Source: a virus. Taken from it: 39,178 bases of DNA. A program made the position numbers and the translations under genes. Location of the stretch: the IMG/VR virus record IMGVR_UViG_3300036790_000320, positions 1-39,178 of that record; one strand, given 5' to 3'. Under the pieces are notes generated by a model. It saw only the letters and a program-made list of their open reading frames with translations. It made no database searches and was not told the DNA's origin. Below are positions 1 to 39,178 of this stretch, one piece after another (within the stretch, counting starts at the first letter, position 1; each line of letters starts with the position of its first letter).

Positions 1-49
1 GGGCTGCTACGTTGGGTGAGGCATTGTTAATCGAATTATTAGTTGTCAT
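1..49 (-). CDS. N-terminal piece of an origin-spanning tail protein
   Basis: The minus strand reads an ATG at 49-47 and 16 codons that run off the left edge. The same reading frame continues at 39143 on the right side of the window, where the ORF ends at 38644. Joining 38644-39143 to 1-49 gives 549 bases, exactly 183 codons, so the gene is 182 residues long and intact on a circle. It belongs to the same family as the neighbours at 71-736 and 37867-38634. I see no strong ribosome site beyond AAGGA at 60-56. Confidence 0.85.
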   Translation of the reverse strand, partial: MTTNNSINNASPNVAA

Positions 50-70
50 TTTATACAATCCTTGTATATA

Positions 71-736
71 TTATGCTACTGTTAAGTTTCCTGTTGACGA
101 TACGACTGTCCATGTTGTATTTGCCGTTACGCAGCGTAATTTTACGCAGTCCCATTGATTAGATGACGCTAATGACCCCGTAACCCCGACAGTTGTTACC
201 TGGTTGCCATAATGGATTACCTGGCCTGCGGCTTGTGCTATGGTATAACCACCAGCATTCTTGCCGTTGATTTCAACTGAGTCCCCAATAGCGGCTGTTG
301 CTGGCAGCGTGAAGGTTACTAGAGACGCGCCCGCATCACTCGTATAACCTGTATTTACAGCCATCGTAACTGATGCCGTGGTCTGGTCTACCCATGGATT
401 GGCACCATTAGAGGCTATTGTTATTGAGTTGGCAGCGTTTGTGATCGTAATCCCTGTCCCTGCAGTCAATGTGGCTGCAAGAGGAGCGCCTGCAGTTGAA
501 CCTATGACTATTTGGCCATTCGTAAGGACTCTTGGGGTAACCACACCTTGGGCATTTGTAGTGAGTACAGCATTTGGGGTAAGGGTTGATAATACGAATT
601 GTGCTGCAAAGTCACTAAATTGCATGGCCGCATCATTTGTAGGCCCATAAGGGGACTGCCCCCAATACATTAAATCAGTGCCCGCATTGGTGGTAATAGG
701 GTTGGTCAAATAGACCTGGTGTATGTTCTTTGACAT
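71..736 (-). CDS. Tail fibre-like protein, member of a three-copy family
   Basis: A 221-residue Gly/Thr/Ala/Val-rich protein with the look of a beta-rich phage fibre. The C-terminal 140 residues contain a GQIVIGSTAGAP block, an LTAGTGITIT block, a TLPATAAIGD block and an ending TANTTWTVVSSTGNLTVA. All recur in the genes at 37867-38634 and at the joint. AAGGA lies 7 bases before the ATG. It probably forms part of the host-contacting tail appendage; that role is inferred from composition, context and repetition, not from a recognised catalytic motif. Confidence 0.75.
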   Translation of the reverse strand: MSKNIHQVYLTNPITTNAGTDLMYWGQSPYGPTNDAAMQFSDFAAQFVLSTLTPNAVLTTNAQGVVTPRVLTNGQIVIGSTAGAPLAATLTAGTGITITNAANSITIASNGANPWVDQTTASVTMAVNTGYTSDAGASLVTFTLPATAAIGDSVEINGKNAGGYTIAQAAGQVIHYGNQVTTVGVTGSLASSNQWDCVKLRCVTANTTWTVVSSTGNLTVA

Positions 737-764
737 TCTGATGTCCTTATCAGTATGTTTAGAC

Positions 765-944
765 CTATAGAAGCGTCAAAAATTCACCGTCTAATAGCGT
801 AAACGGCGTGTTGTCTAGCCATAAAAAGAACCCCAATATAGGGGGAAACGGGGAACCCTGTTCATAATCAATAAGCGTAAATACAGAATCATTTCCGAAG
901 TCGAAATTAACGTCGAAAAAGAACTGATCTAGAATTGATGACAT
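765..944 (-). CDS. Small hypothetical protein in the tail operon
   Basis: A 59-residue acidic and aromatic protein rich in Phe, Leu and Asp. I place the start at the ATG that shares one base with the stop of the upstream gene (TAATG). The same frame is open 21 bases further upstream, but the overlap is the arrangement used throughout this genome. I recognise no family. Its position among fibre genes suggests a small tail component or chaperone. Confidence 0.55.
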   Translation of the reverse strand: MSSILDQFFFDVNFDFGNDSVFTLIDYEQGSPFPPILGFFLWLDNTPFTLLDGEFLTLL

Positions 945-1297
945 TATGTATAACTCACAGGCCACATGACCACGCTAACATCCGCTGTAGCTAGGTCAGT
1001 TATCATGCTTATATTGTCCCCACCTTGTAAGGTCAATGATGCTGGGTTCATTTCACTTGTGGTTGCAACAAGGGTAGCCCCTGCAGGAATTGCTGCTGTT
1101 GCCCCTGAAACGTCCACCCAAACATCATTTGGAAAGTATCTAAAAGACACAATCCAGGTATGGAAAGTCGTAGGTACTGTAATGCTGGTTGCGCTGCCAA
1201 CAGTAAGAGTTGCAGAATATTTTACGGTGCTTGGTTGTGGGGCAAAGGCATTATACCCTTGCTGATCACGTCCAAATGATAGTGGTGTTGTAGACAT
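944..1297 (-). CDS. Small structural protein, likely tail or decoration component
   Basis: A 117-residue Thr/Ser/Val-rich protein predicted to be beta-sheet. It ends in a DVSVVMWPVSYT segment that resembles the VSVSVVMWGGTS end of the protein encoded at 10316-11170, so the two may share a C-terminal strand motif. It lies between the large collar-like fibre gene and a 59-residue gene, with TAATG coupling to the latter. The structural role is inferred from composition and context. Confidence 0.6.
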   Translation of the reverse strand: MSTTPLSFGRDQQGYNAFAPQPSTVKYSATLTVGSATSITVPTTFHTWIVSFRYFPNDVWVDVSGATAAIPAGATLVATTSEMNPASLTLQGGDNISMITDLATADVSVVMWPVSYT

Positions 1298-1352
1298 TCC
1301 TTGTCCCCATGTTTAAAAAAACATTATTTTTCGACACGTTCTTGTTTCATGT

Positions 1353-1384
1353 TTAAGCTATAAACATTACGCATTATAGCTTAA
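1353..1384 (-). terminator. 11-bp hairpin over the stop of the collar-fibre gene
   Basis: TTAAGCTATAA at 1353-1363 and TTATAGCTTAA at 1374-1384 are perfect inverted arms around a 10-base loop. The stop codon of the 1374-3329 gene lies inside the stem. There is no clear U run after it, so it may be a weak terminator or a 3'-end stabilising hairpin rather than a classical Rho-independent terminator. Confidence 0.45.
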
Positions 1385-3329
1385 TAAACATATTATAAAA
1401 CACCCCAGGCTGTGTCACGTTAGCGGCCGCGGTTGGTGTTAATGGATCGGTAGGCAGTGTTACGCCTGCCAATGGTCCCGGAAGTGCTGTTACAACCGTA
1501 GTCCCTGCACCTGATTGTACGCTTATTAAATCCAGTCCCGCGATTAAACCTGGGTGATGATGCTGGGCAAGTTCGCCTTCCACTTGATGATGATCGTACT
1601 CACCCTCACGGCTTCCGGTATTTTGTGTATAGGCTGTAGTTACACCACTTCCAGCCGAACCAAATGCAATAACGGTATTTGAAATAGCATTGGCAAAGGT
1701 GGTGGCAACAAAGAAGGTAGTAGAATTAACTGGAACCATGTAATAAATGGCATTTGCAACAATGTTGCCGTTTAGTGCGCCACCTGTGTTCTGAAAGGTT
1801 ACCGTATTGCCTTTAAACAAGTTTAGTAGGTTGGCTGTGGATGTCGTAAACAATAAATTACCTGCGCTATTTGAATCAGTGACAACGGAGCTGAAGCCTG
1901 TATGTGTTGGTGTTGCGGGCAAGAGGTTGGCCAATGGAACAGTCCCTAGAATTACCTGTCCCATGAGCTTTGTAAGCGACAATGCCCTATTGGCGTTATA
2001 ATCTGCAATGGCAGAGGCACCGTAGGTAACTGGCGCACCAGCACTGGTGTACATCTGGCTTATCGGATTAACAGTAAGAGCCGTATAAGGCTTGGCTAAT
2101 GTCCAAATTAGATTAAACAACTGCCATGTATCAATATTGGCACGCGTTGTTGCTACAGAGGATGCATTGCCTATTGTGCCGTCATTCATGACCACCCAAC
2201 CGAAAGGCTGGAAGCTATTGGCGCTTACACGTATGTCCCCAGTTCGTGGACTGGATATCACAGAATCGACTTGATCATAGGTCAAGAAACTATTTGTAGG
2301 GGAAGTTTGCGCTAAAAAGATTGAAGGCCTTGTAAAGTTAATGCTAGAAGCCACGTTTAAAGGCATTTGTACTTGCAGATACCAAGCATCATCCCCACCA
2401 CCGCCTAGGGTAAGCCCAGAGGTTGCAGTAAAGACACTTGTGAAACTGTATTTTGTCCAGGTAGGGCTAACTGTTATTTGTCCTATTAGAACGGGAGCAG
2501 GCGGGGTTGTTCCTGTGCCTGTGTCTTGCAGTAGAAATAGTTTTATAACGTTTTCCCCTGTGCCTGTGCCGCCAGCATTTTGGGCTTGTATCGTGGCGGT
2601 AAATTCGAAATTTGCGAGCACATTTACATGTAAACTTATCGGGAATTGGTAGCACTTTTGGGTTTCCCCTGTAGGTGTGTTGGAACACGTATGGTTTATA
2701 TAAAACTCAGGCGTTACGTCACCTGCTAAAGCTTGGGTATTTGCTAATGGGAATTTTGTGAACGTAAGTGTGTCTGATCCGCTAGTGTTGTTCTTAATAA
2801 ACTGGATGTCTGGATATTGGAATCCGTCATGCTGGCTAGGTGCTACAACCTTTTGAGTCACAGTATTCAATACCACAGTGCCGCTATTGCGCCAAAACCC
2901 ATTGTTTATGATTAGATTGTCTAGCTCTGGGTTTGTATTGCCGTTGATTGATTCGTCAATATTATAGGGGAAGTTTGCTCTAGTTATTTGGTTCGTCTGA
3001 GCATGATTTACTATGGTTATAAAATACCGTTCAACAATATATTGTCCTGTCTGGCTTAAGTTTTCCGCAAAGGGATAGAAAAATGGGATTGTGTCTACGC
3101 CATTAATATCGCAGATAGTGCCTGCCGCGGATAACGTCAAAGGGTTGGGCAGAGGGACATAGGTATAGTTCCCTGGTGTGCCTGTTTGGTAGAACCAGTT
3201 CTTTAGCGTTGTGCGGCTGTTGTCGGCAAAACAGGTCACCACACCTGCGGACATAGGTGTCCCATCTTTGTCTACAAACGAGTCCTGTAACATCGGAGCC
3301 GCTATTAATAACGCCGGGTTTATTGCCAT
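1374..3329 (-). CDS. Large tail fibre/collar-type protein
   Basis: A 651-residue protein. The start is taken at the ATG preceded by AAGGATCATC; an in-frame TTG five codons upstream lacks a site. The N-terminal 130 residues begin AINPALLIAAPMLQDSFVDK, a virion-attachment style seen in phage fibres. The middle is beta-rich. From about residue 365, GDIRVSANSFQPFGWVVMNDG resembles a phage tail-collar domain (general knowledge of T4 gp12-type fibres). Near residue 590 there is a His cluster (DHHQ...QHHHPG), of the kind that binds metal in fibre tips. It is probably the main adhesin or its scaffold. The family assignment is moderate; the fibre role is fairly secure. Confidence 0.75.
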   Translation of the reverse strand: MAINPALLIAAPMLQDSFVDKDGTPMSAGVVTCFADNSRTTLKNWFYQTGTPGNYTYVPLPNPLTLSAAGTICDINGVDTIPFFYPFAENLSQTGQYIVERYFITIVNHAQTNQITRANFPYNIDESINGNTNPELDNLIINNGFWRNSGTVVLNTVTQKVVAPSQHDGFQYPDIQFIKNNTSGSDTLTFTKFPLANTQALAGDVTPEFYINHTCSNTPTGETQKCYQFPISLHVNVLANFEFTATIQAQNAGGTGTGENVIKLFLLQDTGTGTTPPAPVLIGQITVSPTWTKYSFTSVFTATSGLTLGGGGDDAWYLQVQMPLNVASSINFTRPSIFLAQTSPTNSFLTYDQVDSVISSPRTGDIRVSANSFQPFGWVVMNDGTIGNASSVATTRANIDTWQLFNLIWTLAKPYTALTVNPISQMYTSAGAPVTYGASAIADYNANRALSLTKLMGQVILGTVPLANLLPATPTHTGFSSVVTDSNSAGNLLFTTSTANLLNLFKGNTVTFQNTGGALNGNIVANAIYYMVPVNSTTFFVATTFANAISNTVIAFGSAGSGVTTAYTQNTGSREGEYDHHQVEGELAQHHHPGLIAGLDLISVQSGAGTTVVTALPGPLAGVTLPTDPLTPTAAANVTQPGVFYNMFIKL

Positions 3330-3355
3330 GATGATCCTTATCAATCAACTATATT

Positions 3356-3538
3356 TTAGTCCACAATAATGTGCCAAATAGTGCCTATAACAAAACCTAT
3401 AATAAAGCCATATACTATTATCATGATAGTAATCCAGTTACTTAAACAGCAACCAGCATAACACAATGCATCATAAATACCATAGTGTTTTTTAATCAAA
3501 CAACTTATTAAGTCCGTATGTAACTGCAGAACCCGCAA
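3356..3538 (-). CDS. Small membrane protein, start uncertain
   Basis: Up to 60 residues, starting at a TTG if read in full. The C-terminal half (WITIMIIVYGFIIGFVIGTI) is one strong transmembrane helix. The 5' end overlaps the end of the ejection-protein gene by 47 bases. A later TTG near residue 25 is an equally possible start, and no good ribosome site decides. A single-helix membrane protein at the end of the structural operon could be a holin or spanin-like part, but there is no specific evidence. Confidence 0.4.
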   Translation of the reverse strand: MRVLQLHTDLISCLIKKHYGIYDALCYAGCCLSNWITIMIIVYGFIIGFVIGTIWHIIVD

Positions 3539-5549
3539 TTCCTGTGCCTAAGGATTTCTTTATAAAACTATTTAATTTCCGTTGAGCCTGTTCATAAGCT
3601 TCTTTGCGCTTCAATACTTCAGCCGTTGAAAGTCCCGTTACTTCAGCTTCATCACGCAGGCGCTTGGCCATAGCACGTTGTCTATTAAATTCAGCCCGCA
3701 ATTTTGGTAAGTTCTCAAACTGGCTTACAATCATTTCGTTTTGCTTTGCAGTCTCAAGATTACTTAAGGCTTGGCGTTGCTGCCCTAACAATTGCGATAC
3801 TTGCGGGTTTGCTTGGATATAGGGCTCTATTGCTTGATTAGGCTTAAACAAGTTCGCTGGGTTTTCGGCATAACTATGTCCTAATGCTAAGCGTGATAGC
3901 TCGGGATCTTGGCCTATCATTTCACGCAGTATGTTGTTGCCTTTTTGCTTGCCTGATATTTTTTCTAAAATGTTTCCAGGAACCAGGCCGCTTTCACGCA
4001 TGTTTATGTAGACTTTGTTCTTGTTTAAAGGAGCAACTCTGGTGGAATATTCATGGTTTATTCTATGAAGTTCCTTAATGGTCTCGCTAGGGAAATGCTC
4101 TTCAATAATGCCCTGCATCTTTTCATAATTGCTTTTTAAGGCATCAGCTTTTTCATTTAATTTATCAGCATCTGCAATGCTTGTGCCAAAGGTACGTGCT
4201 TTAGACCTTAAAGCACCTTCTTGTTGCTTCATAGAACGATAGGCTTTGAAGAATGCTTTGGGGTTTATTTCTTCGCCTTTGCCCCCTGGTTGTGTTCTTA
4301 TGGCTTCCATAAACTTTTCTTTTGAAAACTCTGAAGCATTTGGGAAGTCTTTAGTAAACTGCTCATATTCCTTTTGTAGGCTCTTAACATCTGCTTTAGC
4401 GGGAATGTTCATTGTTTCAGGCAAGGAATCTGCAAGAGCATCGTATTGACCACCTATTTCCTTGCGAAGACCACCTTGGCGAACTTCTCTAGGATAGCCA
4501 GTAACCGGGTGTGGCTCTATGGTTGGCACGCCTTCAATAGCATTAGATACACGCTCAGAAAGTTGCAGTGAATGAGGTTCACCATATCCTAAAGTCTGTT
4601 GTAAGGCCTGTTCATTGCGGGCAAGATTATGTTCTACCTCTGGAACAGTCTGTTCACCTGGTAGCATTTTGGTTTCTTGGCCATATTTCTCTTGGCGTTT
4701 TTGGTTGTCTAGGAACTGTTGCTCTTTTTCTTTAGCAGATAGTTCCAGGGCTTCAGGGCTATTGACCCCAAAGTTATGCTTAGATATGGCTTTGGCAGAG
4801 CGTTCACTGGCCTTTTGGCGTTCAAGGTCTAATTGGGCTTCAAGATATTCTCGCCCTTTAGCGCCAGTATTTCTATTGGCGGCAAAGTTTTTAACACCAC
4901 GGCCTAGAGCGCCAGCACCTTCAGCGGCAGCACCAAGGCCTGCACCTAATTCCCTATTATCAGGTGCTAATGCAGACCCAGTGGCACCACCTGATATTAG
5001 GTTTTTAACTAGCTCTGGAACTTTAGCATAGGGTATGTGTCCAAGTCCTGTTTTGATGGCTTGATAGCCCTTGGCGATAGGCAATGAGCCGCCTATATTA
5101 CCAATGGTTTCTGCGGCTTCTTGGACATAGGGATTGACGCCTTGAGGACCCGGGAATTCTGTTTTAGGGATTGGATATATTTGCTGGTTTGTCCCTGGAA
5201 AGTTCTTGGGCTTAATATTAAATATGTCCGCTGGAATGTTTCCCACACCGCGTATAAGGTTTTCACCACCTTGGAAAAACCCTCTGGCAGCGCTGGGAAT
5301 GCCTGTCATTTCTACAGGTTTATTGACCAGTAGGTTCATAAGGTTGCCTGCGGTCTCTAGGGCATTGTGTCCTTTAGTTGCTTTTACAGGTTCTACAAAG
5401 TGCTTGGTGAACCAGGAACCAAAGTCGCTAGGTTTGTTTTCATGAGCATCACCCCATTCAACCTCACGTACAGGGGCAATCTTAGAGGTCTTTTTGCTCT
5501 TAGAATTGGCCATGCCTTTTATGTCGCCCCAATCAACTTCCCGTGTCAT
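3492..5549 (-). CDS. Large ejection (internal virion) protein, gp16 position
   Basis: A 685-residue protein, last of three genes downstream of the gp10-like hub, matching the P22 order gp7-gp20-gp16. Residues 1-35 carry a duplicated short motif, TREVDWGD and VREVEWGD. Glycine/alanine-rich hydrophobic stretches follow at about 150-220 (GSLPIAKGYQAIKTGLGHIP, then GGATGSALAP). A long charged helical region from about 230 to 640 is likely coiled coil. The C terminus GTGIAGSAVTYGLNK is again membrane-like. Such proteins leave the capsid and help DNA cross the cell envelope. It starts in an ATGA overlap with the upstream gene. There is no peptidase or lytic motif I can name. Confidence 0.7.
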   Translation of the reverse strand: MTREVDWGDIKGMANSKSKKTSKIAPVREVEWGDAHENKPSDFGSWFTKHFVEPVKATKGHNALETAGNLMNLLVNKPVEMTGIPSAARGFFQGGENLIRGVGNIPADIFNIKPKNFPGTNQQIYPIPKTEFPGPQGVNPYVQEAAETIGNIGGSLPIAKGYQAIKTGLGHIPYAKVPELVKNLISGGATGSALAPDNRELGAGLGAAAEGAGALGRGVKNFAANRNTGAKGREYLEAQLDLERQKASERSAKAISKHNFGVNSPEALELSAKEKEQQFLDNQKRQEKYGQETKMLPGEQTVPEVEHNLARNEQALQQTLGYGEPHSLQLSERVSNAIEGVPTIEPHPVTGYPREVRQGGLRKEIGGQYDALADSLPETMNIPAKADVKSLQKEYEQFTKDFPNASEFSKEKFMEAIRTQPGGKGEEINPKAFFKAYRSMKQQEGALRSKARTFGTSIADADKLNEKADALKSNYEKMQGIIEEHFPSETIKELHRINHEYSTRVAPLNKNKVYINMRESGLVPGNILEKISGKQKGNNILREMIGQDPELSRLALGHSYAENPANLFKPNQAIEPYIQANPQVSQLLGQQRQALSNLETAKQNEMIVSQFENLPKLRAEFNRQRAMAKRLRDEAEVTGLSTAEVLKRKEAYEQAQRKLNSFIKKSLGTGIAGSAVTYGLNKLFD

Positions 5550-6445
5550 TTTACACCCGCAGCTTTCAATAATTGTGATATGTTTATTTTTCCAGGTACA
5601 CGTTTCATATAGTTAAAGATAAGGTCTGGTGATATGTCGTGTCCTGTTTTGGCCTTAATCTGTTCGGACAAATCAGCAGCAAAACTTAGATCACGATTGT
5701 CGTTATTGTTTTGGTCTTCAACGTCCATTGGAGCTTCTTCTCCACCGTCTTGACCGCTCATAGACTGTTCTGCATCTGCTTGCTCGAAAAGACTTGGCAC
5801 TGTGCGCTTAATACGTTGAAGGCGCTGCATTGCGTTTTCGTCTTTATGCTCGCTAAATACTTCTTCAGCTTGGGATTGGTTTAATGTCTGTGTTTGCAAA
5901 GCACGGTTCTTTAGCCCCTGTAAAAAGGTATCAAACTGGTGCTGCTTTTCAGCCAATGCAGGGTTTATAAGCTCTTTTGTCTTTCCACCAGGAAGTAAGC
6001 TCATTATCTTTTTGCCAATATCACCGCCATAATTTAGAAGACCACCGCCAGCGCTAGATACATACCCTCTAACCTTGCCAGCTTTGCTTAGGTCTTTTGC
6101 AATGGATTCTGCGTCTTGCACGTCCTTCTTTGCCTGTGTAGCATAGGTAGGCATTTCACCGCCTTGAACCCCGCCTTGGCCACCACCTTGTCCATACCCT
6201 AAATGCTTAGATATGATTTGCCCTAAGGCTGCCTGAAACTGTGGGTTTTGTAGAAACGCGGGTGTGGTAGCAAGTGTAGCCAACGGGCCAATCTTCTTAG
6301 CAAAAATGTCCGCTTCTATTTGTTGGGGCATGTAAGCTGCCTTCATACCTTGGCCATAGCCTTGTATTGCCTTCGAAACAGCGCCCGCAAAAGGGTTTAC
6401 CTCTTCAGGGTTTAGTCTACGTGCTTGAAATGCTGTAAATACCAT
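5546..6445 (-). CDS. Ejection protein, gp20 position
   Basis: A 299-residue Gln/Lys/Ala-rich protein. The N terminus MVFTAFQARRLNPEEVNPFA, followed by helices (AVSKAIQGYGQGMKAAYMPQ), is typical of small podovirus injection proteins. A Gly/Gln-rich linker lies near residue 85. The C-terminal third is acidic with Asn/Asp runs. It is flanked by the 215- and 685-residue partners and translationally coupled to the latter. The DNA-injection role is inferred from order and composition. Confidence 0.65.
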   Translation of the reverse strand: MVFTAFQARRLNPEEVNPFAGAVSKAIQGYGQGMKAAYMPQQIEADIFAKKIGPLATLATTPAFLQNPQFQAALGQIISKHLGYGQGGGQGGVQGGEMPTYATQAKKDVQDAESIAKDLSKAGKVRGYVSSAGGGLLNYGGDIGKKIMSLLPGGKTKELINPALAEKQHQFDTFLQGLKNRALQTQTLNQSQAEEVFSEHKDENAMQRLQRIKRTVPSLFEQADAEQSMSGQDGGEEAPMDVEDQNNNDNRDLSFAADLSEQIKAKTGHDISPDLIFNYMKRVPGKINISQLLKAAGVK

Positions 6446-6457
6446 TTTTAGCCCCTA

Positions 6458-7105
6458 TCAATGCCAAGGCAAGAATGCGCCTAACAACCCAAGACCTGAG
6501 CCCAGATTGCCCCAGGCAGAGCTTTTAGCAGCGTTCTTTCCTGCTTGTCCTTCGTAATCATATTGTGCTTTCTGTCCTAAGGACTGCGCTATTTGGTCAG
6601 CCATAGACGAGCCTGCTTGCTGGCCTTGGTTAGACAGTCCTTGCATTCCCTGTAGTCCTTGGCCATAAAGTCCCGTAGCACCAGACATATAGTTATAATA
6701 ATCCTGGTTCGCAAGGTCTGTTGCTAGCCCCATGTTCTCTTGTTCATGTTGTGGTGATCCTGCCATACCACCTGCAGCGGCCGCATGTCCCGCACCCTGT
6801 AATGCTTGTTGCAATGCGAACTTAAAACCAGGGGATTCGTGGAAGCTGTTCCCAATTTGGTTAAACTTGCCACCTGGATCATTTGTAAGCTGATCATACT
6901 GGCCTTGTAATTTAGGCAGCGTTGACATGCCAGCATTAAGCCATGGGGCATAATAAGGGGAAGTTTGTCCGGGGATTTGGTTAATAGATTGGTTGGCAAT
7001 ATCTGCAGGGTTCTTGCCTTTGCCACCAAATAGCCCTGCTAGGCCACCAAATATGTTGCCTGCGCCCATCCCGAGCCCAAACTTTTGTGTGTCTGTAAAT
7101 GCCAT
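6458..7105 (-). CDS. Ejection / DNA-transfer protein, gp7 position
   Basis: A 215-residue protein that opens with a glycine-rich hydrophobic segment (GLGMGAGNIFGGLAGLFGGK). It has the pattern SPYYAPWLNAGM, then ESPGFKFALQQALQGAGHAAAAGG, then an Ala/Gln/Gly helical repeat and a hydrophobic end. This layout is common in phage DNA-transfer proteins that cross the envelope with the genome. AAGGACGATC precedes the ATG. It is the first of three consecutive ejection genes. Confidence 0.7.
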   Translation of the reverse strand: MAFTDTQKFGLGMGAGNIFGGLAGLFGGKGKNPADIANQSINQIPGQTSPYYAPWLNAGMSTLPKLQGQYDQLTNDPGGKFNQIGNSFHESPGFKFALQQALQGAGHAAAAGGMAGSPQHEQENMGLATDLANQDYYNYMSGATGLYGQGLQGMQGLSNQGQQAGSSMADQIAQSLGQKAQYDYEGQAGKNAAKSSAWGNLGSGLGLLGAFLPWH

Positions 7106-7117
7106 GATCGTCCTTAA

Positions 7118-7492
7118 TCATAGGTAAACAAATTGCCGCCAAGTTGCTGTGACAATGTTCGGCGGTGTAGCACCATCATACGTGATTACAAATTGTTTTG
7201 ATACTCTATTGGTTGTATCAAATACAGTCTGTCCACTTATGTCCGGTATGTTCTGTGGTAGTGGACCACCAATAAGCGGTGTATAAATCGCCTGAATATT
7301 TGCAATGTTCGCGGCTGTTAATCTAGGAAACAATATGCCTTCATTCTTAAAGTTCTCTTGCAAAGCTTGGAACAGAGATGATAATCCCAATGACCATAAG
7401 GGCATAAAGTCCCCTGTTTTCCCGTCAATGACAGGAATTTCCCGCGGGAGATCGGGAAATATCGACTGCATTTGGTTTGGTTCTATTGCCAT
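7118..7492 (-). CDS. Conserved-type small tail-region protein
   Basis: A 124-residue protein whose first half is helical (LWSLGLSSLFQALQENFKNE) and whose second half is beta-rich. It lies between the gp10-like hub and the first ejection gene, where P22 keeps its needle (gp26) and gp14. It is too short and lacks the long trimeric coiled coil of a needle. It is more likely an assembly or adaptor protein of the tail; I cannot name the family. Confidence 0.55.
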   Translation of the reverse strand: MAIEPNQMQSIFPDLPREIPVIDGKTGDFMPLWSLGLSSLFQALQENFKNEGILFPRLTAANIANIQAIYTPLIGGPLPQNIPDISGQTVFDTTNRVSKQFVITYDGATPPNIVTATWRQFVYL

Positions 7493-7502
7493 TATACCTT
7501 CC

Positions 7503-9251
7503 TTAAATCCGCGTATTTGCTAAACCGTCTGTAGCTACAAACCTACCTAGTCCCCAGAACTTAAACTGCGGGACTAAGTCGTTAGCTATGCCTATTTGCC
7601 ACCACATCAGGCGGTTTTTGCGTACACCTATTGGTGGCAAGTAATATGCCCATTCATTGCCAAATGTAGCGCCACCGTCTGTTGATATGGACAAGTCCAC
7701 ATGCGGCAGCGATAAATTTCCAAAGCCTGTATTGGCGTTCTGTTGGGCTATTAAGATAGCTGAGTTGTCGCCAGATACCTGTTGTGGCACGAATATTAGG
7801 CCATCTTGGGACAACAGAGGATTACCATCTTGGGTAATTAGCTCTGGAAGGCCACCTTGGGTGATTAAAGGTCTGCCATCTTGGGTAATGAGAATAATCT
7901 CGCCCAGGTCTTGTTGCTGGTAGTTTGTTTCACCTGATTCAATAGTAAAGCCAATATCATTGAATATTTGGTAGTTCTGGTCTGGGGTTCTTATGTTCGC
8001 ACAAGTCCTGATCCTAGGGATTTCATGGGTAATTAGCTCGCCCGTGCTAGACACATCTTGGTAAGTTGTGATGTCTGTATCAAAGACAAAGAGGTTTCCA
8101 TTGTTTTTAGACACAAAGTAATACTGGTTCTTGAAGAATGCTACCTCAGATGCTATGAAGTAGTTTAAGTTTTGGTCACAAGCATGGTAAAATTTTTCCC
8201 TAGAAAAGTCATAGAACAGAGAAAGATTATCAGTATAAAAGTTGAGATGATAAAATAGGTGTCCGTCTTGTCGGTATAGGAAAGCTTGTGAATCTTGAGG
8301 CGCTGTAAGAGTCGAAAACAGAAAGTCGATACCATCCGTTGTGATCTTCTTAGGCATGCCACCATCACTATAAATAATGATGGGTCCGGATTTCTCGTTC
8401 TGAGCCAGCCATACAACAAACTCATCCATATAAGCCACGGTAGCGGGCTGTAGACAACCATAGTCAATATTGAACTGATTGTTTCGCTGATATGGGAACA
8501 ACTGTGCGCCAGTATCAAACCATGCCTCCGTTACTATAGAACCCATTACGAATATCATGTTCCCTTTCGAGGGAAAACGCACTACTGCTTTGACATTGTC
8601 GGGCTTTGTTTGTAAGAGGCCAACATTAGCAGAAGTTGAAGGCCATGCCGTCGTTCCTGAACCATCCGGCATTGTATTGTAACCTTCATTGCTTAACGAC
8701 AAGCGCCATGTGTTGTTTGCAGGTGGCGTATATGTCGTATCGTTAGATGCTGCCAAGATAAAATAGGTGTCATGGAAGGTCAAATATCCTGGTGTGAAGT
8801 TTAATGGCACTGTTACAAAAGCACTTGGGGTCAAGGAAGGATCATAAATATAAAAGGCCGTGCCATCAGATATACCAATTTGTGGCTTGTTGTTTTCTGC
8901 AATGTATACAACGCCTGTTTGGGTCTGTAATGTCCCGATAAAGAAAACCTGGAAAAAGCTTATCCTATGTTGTTGCTGGTCATAGATAATGTTTACTAAG
9001 AACACGCTTGAGCCTTCAACAACTACGAGTTCATTAAACTTTGTGCTCGTGAAGATGGCGCGGCCTTCAATGGCGTTCCTAAATTGGTCTGCAGTAATGC
9101 CTACGTTGTAGCCTGAGTAAGGAACCATAAATGTATCAGACATAAACATATTGTAGGTCTTTTCTATGCTTATCTTGGGATATCTACCAAAGATGCTAGA
9201 GCCTACTATGTTTATTGGGAACTCTCTGAAGTTTGCCCCACGCTTTACCAT
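7503..9251 (-). CDS. P22 gp10-like packaged-DNA stabilisation / tail hub protein
   Basis: A 582-residue beta-rich protein starting MVKRGANFREFPINIVGSSI, with aromatic blades spread along its length (VYIAENNKPQIGISDGTAFY, VAYMDEFVVWLAQNE, GHLFYHLNFY). Size, beta-propeller-like pattern and position directly after the gp4-like adaptor match the P22 gp10 family, which plugs the portal after packaging. Residues 455-490 hold a short tandem repeat (LITQDG-type units), seen as repeated TTGGGTAAT blocks at 7800-7900. AAGGACGGGCAA precedes the ATG. Confidence 0.75.
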   Translation of the reverse strand: MVKRGANFREFPINIVGSSIFGRYPKISIEKTYNMFMSDTFMVPYSGYNVGITADQFRNAIEGRAIFTSTKFNELVVVEGSSVFLVNIIYDQQQHRISFFQVFFIGTLQTQTGVVYIAENNKPQIGISDGTAFYIYDPSLTPSAFVTVPLNFTPGYLTFHDTYFILAASNDTTYTPPANNTWRLSLSNEGYNTMPDGSGTTAWPSTSANVGLLQTKPDNVKAVVRFPSKGNMIFVMGSIVTEAWFDTGAQLFPYQRNNQFNIDYGCLQPATVAYMDEFVVWLAQNEKSGPIIIYSDGGMPKKITTDGIDFLFSTLTAPQDSQAFLYRQDGHLFYHLNFYTDNLSLFYDFSREKFYHACDQNLNYFIASEVAFFKNQYYFVSKNNGNLFVFDTDITTYQDVSSTGELITHEIPRIRTCANIRTPDQNYQIFNDIGFTIESGETNYQQQDLGEIILITQDGRPLITQGGLPELITQDGNPLLSQDGLIFVPQQVSGDNSAILIAQQNANTGFGNLSLPHVDLSISTDGGATFGNEWAYYLPPIGVRKNRLMWWQIGIANDLVPQFKFWGLGRFVATDGLANTRI

Positions 9252-9274
9252 TTGCCCGTCCTTAGGCTAACTTA

Positions 9275-9475
9275 CTAACTCAAATTATAGTGATGCAATA
9301 ATACTGGGATTATAGCACTCGTGAACAATGCGCCCCAAACGCCTATGATTATGTTTATCTTGGAGTTTAAGACATCCATGCGCCTATTAAACTTTTCTTC
9401 AAGCATATTAAACTTATCATCAAAGACCCGGAGCTTGACCTCATGCTCGGTATAATGCTCGTTAGAAACATCCAT
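9275..9475 (-). CDS. XhlA/holin-like coiled-coil membrane protein
   Basis: A 66-residue protein. The start follows GGAGGCCATA and overlaps the gp4-like stop (TAATG). Residues 1-40 are charged and heptad-like (KLRVFDDKFNMLEEKFNRRM). Residues 41-60 form one membrane helix (IIIGVWGALFTSAIIPVLL). This coiled-coil-plus-C-terminal-helix plan is that of XhlA-type holin-associated proteins and of some small tail proteins. It is the best lysis candidate in the window, but its place between gp4- and gp10-like genes leaves a virion role open. Confidence 0.6.
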   Translation of the reverse strand: MDVSNEHYTEHEVKLRVFDDKFNMLEEKFNRRMDVLNSKINIIIGVWGALFTSAIIPVLLHHYNLS

Positions 9476-10257
9476 TATGGCCTCCAACCATGTCCAATAT
9501 TAACATCACCCCAGTTGTAACCTGGCGCACCATCTGCGTATAGGATTGACAGTTTCTTATTGGACAAATCAGGCGGTGATTCATACATAAGCTTGCGCTG
9601 ATAGGCCATAAAGATACGTTCTGATTGTGGGTTAAACTCTACACCATACTCACTACACATAAACCGTGCTAAGGCATATCGTAAATATTCTAAGTACGAA
9701 GTGTCATAGCCTTGGATTGCATTATTAATAAACGAGTATTGTGTGTAATTTGGTATGTTATAGGGGTTTGTAAACGACTGGGTAACGTCCTGTAAATCAG
9801 TCTGTAGGTCTACATCAACCATGAAAATCTTGGCTTTCATCTTGATGGGATAATTTGTATCAGGCAGAAAATACATGCCAAACGTGCCGCCACCAACGGC
9901 TCTTTCATAGTTCCAAGAAAATGGTAGGGTTTGGATATTGTCAACCCGTGATGAACCAAAATAGTTCGTACGGCTTGTTGATACCATGGGGTAGCGCACA
10001 ACGCCAATATTAAACGTTGATGTCTCTATGGCCGCCACATAGGGCAGAAAATAGAACTCTTGACCACCAACCGCATTGAAGGTTATGTACTGCCAATAAG
10101 GAATAAGGTCTGTTTCTATTTGTTTAAAGTTTAAGAGATCGTTAAGCATCTGCAGGCCGTCATAGATTTGATCGCCTGTAGGTACTTGTAAGTTTCTAGC
10201 CACAATGCCTGATAAGAACCAGGAACGGGTTACTAGTTGCTGTGCTGTATAGACCAT
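9475..10257 (-). CDS. P22 gp4-like head-tail adaptor
   Basis: A 260-residue protein. The ATG preceded by AAGGAGTGGGAAGC is preferred over an upstream in-frame GTG that would sit against the site. The N terminus (AQQLVTRSWFLSGIVARNLQ, then GLQMLNDLLNFKQIETDLIP) and the C-terminal helix (YLEYLRYALARFMCSEYGVE) match the gp4 / tail accessory factor group, which binds below the portal and closes the head. It is followed by the hub gene, as in P22. Confidence 0.75.
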   Translation of the reverse strand: MVYTAQQLVTRSWFLSGIVARNLQVPTGDQIYDGLQMLNDLLNFKQIETDLIPYWQYITFNAVGGQEFYFLPYVAAIETSTFNIGVVRYPMVSTSRTNYFGSSRVDNIQTLPFSWNYERAVGGGTFGMYFLPDTNYPIKMKAKIFMVDVDLQTDLQDVTQSFTNPYNIPNYTQYSFINNAIQGYDTSYLEYLRYALARFMCSEYGVEFNPQSERIFMAYQRKLMYESPPDLSNKKLSILYADGAPGYNWGDVNIGHGWRP

Positions 10258-10315
10258 GCTTCCCACTCCTTGGGTTACAGACCATCCCGAGGATTAGCTC
10301 GAAATGGTCTAATAA

Positions 10316-11170
10316 TTACACCAACGCAGGATAAGCAGTGTTTGAAGTGCCGCCCCACATTACAACTGATACGCTAACAGCATCACTAGCGGATGTTACT
10401 AGATAGTCAATCTCAGGTTTAGACGAACCAACGCCAGCAATCATGACGACATACTGGGTCTGGGCAACGCCAGCAGCAACACCGCTGATAGTGACCGCAG
10501 CCGCAGTTTGTCCGGTAGGCCTGAACTGTACAACATCATTTGCGGCTACTGGGGTAAATGTTACCAATAGGCCTACAATAACGTTTGGCAGTGTAGTTGT
10601 TGGGACTGCTGAGTTTGTGGTCAAGTCAATGGCTGTGAAGCTTGTAGCATTACCACCAGACAACACAGATAAAGGCGGCTGGTTAAAGTATTGGACAAAG
10701 TTCACCATGTTCTGAGGTTTATGGGTTGCATAAACAAAATGGCTTGAGCCATCAGTTTGGATAAAACCTATCAAGCGCTTAGAATCATAGCCAAAGGGCA
10801 ACAATGGGCTGAAATTACTAGAGGTGAGGCTTAACAGCCCTGCAACTGGTAAATATCCCCTAGAGTCACCAATAAGCCATACAGAATATTGTAAACTTAC
10901 GCCTAGAGAACCTGTGTCTAACCCATTGGCTCCGGTGGTGGCAGCATTGATTAGCAAGGGCTGAGCATAGCTTACAGGCAGGATTGGTGGCACGGTATTG
11001 CCTTGCAGATTAGGCAGGCTTACGGGCATGTCAATGCTGTCTGAAGAGTCCCTGGTTTGTCCTGGTGCAATTGCCAAAACTGTGGTGCTTGCAACAGAAA
11101 TGTTAAGCCCGAAAATCTCTAGGTTAGGCAGGGCAATTACTGGATCGTTTTGTACTTGTGGAGTAGGCAT
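10316..11170 (-). CDS. Structural protein between coat and adaptor genes
   Basis: A 284-residue Thr/Ser/Val/Ala-rich, low-charge protein with repeated beta-strand pattern, so probably a virion surface protein (decoration or fibre). Its C terminus (VSVSVVMWGGTSNTAYP) resembles that of the 117-residue protein at 944-1297. AAGGATATAATA precedes the ATG. A long hairpin separates it from the coat gene. No specific function is recognised. Confidence 0.6.
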   Translation of the reverse strand: MPTPQVQNDPVIALPNLEIFGLNISVASTTVLAIAPGQTRDSSDSIDMPVSLPNLQGNTVPPILPVSYAQPLLINAATTGANGLDTGSLGVSLQYSVWLIGDSRGYLPVAGLLSLTSSNFSPLLPFGYDSKRLIGFIQTDGSSHFVYATHKPQNMVNFVQYFNQPPLSVLSGGNATSFTAIDLTTNSAVPTTTLPNVIVGLLVTFTPVAANDVVQFRPTGQTAAAVTISGVAAGVAQTQYVVMIAGVGSSKPEIDYLVTSASDAVSVSVVMWGGTSNTAYPALV

Positions 11171-11197
11171 TATTATATCCTTAATTTGTAGTTATCC

Positions 11198-11244
11198 AAG
11201 ACCCCAAGACGATCATACAAAATAGCATGACCGTCTTGGGTCTT
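11198..11244 (-). terminator. Long hairpin after the coat gene
   Basis: Arms at 11198-11216 and 11227-11244 pair over about 18 bp with one bulged base and a 10-base loop. The single non-Watson-Crick pair is G·U in minus-strand RNA but A·C in plus-strand RNA, so the structure acts on the minus-strand (coat operon) transcript. No U run follows, which suggests a partial terminator or an mRNA-stabilising element that lifts coat expression above the next gene. Confidence 0.6.
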
Positions 11245-11250
11245 ACCTTG

Positions 11251-12567
11251 TTAGCCCTGAGACAGTGGGATGACATAACGCATAGAATACTCCGGTACAA
11301 TCACTGAACCATGGGTTTCATCATAGATCATGCCTGTCTGGTTTTGCCCGAACAATGAACCGTATGTAAGACGCATGGAAACCCCTGTGTCTTCATCGTA
11401 TTCATTGGCTGTATCATAAGGGCTTTGTTCTGGAAGCTGTGGCATTGCCAAGAAGAAGGCATCTCCACCCAAAATACCACCGCACCTATGAGACTGAACG
11501 CCTAAGACTTGCATTCCTGCAGCGATAGGGTTGTTCAGGTTTTGGTTTTGGCCGCCAGCCCAGTTTAATGCAGGGAAAATATTGATGGTTACGTTGCCTG
11601 AAGCATTGGCAGCGGCATCAGCGGTAGCCCTGAACTGCACAGGGTTAGCACTCGGGAAATGTCCAATGAATGTCAAATAGCGCATGTCAGGTTGGCCTGA
11701 AACACCATTTTGGAACTGAAACACGTCCCCAGAAAAGACCGCATGAGCATCACTAGCAGTAGCACCAGAAAATGTAATCTGGGTCACATTTTGCCCTGTG
11801 GGGTCATTGGTTGAAACGACGGTCAAGGTTTGTTGGCTTACACCAGTTGTTCCTGATACGTGGATTGGCATCAAGTTTGACTGGTAGTACTTAACAAGAG
11901 GCGTACCAAAGTCCCCGATTTCCCAGGACATAGCAATGTCATCATTCCTATGAGGTACAAACTGGTTAAGACCATTACCAACTACTGCAGGAACTACGGT
12001 ATCAGGTAGATAAACCTTGATTCCTTCAGCGACTGAGCCATAGTTTTTAAAGAACATGATAGCCTGAGCTAGTTGTTGATAACTAGTCAAACTGGTTGAT
12101 CCATTACCAAAATATCTATATGGTCCACTAAATGTATTTAATGTGCCATCTATTTGGCTTCTTACAGAGCTATCCCAGTTTTTGGCCACATTGCCTTCAA
12201 CCTGAGTTGCAAGTTCAGCAATAAATGATTTACCAAAGACCCGCATATAATCTTCTTCGCCTTTCTCAAGGTTGAAGATACGTTGTTGTGAAGTAACAGT
12301 GAAAGAACTGTTGTTGGCCTGGTCACAAGATAAGGACTGTACACGCTGTACTGCTGGCTGGAATGATGCTACCAAGCCCGCAACAGTAGTAGCACGTGGG
12401 GGAAGATCGAAAGTCACCACGGACCCTAAATTAGCCTGTATTTGATCAAAATCCTTAAATTTTGTATTAGCTGTAGTAATATGACAACAAAGGTTCTGTA
12501 ATAATGCAAGCCCACCTCGTTGGTAGGTTTGTACCTGTTGTAAAATATTTGTAGGAAAAGTAGCCAC
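11251..12567 (-). CDS. Major capsid (P22 gp5-like coat) protein
   Basis: A 438-residue protein with a GTG start set by AGGAG eight bases upstream. The N terminus (MATFPTNILQQVQTYQRGGL) and later blocks (VTSQQRIFNLEKGEED, LATQVEGNVAKNWDSS, GQPDMRYLTFIGHFPSANP) fit the P22 coat family, an HK97-fold protein with an inserted domain and no cleaved delta domain. The preceding gene is a scaffold, which this family needs for procapsid assembly. The coat identification is firm from order and length; subfamily details are inferred. Confidence 0.85.
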   Translation of the reverse strand: MATFPTNILQQVQTYQRGGLALLQNLCCHITTANTKFKDFDQIQANLGSVVTFDLPPRATTVAGLVASFQPAVQRVQSLSCDQANNSSFTVTSQQRIFNLEKGEEDYMRVFGKSFIAELATQVEGNVAKNWDSSVRSQIDGTLNTFSGPYRYFGNGSTSLTSYQQLAQAIMFFKNYGSVAEGIKVYLPDTVVPAVVGNGLNQFVPHRNDDIAMSWEIGDFGTPLVKYYQSNLMPIHVSGTTGVSQQTLTVVSTNDPTGQNVTQITFSGATASDAHAVFSGDVFQFQNGVSGQPDMRYLTFIGHFPSANPVQFRATADAAANASGNVTINIFPALNWAGGQNQNLNNPIAAGMQVLGVQSHRCGGILGGDAFFLAMPQLPEQSPYDTANEYDEDTGVSMRLTYGSLFGQNQTGMIYDETHGSVIVPEYSMRYVIPLSQG

Positions 12568-12616
12568 GTTAATTGCTCCTAACTTTAGTCCATTAAGTTA
12601 AGATTCATTGGTGCTT

Positions 12617-13315
12617 CTATACTTTGTAACGAGCCTTATAATCACGTACCGACAAAGTAGCACCCGAATCCGTTCCGGTGTTAGAAGGTCTTTGTTGGGA
12701 CAATGGTGCTTTTACATGCTTGCTACTTGCCGAAGACTCATTGGCTTTTATTGAATCTGAAAGCCTCTTTATCTCGTAAATAGCATCTTGAGGATTATGG
12801 CCGCATAGCTGCTCTATTTGGCTTAGCTTTGTCCTGTGTTGTGCCAAGTCGTACAAAACATCATGGGAATTGTCGACGTGTTCGGCCAAAAGCTGCACCA
12901 CATTTGGGTAATAGCGCATGTCTAAATTGCCAGTAACAGCCTCAAAGTCTTGATACTTTTCTTTACCAGGTGATATTTTCTCTTTATAAGCCGCCACTAT
13001 CCTTTCTGCTGTCTGGGCATCTGTGCGTTCCTGGGTCTCTTTGATCCAGGCTTCGCGCTGCCTTTCTAGCTCTTGGCTTGTTAGCCTCTTAACATCATCT
13101 TCAGACAATGATTTAGTGGCCTGGTTCTGCGCTGGCGGTGGTTGTTGAGGCGCTTGTTGTTGCTGTAATTGCCGTCTGGCTGTTTCTTGAGCCTCTTGCC
13201 TTACTCGCCCTACAATCTCGTTCAGTTCAGATTGCTTAAAAAGTCGTTCACTAGGAACGGCATCAACTGGTGCCTGATTAGTATCAGACGCATTTTCAAT
13301 AACGCTGTTGTCCAT
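12617..13315 (-). CDS. Scaffolding protein
   Basis: A 232-residue, highly charged helical protein immediately before the coat gene. The N terminus is acidic. Residues 27-60 are Gln/Arg-rich with a QQQQAPQQPPP linker. Residues 70-115 are likely coiled coil (LTSQELERQREAWIKETQER). The C terminus is basic (VRDYKARYKV), as in scaffolds whose end contacts the coat protein. It heads the coat operon, downstream of the GGGACA-box region. Confidence 0.75.
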   Translation of the reverse strand: MDNSVIENASDTNQAPVDAVPSERLFKQSELNEIVGRVRQEAQETARRQLQQQQAPQQPPPAQNQATKSLSEDDVKRLTSQELERQREAWIKETQERTDAQTAERIVAAYKEKISPGKEKYQDFEAVTGNLDMRYYPNVVQLLAEHVDNSHDVLYDLAQHRTKLSQIEQLCGHNPQDAIYEIKRLSDSIKANESSASSKHVKAPLSQQRPSNTGTDSGATLSVRDYKARYKV

Positions 13316-13616
13316 AACAATAAAGTCCTTCTAGCTATTTCCCCGCTACGGTTTTAATGCCCTACGTCCTGTAGGTATCGGATTATTCCGCCATCACGCT
13401 AAATGCCTCGCTTTGTCCCGCGAGTCTGGAGTGGAACGTCCTTGTGCCAATCCTTGGCGTGTCCCACATTCCGACTTTAGGACAGAACTGGGACAAGGGA
13501 CAATTGTTTGGGTCTTTAAGTCCCGGCTTTATCCCTATATGGCCTTTGCGGGATAGTTAGGGCATGTTATATATTTAATAGGGTATTGAGGGACAACAAA
13601 GGCAAGGAAGGGACAA
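13316..13616. promoter_or_regulatory. Divergent control region with repeated GGGACA boxes
   Basis: This 301-base gap separates the minus-strand scaffold from the plus-strand HTH gene. GGGACA or its complement occurs at 13412-13419 (TTTGTCCC), 13459-13464, 13490-13496, 13497-13503, 13590-13596 and 13610-13616. The last two are exactly 20 bp apart, and the final one abuts the HTH start codon. Small inverted repeats CCTAC/GTAGG (13360-13374) and GCCAA/TTGGC (13446-13458) are also present. TATATT-type -10 candidates lie near 13567-13575 for the plus gene. The boxes are probably operators, perhaps for the adjacent HTH protein. Confidence 0.55.
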
Positions 13617-13817
13617 ATGTTAATAGACGGACAAAAATATATAACGGAGAAAGAAGTAGCCAGACATTATGAAAAGTCGGTGAAATGGGTAAAAAGAATG
13701 CGTTATGATAATCTTGATTTTCCACATTATAAATTGAATGGTAGGGTATTGTTTATACTTGAGCAGGTAGATGTTTGGGTAAAGAAACGATTGCGAGCAA
13801 TGGGAAAGATACGGTAA
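13617..13817 (+). CDS. Excisionase/AlpA-type small HTH protein
   Basis: A 66-residue basic protein following the HTH_17/excisionase pattern: YITEKEVARHYEKSVKWVKR is the helix-turn-helix, then FPHYKLNGRVLFILEQVDVW forms the wing and closing helix. AAGGAAGGG is the ribosome site. It is the only plus-strand gene in the late region, inserted between scaffold and a fibre-like gene and facing the GGGACA boxes. No integrase is present, so it is more likely a local transcription regulator than an excisionase. Confidence 0.7.
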   Translation: MLIDGQKYITEKEVARHYEKSVKWVKRMRYDNLDFPHYKLNGRVLFILEQVDVWVKKRLRAMGKIR

Positions 13818-13826
13818 GTCGCATCA

Positions 13827-13867
13827 GGGGACTTAAGGAAAAAGGAGTTGGAAAAACCTTAAGCCCC
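13827..13867. terminator. Bidirectional hairpin between convergent genes
   Basis: GGGGACTTAAGG at 13827-13838 pairs with CCTTAAGCCCC at 13857-13867 (11 bp, one bulged A), with an A-rich 18-base loop. It lies between the stop of the HTH gene and the stop of the convergent gene at 13877-14887, the expected site of a shared terminator. No long U run is present on either side. Confidence 0.6.
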
Positions 13868-13876
13868 GAGTTGCAA

Positions 13877-14887
13877 TTACAGTATAGTATAACCAATCAG
13901 GATTGTACCGTTCAGGCTCGTAGCTGCCGTATTGTTGAAAATGGTCAACGTTGCAGTTCCAGCACCAGGCGCAAAGGTAAAGGTTATGTTTTGGGTTGTG
14001 TTAGTACCACCTTGGATTGTAAAAGTACCCACTGAAGTTGCGGTAATCTCTGTATTAGTCCAAGTGATGGCGTAACTTGCACCGCCTGCAGTAGTCAAAG
14101 CAGAGGTTGTGATAACACCTGCATTGCCGCTTGCAGTGACCGCATTGGCAGCTTCAGTGCCGTTTACTTTGGCAAGGATTATTTGGCCAGCCCCTGTGAA
14201 CGTATTGGCAGCATCCTTTCTTACTATATTGGTTGCCGCAAACCCTGAGTCAACTACAAGGCCACCTGTGCCGCTTGCTACTGGAAAATTGCCAGAAACT
14301 AGCGGGGTTGCTGTAGCACCAATCAATAGCCTACCAATAGCATTGGCGGGGTCTGGTATGCTTACGACAGACGCTTGCCCCATTGCCACGTTTGATAGTG
14401 TTGTGACGGTATCTCCACTATTGGCAACCGCTGTTACACGAAAACTACCACTAGCTGCAGCCGAAGGGAAAGAAGCTAGAAATCCTGCAGTCCCAGAAAG
14501 GCCTGCTTGGATGTTTCCGCCACTAATTGCCGTTGCAGGGTCTTCACTAATTGTGCCTGTAGTGTTGGTAAACGTTGCAATATGGTTGGCAATTGTGGGC
14601 AGCACTATTGCACCTGGAGTTGACCACTCCACTAAGGTAATGACTCCAGAATTGCTTATGGTCACTGTAAAGGTGGCATAAGTCCCGGCCTGGGTTTGTG
14701 GGTTGAAGCTATAGAGCACCTGCAAAATATCAGTAGGCGCAATAGGGTTTGATTCAAGATTTACTTGGTTTAGATATCCCGCAGTCGTAACGGTTGCAAG
14801 ATTGTCTCCAAATACTGCAAATTTTTGGTTTGGGAACACACCAACCATGCCTGGTACTTGCATGGGAAGTTGATAAATTGTAGGCAT
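13877..14887 (-). CDS. Fibre- or decoration-like structural protein
   Basis: A 336-residue protein very rich in Thr, Ala, Gly, Val and Asn, with almost no charge. That is a beta-helical or fibre composition. The block VRKDAANTFTGAGQIILAKVNGTEAANAVTASG resembles fibre modules that bridge to a tip domain. It stands alone, away from the main tail cluster. Ribosome site AAGGA overlaps the preceding 38-codon ORF. Function is inferred from composition only. Confidence 0.6.
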   Translation of the reverse strand: MPTIYQLPMQVPGMVGVFPNQKFAVFGDNLATVTTAGYLNQVNLESNPIAPTDILQVLYSFNPQTQAGTYATFTVTISNSGVITLVEWSTPGAIVLPTIANHIATFTNTTGTISEDPATAISGGNIQAGLSGTAGFLASFPSAAASGSFRVTAVANSGDTVTTLSNVAMGQASVVSIPDPANAIGRLLIGATATPLVSGNFPVASGTGGLVVDSGFAATNIVRKDAANTFTGAGQIILAKVNGTEAANAVTASGNAGVITTSALTTAGGASYAITWTNTEITATSVGTFTIQGGTNTTQNITFTFAPGAGTATLTIFNNTAATSLNGTILIGYTIL

Positions 14888-14888
14888 T

Positions 14889-15005
14889 TTACATTCCTTG
14901 TAAAAGTTTTATAAGTTTTGCTTTGGTCATGCGCTGATATGTGCGGGGCAATGTTCTATAAATGCATGTGCTACACCTACAATTCAGCTTTTTACGCTCA
15001 ATCAT
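14889..15005 (-). CDS. 38-residue basic Cys-containing ORF
   Basis: The ORF starts ATG at 15005 and ends TAA one base before the next gene's ATG. It is rich in Lys/Arg, with Cys at residues 9, 11 and 14 (CRCSTC). It fills a gap that would otherwise be 130 bases, and the next gene's AAGGA lies inside it. There is no strong ribosome site of its own, so expression is uncertain. Confidence 0.4.
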   Translation of the reverse strand: MIERKKLNCRCSTCIYRTLPRTYQRMTKAKLIKLLQGM

Positions 15006-15019
15006 GAGTTAAACAACAA

Positions 15020-15211
15020 TCACGCTTTTCTTGGGGTCAAAGATTCACCGCCGCGCTTCCAATTAGACATGCTAGGAATGTCCTTACCCATCTTGCCGTC
15101 ATGGCCAGCACAATCTTTGGGATTGTATTCGCTTCGACGTTGCTTGACGCGCTCAATGCCTTGTTGGTGGTTGTCGTGAACTTTACGGTTGTCGATCATT
15201 CCTGATTTCAT
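15020..15211 (-). CDS. Small basic protein
   Basis: A 63-residue protein. TAAGGACATTAAA before the ATG at 15211 sets the start; an in-frame upstream extension has no site. It is basic and polar (GIERVKQRRSEYNPKDCAGH), with no membrane segment. It is one of a run of tiny Lys/Arg-rich proteins before the portal gene. No family is recognised. Confidence 0.6.
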   Translation of the reverse strand: MKSGMIDNRKVHDNHQQGIERVKQRRSEYNPKDCAGHDGKMGKDIPSMSNWKRGGESLTPRKA

Positions 15212-15233
15212 TTTAATGTCCTTATTAAAATAA

Positions 15234-15464
15234 TTAAATGCTGTATTGATTTTCATCAATCCATATATTAACACCATCTCTATAAGCATTATATGGATTA
15301 TAATTTATTATGCTGCCCTTAAATTCATTGGGTAGCTTTGCTTCCAGTTCTTCTTCTAGCTTAAAAAGCCAAAAGTTAAAGTAAGTTTTATAATAAAATT
15401 CCCGCTTTACGCCTGCAGGATATTTCCCGGGTACATAAAAATTACGACAAGAGGCCGCACGCAT
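15234..15464 (-). CDS. Hypothetical aromatic small protein
   Basis: A 76-residue protein with many Tyr, Phe and Trp (KREFYYKTYFNFWLFKLEEE) and an acidic C terminus. Its ATG overlaps the upstream stop as TAATG, so it is translated from the same message. No family is recognised. Its amino-acid content differs from the Lys-rich genes around it. Confidence 0.6.
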   Translation of the reverse strand: MRAASCRNFYVPGKYPAGVKREFYYKTYFNFWLFKLEEELEAKLPNEFKGSIINYNPYNAYRDGVNIWIDENQYSI

Positions 15465-15676
15465 TATTTACGCTGCGTTGGAAAAGACGACTTTGGGCTT
15501 CTAGTGCCTTCAGCCGTTGGTTTTACCATCTTGCGCCTGGTCTTGTTGGTGTCCTTAGGAACAGGTGCCACAGACTTTTCAACGGACTTAAAGGCCTTGT
15601 TCATGACCTTGTCCTCATGCCTATTATATGGGCTTCTATCTTGCCCTTTTGCAGCTTTACGTTTATGCATTTCCAT
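15464..15676 (-). CDS. Small Lys/Pro-rich protein
   Basis: A 70-residue, strongly basic, probably disordered protein (MHKRKAAKGQDRSPYNRHED; PKDTNKTRRKMVKPTAEG). AGGAGCAAAAAGCA gives a good ribosome site. It sits in the tight small-gene run upstream (in map order) of portal. It could bind nucleic acid or a head protein; nothing specific can be said. Confidence 0.6.
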   Translation of the reverse strand: MEMHKRKAAKGQDRSPYNRHEDKVMNKAFKSVEKSVAPVPKDTNKTRRKMVKPTAEGTRSPKSSFPTQRK

Positions 15677-15688
15677 TGCTTTTTGCTC

Positions 15689-15817
15689 CTAGTATTTTAA
15701 GTCTTTTTTCTTGACCATCTTTTCAATGAGCTTTTTGTCTTCGCGCATATCGGCATGGTTTGAATGCTTGGCTTTGCTTTTACGGCTCATGCCGCTTTTA
15801 GGTTTGTCACGGCTCAT
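15689..15817 (-). CDS. 42-residue Lys-rich protein
   Basis: ATG at 15817 overlaps the stop of the upstream 70-residue gene as ATGA, and AAGGGG lies upstream. The product is almost wholly charged and polar (MSRDKPKSGMSRKSKAKHSN) and ends KKKDLKY. Its stop sits beside the next gene's AGGAG site. The tight coupling on both sides is the main evidence that it is real. Confidence 0.6.
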   Translation of the reverse strand: MSRDKPKSGMSRKSKAKHSNHADMREDKKLIEKMVKKKDLKY

Positions 15818-16026
15818 TTTTTTCCCCTTGATAAAACTTTGTTTGCTTTGGCATCAATCTTTGCCTCTGAAGACTTAGAAAGCTTGCCCTTATGTACCAT
15901 TTCTGAAGCGCGTGCTTTGGCGTTTCTGGCGTGTGCTTTGTCTTCAATGGGGTACTTACGCTCCCCTGGTAGGCCAAACTCTTTTTTGGGCAACTTGTTT
16001 CTAGTTGCAGCCTTTAATTTGCTCAT
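15814..16026 (-). CDS. DUF6582-like small phage protein
   Basis: A 70-residue protein with the recognisable core KLPKKEFGLPGERKYPIEDK followed by AHARNAKARASE. This is a motif set seen in many phage and bacterial small proteins (DUF6582 type) of unknown function, sometimes near head genes. It overlaps both neighbours as ATGA. The C-terminal half is Lys/Ala/Ser-rich. Confidence 0.7.
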   Translation of the reverse strand: MSKLKAATRNKLPKKEFGLPGERKYPIEDKAHARNAKARASEMVHKGKLSKSSEAKIDAKANKVLSRGKK

Positions 16027-16169
16027 TTCTTTTTGCTCCGTTTCCGCTCTTTGGCCTCACTGTACGCAATTGCAACTGCCTGGTTCTTAGGCTTGCCGGC
16101 ACGTATTTCAGTGGCTATGTTCTCACCAAATTTTTTAGATCCAGGCTTGGCACCTTTGTTTAATGGCAT
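16023..16169 (-). CDS. DUF6496-like 48-residue phage protein
   Basis: The start is MPLNKGAKPGSKKFGENIAT; the core RAGKPKNQAVAIAYSEAKER matches the widespread small phage family that reads 'GKP-QAVAIA'. AAGGACATTAA is the ribosome site and ATGA couples it to the next gene. Function unknown; such genes are often close to portal and terminase genes, as here. Confidence 0.7.
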   Translation of the reverse strand: MPLNKGAKPGSKKFGENIATEIRAGKPKNQAVAIAYSEAKERKRSKKK

Positions 16170-16340
16170 TTAATGTCCTTGCTTTTGTAGTTTGCTTTTA
16201 GCCCAGTCTTCAATTTTTATAGCTAAGGCTTGGGATTCTTTTATAATAGCTGCTTGTATTTCTGGTTCATGCTTTACAAATTCTTCTTCTAAAAATGCTA
16301 CTAAGTGATTAATTATGGTATCAAGGATTAATGTCCCCAT
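16170..16340 (-). CDS. 56-residue helical protein
   Basis: ATG at 16340 follows TAGGGGAATAAA; the stop at 16170 lies next to the following gene's ATG. The product is a single amphipathic helix by appearance (DTIINHLVAFLEEEFVKHEP, then IIKESQALAIKIEDWAKSKL). No family is recognised. Confidence 0.6.
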   Translation of the reverse strand: MGTLILDTIINHLVAFLEEEFVKHEPEIQAAIIKESQALAIKIEDWAKSKLQKQGH

Positions 16341-16349
16341 TTTATTCCC

Positions 16350-16526
16350 CTATTGTTTATCTTTGCTGTTCCAAACAGTTTTGTATAATTCTACGCGGTC
16401 TTCATGGCGCGCACCATCCATGTGACGGCGCACAGCGTGTTCTAGCTGGCAATCATTTAGCTTATAGGTCTTTTTGAGTTCCGCTGGTGTTGCATTCCTC
16501 AAATCGTTCCACGTTACCTTTTTCAT
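16350..16526 (-). CDS. 58-residue charged protein
   Basis: ATG at 16526 is preceded by GGAGAACGACA, a good site located inside the upstream gene. The protein reads MKKVTWNDLRNATPAELKKT and contains Cys, His and Arg but no clear metal motif. It overlaps the 3' end of the 16462-16722 gene by 65 bases in another frame. Confidence 0.6.
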   Translation of the reverse strand: MKKVTWNDLRNATPAELKKTYKLNDCQLEHAVRRHMDGARHEDRVELYKTVWNSKDKQ

Positions 16527-16722
16527 TGTCGTTCTCCATACTTTCTAAGAAAAAATGCATCAATTTGGATATGTCATTGGTGTTTAATTCTGTTCCGTGA
16601 AATGGGGTTGTTGCAGGATGTTCTTCACATATTAAGGACAAAACACCCTTACTATTTCTAAAGGTTATCCCAGTTTGGCCTTTGCCAAAAAGATGCCCTA
16701 CCGTGACAATAACATTAGGCAT
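16462..16722 (-). CDS. 86-residue hypothetical protein after portal
   Basis: It starts inside the portal stop region (8-base overlap). The first 35 residues are beta-like (VIVTVGHLFGKGQTGITFRN), followed by an acidic Asn/Glu tail. The last 22 codons are shared, in another frame, with the 58-residue gene, which suggests that this tail is not strongly constrained. No family is recognised. Confidence 0.55.
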   Translation of the reverse strand: MPNVIVTVGHLFGKGQTGITFRNSKGVLSLICEEHPATTPFHGTELNTNDISKLMHFFLESMENDNEKGNVERFEECNTSGTQKDL

Positions 16723-18811
16723 GTGCGCGTTCTCCCTTTGGTTTTTGCGTGACCTTATGATGGGTCTCTATGGCTTCCCTAATGTGCCTATGATGCATGT
16801 CGCGTCCTTTTATTTTTAAGTCCATGTCTTTGGCATAACGTTCAGTCATTGCCTTTATTATTTGTACATTAGCAGCCTGCTTGCCAAGGAACAAATCAGC
16901 TTGGAGTTTTTTCTCTTCAAAATGTAATTTTGCATGTTCAAGCCTGTCTTTTTGGGCTGCTTCTTTTTTATGTTCTTCAAGTTTGGCAGCTTCTGTTTTT
17001 GCCTTCATCATTGCAGGGTCTTGTTGTTGGGCTTGCATGGCTTGTTGTTTTTCTTGCTGGTATTGTTGCAGCCATTCGTCAGTCAAGGCCTTAAGCTCTT
17101 CGACGCCTTTGCCTTCCATGTTGTCTAAGACGAAGTTTAGGCCTTTTTCTGCTATGAATTGTGCGAACAGTGGCGACATGCCCATCATTTCTTTGACCAT
17201 CATAATGGTGCGGGATTTCTGCACTTGGAAGCTAGCACCAGCTTTGAGTGATACATTCAAGGGATTGGTATCAAAATCCATAGATAGGCCGTCATCCTGG
17301 TTAATCTTGACGAATTGGCGGTTGCCATCATCATCCAATATAGGCAATGTACGCGGTGTTGCCATGTACTTTGGCATAAGGTCTACATAGATTTGTGCTA
17401 CTCGTTGGAAGCCTTGTAAGCAGCCTACAATGTAAGGCATCGCCGTGGCATTTGACTGGCTTGCAGCTTCTACAATGGCAATCCCTGATAGTTGGTTGTC
17501 ATTAATGCCAAGGCTTGCATCGTAAGAGCCTAGGACATTTTGGATAAGCTGATCTGCGCCTATAAAGGCCTTTTCTATTTCAGGTGGAGCGGGAGTGCGC
17601 TGGATTTCACGAATTGGGTTTGCGATTGGCATTTCAGGGTTTGATTCATGAACACTGTTATAGACGAGCACAGATTCTTTCTGGGTGTCTTTATACGCTT
17701 CCAGGAACTGCTCTTCTTTTGGTAAGGCTTCTTTTGCCACCATAAATTTATGCTGTACGGTGTTTTCTATCTCGTTTGCAAGAGAAATACCAGCATAGTT
17801 TTTAAGCCGTTGAGCACCCTTGGCGTGATATACATAAGGCCTTGTTACTTGCCTAATGTTGCCGTTCTTAGGCGTCTTAATCATTAGGGAATTACCATCT
17901 ACAAAGACCAAGGGTAGAAAAGAAAAGTCTGTTTCCTCATGCTCTATGACCTGGTTTTCAATCAGCCTATAACGGGAAATGCTATCAAGCATGGTCTTTC
18001 TGGGCTTGCCAATTGTCGTTGGTGGCACTGTAATGTCGTTCCATTCATCAACAAGCTTTCGATATTTCCTTGTGGTCATAACACCACGCCCGCGCACTTC
18101 TACAATCATTTCTTCACGACGGGTTTTTTCGTAATAATCTGCAACGACTATGATTTGGGAATTGTCGTTTTTATATGACCAATTAAAGCCTGCAAAATCA
18201 CGCCTAAAGTTAAGCGTATTGATGGCAATATCAGGGTATTCCTCTAAAAATTCTTCTTTGTCTTTAGGGAACAACTGGAAGCAGAACTTGCCGTCACCCT
18301 TATGGCTAAAGCGGGCTAGCTTGTCAAAGCCTGTAAGCGTAGGTTCACAGCGTTCTATCTTGATTTCCTGTTTCATGGACATTTGGTGTTCATAATCAGT
18401 GAATACCTTTAATGTGCTGAAACCACCAGAGAGCAAATCCTTATAGACCTCATAGCGGGTGTGTTCGTTGTTGTCGTCCATAAACACATGCTTTAGGTGC
18501 TGCTCTACGATTTTTATAGTGACAGGATCTACTTTTTCTTCATCTGAGGAATTTACTTTAATGTCTGGCTCTTGCTTGGAAAACTCGCCGAGTAGTCGGC
18601 TAATATATGCCTCCAGAATGTTGAATTCTAGCTGAGGCCTATTCATGGTTTCGAGTAACGTTATTTCATCAGGCGTGAGGCATGATTGAAACACAAAGCG
18701 CCTGAAATCGTTATATGTGTCGTAGTTTTCTTTGAAGTAATCATGGGCATTTCGTACAGATTTTTTAATTCGCGCCAAATCATCTTGATAGCGTTGTGCT
18801 ACTTCCTTCAT
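16715..18811 (-). CDS. Portal protein (P22 gp1-like)
   Basis: A 698-residue protein of full P22-portal length. The N-terminal NRPQLEFNILEAYISRLLGE and central GSYDASLGINDNQLSGIAIV and EAASQSNATAMPYIVGCLQG blocks are typical. Residues 590-660 are a long Gln/Lys/Glu coiled coil (the barrel that reaches into P22-type heads), ending in a basic tail. AAGGAGCTACAATA precedes the ATG. The portal is the dodecameric DNA gate at one capsid vertex and contacts terminase, coat and the gp4-like adaptor. Confidence 0.9.
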   Translation of the reverse strand: MKEVAQRYQDDLARIKKSVRNAHDYFKENYDTYNDFRRFVFQSCLTPDEITLLETMNRPQLEFNILEAYISRLLGEFSKQEPDIKVNSSDEEKVDPVTIKIVEQHLKHVFMDDNNEHTRYEVYKDLLSGGFSTLKVFTDYEHQMSMKQEIKIERCEPTLTGFDKLARFSHKGDGKFCFQLFPKDKEEFLEEYPDIAINTLNFRRDFAGFNWSYKNDNSQIIVVADYYEKTRREEMIVEVRGRGVMTTRKYRKLVDEWNDITVPPTTIGKPRKTMLDSISRYRLIENQVIEHEETDFSFLPLVFVDGNSLMIKTPKNGNIRQVTRPYVYHAKGAQRLKNYAGISLANEIENTVQHKFMVAKEALPKEEQFLEAYKDTQKESVLVYNSVHESNPEMPIANPIREIQRTPAPPEIEKAFIGADQLIQNVLGSYDASLGINDNQLSGIAIVEAASQSNATAMPYIVGCLQGFQRVAQIYVDLMPKYMATPRTLPILDDDGNRQFVKINQDDGLSMDFDTNPLNVSLKAGASFQVQKSRTIMMVKEMMGMSPLFAQFIAEKGLNFVLDNMEGKGVEELKALTDEWLQQYQQEKQQAMQAQQQDPAMMKAKTEAAKLEEHKKEAAQKDRLEHAKLHFEEKKLQADLFLGKQAANVQIIKAMTERYAKDMDLKIKGRDMHHRHIREAIETHHKVTQKPKGERAHA

Positions 18812-18898
18812 TATTGTAGCTCCTTGAATCAGAGAAATCCTTTCTCTGTTAATGCCTAATTGTATAACATTTAGTTTCTAGCGTGTATATGCGTTAGA

Positions 18899-19381
18899 TT
18901 AGAGCGTTTCTAACTTTTGATAAACATCATACATGGTAGAAGAAAAACCAGGTATTTTTTCATTTATCTTTTTTAAAATTCCATCAGGACTTTTTTCTAT
19001 TTGGATATCTTGTAACAATCTATATTGTTCTAAAACTACTGTACGTAAATTATTGACTTCATGGGAAAGGTTCGTCATTGGATTTCCAAGGATTTTATCT
19101 AAAAAATCAGACAACATAATAATGGTCTTTTCCATTGAGTTTATTTTTTCATTTATGCTTTTTAATGCATCAATTATTGGAAGTTCATTGGTTTTTTTGA
19201 ATGAATTTAAGTGTCTAGCAATTTTTTCACGCGACTTTTTCCCAAGATTAGCAATGCGAATCAAATCCAAATCATCTAAATCAATTAATTTTTCTACTGA
19301 ATCTATACCTTCAACTAATAAAATGTTGTTTATCCTAGTTGGCAATCCTAAATCCAAAATAGATGTAAAGTTTTCTATCAT
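18899..19381 (-). CDS. Free-standing RNA polymerase alpha-CTD-like protein
   Basis: A 160-residue protein. Residues 8-57 match the C-terminal domain of bacterial RNA polymerase alpha: LGLPTRINNILLVEGI, then a DLIRIANLGKKSREKI helix-hairpin-helix. R16, N19, N45, G47, K49 and S50 line up with the E. coli DNA-contact residues R265, N268, N294, G296, K298 and S299. Residues 65-160 are helical and probably coiled coil, so the protein may oligomerise. It sits between terminase large subunit and portal, 5 bases after the terminase stop. It probably binds UP-element-like A/T DNA or RNA polymerase partners. A packaging role is possible from position, but a normal TerS exists elsewhere. Confidence 0.8.
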   Translation of the reverse strand: MIENFTSILDLGLPTRINNILLVEGIDSVEKLIDLDDLDLIRIANLGKKSREKIARHLNSFKKTNELPIIDALKSINEKINSMEKTIIMLSDFLDKILGNPMTNLSHEVNNLRTVVLEQYRLLQDIQIEKSPDGILKKINEKIPGFSSTMYDVYQKLETL

Positions 19382-19385
19382 TATT

Positions 19386-20930
19386 CTATCTCATATATGC
19401 GCTAGATTTGAGCCTGTCAACCTTTCTGCTCTTTGACATTATGGTCTTTGCCATGCCTGAATAATCTACTTGGTTAATATGGGCTGAGATAATATTGCCT
19501 TCGATAAGGGCAATATTTACGCCGTCTGCTGCTGTGTCAGCGATATCATCCCAGCGGTGGGTTTCGTTTGCAGTAATCTTTGACATATGGTCAATGCACA
19601 ATTTAACATGTTTTCCGAACATTGGAAAAGATATGCGCCTTTCTGCGGCATAAGGTTGCATATCTAGGAATCGTTTTGTCTTGCTTCCTTGCGCACGTGT
19701 CCTGGGAATATCTATGACCTTGATAGTGCGTATTTCATCTAGAAGGCTTATTAAAGTACCACCTGTGGATTTCTTTTCAATGTGTACTGATTGTGGTGGC
19801 TTTTTGTAGCGCATACATTGTTGCCAAAAGTCGAGAAAGGTGGGCTTTAGGTCTTTTGGTTCTATGCGACATTCAAGCGTGTCAATCCAGTGCAAGCCGT
19901 ATTGGCCTGTTTTGATGCCGAACGATTCTATTTCGTAGATGCCAAAGAAGCTAAACGCCGTAGCATCGTTATAGTCTTTTGCCGTTTCTGCAGTATCACA
20001 GACGATAAAGCTATAAAGAACGTCTGGCTCGTCCTCTAGCATTACAAACCATTCTGGCTTAAAGAGTGCGCCGCCTGCAGGTATTGGGTTTTGCTGATAT
20101 TGTGAGGCGAAAACGTACGGGTCACGTTCTTGCTTTATTAGGAGCGATTCTTTTGTGTTGACCTCAGGATATAAGGCATTGCCAGCATCATCTAAGCTTT
20201 TTAATATAACCTCACGCCATTTATAACCATCTTGTCCAGATAATAGGTATGCTGCAAGGTCATCCTCATGTAATCGTTGACCAACAAAAATAAACGGCGT
20301 GTTGATGCCACGTCCTCTTTGCTGGATTGTTTCGCGATAGTTGTCGATAACAGACAACCTAATTGTGTCGCTATGAACTTCGTCTGGTTTATGTGCGTCG
20401 TCGATAATAAGAGCGCCTGAAAATCTGTCAAGTCCGGGCAATCCTGCATCTTGTCCAGTGACTGCCCCACTCGTACCAAAAGCCGCAACAGCACCACCAT
20501 CTGTTGTTTGAAAATACTCTCGGGCTTTGCTGTCATGTCGTATATTTACCTCAAATAGGAACTTGTAATGTGCAAGTTGCATAATGCGCTTGATTGTTTC
20601 TGTGTGCTTTGCTGCGAGTACTTTGGAATAAGATAAATAAAGGTAACGGGAATCACTGTATTTGGCTAGTGTCCATGCCACAAACATGGCCAGTAACGTT
20701 GATTTCCCTGAACCCGGGCTTACGTTTATCATTAGCCTATTGTCTGGGATTTCAAGACGTGCAGCACTTGTGAGTTCTCTACAGATTGTTATGTGGTGGG
20801 ATTCCCGTCCTATGGGTTTAGATACTATGAATGTACGGCCTGTAAGCAATGGATAAAAGAACTGTGTGAAGTCTAAAAGGCTTCCTCTTAGCTCTGATGC
20901 AAGTTCGTCCCTGTCTTGCGTGATGATCAT
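19386..20930 (-). CDS. terL: Terminase large subunit
   Basis: A 514-residue packaging motor. The Walker A motif SPGSGKST is at 71-78 and Walker B ALIIDD at 173-178. The DPYVFASQYQQNPIPAGG bridge is typical of TerL. The nuclease domain begins with IVCDTAET (D312) and has a second acidic cluster in RWDDIADTAADG near residue 470. It cuts and pumps concatemeric DNA through the portal. The start overlaps the previous stop as TAATG. Confidence 0.93.
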   Translation of the reverse strand: MIITQDRDELASELRGSLLDFTQFFYPLLTGRTFIVSKPIGRESHHITICRELTSAARLEIPDNRLMINVSPGSGKSTLLAMFVAWTLAKYSDSRYLYLSYSKVLAAKHTETIKRIMQLAHYKFLFEVNIRHDSKAREYFQTTDGGAVAAFGTSGAVTGQDAGLPGLDRFSGALIIDDAHKPDEVHSDTIRLSVIDNYRETIQQRGRGINTPFIFVGQRLHEDDLAAYLLSGQDGYKWREVILKSLDDAGNALYPEVNTKESLLIKQERDPYVFASQYQQNPIPAGGALFKPEWFVMLEDEPDVLYSFIVCDTAETAKDYNDATAFSFFGIYEIESFGIKTGQYGLHWIDTLECRIEPKDLKPTFLDFWQQCMRYKKPPQSVHIEKKSTGGTLISLLDEIRTIKVIDIPRTRAQGSKTKRFLDMQPYAAERRISFPMFGKHVKLCIDHMSKITANETHRWDDIADTAADGVNIALIEGNIISAHINQVDYSGMAKTIMSKSRKVDRLKSSAYMR

Positions 20931-21109
20931 TATACTTTCACATCTTTCATGAGCTTTAAATCAAGGTTAATAAATGCATCGTCCAATGTACATCTAACCC
21001 TATCAATAAATTCCTTTTCCTGATTTATGTCAGTAAGAAATTCATTAAAAGTATAGGTTACCTTAGCTCGCATTGGTGTCATAACTTTGATTTCTAAGAA
21101 AACATCCAT
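20930..21109 (-). CDS. 59-residue hypothetical protein before TerL
   Basis: ATG at 21109 follows AAAAGGAAGTTACA, and the stop overlaps the TerL start (TAATG). It starts MDVFLEIKVMTPMRAKVTYT and continues with an acidic helix. It appears to be the first gene of the terminase-portal message and would set TerL translation by coupling. No family is recognised. Confidence 0.65.
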   Translation of the reverse strand: MDVFLEIKVMTPMRAKVTYTFNEFLTDINQEKEFIDRVRCTLDDAFINLDLKLMKDVKV

Positions 21110-21246
21110 TGTAACTTCCTTTTAAAAAAGCGCGGGCATAACCGTTGCTCAACTCCTTGTACCTTGGGTACATGAGATATTGGCGAATGTGTAGGCTTTG
21201 CACCTACATCTCCCTTTCGAGCGCATTATTATTTATGCTAACAATC
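21110..21246 (-). other. Structured leader upstream of the terminase genes
   Basis: No convincing ORF is present. The minus-strand RNA can form TGTAGG/CCTACA (6 bp, 7-base loop, about 21190-21215), flanked by GAGAT/ATCTC, and TGTACC/GGTACA (about 21158-21173, 3-base loop). A run of Ts lies before the AAGGA of the 59-residue gene. The first arm has tRNA anticodon-arm size but lacks a U33-type loop, so I do not call a tRNA. It may be a leader or processing region. Confidence 0.35.
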
Positions 21247-21303
21247 TCATATCATACTTGCTGCCAGAATAACAACAACCTGTCCATCGACAGGATGATA
21301 CAT
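21247..21303 (-). CDS. 18-residue mini-ORF, doubtful
   Basis: ATG overlaps the stop of the 32-residue ORF (TAATG) and the frame ends at 21247. It reads MYHPVDGQVVVILAASMI. The stretch also contains a perfect hairpin, CCTGTC/GACAGG, at 21279-21294. Coupling is the only support; it may instead be a broken gene fragment. Confidence 0.2.
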   Translation of the reverse strand: MYHPVDGQVVVILAASMI

Positions 21304-21401
21304 TAAACAAGCCCAGACATGACGTTTTTTGTTTCCAAAGCGAGGAACGCCTTAGCGATCCCGGATACTCCTTCTACATCATGGTAGACGAGCTTTCCCA
21401 T
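21303..21401 (-). CDS. 32-residue mini-ORF, doubtful
   Basis: ATG at 21401 lies within the 3' end of the 51-residue gene; the product includes VEGVSGIAKAFLALETKNVM, which looks like natural protein. There is no clear ribosome site. The frames at 21247-21401 could be remains of one longer gene split by a frameshift. Confidence 0.3.
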   Translation of the reverse strand: MGKLVYHDVEGVSGIAKAFLALETKNVMSGLV

Positions 21402-21534
21402 TATAGATTTCTGGAATCAATTTATAAAGTATTTTTACAATCTGTAATTGCTGAACTTCACTTGAAAACGGGTACATTTCTTTTACTACTTTCTTGCCCT
21501 CTTTTTCAAAGGCTTTTTTGGTAAATTCATTCAT
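21379..21534 (-). CDS. 51-residue helical protein
   Basis: ATG at 21534 overlaps the upstream gene by 8 bases. The product is Lys/Glu-rich and helical (MNEFTKKAFEKEGKKVVKEM; QQLQIVKILYKLIPEIYNGK). It is the last confident member of the minus-strand small-gene run before the terminase leader. No family is recognised. Confidence 0.55.
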   Translation of the reverse strand: MNEFTKKAFEKEGKKVVKEMYPFSSEVQQLQIVKILYKLIPEIYNGKARLP

Positions 21535-21721
21535 GAGCTATTCTCATGCAATCCCGACAAAGAACATGGGCGACAATATGATCCTGATAGTGGTCTATCA
21601 TAAATTGGATTTTATCAATAAGCGGCTTATGGCAATCGAATGTCCAAGATGCACCGAATTCTGTATAAGCTTCTGCCCAGTTTATAATATCTTCGAGTTC
21701 TTCTTTGGTAAAATCATTCAT
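21527..21721 (-). CDS. 64-residue conserved-type phage protein
   Basis: I choose the ATG in the ATGA overlap with the upstream gene; a frame extension of 19 codons lies inside that gene. The sequence DFTKEELEDIINWAEAYTEF followed by PLIDKIQFMIDHY and a CRDC pair resembles a small helical protein found in many phages. Function unknown. Confidence 0.65.
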   Translation of the reverse strand: MNDFTKEELEDIINWAEAYTEFGASWTFDCHKPLIDKIQFMIDHYQDHIVAHVLCRDCMRIAHE

Positions 21722-22038
21722 GGCAGTGTCTCGAACAATATTGCTATATCTTTTGGTGGTTGCCAAATATGTAAGCAATGTTCATAGGCATTAACATACT
21801 GGGACTTTTTAGGGTGTATTTGTATACATAGTTCCTCAGGGTCAAAGAAGAGGTTTTTAATGAAACACATTTCATCCCAAGTTGGCGTGCGCTTGTCCAA
21901 TGATACCGATACATGGTTCCATCCATTATCACATGAGGCAATTACAGCAATTCGGGCTTTGGTTGCTGGGTGCTGGATCATGTAAGGAGTACCATAAGGA
22001 ATGGGTCTATTGCTCTTAAACTGTATTGGGTCTTTCAT
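21718..22038 (-). CDS. DUF7694-like phage protein
   Basis: A 106-residue protein. The core GWNHVSVSLDKRTPTWDEMC, then FIKNLFFDPEELCIQIHP and the YVNAYEHCLHIWQP end, match a conserved phage family (DUF7694 type) of unknown function, usually found near early small genes. The start is the ATG overlapping the upstream stop (ATGA). The fold is probably a small alpha/beta domain. Confidence 0.7.
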   Translation of the reverse strand: MKDPIQFKSNRPIPYGTPYMIQHPATKARIAVIASCDNGWNHVSVSLDKRTPTWDEMCFIKNLFFDPEELCIQIHPKKSQYVNAYEHCLHIWQPPKDIAILFETLP

Positions 22039-22343
22039 CTGCGGGAATTCACTATGTATGAGGCAAACCACCCTAAAGATAAGCTTTGGATCATGCCTTC
22101 AGTAAACGTATAATGCATATGCCTCATTAGGATAAAATTAACGCCATATATGGCCATTAAATCTAATACGTTTCTTAAAAAGTCTATAGAGAAAACAACC
22201 CTAGTTATGCGCTTCAATAAAGTGGGATTAAGAAATTTCTTCTCATAACACTTATAACAGCCTGCAATGGCTGGAATATACTTGCTGCCACAATGCGGGC
22301 AAGCTATGATCTCCTGAGATATGACTACTTGTTCTTTAAGCAT
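22035..22343 (-). CDS. Zinc-ribbon membrane protein
   Basis: A 102-residue protein with an ACPHCGSKYIPAIAGCYKCY zinc ribbon (CxxC ... CxxC, residues 14-33), followed by one or two hydrophobic helices (LRNVLDLMAIYGVNFIL; MIQSLSLGWFASYIV). GGAGGCCATAGA is the ribosome site inside the upstream gene (19-base overlap). Probably a small inner-membrane protein; role unknown. Confidence 0.6.
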   Translation of the reverse strand: MLKEQVVISQEIIACPHCGSKYIPAIAGCYKCYEKKFLNPTLLKRITRVVFSIDFLRNVLDLMAIYGVNFILMRHMHYTFTEGMIQSLSLGWFASYIVNSRR

Positions 22344-22519
22344 TCTATGGCCTCCGCATATTTAAATTGTGCGTTCCGACATGCTGTTTCTGCCTCGATG
22401 TCGTTTAGTACTTTACGTAATTGTGAAATGCAAACTATCGGATTGGTTATATTTTCCTTGTGGCAGTCTATGGCTATTAAATTAAGGGCTTCGTGAACTT
22501 GTGTGCTGTCAATCATCAT
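22325..22519 (-). CDS. 64-residue helical protein
   Basis: It begins in an ATGA overlap with the stop of the upstream gene. It is helical (HEALNLIAIDCHKENITNPI; ISQLRKVLNDIEAETACRNA) with three Cys but no paired motif. No family is recognised; it is supported by coupling on both sides. Confidence 0.6.
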   Translation of the reverse strand: MMIDSTQVHEALNLIAIDCHKENITNPIVCISQLRKVLNDIEAETACRNAQFKYAEAIECLKNK

Positions 22520-22902
22520 TTTTTGCCACCTGAATATATTAAACTTAAGGGTTTAATTAACTTCCCATCGTTTCTAAGTTGCTCGACGCGTTCTTGGAAC
22601 ATAAAATGTCGCCTCCAAAGGTCAAAAGTACTCATACGTATTTTTTTCTGGGTTGTAAATTCACGTATGGTCAAATCCCCGTCGACAAATTCATCATAGT
22701 ATAGCTTGTATTTTTTTTGGATTGCAGGGCTCAAATGGGGCGGTCTATATAAACGAATCTGGTTCCAAAACTTTCTTTCTGGTAGCTCAAAATGTTCTCT
22801 AAAATATTGGGGCTTGATGTCCATGTCTTCAAATTCTTTAAATAAATAATACCAATAACAAATATCTTTATCTCTACCATATTTTATGGACATTTCATTC
22901 AT
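22516..22902 (-). CDS. Basic protein with two HTH-like modules
   Basis: A 128-residue protein. Two parts share a pattern of a helix, a turn and an aromatic-rich recognition helix: residues 16-53 (FEDMDIKPQYFREHFELPER then FWNQIRLYR) and residues 66-100 (DLTIREFTTQKKIRMSTFDL then WRRHF). The pattern recalls IS66 Orf1/TnpA-type HTHs and the two-module protein at 26978-27589. I infer DNA binding; the relation is weak by eye. Confidence 0.5.
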   Translation of the reverse strand: MNEMSIKYGRDKDICYWYYLFKEFEDMDIKPQYFREHFELPERKFWNQIRLYRPPHLSPAIQKKYKLYYDEFVDGDLTIREFTTQKKIRMSTFDLWRRHFMFQERVEQLRNDGKLIKPLSLIYSGGKK

Positions 22903-23164
22903 TGTATTCTTGTTCCTGTACAGCCTTTGCTAGTTCTACGTCTAAGGCAATAGAATTAGGCGATAATAGGCCTTCATCCATTTCCCTTACCAAGTGTACC
23001 AACAACATATAAGCGCGTTGTATGGCCTTTGGGTTGTTAGCTCTTACGCTCTTTTCTATGTTGTCTAAAAACCTATGAACGTTCTTAAGTTCCTTTAATA
23101 CGCCTTTGCGCATCTTCATAAGCTCTAACATAACTATCCATAAAAGGGTGACAAGTGTAGGCAT
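22895..23164 (-). CDS. 89-residue helical protein
   Basis: AGGA four bases before the ATG supports the long start, which gives a hydrophobic N terminus (TLVTLLWIVMLELM); starts at M12 or M16 would drop it. The rest is helical (LKELKNVHRFLDNIEKSVRA) and acidic at the end. A strong 7-bp hairpin lies just before its ribosome site. Family not recognised. Confidence 0.55.
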   Translation of the reverse strand: MPTLVTLLWIVMLELMKMRKGVLKELKNVHRFLDNIEKSVRANNPKAIQRAYMLLVHLVREMDEGLLSPNSIALDVELAKAVQEQEYNE

Positions 23165-23174
23165 TTCATCCTAG

Positions 23175-23218
23175 AGGGAGTTTCACACCGCAACTCATGC
23201 CCAGGTCTCGGACTCCCT
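23175..23218 (-). promoter_or_regulatory. Leader hairpin just before a ribosome site
   Basis: AGGGAGT at 23212-23218 (minus reading) pairs perfectly with ACTCCCT at 23175-23181 across 30 bases. It ends three bases before the AGGA of the 22895-23164 gene, so it could control translation, or be an RNA processing site at the end of the tRNA-like cluster. The arm length equals a tRNA acceptor stem, but the inside is too short for a tRNA. Confidence 0.4.
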
Positions 23219-23289
23219 AAAATATGGCTCAGGGCTTAAAAGTACTATTTACACCTTTAAATACGATTAGTCGCACTTGTCATAATAGG

Positions 23290-23371
23290 GGGCAATGGAT
23301 GGAATCGAACCACCGACTACCAGCTCAGCTTTACCTGATCGCCGCCCTCTAACCAGCTGAGGTACATTGCC
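23290..23371 (-). tRNA. tRNA-like gene, degenerate, possibly Leu(CAG)
   Basis: Minus-strand GGCAATG pairs with CATTGCC as a 7-bp acceptor. TA, then a CCTC/GAGG D stem with an AGCTGGTTA loop, and a GGTGG-TTCGATT-CCATC T arm all fit a tRNA. The middle contains ATCAGGT, which reads as an anticodon loop with CAG and G37, as in tRNA-Leu. However, the flanking CGGCG and AAAGC do not form the anticodon stem, and the extra region is irregular. CCA is not encoded. It is either a decayed tRNA or a tRNA mimic. Confidence 0.5.
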
Positions 23372-23377
23372 CATAGT

Positions 23378-23499
23378 GCGGGGCTTTCAACCCGCCTCGA
23401 TCCCTAATACTCGCGACCTTCGAGGGTACACATAGGCCATGCCTAATCCTTGTGGTAGGTGTACCATCACCTTTCAGCCATTAACGTACGCTGGCTGAA
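23378..23499 (-). ncRNA. Run of four consecutive hairpins between tRNA-like elements
   Basis: In order on the minus strand: TTCAGCCA/TGGCTGAA (23492-23499 with 23473-23480, 8 bp, 11-base loop); GGTACAC/GTGTACC (23459-23465 with 23425-23431, 7 bp); CCTCGA/TCGAGG (23420-23425 with 23395-23400, 6 bp); GCGGG/CCCGC (23391-23395 with 23378-23382, 5 bp). Adjacent stems share at most one base, so they can stack in a row. There is no ORF here. All stems are perfect Watson-Crick, so the strand cannot be set from wobble pairs; minus is inferred from the neighbours. Confidence 0.5.
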
Positions 23500-23504
23500 T
23501 ATAG

Positions 23505-23564
23505 CTCCCAGGGATGGATTCGAACCGCCGACAACTAATCTCGCTACTACTACGCTACCTGGGA
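23505..23564 (-). pseudogene. Internally shortened tRNA-like element
   Basis: TCCCAGG/CCTGGGA form a 7-bp acceptor stem, TA follows at positions 8-9, and GGCGG-TTCGAAT-CCATC is a T arm with one mismatch and one wobble. Only 26 bases lie between, against about 39 in a normal tRNA, and no D arm or proper anticodon arm can be drawn. It looks like a tRNA that lost about 13 internal bases, or a minimal tRNA-like structure. Confidence 0.5.
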
Positions 23565-23575
23565 ATATATCTATT

Positions 23576-23773
23576 TTAATCATTTATTATGGCTATTAAT
23601 CCTAATATTAGAGCTATAAATCCAAAGAACATTATCGGAACTAGAATTATAGCCGCTGGCAACCATAATGGTGCTGTCACAAACCACCATGACCAATCAA
23701 TATAATGTGTAAGTTTCAAAGTCATAAATATTAAAAATAACACAGTTCCAAATCCCATTCCAGTCCTTTGCAT
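23576..23773 (-). CDS. Small membrane protein (transmembrane Fragile-X-F type)
   Basis: A 65-residue protein reading MGFGTVLFLIFMTLKLTHYI, DWSWWFVTAPLWLPAAIIL and FGFIALILGLIAI. This is a very common phage two-helix membrane protein, often annotated with this name; its function is unknown. It overlaps the upstream stop by TAATG. A role as holin has not been shown for the family. Confidence 0.75.
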   Translation of the reverse strand: MQRTGMGFGTVLFLIFMTLKLTHYIDWSWWFVTAPLWLPAAIILVPIMFFGFIALILGLIAIIND

Positions 23774-24138
23774 TAATGTCCTTGTTTTGCTTCTTCAAAT
23801 TTTCGTATTGTTCCTTCTATTATTGCTATAACCTCTCTAATTTCTTCAATAGCGGCTTTCAATGCCATGCTTCCTGAGTATTGCTTGTTATTTTTTACTT
23901 CTTCAAACAATCGTTTTCCAATATGTTGGCCTATTTGGGTCATTACTTGGCATATGATGCTTTCCATAGGACAATCTTCATCAAACCCAATTATAAAGTT
24001 TTTTAGAAAGCTTACATTGTCATCAGAAAAGCTTTTGCTAATCATTTTTGAAATGACGGACTGTTCATGGTGTGTGAGCTTTTTAAATGCCTCTTTGACG
24101 GTTTGATGGTCTTCGTTTACAAATTTAAAATCTTTCAT
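23773..24138 (-). CDS. 121-residue helical protein
   Basis: A soluble, mixed-charge helical protein (DHQTVKEAFKKLTHHEQSVI; ALKAAIEEIREVIAIIEGTI, a likely C-terminal coiled coil). It lies directly after the tRNA-Tyr and is coupled to the next gene. No family is recognised. Confidence 0.6.
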   Translation of the reverse strand: MKDFKFVNEDHQTVKEAFKKLTHHEQSVISKMISKSFSDDNVSFLKNFIIGFDEDCPMESIICQVMTQIGQHIGKRLFEEVKNNKQYSGSMALKAAIEEIREVIAIIEGTIRKFEEAKQGH

Positions 24139-24155
24139 TTAATTCCTTACTTATC

Positions 24156-24241
24156 TGGTGGAGCAAGTTGGAGTCGAACCAACACGGGCTAGCCGACCTC
24201 TGGGTTACAGCCAGGTACCCTTCCTATTGGGTGTTTGCTCC
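24156..24241 (-). tRNA. tRNA-Tyr (GTA), CCA encoded
   Basis: The acceptor GGAGCAA/TTGCTCC is perfect, followed by A-CCA in the DNA. The D stem is ACCC/GGGT. The anticodon loop CTGTAAC is held by CCTGG/CCAGA (one mismatch at 27-43). A class II extra arm (GGTCGGCTAGCC), as expected for bacterial tRNA-Tyr, and a GTTGG-TTCGACT-CCAAC T arm complete it. Length is 86 bases. It lies within the small-gene transcript, so it must be cut out by RNases. It probably supplements Tyr decoding in late expression. Confidence 0.92.
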
Positions 24242-24246
24242 AAAGT

Positions 24247-24405
24247 TTATAACAGTATTACCACAATATATTTCCCGCAGCGCCTGCACTCTTTAGCGCC
24301 ACCCTTGGTTATCTGATTCCCGTCTTCTCCCTTGCAGTGGATAGGACATATTTTGTTGTCACCAAAATCATGTCCCCAGAGCTTGCATATCAGCCATTTA
24401 AGCAT
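24247..24405 (-). CDS. 52-residue zinc-ribbon-like protein
   Basis: ATG at 24405 overlaps the previous stop by 8 bases. It reads MLKWLICKLWGHDFGDNKIC and later CRRCGKYIVV. The Cys/His pattern (C, H, C, H, C then CxxC) matches small phage zinc-ribbon proteins. Its stop is six bases from the tRNA-Tyr. Function unknown. Confidence 0.6.
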   Translation of the reverse strand: MLKWLICKLWGHDFGDNKICPIHCKGEDGNQITKGGAKECRRCGKYIVVILL

Positions 24406-24595
24406 TATTGATGTTCCTAGGAACTAAGTCCGCTTTGATATCTAAAGGCATTAACTCAGGCTCTCCACAGAAATACGAATAATACACGGGCTTACTTGGG
24501 TATCTATCAAGGAATGCCTTTTGTTCAGGCTTCATCTTGCGGCCACATTCATTTGTACAGTTAGGCGAGCCACAGAAAGTCATGTCTACGCTCAT
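24398..24595 (-). CDS. Small Cys-rich phage protein
   Basis: A 65-residue protein. The N terminus DMTFCGSPNCTNECGRKMKP carries a CxxxxC-xxx-C cluster that recurs in small phage proteins, with another Cys in YYSYFCGEPELMPLD. It may bind zinc. It starts in an ATGA overlap. Function unknown. Confidence 0.65.
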   Translation of the reverse strand: MSVDMTFCGSPNCTNECGRKMKPEQKAFLDRYPSKPVYYSYFCGEPELMPLDIKADLVPRNINNA

Positions 24596-24807
24596 TTTAT
24601 TTCCTGGTCTTGTTGCGCAATGATGTCGTCATAAAGTTGTTTTCTAAAGTCATTGGTGTAGCAGAAAATCAAACCTCTATCACTAATCCTTAAGCTGTCT
24701 TCTAAGACGCGTAATAATAATAACAATTGCACTCCAGAGACTTTCATACGTCCATAGTCTTTACAAAGAACATTTGGGGCTCCAGTGTCATCCGCTGTAA
24801 CTATCAT
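24592..24807 (-). CDS. 71-residue hypothetical protein
   Basis: The start is taken at the ATG overlapping the upstream stop (ATGA). The protein is helical (GVQLLLLLRVLEDSLRISD; NDFRKQLYDDIIAQQDQEIK). The leucine run could mark a buried helix rather than a membrane span. No family recognised. Confidence 0.6.
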   Translation of the reverse strand: MIVTADDTGAPNVLCKDYGRMKVSGVQLLLLLRVLEDSLRISDRGLIFCYTNDFRKQLYDDIIAQQDQEIK

Positions 24808-25139
24808 CTGCAAGCCTCCCATATGCCATCAGGGTTTTTATGTGCTGCTATCAACATGTCTGATATAAATTCAAAGAAGCTTTTATAGCTGCCCCAGCCA
24901 TTAGGTGGGTTTAAGGCCTCAAAGACCTCAGGATTGGCGAGCAACATGTCTACAGCATGCTTTAGGATATAATAGGACTCTTTGCCAGTCATGCCATCAA
25001 TAGGCACCATTTTCTCGTCATCAGGATATATTTTGAACCACATGTCCGAGCAATTGTATGTACAGTTAAAACTTAATACCTCTGGAGCATGACCGCAGGA
25101 TTTGCAGCGTCCAAGGCATAATGTTAGGTCTAATGACAT
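24804..25139 (-). CDS. Conserved phage protein (MSLDL/NGWGSY family)
   Basis: A 111-residue protein. MSLDLTL, FNCTYNCSDMWF, then NPPNGWGSYKSFFEFISDML are signatures of a small protein present in many phages. It also has CLGRCKSCG near the N terminus, a possible zinc site. Function unknown. Its own RBS is weak; it follows the upstream stop by 7 bases. Confidence 0.7.
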   Translation of the reverse strand: MSLDLTLCLGRCKSCGHAPEVLSFNCTYNCSDMWFKIYPDDEKMVPIDGMTGKESYYILKHAVDMLLANPEVFEALNPPNGWGSYKSFFEFISDMLIAAHKNPDGIWEACR

Positions 25140-25146
25140 AATTGCC

Positions 25147-25455
25147 TCAGGAACAGTTCAAGGGAAGGCACGACACGCCATCACAGCCATGATCACCATT
25201 GCAAATCCGACATACAGGCTTCCATTCTCTTTTGTAGGCCTTTGAAACCTGCGGTGGTCTTTGGACTTTTGATTCTGGGTAATAAAGTTCATTCAATCTT
25301 GCACATAAGTATTCGTGCAAATTATGCAAAGATTGTTTAGTATTTAATGAAGTATCAAAATTAGAGATTATTTCTCCTAAGCCGCCAAATGTTGTCCCTA
25401 AAGTAAATGTCATTTGCTCGCAGCGCTCTAAGAGGCGCTCATTCTCGCTCGTCAT
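25147..25455 (-). CDS. 102-residue protein with C-terminal Cys cluster
   Basis: GGAGGCAAAA before the ATG at 25455 sets the start inside the upstream gene (17-base overlap). The N-terminal two thirds are helical. The C terminus VCRICNGDHGCDGVSCLPLN has Cys at four spaced positions plus His, a likely zinc site. No named family. Confidence 0.6.
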   Translation of the reverse strand: MTSENERLLERCEQMTFTLGTTFGGLGEIISNFDTSLNTKQSLHNLHEYLCARLNELYYPESKVQRPPQVSKAYKREWKPVCRICNGDHGCDGVSCLPLNCS

Positions 25456-25675
25456 TTTTGCCTCCTTCATAATGCTTTTCATATAAAGAAACTATTGCTT
25501 CACGTACTAATAATGCTTCGTCAGGCGCTTTAAACTCCTCAGATATGTTTTCAAAGGACAGATATTTCATAAAATGCCTGATACATTCGAACAGTTCTTG
25601 CTTTTGCTCACGTCTTACTGCTTCGGGCTTTAGGTTGTGTATTGTTGCTTCAACTTTTATGTCGTTTTCCATCAT
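25439..25675 (-). CDS. 78-residue acidic helical protein
   Basis: A soluble, charged protein (RREQKQELFECIRHFMKYLS; EALLVREAIVSLYEKHYEGG). The ribosome site for the next gene lies in its last codons. No family recognised. Confidence 0.55.
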   Translation of the reverse strand: MMENDIKVEATIHNLKPEAVRREQKQELFECIRHFMKYLSFENISEEFKAPDEALLVREAIVSLYEKHYEGGKNDERE

Positions 25676-25680
25676 AGTCC

Positions 25681-25875
25681 TTAAATTAGTTCGTCAACGT
25701 CTGTTTCTAGAGCCATACCTAAGTCTAGGAGAGCTTGTTTGTAGCCCATATTATGCCCGCATGAAAAACTATCGGGCTGTTCTTTAACAAGCCTCGGTAG
25801 GTGCAATGCAATACGCCCGAGCTTAAAGTCTATCCAGTCTTGTAGCTCGTCAAAGTTACGCAACGTCTTTTGCAT
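25681..25875 (-). CDS. 64-residue hypothetical protein
   Basis: A helical protein (FDELQDWIDFKLGRIALHLP; GYKQALLDLGMALETDVDEL). The start at 25875 is close to GGGGAAGG; two in-frame ATGs 3-5 codons upstream would also serve. It overlaps the end of the DUF7352-like gene by 20 bases. Confidence 0.55.
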   Translation of the reverse strand: MQKTLRNFDELQDWIDFKLGRIALHLPRLVKEQPDSFSCGHNMGYKQALLDLGMALETDVDELI

Positions 25876-26224
25876 TGCCTTCCCCATCATTTAGTGCAAG
25901 TGTACTATCACTATTATGTGCATTTAGTGCGGTTTCATCTATTTTTGTGCCTGGTTCGTCATGGACTGCGAGAACATGGCAAACGCAACCATTAGGCATA
26001 TGAACAGTCCTTAGGAATTGTAGGCAATCAGGGTTGTCTATTTCCCATCCTGTGCCAATGGTGATTATTTTGCGCTTAATTAAAGGGGAAGTGATGTTTA
26101 CTACTGCCCACATATAGATTTTATTGTCTTGGTGATTAATATCGCAGATATGGCATTTTTCTGGTAGTTCTACTTCGAGTGCTTCTCCGAGGCCTGGCAT
26201 TAAATATTTATATATGTACCACAT
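25856..26224 (-). CDS. DUF7352-like phage protein
   Basis: A 122-residue protein. The first 85 residues (MWYIYKYLMPGLGEALEVEL, IYMWAVVNITSPLIKRKIIT, IGTGWEI, FLRTVHMPNGCVCHVLAV) fit a conserved phage beta-barrel-like family (DUF7352 type): an N-terminal 'YKY' strand, 'WAVV' strand, 'GTG' turn and closing 'HV' strand. The acidic tail after residue 90 is specific to this copy. Function unknown. Confidence 0.65.
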   Translation of the reverse strand: MWYIYKYLMPGLGEALEVELPEKCHICDINHQDNKIYMWAVVNITSPLIKRKIITIGTGWEIDNPDCLQFLRTVHMPNGCVCHVLAVHDEPGTKIDETALNAHNSDSTLALNDGEGNAKDVA

Positions 26225-26251
26225 AGTAAAGTCCTTATATTATGTTAATCA

Positions 26252-26626
26252 TTAAAACCAATCTTCTTTGTCTAAGTAATGCAGGAATTCTTTAGGCAAG
26301 CGTACATTATGTAAAGTTGTTGCAAGCCTAAACATTGGGGCTATGTTCTGTGGTTCATATCCAGCAAGCCCACATCCTATAGGGGTCACATTAAATATCA
26401 AGTCGGGACATCCTTTAGCAAAGGCCAGGAATTTTGCCACATAACAGTTTATTGCAATCAATGGCAAAGTTACCCAAGGGGTTGCCTTTGTTGGTATTGC
26501 ATAAGAATTCCCTTGTAGGCCTTCCCCTATTCCCATGACTGCACCATGGTTCTTTAACGCTTCAAGAGCCGCGCCTTTTTTGTGGATGCCTTCAAAGTTG
26601 CTACCAAATACGAATATGTCACTCAT
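26252..26626 (-). CDS. A1S_2505-type phage protein (macro-like)
   Basis: A 124-residue protein. DIFVFGSNFEGIHKKGAALE, GEGLQGNSYAIPTKATPW, FAKGCPDLIFNVTPIGCGLA and GYEPQNIAPMF are the full signature of this phage non-structural family. Its fold resembles ADP-ribose-binding macro domains (GSN...GAA and IGCGLAG loops). Substrate unknown. It is coupled by ATGA to the IS66 TnpB-like gene. Confidence 0.8.
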   Translation of the reverse strand: MSDIFVFGSNFEGIHKKGAALEALKNHGAVMGIGEGLQGNSYAIPTKATPWVTLPLIAINCYVAKFLAFAKGCPDLIFNVTPIGCGLAGYEPQNIAPMFRLATTLHNVRLPKEFLHYLDKEDWF

Positions 26627-26973
26627 GCCCAGTTTTCCAATAATAGAAGGTTATTATGTGTAGGCACAGGTTCAAATCCTGATAAAAGTACTTCAAGGTC
26701 TGAAGCCGTAATCTTTTCAACAGCGTTAAACATTTCTTGTATCTTGAACCGACACTTATCAAGGCGCTTGTAGTAAAGCACAAAGCCATTGTTGTCCCAA
26801 AATAGGCATTTAATTTTGTCTCTGGTTGTGTTAAAGAACACATAGATTGAGCCATCATGTAAATGCATGCGCTTCTCATGTTGTATGAACTGTGAAAGCC
26901 CATCAATAGACATACGAAAGTCTACGGGCTTTGATGCGATAAAGATTTGTCGGTTTTCATAAGGGATAAGCAT
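26623..26973 (-). CDS. tnpB: IS66 TnpB (Orf2)-like protein
   Basis: A 116-residue protein of normal IS66 TnpB length. Key blocks line up: RQIFIASKPVDFRMSIDGLS (usual 'DxR...G(L)' start), GSIYVFFNTTRDKIKCLFWD, NNGFVLYYKRLDKCRF (usual 'WDxxG...YxKRLExGRF') and a final LLSGFEP. IS66 elements need TnpA, TnpB and the TnpC transposase; TnpB's action is unknown. Here it follows a TnpA-like gene by 4 bases and overlaps the next phage gene as ATGA. No TnpC or IS ends are seen, so it seems to be a phage gene in its own right. Confidence 0.8.
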   Translation of the reverse strand: MLIPYENRQIFIASKPVDFRMSIDGLSQFIQHEKRMHLHDGSIYVFFNTTRDKIKCLFWDNNGFVLYYKRLDKCRFKIQEMFNAVEKITASDLEVLLSGFEPVPTHNNLLLLENWA

Positions 26974-26977
26974 TAAT

Positions 26978-27589
26978 TTATAGTCCTTCTAGAAATTCAA
27001 ATATTTTGATAAGTTTTTCATGCCCAATGCCATGGCTAACAAAGACGCGAACGCCTGCGGTTATCAGTTCTATTTCCTTGGGGGATTGATCAATAGAAGC
27101 TGGCTCTAGGATTGGTTTAAAAGGCGTGGCAAAGGTAGGAACTTGATGGAATGACAATGGTTCATCCTCTTGTACGATTTCTTTTATTTCAATAATATCG
27201 AGTGGTAATCCAGTAGGCCTATTTGCTACCAACTTATCCAAGCGTTCCCGATAGGTTAAATGCATATCAGCAGCAGATAGCTTTCCTGCAGGATAATTAT
27301 TCAGTTTGCAAAACTCACGCTTTTCCAGTCCAGATTCACGATAAGAGTTTGCTATTTCTATTTCCCGTATATGTGCTTCTGGGTTAGATTCTTCTTTAAA
27401 AAAGAACCTAAAATGAAACCACTGGTATCTAGTAGGGTCAACGCCTTTGCGCCTACAAAATGCGGCTGTTCCCTTGTTTCTGAGGTTTTTGCTTCGGCGT
27501 GTTATGGCTCGGCATTCCATGATTAAATCATACCAGCGCAACAATTCAGCATCTGAATATTCTTTGGTAGTTGTACGAATCTTTGTCAT
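26978..27589 (-). CDS. IS66 TnpA (Orf1)-like protein with two HTH modules
   Basis: A 203-residue protein. Module 1 (residues 15-65) has a GTAAFCRRKGVDPTRYQWFH turn-helix. Module 2 (residues 72-110) has ANSYRESGLEKREFCKLNNY. Both follow the IS66 Orf1 pattern 'SGLS-FC-...-W'. The C terminus (EIELITAGVRVFVSHGIGHE, then KLIKIFEFLEGL) matches the IS66 Orf1 end 'IEL..NGVRL...D...L..LL..L'. IS66 Orf1 normally has one HTH, so this one is duplicated. It is coupled to the upstream 63-residue gene by ATGA. Confidence 0.7.
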   Translation of the reverse strand: MTKIRTTTKEYSDAELLRWYDLIMECRAITRRSKNLRNKGTAAFCRRKGVDPTRYQWFHFRFFFKEESNPEAHIREIEIANSYRESGLEKREFCKLNNYPAGKLSAADMHLTYRERLDKLVANRPTGLPLDIIEIKEIVQEDEPLSFHQVPTFATPFKPILEPASIDQSPKEIELITAGVRVFVSHGIGHEKLIKIFEFLEGL

Positions 27590-27777
27590 TTGATTTTAGA
27601 CACTGATAAGGTGAACTTGTAAATGCCTTCATGCGATATGATGTCCTGGCATTCTCTTATTAATTCACGTAGAACTGGAAGCAAATAAAATTGTTGATCA
27701 TCTTTAAATTTGTCCAAAGTTTCTTGTTTTACCGCAACTCCACTATGAAAAACACCTAATTCTAATTCAACACTCAT
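27586..27777 (-). CDS. 63-residue hypothetical protein
   Basis: It lies between the small terminase and the TnpA-like gene, starting 3 bases after the terminase stop with AAGGATTATTAATTT as a loose site. Features: a short beta start, a helix (FYLLPVLRELIRECQDIISH) and a final strand. Possibly a partner of one neighbour; no family recognised. Confidence 0.55.
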   Translation of the reverse strand: MSVELELGVFHSGVAVKQETLDKFKDDQQFYLLPVLRELIRECQDIISHEGIYKFTLSVSKIK

Positions 27778-27780
27778 AAA

Positions 27781-28266
27781 TTAATAATCCTTTTTGTTTT
27801 TTTCGTCTAGCTTGTTCTTGCGTTCAATAGAATCTTGTAATAGCTCAGGATTGGAAATAATAGTTTCTGTTTTGTCAGCAAAGCGCTTAGGTGCAAGCTT
27901 TGATGCTTGCCATTTAATGGCATCCATTTTTACTCGAAGCATAGGGACATCTGTTCTTTGAAAACCAGTATCAGGATCGACATATTTATGTGGCTCATTA
28001 GCAAGAGCTAGCATGTAATCTACTTGGACTTCAGCCTGTTGCTCTTTGGCGCTCATGTATTTGTCACGAAAGCCTGGATATTTTCTCATCCAAATGAATA
28101 TATTTGCTCTTTCTGGCCAATGAGGGTTTGCAGCACAAAGATGCTCTAAACCTTCATTAGAAGAAGCAATAGCATTACAAATCTCTTCAGCCAATTCCTC
28201 AGTATAAAGAGAAGGCCTGCCAGTAGGCTTGGGGTTTGGATTTCGAATGCGCTTCTTAGCAACCAT
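27781..28266 (-). CDS. terS: Terminase small subunit (Sf6-type)
   Basis: A 161-residue protein. The start follows GAGGCTCCA; a 17-codon in-frame extension has no good site. GRPSLYTEELAEEICNAIAS, then an HTH (GLEHLCAANPHWPERANIFI), YPGFRDKYMSAKEQQAEVQV and IKWQASKLAPKRFADKTE are typical of Sf6/P22-group small terminases. These bind pac DNA and form a ring that feeds TerL. It lies about 7 kb from TerL, with many small genes between, which is unusual. Confidence 0.85.
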   Translation of the reverse strand: MVAKKRIRNPNPKPTGRPSLYTEELAEEICNAIASSNEGLEHLCAANPHWPERANIFIWMRKYPGFRDKYMSAKEQQAEVQVDYMLALANEPHKYVDPDTGFQRTDVPMLRVKMDAIKWQASKLAPKRFADKTETIISNPELLQDSIERKNKLDEKNKKDY

Positions 28267-28273
28267 TGGAGCC

Positions 28274-28531
28274 TCACTTCTTTTGATATTCATTATCAAA
28301 TATCTTAACAGCTTCATCCCGTGAAATCAGGGGGTTCAATTCCATAATGTCTTGGATGGCTTTTTTATAGCTCTGAGAACGCCTATCTAGTGTTGCAATA
28401 CTAGGTGGTGCTTCGAAGTCCGGTTTTGCTTCTAAGAGCCTTCCTTGTTCGTCACAATTGTAGCAAGTCATCATGACCATACCGTTGCCCATAAACTTTT
28501 TACTGCCACCGCATCTATAACAAACGTTCAT
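28274..28531 (-). CDS. Zinc-finger protein heading the minus operon
   Basis: An 85-residue protein. CYRCGGSKKFMGNGMVMMTC, then YNCDEQGRLLEAK, is a CxxC ... CxxC ribbon like the DnaJ-type finger. The C-terminal helix (AIQDIMELNPLISRDEAVKI) may contact a partner. It is first in the minus-strand run, next to a divergent promoter region; TATGAT near 28568-28573 is a possible -10. Confidence 0.65.
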   Translation of the reverse strand: MNVCYRCGGSKKFMGNGMVMMTCYNCDEQGRLLEAKPDFEAPPSIATLDRRSQSYKKAIQDIMELNPLISRDEAVKIFDNEYQKK

Positions 28532-28626
28532 CCGTGAATCCTTATAAAACTATTAATGAATCCTATCATAGCATAAGGCCTTAAACAACACATAAAGAAA
28601 GATTGAAATATTTTTAATAATATGTG

Positions 28627-28655
28627 CTGACATTGCATATCGGATGATACATAAT
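28627..28655 (+). promoter_or_regulatory. Sigma-70-like promoter for the short plus operon
   Basis: CTGACA at 28627-28632, a 17-base spacer and CATAAT at 28650-28655, in a 167-base gap between divergent genes, 43 bases before the first start codon. The -10 resembles CATTAT of the recombination-operon promoter. No operator repeat is obvious here. Confidence 0.6.
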
Positions 28656-28677
28656 GCACTCTTCAAGCAAAAATATA

Positions 28678-28695
28678 ACTTATCAGTGAGGAACA
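28678..28695 (+). repeat. Leader box shared by both plus-strand operons (copy 1)
   Basis: ACTTATCAGTGAGGAACA here and ACTTATCAGCGAGGAACA at 34593-34610 differ at one base of 18. Each holds the GAGGA ribosome site and stands 3-4 bases before the first ATG. A similar AAGCA...TATAACT stretch precedes both. A 12-base part outside the ribosome site is conserved, so it is more than Shine-Dalgarno identity. Confidence 0.6.
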
Positions 28696-28698
28696 AAA

Positions 28699-28953
28699 AT
28701 GCAACTAGAACATTCCAAAATAAACCAATTGCGAGCTCTTATTGAATGGGCTCGTATCACTCTAAACAAGGCCGCAAACTTAGACGTTAGTTTCTGGTCT
28801 CATGCCCATAATGATGGACAAACTATTGAATACCGCATCTGGATTGATTCAGTATTTCATAAGGCATCAAAAGACCTGGATTACCTGGTGTACTTGATTC
28901 CATCAATAAAGGACTTTTGTTTACAAAACTGTGATAAGGAAATTGCATCATGA
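28699..28953 (+). CDS. First gene of the short plus-strand operon
   Basis: An 84-residue soluble protein (KINQLRALIEWARITLNKAA; WIDSVFHKASKDLDYLVYLI). It is translated from GAGGAACAAAA. The stop overlaps the next start (ATGA). No family recognised. Being first in an operon with the same leader as the recombination genes suggests early expression. Confidence 0.65.
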   Translation: MQLEHSKINQLRALIEWARITLNKAANLDVSFWSHAHNDGQTIEYRIWIDSVFHKASKDLDYLVYLIPSIKDFCLQNCDKEIAS

Positions 28954-29084
28954 GCACTTCAAGGGGATCTATGGATGGTTGGTATGAAGATGACCTGGAA
29001 TGCCAGGGACATTGTGGAACCTGTGACGAGTGTGACAACGCTTGGTACGCGGCAGGTGATGATTTTGAAGACGACGACAATTAA
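28950..29084 (+). CDS. 44-residue acidic Cys-cluster protein
   Basis: ATG overlaps the stop of the first gene. The middle reads ECQGHCGTCDECDNAWYAAG, with Cys at a CxxxCxxCxxC spacing that could bind zinc or another metal. The rest is rich in Asp and Glu. No family recognised. Coupling and the following gene's GAGGA site support it. Confidence 0.6.
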   Translation: MSTSRGSMDGWYEDDLECQGHCGTCDECDNAWYAAGDDFEDDDN

Positions 29085-29100
29085 CCAAGAGGAACCAATA

Positions 29101-29277
29101 ATGAACCATAATTACAGAATATTTATGCTCCTAGGCTATATCAAGGCAAAGATAGGTGATCTGTCCCAGCGCTCACAAAGCTACGGAAATGCTGCCAGTG
29201 TTGCCATAACAGAATTTGAGGCATACTTTGACAAGGAAGTTGATAGGATTTTTAGGGATTTACAAGACTACGAATAA
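29101..29277 (+). CDS. 58-residue hypothetical protein
   Basis: The start at 29101 follows AAGAGGAACCAATA; the frame is open upstream, but only inside the preceding genes. The protein is helical (YRIFMLLGYIKAKIGDLSQR; EVDRIFRDLQDYE). No family recognised. Confidence 0.6.
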   Translation: MNHNYRIFMLLGYIKAKIGDLSQRSQSYGNAASVAITEFEAYFDKEVDRIFRDLQDYE

Positions 29278-29294
29278 CGGAATAGGAGCTATAT

Positions 29295-29489
29295 ATGGAC
29301 TTTATCAACGAAGTGATGCCAGTCCTTTGGCATGTGTTGTCCAAGCATAAGAAAGGCGCTATTAACGTTTCTACAGTAGATGAAAACTTGACGGTCAATA
29401 TCTTGCTGGGAAGGAAACGAAAGAGCTTTACTAATAACAATCCTAACTTGTTGCTTGGCGATATTACACAATTTGCGAGCACTATGTAA
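29295..29489 (+). CDS. 64-residue hypothetical protein, last in the plus operon
   Basis: TAGGAGCTATAT precedes the ATG. Sequence features: a helix (MDFINEVMPVLWHVLSKHKK) and a mixed second half. It ends three bases before the stop of the convergent gene, with no terminator hairpin visible, so transcripts may run into each other. Confidence 0.6.
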   Translation: MDFINEVMPVLWHVLSKHKKGAINVSTVDENLTVNILLGRKRKSFTNNNPNLLLGDITQFASTM

Positions 29490-29492
29490 ATG

Positions 29493-29714
29493 TTATTCTG
29501 TGGGTGTGGTGACTAAATCACGCATGCCCGCAGCTTTCCAAAGCTTAATGTGCAATTCTAGCACTTCAACAGTCAACAGGCCTTTACGCATATCGTTCTT
29601 ATCATCTTCAGACATTAACCTGGTTGTTATCAGTGACGGTGGGTCAATGCCTAGCTTCCTTGCCAGCATTCTAATTAAATCTTTACAGGCTTTATCAGTC
29701 CTGGTTTTTGGCAT
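29493..29714 (-). CDS. 73-residue protein after the primase-helicase
   Basis: It begins 20 bases inside the primase-helicase gene. Basic N terminus (MPKTRTDKACKDLIRMLARK) and a helical remainder. Convergent with the plus operon. No family recognised. Confidence 0.55.
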   Translation of the reverse strand: MPKTRTDKACKDLIRMLARKLGIDPPSLITTRLMSEDDKNDMRKGLLTVEVLELHIKLWKAAGMRDLVTTPTE

Positions 29715-31518
29715 ATTGTACGTACCTTTTGGGTTTGTCCTTTTCCCGTTCTAGGTATTGGAAGCTTTTGTCATCATACCAAAGCCCAAATTTACCTTCC
29801 CAAAATCCATTTCGTTGCTTATCACATCTCCAAAGAGCATCAGGCAAATTTAGAAATTCCTGTTCCTTTTCGCTTAAAATATCTCCTCTGGATGACTTTT
29901 CTTTTAGCTCTTCTTTCTTTTTGTTCCGCCATAATGAAAAAACATTGTCGGCAGCATCGGTAATTGCGCCCGATCCTTTGACATCCATTTTACCAGGTGA
30001 GCCATGTTCGTCAGCGCCTTTTCTGGGATGTACGATTAAATGCACTTGGCAATAATTCTGGTTTTTAAAATCACACAATTCTTGGATTACTTCGTCTTGA
30101 ATCTTGAAATCATCCGCATGTACTCCTTTCAACATCATGAACGAATCGATTACAAAAACATCAATGTCATACCTTCTTTTGGCATATAAAAACACTTCCA
30201 TCATTCGTTTAATGTCAATTTTTCCTAGCACATTTATGTACCATAATTTACCAGAAAACCATTCCCCTATGGCATCGATATAATCATTGCTGGGATCGGT
30301 CATGGCGGCACATTGCTTTGTCATTCTGCCTAAGAATATTTCAGGCCGCATTTCAAGGCTGGCAAGACAAACCTTGGCTCCTTGGTTAATCATGTCGATT
30401 AAAAGATGGCCTACAAATTGGCTTTTACCATGGCCATTGATTCCAGTCCAAATTGAAAGCTCATGAGGCCTAAAAAGAATGCTTTCGTGGGTCTTTTTCC
30501 AGGGAGCATGATAAGCATCAACCTTGCCATCACGTGGGTTGATCCAGTCCTTTATTTTCTCTTTTGCAAAACTGTAATTACATAGCTCTTGTGGATCAAA
30601 ACTTTTGGCTTGTGAAAATATCCACGTCATGTCTGAAGCAGTAAGCCCGTTAGTCAAACATTCGTTAGCATCTTTCATGGGCAGTTCTACAAGCCTACAC
30701 CTGTGAACCCCAAGACGCTCAAGAATTGCTGCAGCAGCTTTTTGTCCTTCATCATCCATGTCCATACAGATAAATATTTCGTCAAATTGTAATAATCTGT
30801 CATATTCATGTTCTAACCATTGTTGCTTTTTGCCTGAGCCTCCGCCAAAGGGAACAGACAGGGCATAAATCCCGTACTGGTACAGGGACATTGCATCTAT
30901 TTCGCCTTCACATATCGCAACCTTTCTGAGACTTGAAGGGATAGTTTGCCAACCAAACAAACAGGGTTCACAGCCCTTCTCAGTGTGGATTTTCTTTCTG
31001 CCATCAGGCCTTTCTAGCTTCAGGTATTTGGCCGCCACAATCTCGGTGCCAACGTAATAGGGGAAAACAATATCGCCTTCACGCGCTTGGAGTTTAAACG
31101 CCTGGATGGTATCGAAACTTAGCCCACGATTTTGTAGGTATTCAAACACAGGTTTTTTGTACTGTAATGGCTCATAATTATCTTGTTTTGGTACGACGTA
31201 ATTAGAAGGCCTGCAAGAGCTTAAAGTTGCCTGGGTAATACCGAGGTAGCGGGTACATTCTTTTAAGGCCTCTATGAGGGTAATTTGGCGGTTTAAGACC
31301 CATAAATCTATCAGATCCCCACCCTCCCCAGTAGCGAAGTCACACCAAACACCGGATTTATCACCCTTAAGGTGAACTTTTAGGGACTCGCCAGCACTTC
31401 CACTAACATTGCCAGCACACCATTCGTTTCCCATACGCTTCCCATTAGGCAGTAAATACTGCGCAACATCCAAAGCTTTCTTTGCCAGCAGTATCGAAAT
31501 TTCTTTAGCTGTTAACAT
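29695..31518 (-). CDS. TOPRIM primase-helicase (T7 gp4/Twinkle type)
   Basis: A 607-residue protein. The N-terminal part (30-72) corresponds to a primase zinc domain but keeps only two Cys (34, 59). The TOPRIM domain has CEGEID (E204, D208) and MDMDDEG (D253, D255). The RecA-like helicase has Walker A GINGHGKSQ at 359-367, the ASLEMRPEIFLGRM block and a later VFVIDSFMML Walker B. It would unwind and prime at the fork, loaded by the O-like protein encoded just upstream. GGAG lies eight bases before the ATG. Confidence 0.88.
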   Translation of the reverse strand: MLTAKEISILLAKKALDVAQYLLPNGKRMGNEWCAGNVSGSAGESLKVHLKGDKSGVWCDFATGEGGDLIDLWVLNRQITLIEALKECTRYLGITQATLSSCRPSNYVVPKQDNYEPLQYKKPVFEYLQNRGLSFDTIQAFKLQAREGDIVFPYYVGTEIVAAKYLKLERPDGRKKIHTEKGCEPCLFGWQTIPSSLRKVAICEGEIDAMSLYQYGIYALSVPFGGGSGKKQQWLEHEYDRLLQFDEIFICMDMDDEGQKAAAAILERLGVHRCRLVELPMKDANECLTNGLTASDMTWIFSQAKSFDPQELCNYSFAKEKIKDWINPRDGKVDAYHAPWKKTHESILFRPHELSIWTGINGHGKSQFVGHLLIDMINQGAKVCLASLEMRPEIFLGRMTKQCAAMTDPSNDYIDAIGEWFSGKLWYINVLGKIDIKRMMEVFLYAKRRYDIDVFVIDSFMMLKGVHADDFKIQDEVIQELCDFKNQNYCQVHLIVHPRKGADEHGSPGKMDVKGSGAITDAADNVFSLWRNKKKEELKEKSSRGDILSEKEQEFLNLPDALWRCDKQRNGFWEGKFGLWYDDKSFQYLEREKDKPKRYVQYAKNQD

Positions 31519-31522
31519 CTAT

Positions 31523-32287
31523 CTAACTCCAAACAAAGTTTAGAGGATCCTTCTCGTCAATTCTTCCTTGGGGTTTTTTAAAGTACTCTAGCTCTAAAGA
31601 ACGCCAGCCTTTTTCAACCATTATTGCAAATGCTTCATGAGGTGAAACTTTTAGAAGATCTCGAATCTTTGTTAAAGCGTTGTTTACTCGGGTAATGCAT
31701 GTCTTTGTTACGGGGTTCTTTTTAGCTTTACGTTTTCTTATCCAGTCTTCAGCTAATTGCTCAGGTATTTCATGAGGATTATTTTGCATGACTATTGCAA
31801 GCTGTTCAGGATCGACAGCTTTTTTAGATATTAATGTCTTTTTATTAATATCTTTTTTATTTGTTGGTTTATTAGTTGGTATAGGTCTCCCGATTTCGGG
31901 AGCACCATCTCCCGATTTCGGGATATCAGTAATAATGCTGTCTATAGCGTTTTCAGGCATTGAAAGCTCAGGATAATAGCGGAGTCCTTTTTCTGTTAAA
32001 GCATACCAACAAGTTTGGTCGTATTTATGTTTATTGTAGTTCCCTTTTTGTACAAGTCCTGCTTTGACGCATTTATCTATAACACGTTCAATTTGTTTTT
32101 TGCTCCAATAAGGAAAGTATTTTTTGAATGCTTCGTGGCTGTTATAAGTCCAGAAAAACCCATCATGGAAGTGGCGTTTGTTGGCTAGATTGTTAAATGT
32201 CCACTGTGCAACGTATTGAACAAAGACGGAAACTTCTAAACTATAATCAGTAGCAACAGATATGTTTGCAGTTAATGTATTCAACAT
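31523..32287 (-). CDS. Replication initiator (lambda O-like)
   Basis: A 254-residue protein. Residues 30-105 look like a winged-helix DNA-binding domain (KYFPYWSKKQIERVIDKCVK, AGLVQKGNYN, WYALTEKGLRYY). Residues 115-145 are a linker, and the C-terminal domain (SPHEAFAIMVEKGWRSLELE) resembles phage replisome organisers that recruit the helicase. The linker DNA holds paired 14-base palindromes and an AT-rich palindrome. It precedes the primase-helicase by 4 bases. AAGGGATTATATC is the ribosome site. Confidence 0.75.
   Translation of the reverse strand: MLNTLTANISVATDYSLEVSVFVQYVAQWTFNNLANKRHFHDGFFWTYNSHEAFKKYFPYWSKKQIERVIDKCVKAGLVQKGNYNKHKYDQTCWYALTEKGLRYYPELSMPENAIDSIITDIPKSGDGAPEIGRPIPTNKPTNKKDINKKTLISKKAVDPEQLAIVMQNNPHEIPEQLAEDWIRKRKAKKNPVTKTCITRVNNALTKIRDLLKVSPHEAFAIMVEKGWRSLELEYFKKPQGRIDEKDPLNFVWS
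31827..31923. other. Putative replication origin inside the initiator gene
   Basis: TCCCGATTTCGGGA occurs at 31888-31901 and 31910-31923, two identical near-palindromes 22 bp apart (15 bases identical if the leading C is counted). Next to them, reading along the gene, is an AT-rich tract with a perfect 9-bp inverted repeat, GATATTAAT (31827-31835) and ATTAATATC (31844-31852). Lambda has the same order in gene O: TCCC...GGGA-type iterons, then an AT-rich region. Confidence 0.65.
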
Positions 32288-32514
32288 GATATAATCCCTT
32301 TGTGCTAGCAGTTTTCAGGATGTAAAAAAACCGCTGTACCCGCAGACTCTAGGCCAATGCCGTGGGTTTTTGTGTTTGTACTGATTTGAAAACGTATCTT
32401 GGCGGAAGGTTTCAAATCGCTCTTAGTAAGAAGTCTGTAAAGGCTGGGATGCCTTAAACTTCCTTTAAGTCCTAATAATAGTACTCCTAATTCGACTGAA
32501 TTGGGAATAGAAAA
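32288..32514. other. Gap before the initiator gene: leader with hairpins
   Basis: I see no convincing gene in these 227 bases. Features: AAGGC/GCCTT hairpin near 32440-32455; a plus-strand hairpin CCCGC...GTGGG with an inner GGC/GCC followed by TTTTTG (about 32339-32375), which could stop plus-strand read-through; and on the minus strand CTGC/GCGG followed by seven Ts (about 32323-32345), a possible attenuator just ahead of the initiator gene. Confidence 0.4.
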
Positions 32515-32712
32515 TTATAAATTCTGATCACCGTTATTCAAAATATACTCAACTGATTCAACAATTTGCGTACTAATAGTTTCTATAAGCTCTTGGGTCA
32601 AGAGCTTTCCTGCGTGACAACAAACATTGGATCTTATAAGCGTGCCAAAGCGCTCCTTTGTTAAAAGCCTGTCTGAAGTAGTGCAGATAATTAGTTGTGG
32701 TTCTACTGGCAT
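32515..32712 (-). CDS. 65-residue hypothetical protein
   Basis: AGGGACTTTATC before the ATG at 32712 sets the start; 13 more codons are open but lie inside the upstream gene. The product is helical at the end (TQELIETISTQIVESVEYIL) and has a CCH cluster in the middle. No family recognised. Confidence 0.55.
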   Translation of the reverse strand: MPVEPQLIICTTSDRLLTKERFGTLIRSNVCCHAGKLLTQELIETISTQIVESVEYILNNGDQNL

Positions 32713-32725
32713 GATAAAGTCCCTA

Positions 32726-33055
32726 TTAATGTGATACGTCTTTGCTGGCACGGCTAGCCTCTAAGGCCATCCATAAGTTCAAGCTTATACGGGAAACCTC
32801 TTCTAAGCATGTATTAATTACATTAAGCCTGTTTTCGCTTGATATGTCGGTTCTAACGACGCCCTGTAATAGATTCACCAAGACATTGGTGGTTATCATA
32901 CAGATCATCTCAAGGTTTGTTATCTTGCCAGGTTTAACACCTACCTCATTATAAAAGGCGCCAATCTTTTCTGAGATACTGCCTAGGATTTCGTACATTA
33001 ATAATTCAATGCGCGTTTCTGGTTTCTGCCCTATGGTTATGTAAGTATCTGTCAT
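32726..33055 (-). CDS. 109-residue helical protein
   Basis: An all-alpha pattern (RIELLMYEILGSISEKIGAF; LEEVSRISLNLWMALEASRA) with AAGGACATGT-type spacing upstream of the ATG. It lies in the early minus-strand block between repressor and initiator. No family recognised. Confidence 0.55.
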   Translation of the reverse strand: MTDTYITIGQKPETRIELLMYEILGSISEKIGAFYNEVGVKPGKITNLEMICMITTNVLVNLLQGVVRTDISSENRLNVINTCLEEVSRISLNLWMALEASRASKDVSH

Positions 33056-33076
33056 ACATGTCCTTATGTAAGTACT

Positions 33077-33328
33077 TTACAGTGAATATAACTCTGGCCT
33101 GACGCCTGTAGATACAGCATGAGCGGCCAGACAATAAAAACATACCACCCTAAACGCCTCCGGGTCTTTGCTTTCCATTAAGCGCTTCTTTTCGCTTACC
33201 CACATAGGCTTATCGCACTCGGGGCAATTACGTATAATGCAGGGGGTCTGGTCTTTGGGTTGGTGTAAAGGCATAGCATCAAGAGGAATACAGCCAATAT
33301 AGAAGTGTTTATTAAAGTCTATTGGCAT
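33077..33328 (-). CDS. Zinc-ribbon phage protein
   Basis: An 83-residue protein. NCPECDKPMWVSEKKRLME followed by VVCFYCLAAHAVSTG gives a CxxC ... CxxC ribbon, and MWVSEKKR is a motif of a small phage family. The start overlaps the upstream gene by 10 bases. It may bind nucleic acid or a host protein; unproven. Confidence 0.65.
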   Translation of the reverse strand: MPIDFNKHFYIGCIPLDAMPLHQPKDQTPCIIRNCPECDKPMWVSEKKRLMESKDPEAFRVVCFYCLAAHAVSTGVRPELYSL

Positions 33329-33528
33329 GTTTTATTGCCCGGAGTAGCTATTCTAATTGACTCAGAGTCTAGGAGCATTTGCATAATACTGCGTTCTGAT
33401 ATCATGGAAAGTTGCATATTATGTACACATTTTTGCAGCCTACCATAAGCAAATATCATAGCTAAATTAGTTATAGATAATAGGAACAGAGGACCCGCAA
33501 CATAAGCACCGTTGATATCTACTATCAT
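33319..33528 (-). CDS. 69-residue membrane protein
   Basis: The N-terminal hydrophobic segment VAGPLFLLSITNLAMIFAYG is likely a membrane helix; a polar helix follows (QLSMISERSIMQMLLDSESI). It starts as an ATGA overlap with the preceding gene. No family recognised. Confidence 0.55.
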   Translation of the reverse strand: MIVDINGAYVAGPLFLLSITNLAMIFAYGRLQKCVHNMQLSMISERSIMQMLLDSESIRIATPGNKTCQ

Positions 33529-34052
33529 GCTGGCTCCCCACTAAGATTCCACGATTGTAATTGGTCTATAATGCTAAAACATTCAGATTCCATATATTTA
33601 AAAGTCTTATGCTTAACGTCTTTATAGTGGCCTATTTCTGTTATCCATTCTTCCCTACGCTTGGCCTCTTCGCTATCATTAAAATATTTTACTGCAAGCT
33701 CAGGGTCTGGAAGGTCATTACAATGGGCTGCATCAAAGCCCAGCCAAAAGTCATCACAAGGCGTTGGAAGTAAATCTTTAGCAGCATGCCCATTGTCATA
33801 AAATGTAACACCACCGTGACATGAAATATCATCCGGCAGGAAAAAAGTATCACCTGGATCACGCTTTTCGATTGCCTTTAAATGCTCCTCAGGCTTTAAG
33901 GCCACATAGCCGCATCTATGACCAGCACTGGTGAACACTATTAGATACTCATGATCTTTGTAGACCCCACCACCTTCTATGACAATACTGTCATGTACAG
34001 GCAAGAATTCCTTATCGCCCTTTAAGGCCATTAACTGTGTAATACAAGACAC
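33525..34052 (-). CDS. Conserved phage protein (HGGVTF / GFDAAH type)
   Basis: A 175-residue protein. The GTG start at 34052 is backed by GGAG six bases upstream; an ATG seven codons later has no site. AGHRCGYVALKPEEHLKAIE, ISCHGGVTFY, and DDFWLGFDAAHCNDLPDPE are landmarks of a widespread phage/prophage family with conserved His, Gly and Asp residues, perhaps metal-binding. Function unknown. Confidence 0.7.
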   Translation of the reverse strand: MSCITQLMALKGDKEFLPVHDSIVIEGGGVYKDHEYLIVFTSAGHRCGYVALKPEEHLKAIEKRDPGDTFFLPDDISCHGGVTFYDNGHAAKDLLPTPCDDFWLGFDAAHCNDLPDPELAVKYFNDSEEAKRREEWITEIGHYKDVKHKTFKYMESECFSIIDQLQSWNLSGEPA

Positions 34053-34061
34053 TTCCGACTC

Positions 34062-34190
34062 CTATATAAACATTAGCCCTACAGAGCATACAAAAAACAA
34101 TATGTCTATGTAGCTAAAATCTTTGTTAAATACCACCCGTTGCAGTAAAAACACACCACAAACCATTCCTAATATATGCTGCAGATACAT
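34062..34190 (-). CDS. 42-residue membrane protein
   Basis: ATG at 34190 comes one base after the stop of the 26-codon gene. Two hydrophobic stretches (HILGMVCGVFLLQRVV and IDILFFVCSVGLMFI) make a small two-helix hairpin. There is no strong ribosome site; coupling is assumed. Confidence 0.45.
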   Translation of the reverse strand: MYLQHILGMVCGVFLLQRVVFNKDFSYIDILFFVCSVGLMFI

Positions 34191-34191
34191 A

Positions 34192-34272
34192 CTATTTGCC
34201 CATAAAATACATACAAACTATCATGACCACTGCGGCCACTATAAAAACACCATAAGTTATCACCATGTCCAT
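34192..34272 (-). CDS. 26-residue single-helix membrane peptide
   Basis: ATG at 34272 follows AAGGAACACAT. The product is nearly one membrane helix (VITYGVFIVAAVVMIVCMYF) ending MGK. It lies directly after the Cro-like gene, so it would be made very early. Small size limits confidence. Confidence 0.5.
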   Translation of the reverse strand: MDMVITYGVFIVAAVVMIVCMYFMGK

Positions 34273-34284
34273 ATGTGTTCCTTA

Positions 34285-34470
34285 TTATTGTCTTTCTGGC
34301 CGCTCTGCTACGAGCTTACCATCTGTTAGTATTTCCAAGACACATTGCTTTTCAAAGGGTATTTTTCCTGCCTTTTTCCAGCGCTCTACCGTTTGTCTCC
34401 CAACATGCAATGCTCGTGCTACATTGGTCATCTTATAATTATAATAAATCATGATGTCACTAAATTTCAT
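34285..34470 (-). CDS. Cro-like repressor (P22 Cro family)
   Basis: A 61-residue protein. The HTH at residues 14-32 (MTNVARALHVGRQTVERWKK) is followed by GKIPFEKQCVLEILTDGKL, which matches the P22 Cro layout 'AVAKALG...VSQWK..IPEK.AYRLE..T.G.L'. It reads away from the recombination operon, with two overlapping divergent promoters in front of it. It likely binds that operator and switches early transcription. No CI partner is seen. Confidence 0.75.
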   Translation of the reverse strand: MKFSDIMIYYNYKMTNVARALHVGRQTVERWKKAGKIPFEKQCVLEILTDGKLVAERPERQ

Positions 34471-34496
34471 ATTTCATACCTTTTATGATTTACGTA

Positions 34497-34532
34497 TTGA
34501 CAAATGATATTCAATATAGCATTATATGTCAA
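34497..34532. promoter_or_regulatory. Overlapping divergent promoters with inverted -35 boxes
   Basis: Plus strand: TTGACA (34497-34502), 17-base spacer, CATTAT (34520-34525), towards the recombination operon. Minus strand: TTGACA (34532-34527), 17-base spacer, TATCAT (34509-34504), towards the Cro-like gene. The two -35 boxes are an inverted repeat 24 bases apart, so each promoter's -10 lies next to the other's -35 and the two cannot be occupied at once. Confidence 0.75.
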
Positions 34533-34592
34533 GCGGCAGGATGTTGCGGGAGAAAAAAATGTATATGGAAATTCTTATTAAGCACTATAACT

Positions 34593-34610
34593 ACTTATCA
34601 GCGAGGAACA
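34593..34610 (+). repeat. Leader box shared by both plus-strand operons (copy 2)
   Basis: 17 of 18 bases match the copy at 28678-28695, including the GAGGA ribosome site; the ATG follows four bases later. It lies about 70 bases downstream of the promoter start region, so it is in the 5' untranslated RNA. Confidence 0.6.
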
Positions 34611-34614
34611 TACT

Positions 34615-35454
34615 ATGATTACAGAACAACAACGCGCAGAGCGATTACTAGGCATTGGCGGCTCAGACATGGCGGTCATTTTAGGCCTGTCTACTTACAA
34701 AACACCTTACCAATTGTACTTAGAGAAAGTCGGCGAAGCCACACCCACTGAAGAGGAATCGCAGTACCAATACTGGGGAAACCAATTAGAAGGCATAGTA
34801 CGTGACGAGTTTGCAAAACGCAACAATGTTACAATTACAACACCTGAGACTTTGGTACACCCAGAGCATGATTTCCTCAGAGGCAATGTTGACGGTTTTA
34901 TCCCAGAACTAAACGCAGTCTTAGAAGTCAAATGTTCTAGCCAATTTATGTCCAATGTATGGGGTGAATCTGGTAGCGACGAAATCCCAATGCAGTATCT
35001 GGTACAGGTGGCTTTCTATTGCATGCTTACAAACGCTGATTGCGCACACATTGCAGTCCTGATTGGCGGCAATGACTACCGTGAATATAAGTACATCCGT
35101 GATAAAGCCCTAGAAGACACCATCATAAAAACAGCCAAGAGGTTTTGGAACTGTGTGGTCACTAAAACACCGCCAGCGCCTATTAATCAGGTTGATCTAC
35201 GCCTTATGTACCCACAACACGATCCTGAGAAAACCATACCCGTAACTGAGGAAATCAAAGCAGAATTGCAGGTATTGGCTGCTACCAAGGCCAAGATTAA
35301 GGAATTCTCAGATGCTGAAGACAAACATAAGTTTAACATTATGCGCTTTATGCAAGATGCTGAATGCTTGGCAGATGCACAAGGCCGTGCTTTAGTGTCT
35401 TGGAAGGCCAACAAACGTGGATCTAGGACTTTCTTAGTGAAGGGGATGCAATAA
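34615..35454 (+). CDS. YqaJ-type phage exonuclease
   Basis: A 279-residue protein. GIGGSDMAVILGLSTYKTPY (GGSD), WGNQLEGIVRDEF (E59), HDFLRGNVDGFI (D93) and AVLEVKCSS (E104, K106) supply the lambda-exonuclease / YqaJ active site, a D-(E x K) nuclease fold that needs Mg2+. It digests one strand of DNA ends to expose the partner for the annealase encoded next (TAATG overlap). Confidence 0.9.
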   Translation: MITEQQRAERLLGIGGSDMAVILGLSTYKTPYQLYLEKVGEATPTEEESQYQYWGNQLEGIVRDEFAKRNNVTITTPETLVHPEHDFLRGNVDGFIPELNAVLEVKCSSQFMSNVWGESGSDEIPMQYLVQVAFYCMLTNADCAHIAVLIGGNDYREYKYIRDKALEDTIIKTAKRFWNCVVTKTPPAPINQVDLRLMYPQHDPEKTIPVTEEIKAELQVLAATKAKIKEFSDAEDKHKFNIMRFMQDAECLADAQGRALVSWKANKRGSRTFLVKGMQ

Positions 35455-36335
35455 TGAACAATACAGCCTTAGCAATAAACCACACAATAGACATGTGGAA
35501 CAATGCGGAGAAACTTAAAGAAATCCGCACAATAGTATGCCCAACGCCACTTACAGACGTTGAATTTTCGTGCCTAGTTGAGCTAGGCCGTGCCACCCAG
35601 TTAAACCCGTTTATGCGGGAAATCTGGGCTGTAAAATACAAGCAAGGTGTGGCCGCTAGCATATTTATAGGCCGTGATGGCTATAGGAAGGCCGCACAGC
35701 GTGACAGGGACTATGATTACCACCAGGTCAATGCGGTGTACTCCAAGGATGAATTCAAGGTCTGTAATGATGAAATTATCCATAGCTATGGCTTTTCAAA
35801 CAGAGGCGATCTTGTAGGTGCTTACTGTATCGTAAAGCGCAAAAGCTCTGAGAGATATACTTATACCCTAGTCACCATGGATGAATACAATCTACAACAA
35901 GGCCTCTGGAAGTCAAAGCCTGAGACTATGATTAAGAAGGTGGCCGAAGCCCAGGCTTTAAGACAGGCATTCCAAGACTTGCTGGCAGGTACTTATTCAG
36001 ACGCAGAATTGCCTCAGGAGAAGCCAATATTGCAAATCGTAAATGCACCTAAAGGGAACACACAGACAGAAAGGCTTAAAAACCTATTAAACTGTGATTA
36101 TAGCGACGAACTTGTGGACTGCAGGCTACTTGCAAGACAAAGCACAATAGACACTATCTTGGAGCTCTTAGAGGATGTTATGTTGAATGAAGACCGTTTT
36201 AATAAGGCGTTAGCAAACTATGGTGTTACATGTTTAGAAGAATTATTAGAAGAGCAGGCAGAAGATTTTATAACAAACTTAAGGAAAATTTATGATAAAC
36301 AAAGCAACGCTGGTGGGCAGAGTGGGCAAGGTTGA
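35454..36335 (+). CDS. RecT/Bet-type single-strand annealing protein
   Basis: A 293-residue protein. CPTPLTDVEFSCLVELGRAT, QLNPFMREIWAVKYKQG, SIFIGRDGYRKAAQRD, and KVAEAQALRQAFQDLLAGTY are the classic phage RecT/Bet landmarks. It anneals the single strands made by the YqaJ nuclease and helps build concatemers. Its last 44 bases overlap the SSB gene in another frame. Confidence 0.88.
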   Translation: MNNTALAINHTIDMWNNAEKLKEIRTIVCPTPLTDVEFSCLVELGRATQLNPFMREIWAVKYKQGVAASIFIGRDGYRKAAQRDRDYDYHQVNAVYSKDEFKVCNDEIIHSYGFSNRGDLVGAYCIVKRKSSERYTYTLVTMDEYNLQQGLWKSKPETMIKKVAEAQALRQAFQDLLAGTYSDAELPQEKPILQIVNAPKGNTQTERLKNLLNCDYSDELVDCRLLARQSTIDTILELLEDVMLNEDRFNKALANYGVTCLEELLEEQAEDFITNLRKIYDKQSNAGGQSGQG

Positions 36336-36717
36336 TTCCAAGCCCCTAAAGAACGGTAGTAGTATGACCTCAATATCACTGGCTACCAGCCGTAAATACA
36401 AAGACGCTGCAGGCGTAAAGCAGGAAATTACCACCTGGCATAATGTGAACTTCTTTAGCAAGATGGCTGAAGTAGCTGCCAAATATACCCACGTTGGCGA
36501 TTTGATTCTGGTTGAAGGTGAGATATGCCATAAGAAGATTGAATCAGGTGAAAAGTCTGGGCAGTGGGCTTATTCATTGACTGCTAGTGACTTGAAGTTT
36601 ATATCCAGTAGTCAAAAGGCCGCAGCCGCCCCACAAGCCCCACAACAGTATCAGAAAGCAGCTACACAACCTCAGTATAGTGCTGCAGACTTTGAGGACT
36701 ATGGGGTTCCATTCTGA
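36292..36717 (+). CDS. ssb: Single-stranded DNA-binding protein
   Basis: A 141-residue protein. An OB fold starts MINKATLVGRVGKVDSKPLK, continues TTWHNVNFFSKMAEVAAKYT and VGDLILVEGEI, and a Gln/Ala-rich linker leads to an acidic DFEDYGVPF tip, like the bacterial SSB tail that recruits partners. AAGGAAAATTT is the ribosome site inside recT. It completes the exonuclease-annealase-SSB set. Confidence 0.92.
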   Translation: MINKATLVGRVGKVDSKPLKNGSSMTSISLATSRKYKDAAGVKQEITTWHNVNFFSKMAEVAAKYTHVGDLILVEGEICHKKIESGEKSGQWAYSLTASDLKFISSSQKAAAAPQAPQQYQKAATQPQYSAADFEDYGVPF

Positions 36718-37091
36718 GAACCATTGTAATACCATTCAATTTTTTTTATCGCGTCATCTATGGAATAACAAACTGTCGTATAGTAGTTTTGTTGTTCCAT
36801 ATGTTTCCCAAATGCTATTTGGTAAGGTGATAATATACCATTAGCTGATTTTAGCTCTATCCATGCCCCAATATAGCCATGACGGCCACAAGCCACAAGC
36901 AAATCCCAGACACCAGGCATCATGCCCATGGCTTTAAGGTTCCTACCATATTGCGGAGATCGTTTTCCCTCATTGGGGATATGGATAACTACATGTTTGA
37001 GGACTGGGTGCAGGCGCGTCCAGTGAATCACGGTTTTCTGTATAGAATCCTCTGAGATATCACCGGACTTTAGGCGTTTTGTAATGGGCAT
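36699..37091 (-). CDS. VRR-NUC nuclease
   Basis: A 130-residue protein. IHIPNEGKRSPQYG (39-45), KAMGMMPGVWDLLV (D63), AWIELKSANG (E79, K81) and SPYQIAFGKHM (Q91) give the complete VRR-NUC core (PD-(D/E)xK). Related phage enzymes cut branched DNA such as Holliday junctions, which would clear recombination products before packaging. It converges on ssb with a 19-base 3' overlap and overlaps the fibre-tip gene by TAATG, so it is carried on the tail transcript. Confidence 0.85.
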   Translation of the reverse strand: MPITKRLKSGDISEDSIQKTVIHWTRLHPVLKHVVIHIPNEGKRSPQYGRNLKAMGMMPGVWDLLVACGRHGYIGAWIELKSANGILSPYQIAFGKHMEQQNYYTTVCYSIDDAIKKIEWYYNGSQNGTP

Positions 37092-37855
37092 TATGTGTAT
37101 TCGGTAATGATTACAAATCCTGCAGAACCATTCCCACCAGCGGCAGCACCACCAGCATTTGAGGTACAGCCACCAGCACCTCCAGCACCAAAACCTGTTG
37201 CTGCGCTACCTGTTCCCTGGGTAAACCTGCCTGCGCCACCACCACCCAAAAGCGAAGATGCACCAGCCCCGCAAATAACTAAAGCATCTGCGGTCACAAG
37301 GCTGGCGCCACCACCACCAGTTGCACCAGTAGCTGCTAAATCCCCTGTTCCTACAGTTGCGCCTGCCCCTGAACCTGATCCGGTACTTCCTCCAGAGCCA
37401 CCATTGGCTATACATATTGTACCAACAGATGTTGCGTTACCATTACCACCATTATTGGCTCCGGCACTACCTCCCGTACCAGCCGCTCCAACGGTAACAG
37501 TCTGGGAAGCCCCAACGGTTGCGGCAGTAGCCACGGTACGCGAATACCCGCCAGCACCACCACCACCGCCAATTACAGTATGAACAGCATCAGTGTTTGC
37601 AACTCCTGCTCCGCCTGCGCCTGAACCGAAACATTCAATTATACATACTACCATTCCGGCCGAAGGCGTATAAGTGCCGTTTCCTGTGAAGGTCTGTTTT
37701 GTTACTGTATGTAGGACACCAGTACAGTTGGTGAGTACCCCTGATGCTGGGGTTCCCAGAGCCGGAGTTACAAAGGTTGGGCTTGTAGTGCCTGCAAAAG
37801 ACCCTGTTCCTGATTGTCCACTTAGTGTTGTATTTACTGCGTTATTAGTAGCCAT
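37091..37855 (-). CDS. Glycine-rich tail fibre tip protein
   Basis: A 254-residue protein. The start follows AAGGATATACAAA. Residues 1-40 (MATNNAVNTTLSGQSGTGSF, then TTSPTFVTPALGTPASG) are a module common in phage fibres. From about residue 70 a Gly-rich domain starts CIIECFGSGAGGAGVAN and continues with GGGGGAGGYSR-type blocks to the end. Gly-rich sandwich domains of this kind act as receptor-binding tips and vary between strains. Its plus-strand complement is GC-rich and gives a long false ORF. Confidence 0.75.
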   Translation of the reverse strand: MATNNAVNTTLSGQSGTGSFAGTTSPTFVTPALGTPASGVLTNCTGVLHTVTKQTFTGNGTYTPSAGMVVCIIECFGSGAGGAGVANTDAVHTVIGGGGGAGGYSRTVATAATVGASQTVTVGAAGTGGSAGANNGGNGNATSVGTICIANGGSGGSTGSGSGAGATVGTGDLAATGATGGGGASLVTADALVICGAGASSLLGGGGAGRFTQGTGSAATGFGAGGAGGCTSNAGGAAAGGNGSAGFVIITEYT

Positions 37856-37866
37856 TTTGTATATCC

Positions 37867-38634
37867 TTATACAATAGTAAGTCCTAGAGACTGCGGTGCG
37901 CCTAGCGCTGTCCATTCGGTATTAGCTGTAGTACAGATTAGTTGTAAGGAATCCCTGCGGTTCGTAGATACTACGGAGCCACCAGCACCAACAGTGCTTG
38001 AGGTGTTGCCTATAATTATTTGTTGTCCTGCACCTTGAGCTATAGACCAGCCCCCTGCGCCTTGGCCTATGATGTCTATTTCATCCCCTACTGAACTTGT
38101 GGCGGGCAACGTTAAGGTCACTAGACCCGCATTGTTAGAAATATACCCATTGTTCCCTAGCATGGCCTGTGAGGTTCCGGTAACCGTTGTCCAACTAAAG
38201 CCCGCAAGTCCTGTTGCAGTTATCGTAATGCTGCCAGCGCCATTGGTTATGGATATATTAGCGCCCGCTGTGAGTGTTGTTCGTACTGGAGAGGCACCTG
38301 TTGAACCTACGAGCAATTGCCCATTGGTCATAGGGCCATCATTAGGCGTCCAAACTGCTGTGGTTGTGGTTCCTGAGGTTGTACATACCCACAGGATTTG
38401 GTCTGTAGTGTCCCAGAGCAGTTGGAAAGTCTGTCCCGCAACAACGCCATTAGGATCACCTGCGTTTGACAAGATGACGTTGGAATTAAATAAGTTAAAA
38501 ACCTGCTGTAAGGTCTCTTGTACAGACAAGCCTAAGTTTGAAGGCGATACATAGTTCTGTACCGCACATATAATGTCGGACATCTGTGCGCTGCTAGTGG
38601 TGGGCAGCTCGGTAAAGCGTTCTTCAATTGCCAT
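37867..38634 (-). CDS. Tail fibre-like protein, longest of the three-copy family
   Basis: A 255-residue protein. The N terminus (MAIEERFTELPTTSSAQMSD) and AGQTFQLLWDTTDQILWVCT are shared with many phage fibre proteins. From residue 103 the module NGQLLVGSTGASP, TLTAGANISITNGAGSITIT, VTLTLPATSSVGDEIDIIG and NTEWTALGAP parallels the genes at 71-736 and at the joint. Probably assembles with them as a tail appendage. Confidence 0.75.
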   Translation of the reverse strand: MAIEERFTELPTTSSAQMSDIICAVQNYVSPSNLGLSVQETLQQVFNLFNSNVILSNAGDPNGVVAGQTFQLLWDTTDQILWVCTTSGTTTTAVWTPNDGPMTNGQLLVGSTGASPVRTTLTAGANISITNGAGSITITATGLAGFSWTTVTGTSQAMLGNNGYISNNAGLVTLTLPATSSVGDEIDIIGQGAGGWSIAQGAGQQIIIGNTSSTVGAGGSVVSTNRRDSLQLICTTANTEWTALGAPQSLGLTIV

Positions 38635-38643
38635 GGCAAATCC

Positions 38644-39178
38644 TTATGCTACGGTTAAATTGCCCTGTACAGAAATAACTACAAATGTAGTATTTGCTGT
38701 CACGCAAAGTATTATTACATTGTCCCATTGGTTTGTGCTTGTAAGACTTCCTGCACTAGAGCTAGCCAGGTTTCCAAAGTGGCAAATCTGCCCTGTGTTC
38801 ATCTGTAAAATCCATCCAGCTGTTCCCTTGCCAGCAACACCAAATACAGAACCTTCAGCCGCTGTAGCTGGTATTGTGACTGTGGTTTGGCTGGCATTTG
38901 AAATAATGTACCCATTGTTGACTACTGCCGCCTGTGTAGTACCAGAGACATCATTCCAGACCAAAGAGCCCACCCCTGTTGAAGATATGGTGATTGCTCC
39001 AGTTATAGAATTTATTGAAACACCAGTCCCTGCGGTCAATGTTGCGGCAGCCGGATCACTTGCTGTGGTACCTATGGGGATTTGCCCTGCTGCCAATAAG
39101 AGGCCTGTTTGGTTAGATGCGGCTTGGCTTAACAACAAACTATGGGCTGCTACGTTGGGTGAGGCATTTTTAATCGAA
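38644..39178 (-). CDS. Origin-spanning tail protein, C-terminal part
   Basis: The frame is open to the right edge and joins in frame with 49-1, giving 182 residues (see the entry at 1-49). An internal TTG at 39138 would be a false start. Shared blocks: GLLLAAGQIPIGTTASD, TLTAGTGVSI, TTVTIPATAAEGSVFGVAG, and TANTTFVVISVQGNLTVA. It is the shortest copy of the family and sits between the other two on the circle. Confidence 0.85.
   Translation of the reverse strand, partial: SIKNASPNVAAHSLLLSQAASNQTGLLLAAGQIPIGTTASDPAAATLTAGTGVSINSITGAITISSTGVGSLVWNDVSGTTQAAVVNNGYIISNASQTTVTIPATAAEGSVFGVAGKGTAGWILQMNTGQICHFGNLASSSAGSLTSTNQWDNVIILCVTANTTFVVISVQGNLTVA
39144..39178. repeat. End overlap with bases 1-35
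   Basis: 35 bases match bases 1-35 at 34 positions. The only difference (T at 39169, G at 26) changes an Asn codon to Lys in the tail gene. The overlap shows that the two ends are the same place on a circular or circularly permuted genome, so unique length is about 39,143 bases. Confidence 0.85.

Follow-up and report, generated by a model that had tools for sequence, protein, structure and literature searches.

The C-terminal domain of the bacterial RNA polymerase alpha subunit (alpha-CTD, Pfam PF03118) is a main docking point for bacterial activators, and phages without a polymerase of their own redirect the host enzyme using small proteins. Small alpha-CTD proteins, carrying a PF03118 domain (28-78 bits) or the matching fold, are already known in other phages, for example in Bacillus phage Goe8 (QDP42789, 78 bits), Microbacterium phage Atraxi (gp24, 42.7 bits), Ruegeria phage V16 (AWY09459, 41.4 bits) and Mycobacterium phage Marley1013 (gp51, 28.2 bits), and in BFVD the fold is matched by several entries under the name 'RNA polymerase, alpha subunit, C-terminal'. 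Among the papers searched, there was no study of a phage-borne alpha-CTD protein. The 160-residue protein described here resembles these proteins in its size and domain. It differs from the four compared, which come from unrelated phages and gene contexts, in possessing a C-terminal module of which they have no copy, and we found no other phage protein with its combined architecture of alpha-CTD, probable coiled coil and C-terminal module.

The gene lies in a virus record of 39,178 bases (IMGVR_UViG_3300036790_000320), which we read as a single window. It occupies positions 18899..19381 of the minus strand, a strand that the first-pass annotation had not given. As that annotation had proposed, it stands in the packaging and head operon between terL (19386..20930, minus strand; phrog_38, 280 bits) and a P22-type portal gene (16715..18811, minus strand; PF16510, P22_portal, 315 bits). 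The present 3' end of terL abuts it directly, its ATG lying 4 nt past the terL stop codon. Homologues in eight other viral records place this reading frame beyond chance. Further upstream, the phage encodes a separate Sf6-type small terminase, TerS (27781..28317, minus strand; PF20901, 88.8 bits; phrog_1482, 98.6 bits), and tRNA genes for Pro(AGG) and Tyr(GTA) lie in the interval between TerS and TerL, at 23288-23371 and 24156-24241 of the same strand. When genome contigs were scanned for terL, the single match was a MAG contig labelled Bacteroidetes, which is possibly a mis-binned phage and so assigns no host.

The N-terminal domain is a genuine RNA polymerase alpha-CTD. The similarity previously noted for residues 8-57 extends over residues 5-59 (19205..19369, minus strand), where the Pfam RNA_pol_A_CTD model matches with an E-value of 2e-10 and 40.7 bits against a cut-off of 23.8. 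The generic helix-hairpin-helix (HHH) model HHH_5 gives 16.9 bits, below its threshold of 27, and a purely generic HHH domain is thereby ruled out. The best eight NCBIfam models are all rpoA, each aligned over the CTD part alone; for instance, TIGR02027 is matched over positions 236-292 of 298, with 30.1 bits against a cut-off of 227.8. The N-terminal dimerisation and assembly domain of alpha was not found in the 160-residue protein by these models, in agreement with the earlier view that the rest of alpha is missing. Alpha-CTDs also head the list in a phmmer search against PDB chains. An AlphaFold2 model built on nine homologues (pLDDT 84) places helices at residues 8-11, 15-23, 29-34, 37-41, 48-130, 132-142 and 146-159. 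The predicted fold lies within 0.8-0.9 Å of solved alpha-CTDs (VIA Z 11.3), the top Foldseek match in the PDB being the Streptomyces coelicolor alpha-CTD (rmsd 0.8 Å over 55 columns, target TM 0.92). The N-terminal HHH domains of RAD51 and Dmc1 likewise score Z of about 10, so the fold alone is indecisive and it is the sequence that decides. In the alignment, R16, N19, N45, G47, K49 and S50 fall on E. coli R265, N268, N294, G296, K298 and S299, and the window protein thus keeps all six of the DNA-contact residues named by the first-pass annotation. The acidic 287-type surface is kept in part, with D36 D37 L38 D39 at the positions of T285 E286 V287 E288.

With its profile, fold and six contact residues in common with bacterial alpha, the protein departs from it in overall design: it has neither the alpha N-terminal domain nor the linker, the CTD stands at the N-terminus, and helix 4 is predicted to continue into a heptad-bearing helix of about 80 residues. 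The two heptad-repeat segments of this helix (residues 62-100 and 102-130; 18992..19198, minus strand) show an excess of hydrophobic residues at the a and d positions over shuffles (p=0.006 and p=0.04, respectively), with the register interrupted at about P101. These patterns make a coiled coil likely, as had been suggested for the helical tail, and multimerisation plausible, although a heptad pattern by itself would be insufficient to establish oligomers. The remainder of the protein forms a conserved C-terminal module at residues 104-160 (18902..19072, minus strand), with the consensus NELRT..LEQYRLLQ..SPDGIL..INEKIPGF..YDLYKKL and fourteen invariant columns. Mean pairwise identity among the seven full-length members is 55% over these last 57 residues, against 34% in the alpha-CTD and 16% in the linker. 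From these seven sequences, the alpha-CTD appears to be the changing end of the protein and the module its constant end. No family was found for the module in Pfam, its profile hits in the PDB (PPAR-gamma, E 0.4 or worse) are probably due to chance, and Foldseek with the module alone gave no match below E 7.

To place the gene among related phages, we gathered IMG/VR loci by terL and portal scans (59 and 80 loci, respectively). These gave 71 distinct terL-portal junctions; terL and portal stand no more than 100 bp apart in 47 of them and more than 250 bp apart in 18. Full-length homologues occur at four of these related junctions (L012, L020, L045 and L053) besides that of the window; the gene that the first-pass annotation had proposed to look for between terL and portal in related phages is therefore found there in some, and is missing from most. 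At the same junction, L017 encodes a short protein that matches alpha-CTD more strongly (52.4 bits), and a divergent homologue is present in L046. Altogether, the family was found in eight IMG/VR contigs besides the window, and the reading frame is intact in all nine records. The scans were seeded by short peptide patterns, which divergent members may escape; no homologues of the 160-residue protein were found in annotated phages or in bacterial genome contigs. At the terL-portal site, the homologues begin within or just past the end of terL and are for this reason probably translationally coupled to it.

The alpha-CTD varies considerably within this family. The PF03118 cut-off is reached by L012 (28.9 bits), L020 (37.3 bits) and L017, with L045, L107, L053, L131 and L046 falling under it in the protein scan; L012 also meets the HHH_5 cut-off (30.0 bits). 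Among nine members, R265 is kept in six, N268 and S299 in four each, and N294 and K298 in three each. None of the eight aligned relatives keeps all six contacts, and the complete set is present only in the window protein, a further departure from bacterial alpha-CTD. In both second-site members compared, L107 and L131, the R265 position is occupied by Glu and N268 is also lost, suggesting that some members may no longer bind DNA in the manner of an alpha-CTD.

This AT-rich gene is an accessory insertion. Its GC content is 27.7%, compared with 43.4% for terL and 42.6% for the portal gene, and only 0.1% of 483-nt windows match so low a value; the homologues are likewise AT-rich. The nearest relative by terL (88%) and portal (92%), L002, has no such gene at its terL-portal junction. 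Behind the inserted gene we detected a displaced remnant of an earlier terL 3' end (18878..18914, minus strand), which overlaps the stop codon of the accessory gene and aligns both with the 3' end that terL has now and with that of L002, where the site is empty (p<=0.0005, mononucleotide shuffles). Similar displaced terL ends lie behind the insert in L012 and L053, and in L015 and L016 the last ~18 codons of a lost homologue remain behind another gene. The similarity of the C-terminal module is out of step with that of terL: L107 has 62% identity in terL and 72% (41/57) in the module, and L020 has 78% and 48% (27/56), respectively. This points to horizontal exchange. L053 carries two stacked inserts behind terL (1511-1940): first the alpha-CTD gene, which has a leader copy to itself, and after it a gene of 96 aa along with a second copy of the terL end. 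This arrangement suggests repeated entry of cassettes at the terL 3' end. The family thus suggests replacement of the terL 3' end as an entry route for small genes into packaging operons. In L036 (terL ~3039) and L044 (terL ~1302), terL itself is split by an HNH-like insert, after which the terL C-terminus resumes in frame in an intein-like manner.

A second accessory site harbors the homologues of L107/L108 and L131/L132. They are encoded on the other strand from the head genes, antisense to the late genes, and are flanked by the scaffold gene and a downstream virion gene. There they overlap the end of an AlpA/HTH_17-like gene, which they directly follow in L107 and L131; in the window, this HTH gene (13617..13817, plus strand; PF12728, 27.2 bits) stands without an alpha-CTD gene behind it. 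Elsewhere this position is taken by HNH nucleases, a lysozyme-like gene or coiled-coil genes. We dropped a strict partnership between the two genes, as the AlpA/HTH_17-like gene is near-universal in the group with or without an alpha-CTD gene, which makes their co-occurrence uninformative. Promoter and terminator scans at this site performed no better than shuffles. Five of the 13 GGGACAA motifs of the window lie at 13413-13616, in the ~200 bp that precede the antisense HTH_17 gene, and could be operator sites.

In L045, the terL-portal insert with the alpha-CTD gene has a second product, a protein with sigma-70 region 4 (PF04545, 60 bits). Matches to this domain exceeded the cut-off in three of 51 records, one of which also has a full-length alpha-CTD homologue. 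Phage proteins of this kind (L045, G013, G036; phrog_351) likewise represent a part of the host's promoter-recognition machinery carried by a phage, in one case within the insert that holds the alpha-CTD gene, but they differ from the alpha-CTD gene in having another domain, no homology to it and a presence limited to these three records. Those of L045 (10827-11414), L147 and L149 have an XRE-like part at the N-terminus and sigma-70 region 4 (about 60-66 bits) at the C-terminus; none is present in the window. These proteins are candidate regulators of late transcription.

We tentatively regard the product of this gene as an optional, probably oligomeric DNA-binding modulator of transcription with a conserved docking tail, that is, an accessory phage protein of the moron type. 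The predicted long helix would form a dimer or higher oligomer presenting at least two alpha-CTDs to DNA; for the window member, whose contacts are intact, the target would be the AT-rich minor groove. The C-terminal module would dock on a single constant partner, either a phage protein or part of the host transcription machinery, and tethering of this partner to DNA may modulate transcription from phage or host promoters during infection. That the gene is missing from most relatives suggests that it is optional for phage growth. A link to transcription is favored because domains of the alpha-CTD type chiefly bind DNA or transcription proteins, and by the sigma-70 region 4 protein in the insert of L045 and the second-site copies behind a regulator-like gene. 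The sigma association is a single case, which counts against the transcription reading. The conservation profile of module, alpha-CTD and linker fits a constant docking end joined to a variable end that would read DNA or another target.

The first-pass annotation, whose description of the domain, tail and operon context holds up, had also offered occupancy of UP elements, DNA bridging and packaging-site recognition as roles. Its two refuting outcomes, a model lacking the alpha-CTD fold and similarity confined to generic HHH, were both checked and neither occurred. As a function of the family as a whole, conserved UP-element recognition is unlikely given the contacts lost in all eight relatives, and a family-wide UP-element reader is unsupported. 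A protein recognizing pac, or otherwise helping TerS, TerL or the portal, might be expected from a gene that starts 4 nt past terL, precedes portal and is probably translationally coupled at this site in other phages. We nevertheless consider a packaging factor highly improbable, for a separate Sf6-type TerS is encoded by the phage, the gene is missing in most relatives that share this terL and portal, and the second-site homologues are antisense to late genes. P22- and Sf6-type small terminases are DNA-binding proteins of the same late operon, and TerS profiles of Pfam and PHROG did not match the 160-residue protein; TerS function or pac recognition was rejected as its main role. Improbable too, if slightly less so, is a decaying or neutral passenger of a mobile cassette with no selected function for the phage: remnants such as those of L015 and L016 do exist, but the frame is unbroken in the window and all eight other records, and the C-terminal module is strongly conserved across phages whose terL differs by up to ~40%.

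Two further explanations seem to us unlikely, and about equally so. Oligomeric HHH domains could coat or bridge phage or host DNA with no specific contact to RNA polymerase, as befits a class of common non-specific DNA binders, contact residues that differ among homologues and a predicted long helix with heptads; however, the sequence is specific to alpha-CTD rather than generic HHH, and bridging would have no need of a conserved docking module. That module is also left unexplained by a decoy model, in which the free alpha-CTD would titrate host activators, sigma or UP elements; interference with the host or with competitors could also take the form of superinfection exclusion or counter-defence. 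An interference role of this sort would suit the AT-rich gene, its fast divergence, the partly retained acidic surface and an accessory site where HNH nucleases and further unrelated small genes also occur, but the PADLOC search returned no meaningful defence family, its matches being weak and alpha-CTD/HHH-like or coiled-coil in kind (at most 14.9 bits for the 160-residue protein).

Returning to modulation of transcription with a docking tail, a bolder version of this proposal, which we hold to be rather doubtful, is that the detached, oligomerised alpha-CTD supplies host RNA polymerase in trans with an additional specificity unit. The coiled coil would offer several alpha-CTDs to upstream promoter DNA, the tail would dock either on the polymerase or on a regulator of the phage (possibly, in L045, the sigma-region-4 protein of the same insert), and promoter-reading modules would be swapped as cassettes. 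An alpha-CTD with a docking tail and without the rest of alpha could show how a detached promoter-recognition module works, and such a protein could become a tool for steering transcription.

Finally, the portal leader contains a hairpin, CAGAGAAA-GGA-TTTCTCTG (18830-18848, minus strand), which has a conserved TACAATT on one side and the ribosome-binding site of portal on the other. RNAalifold returned no structure for this leader, though a direct pair count across 24 phages supports the hairpin: 92.6% of cells pair, and three of the seven pairs change on both sides. The hairpin may act as a signal in the translation or processing of portal.
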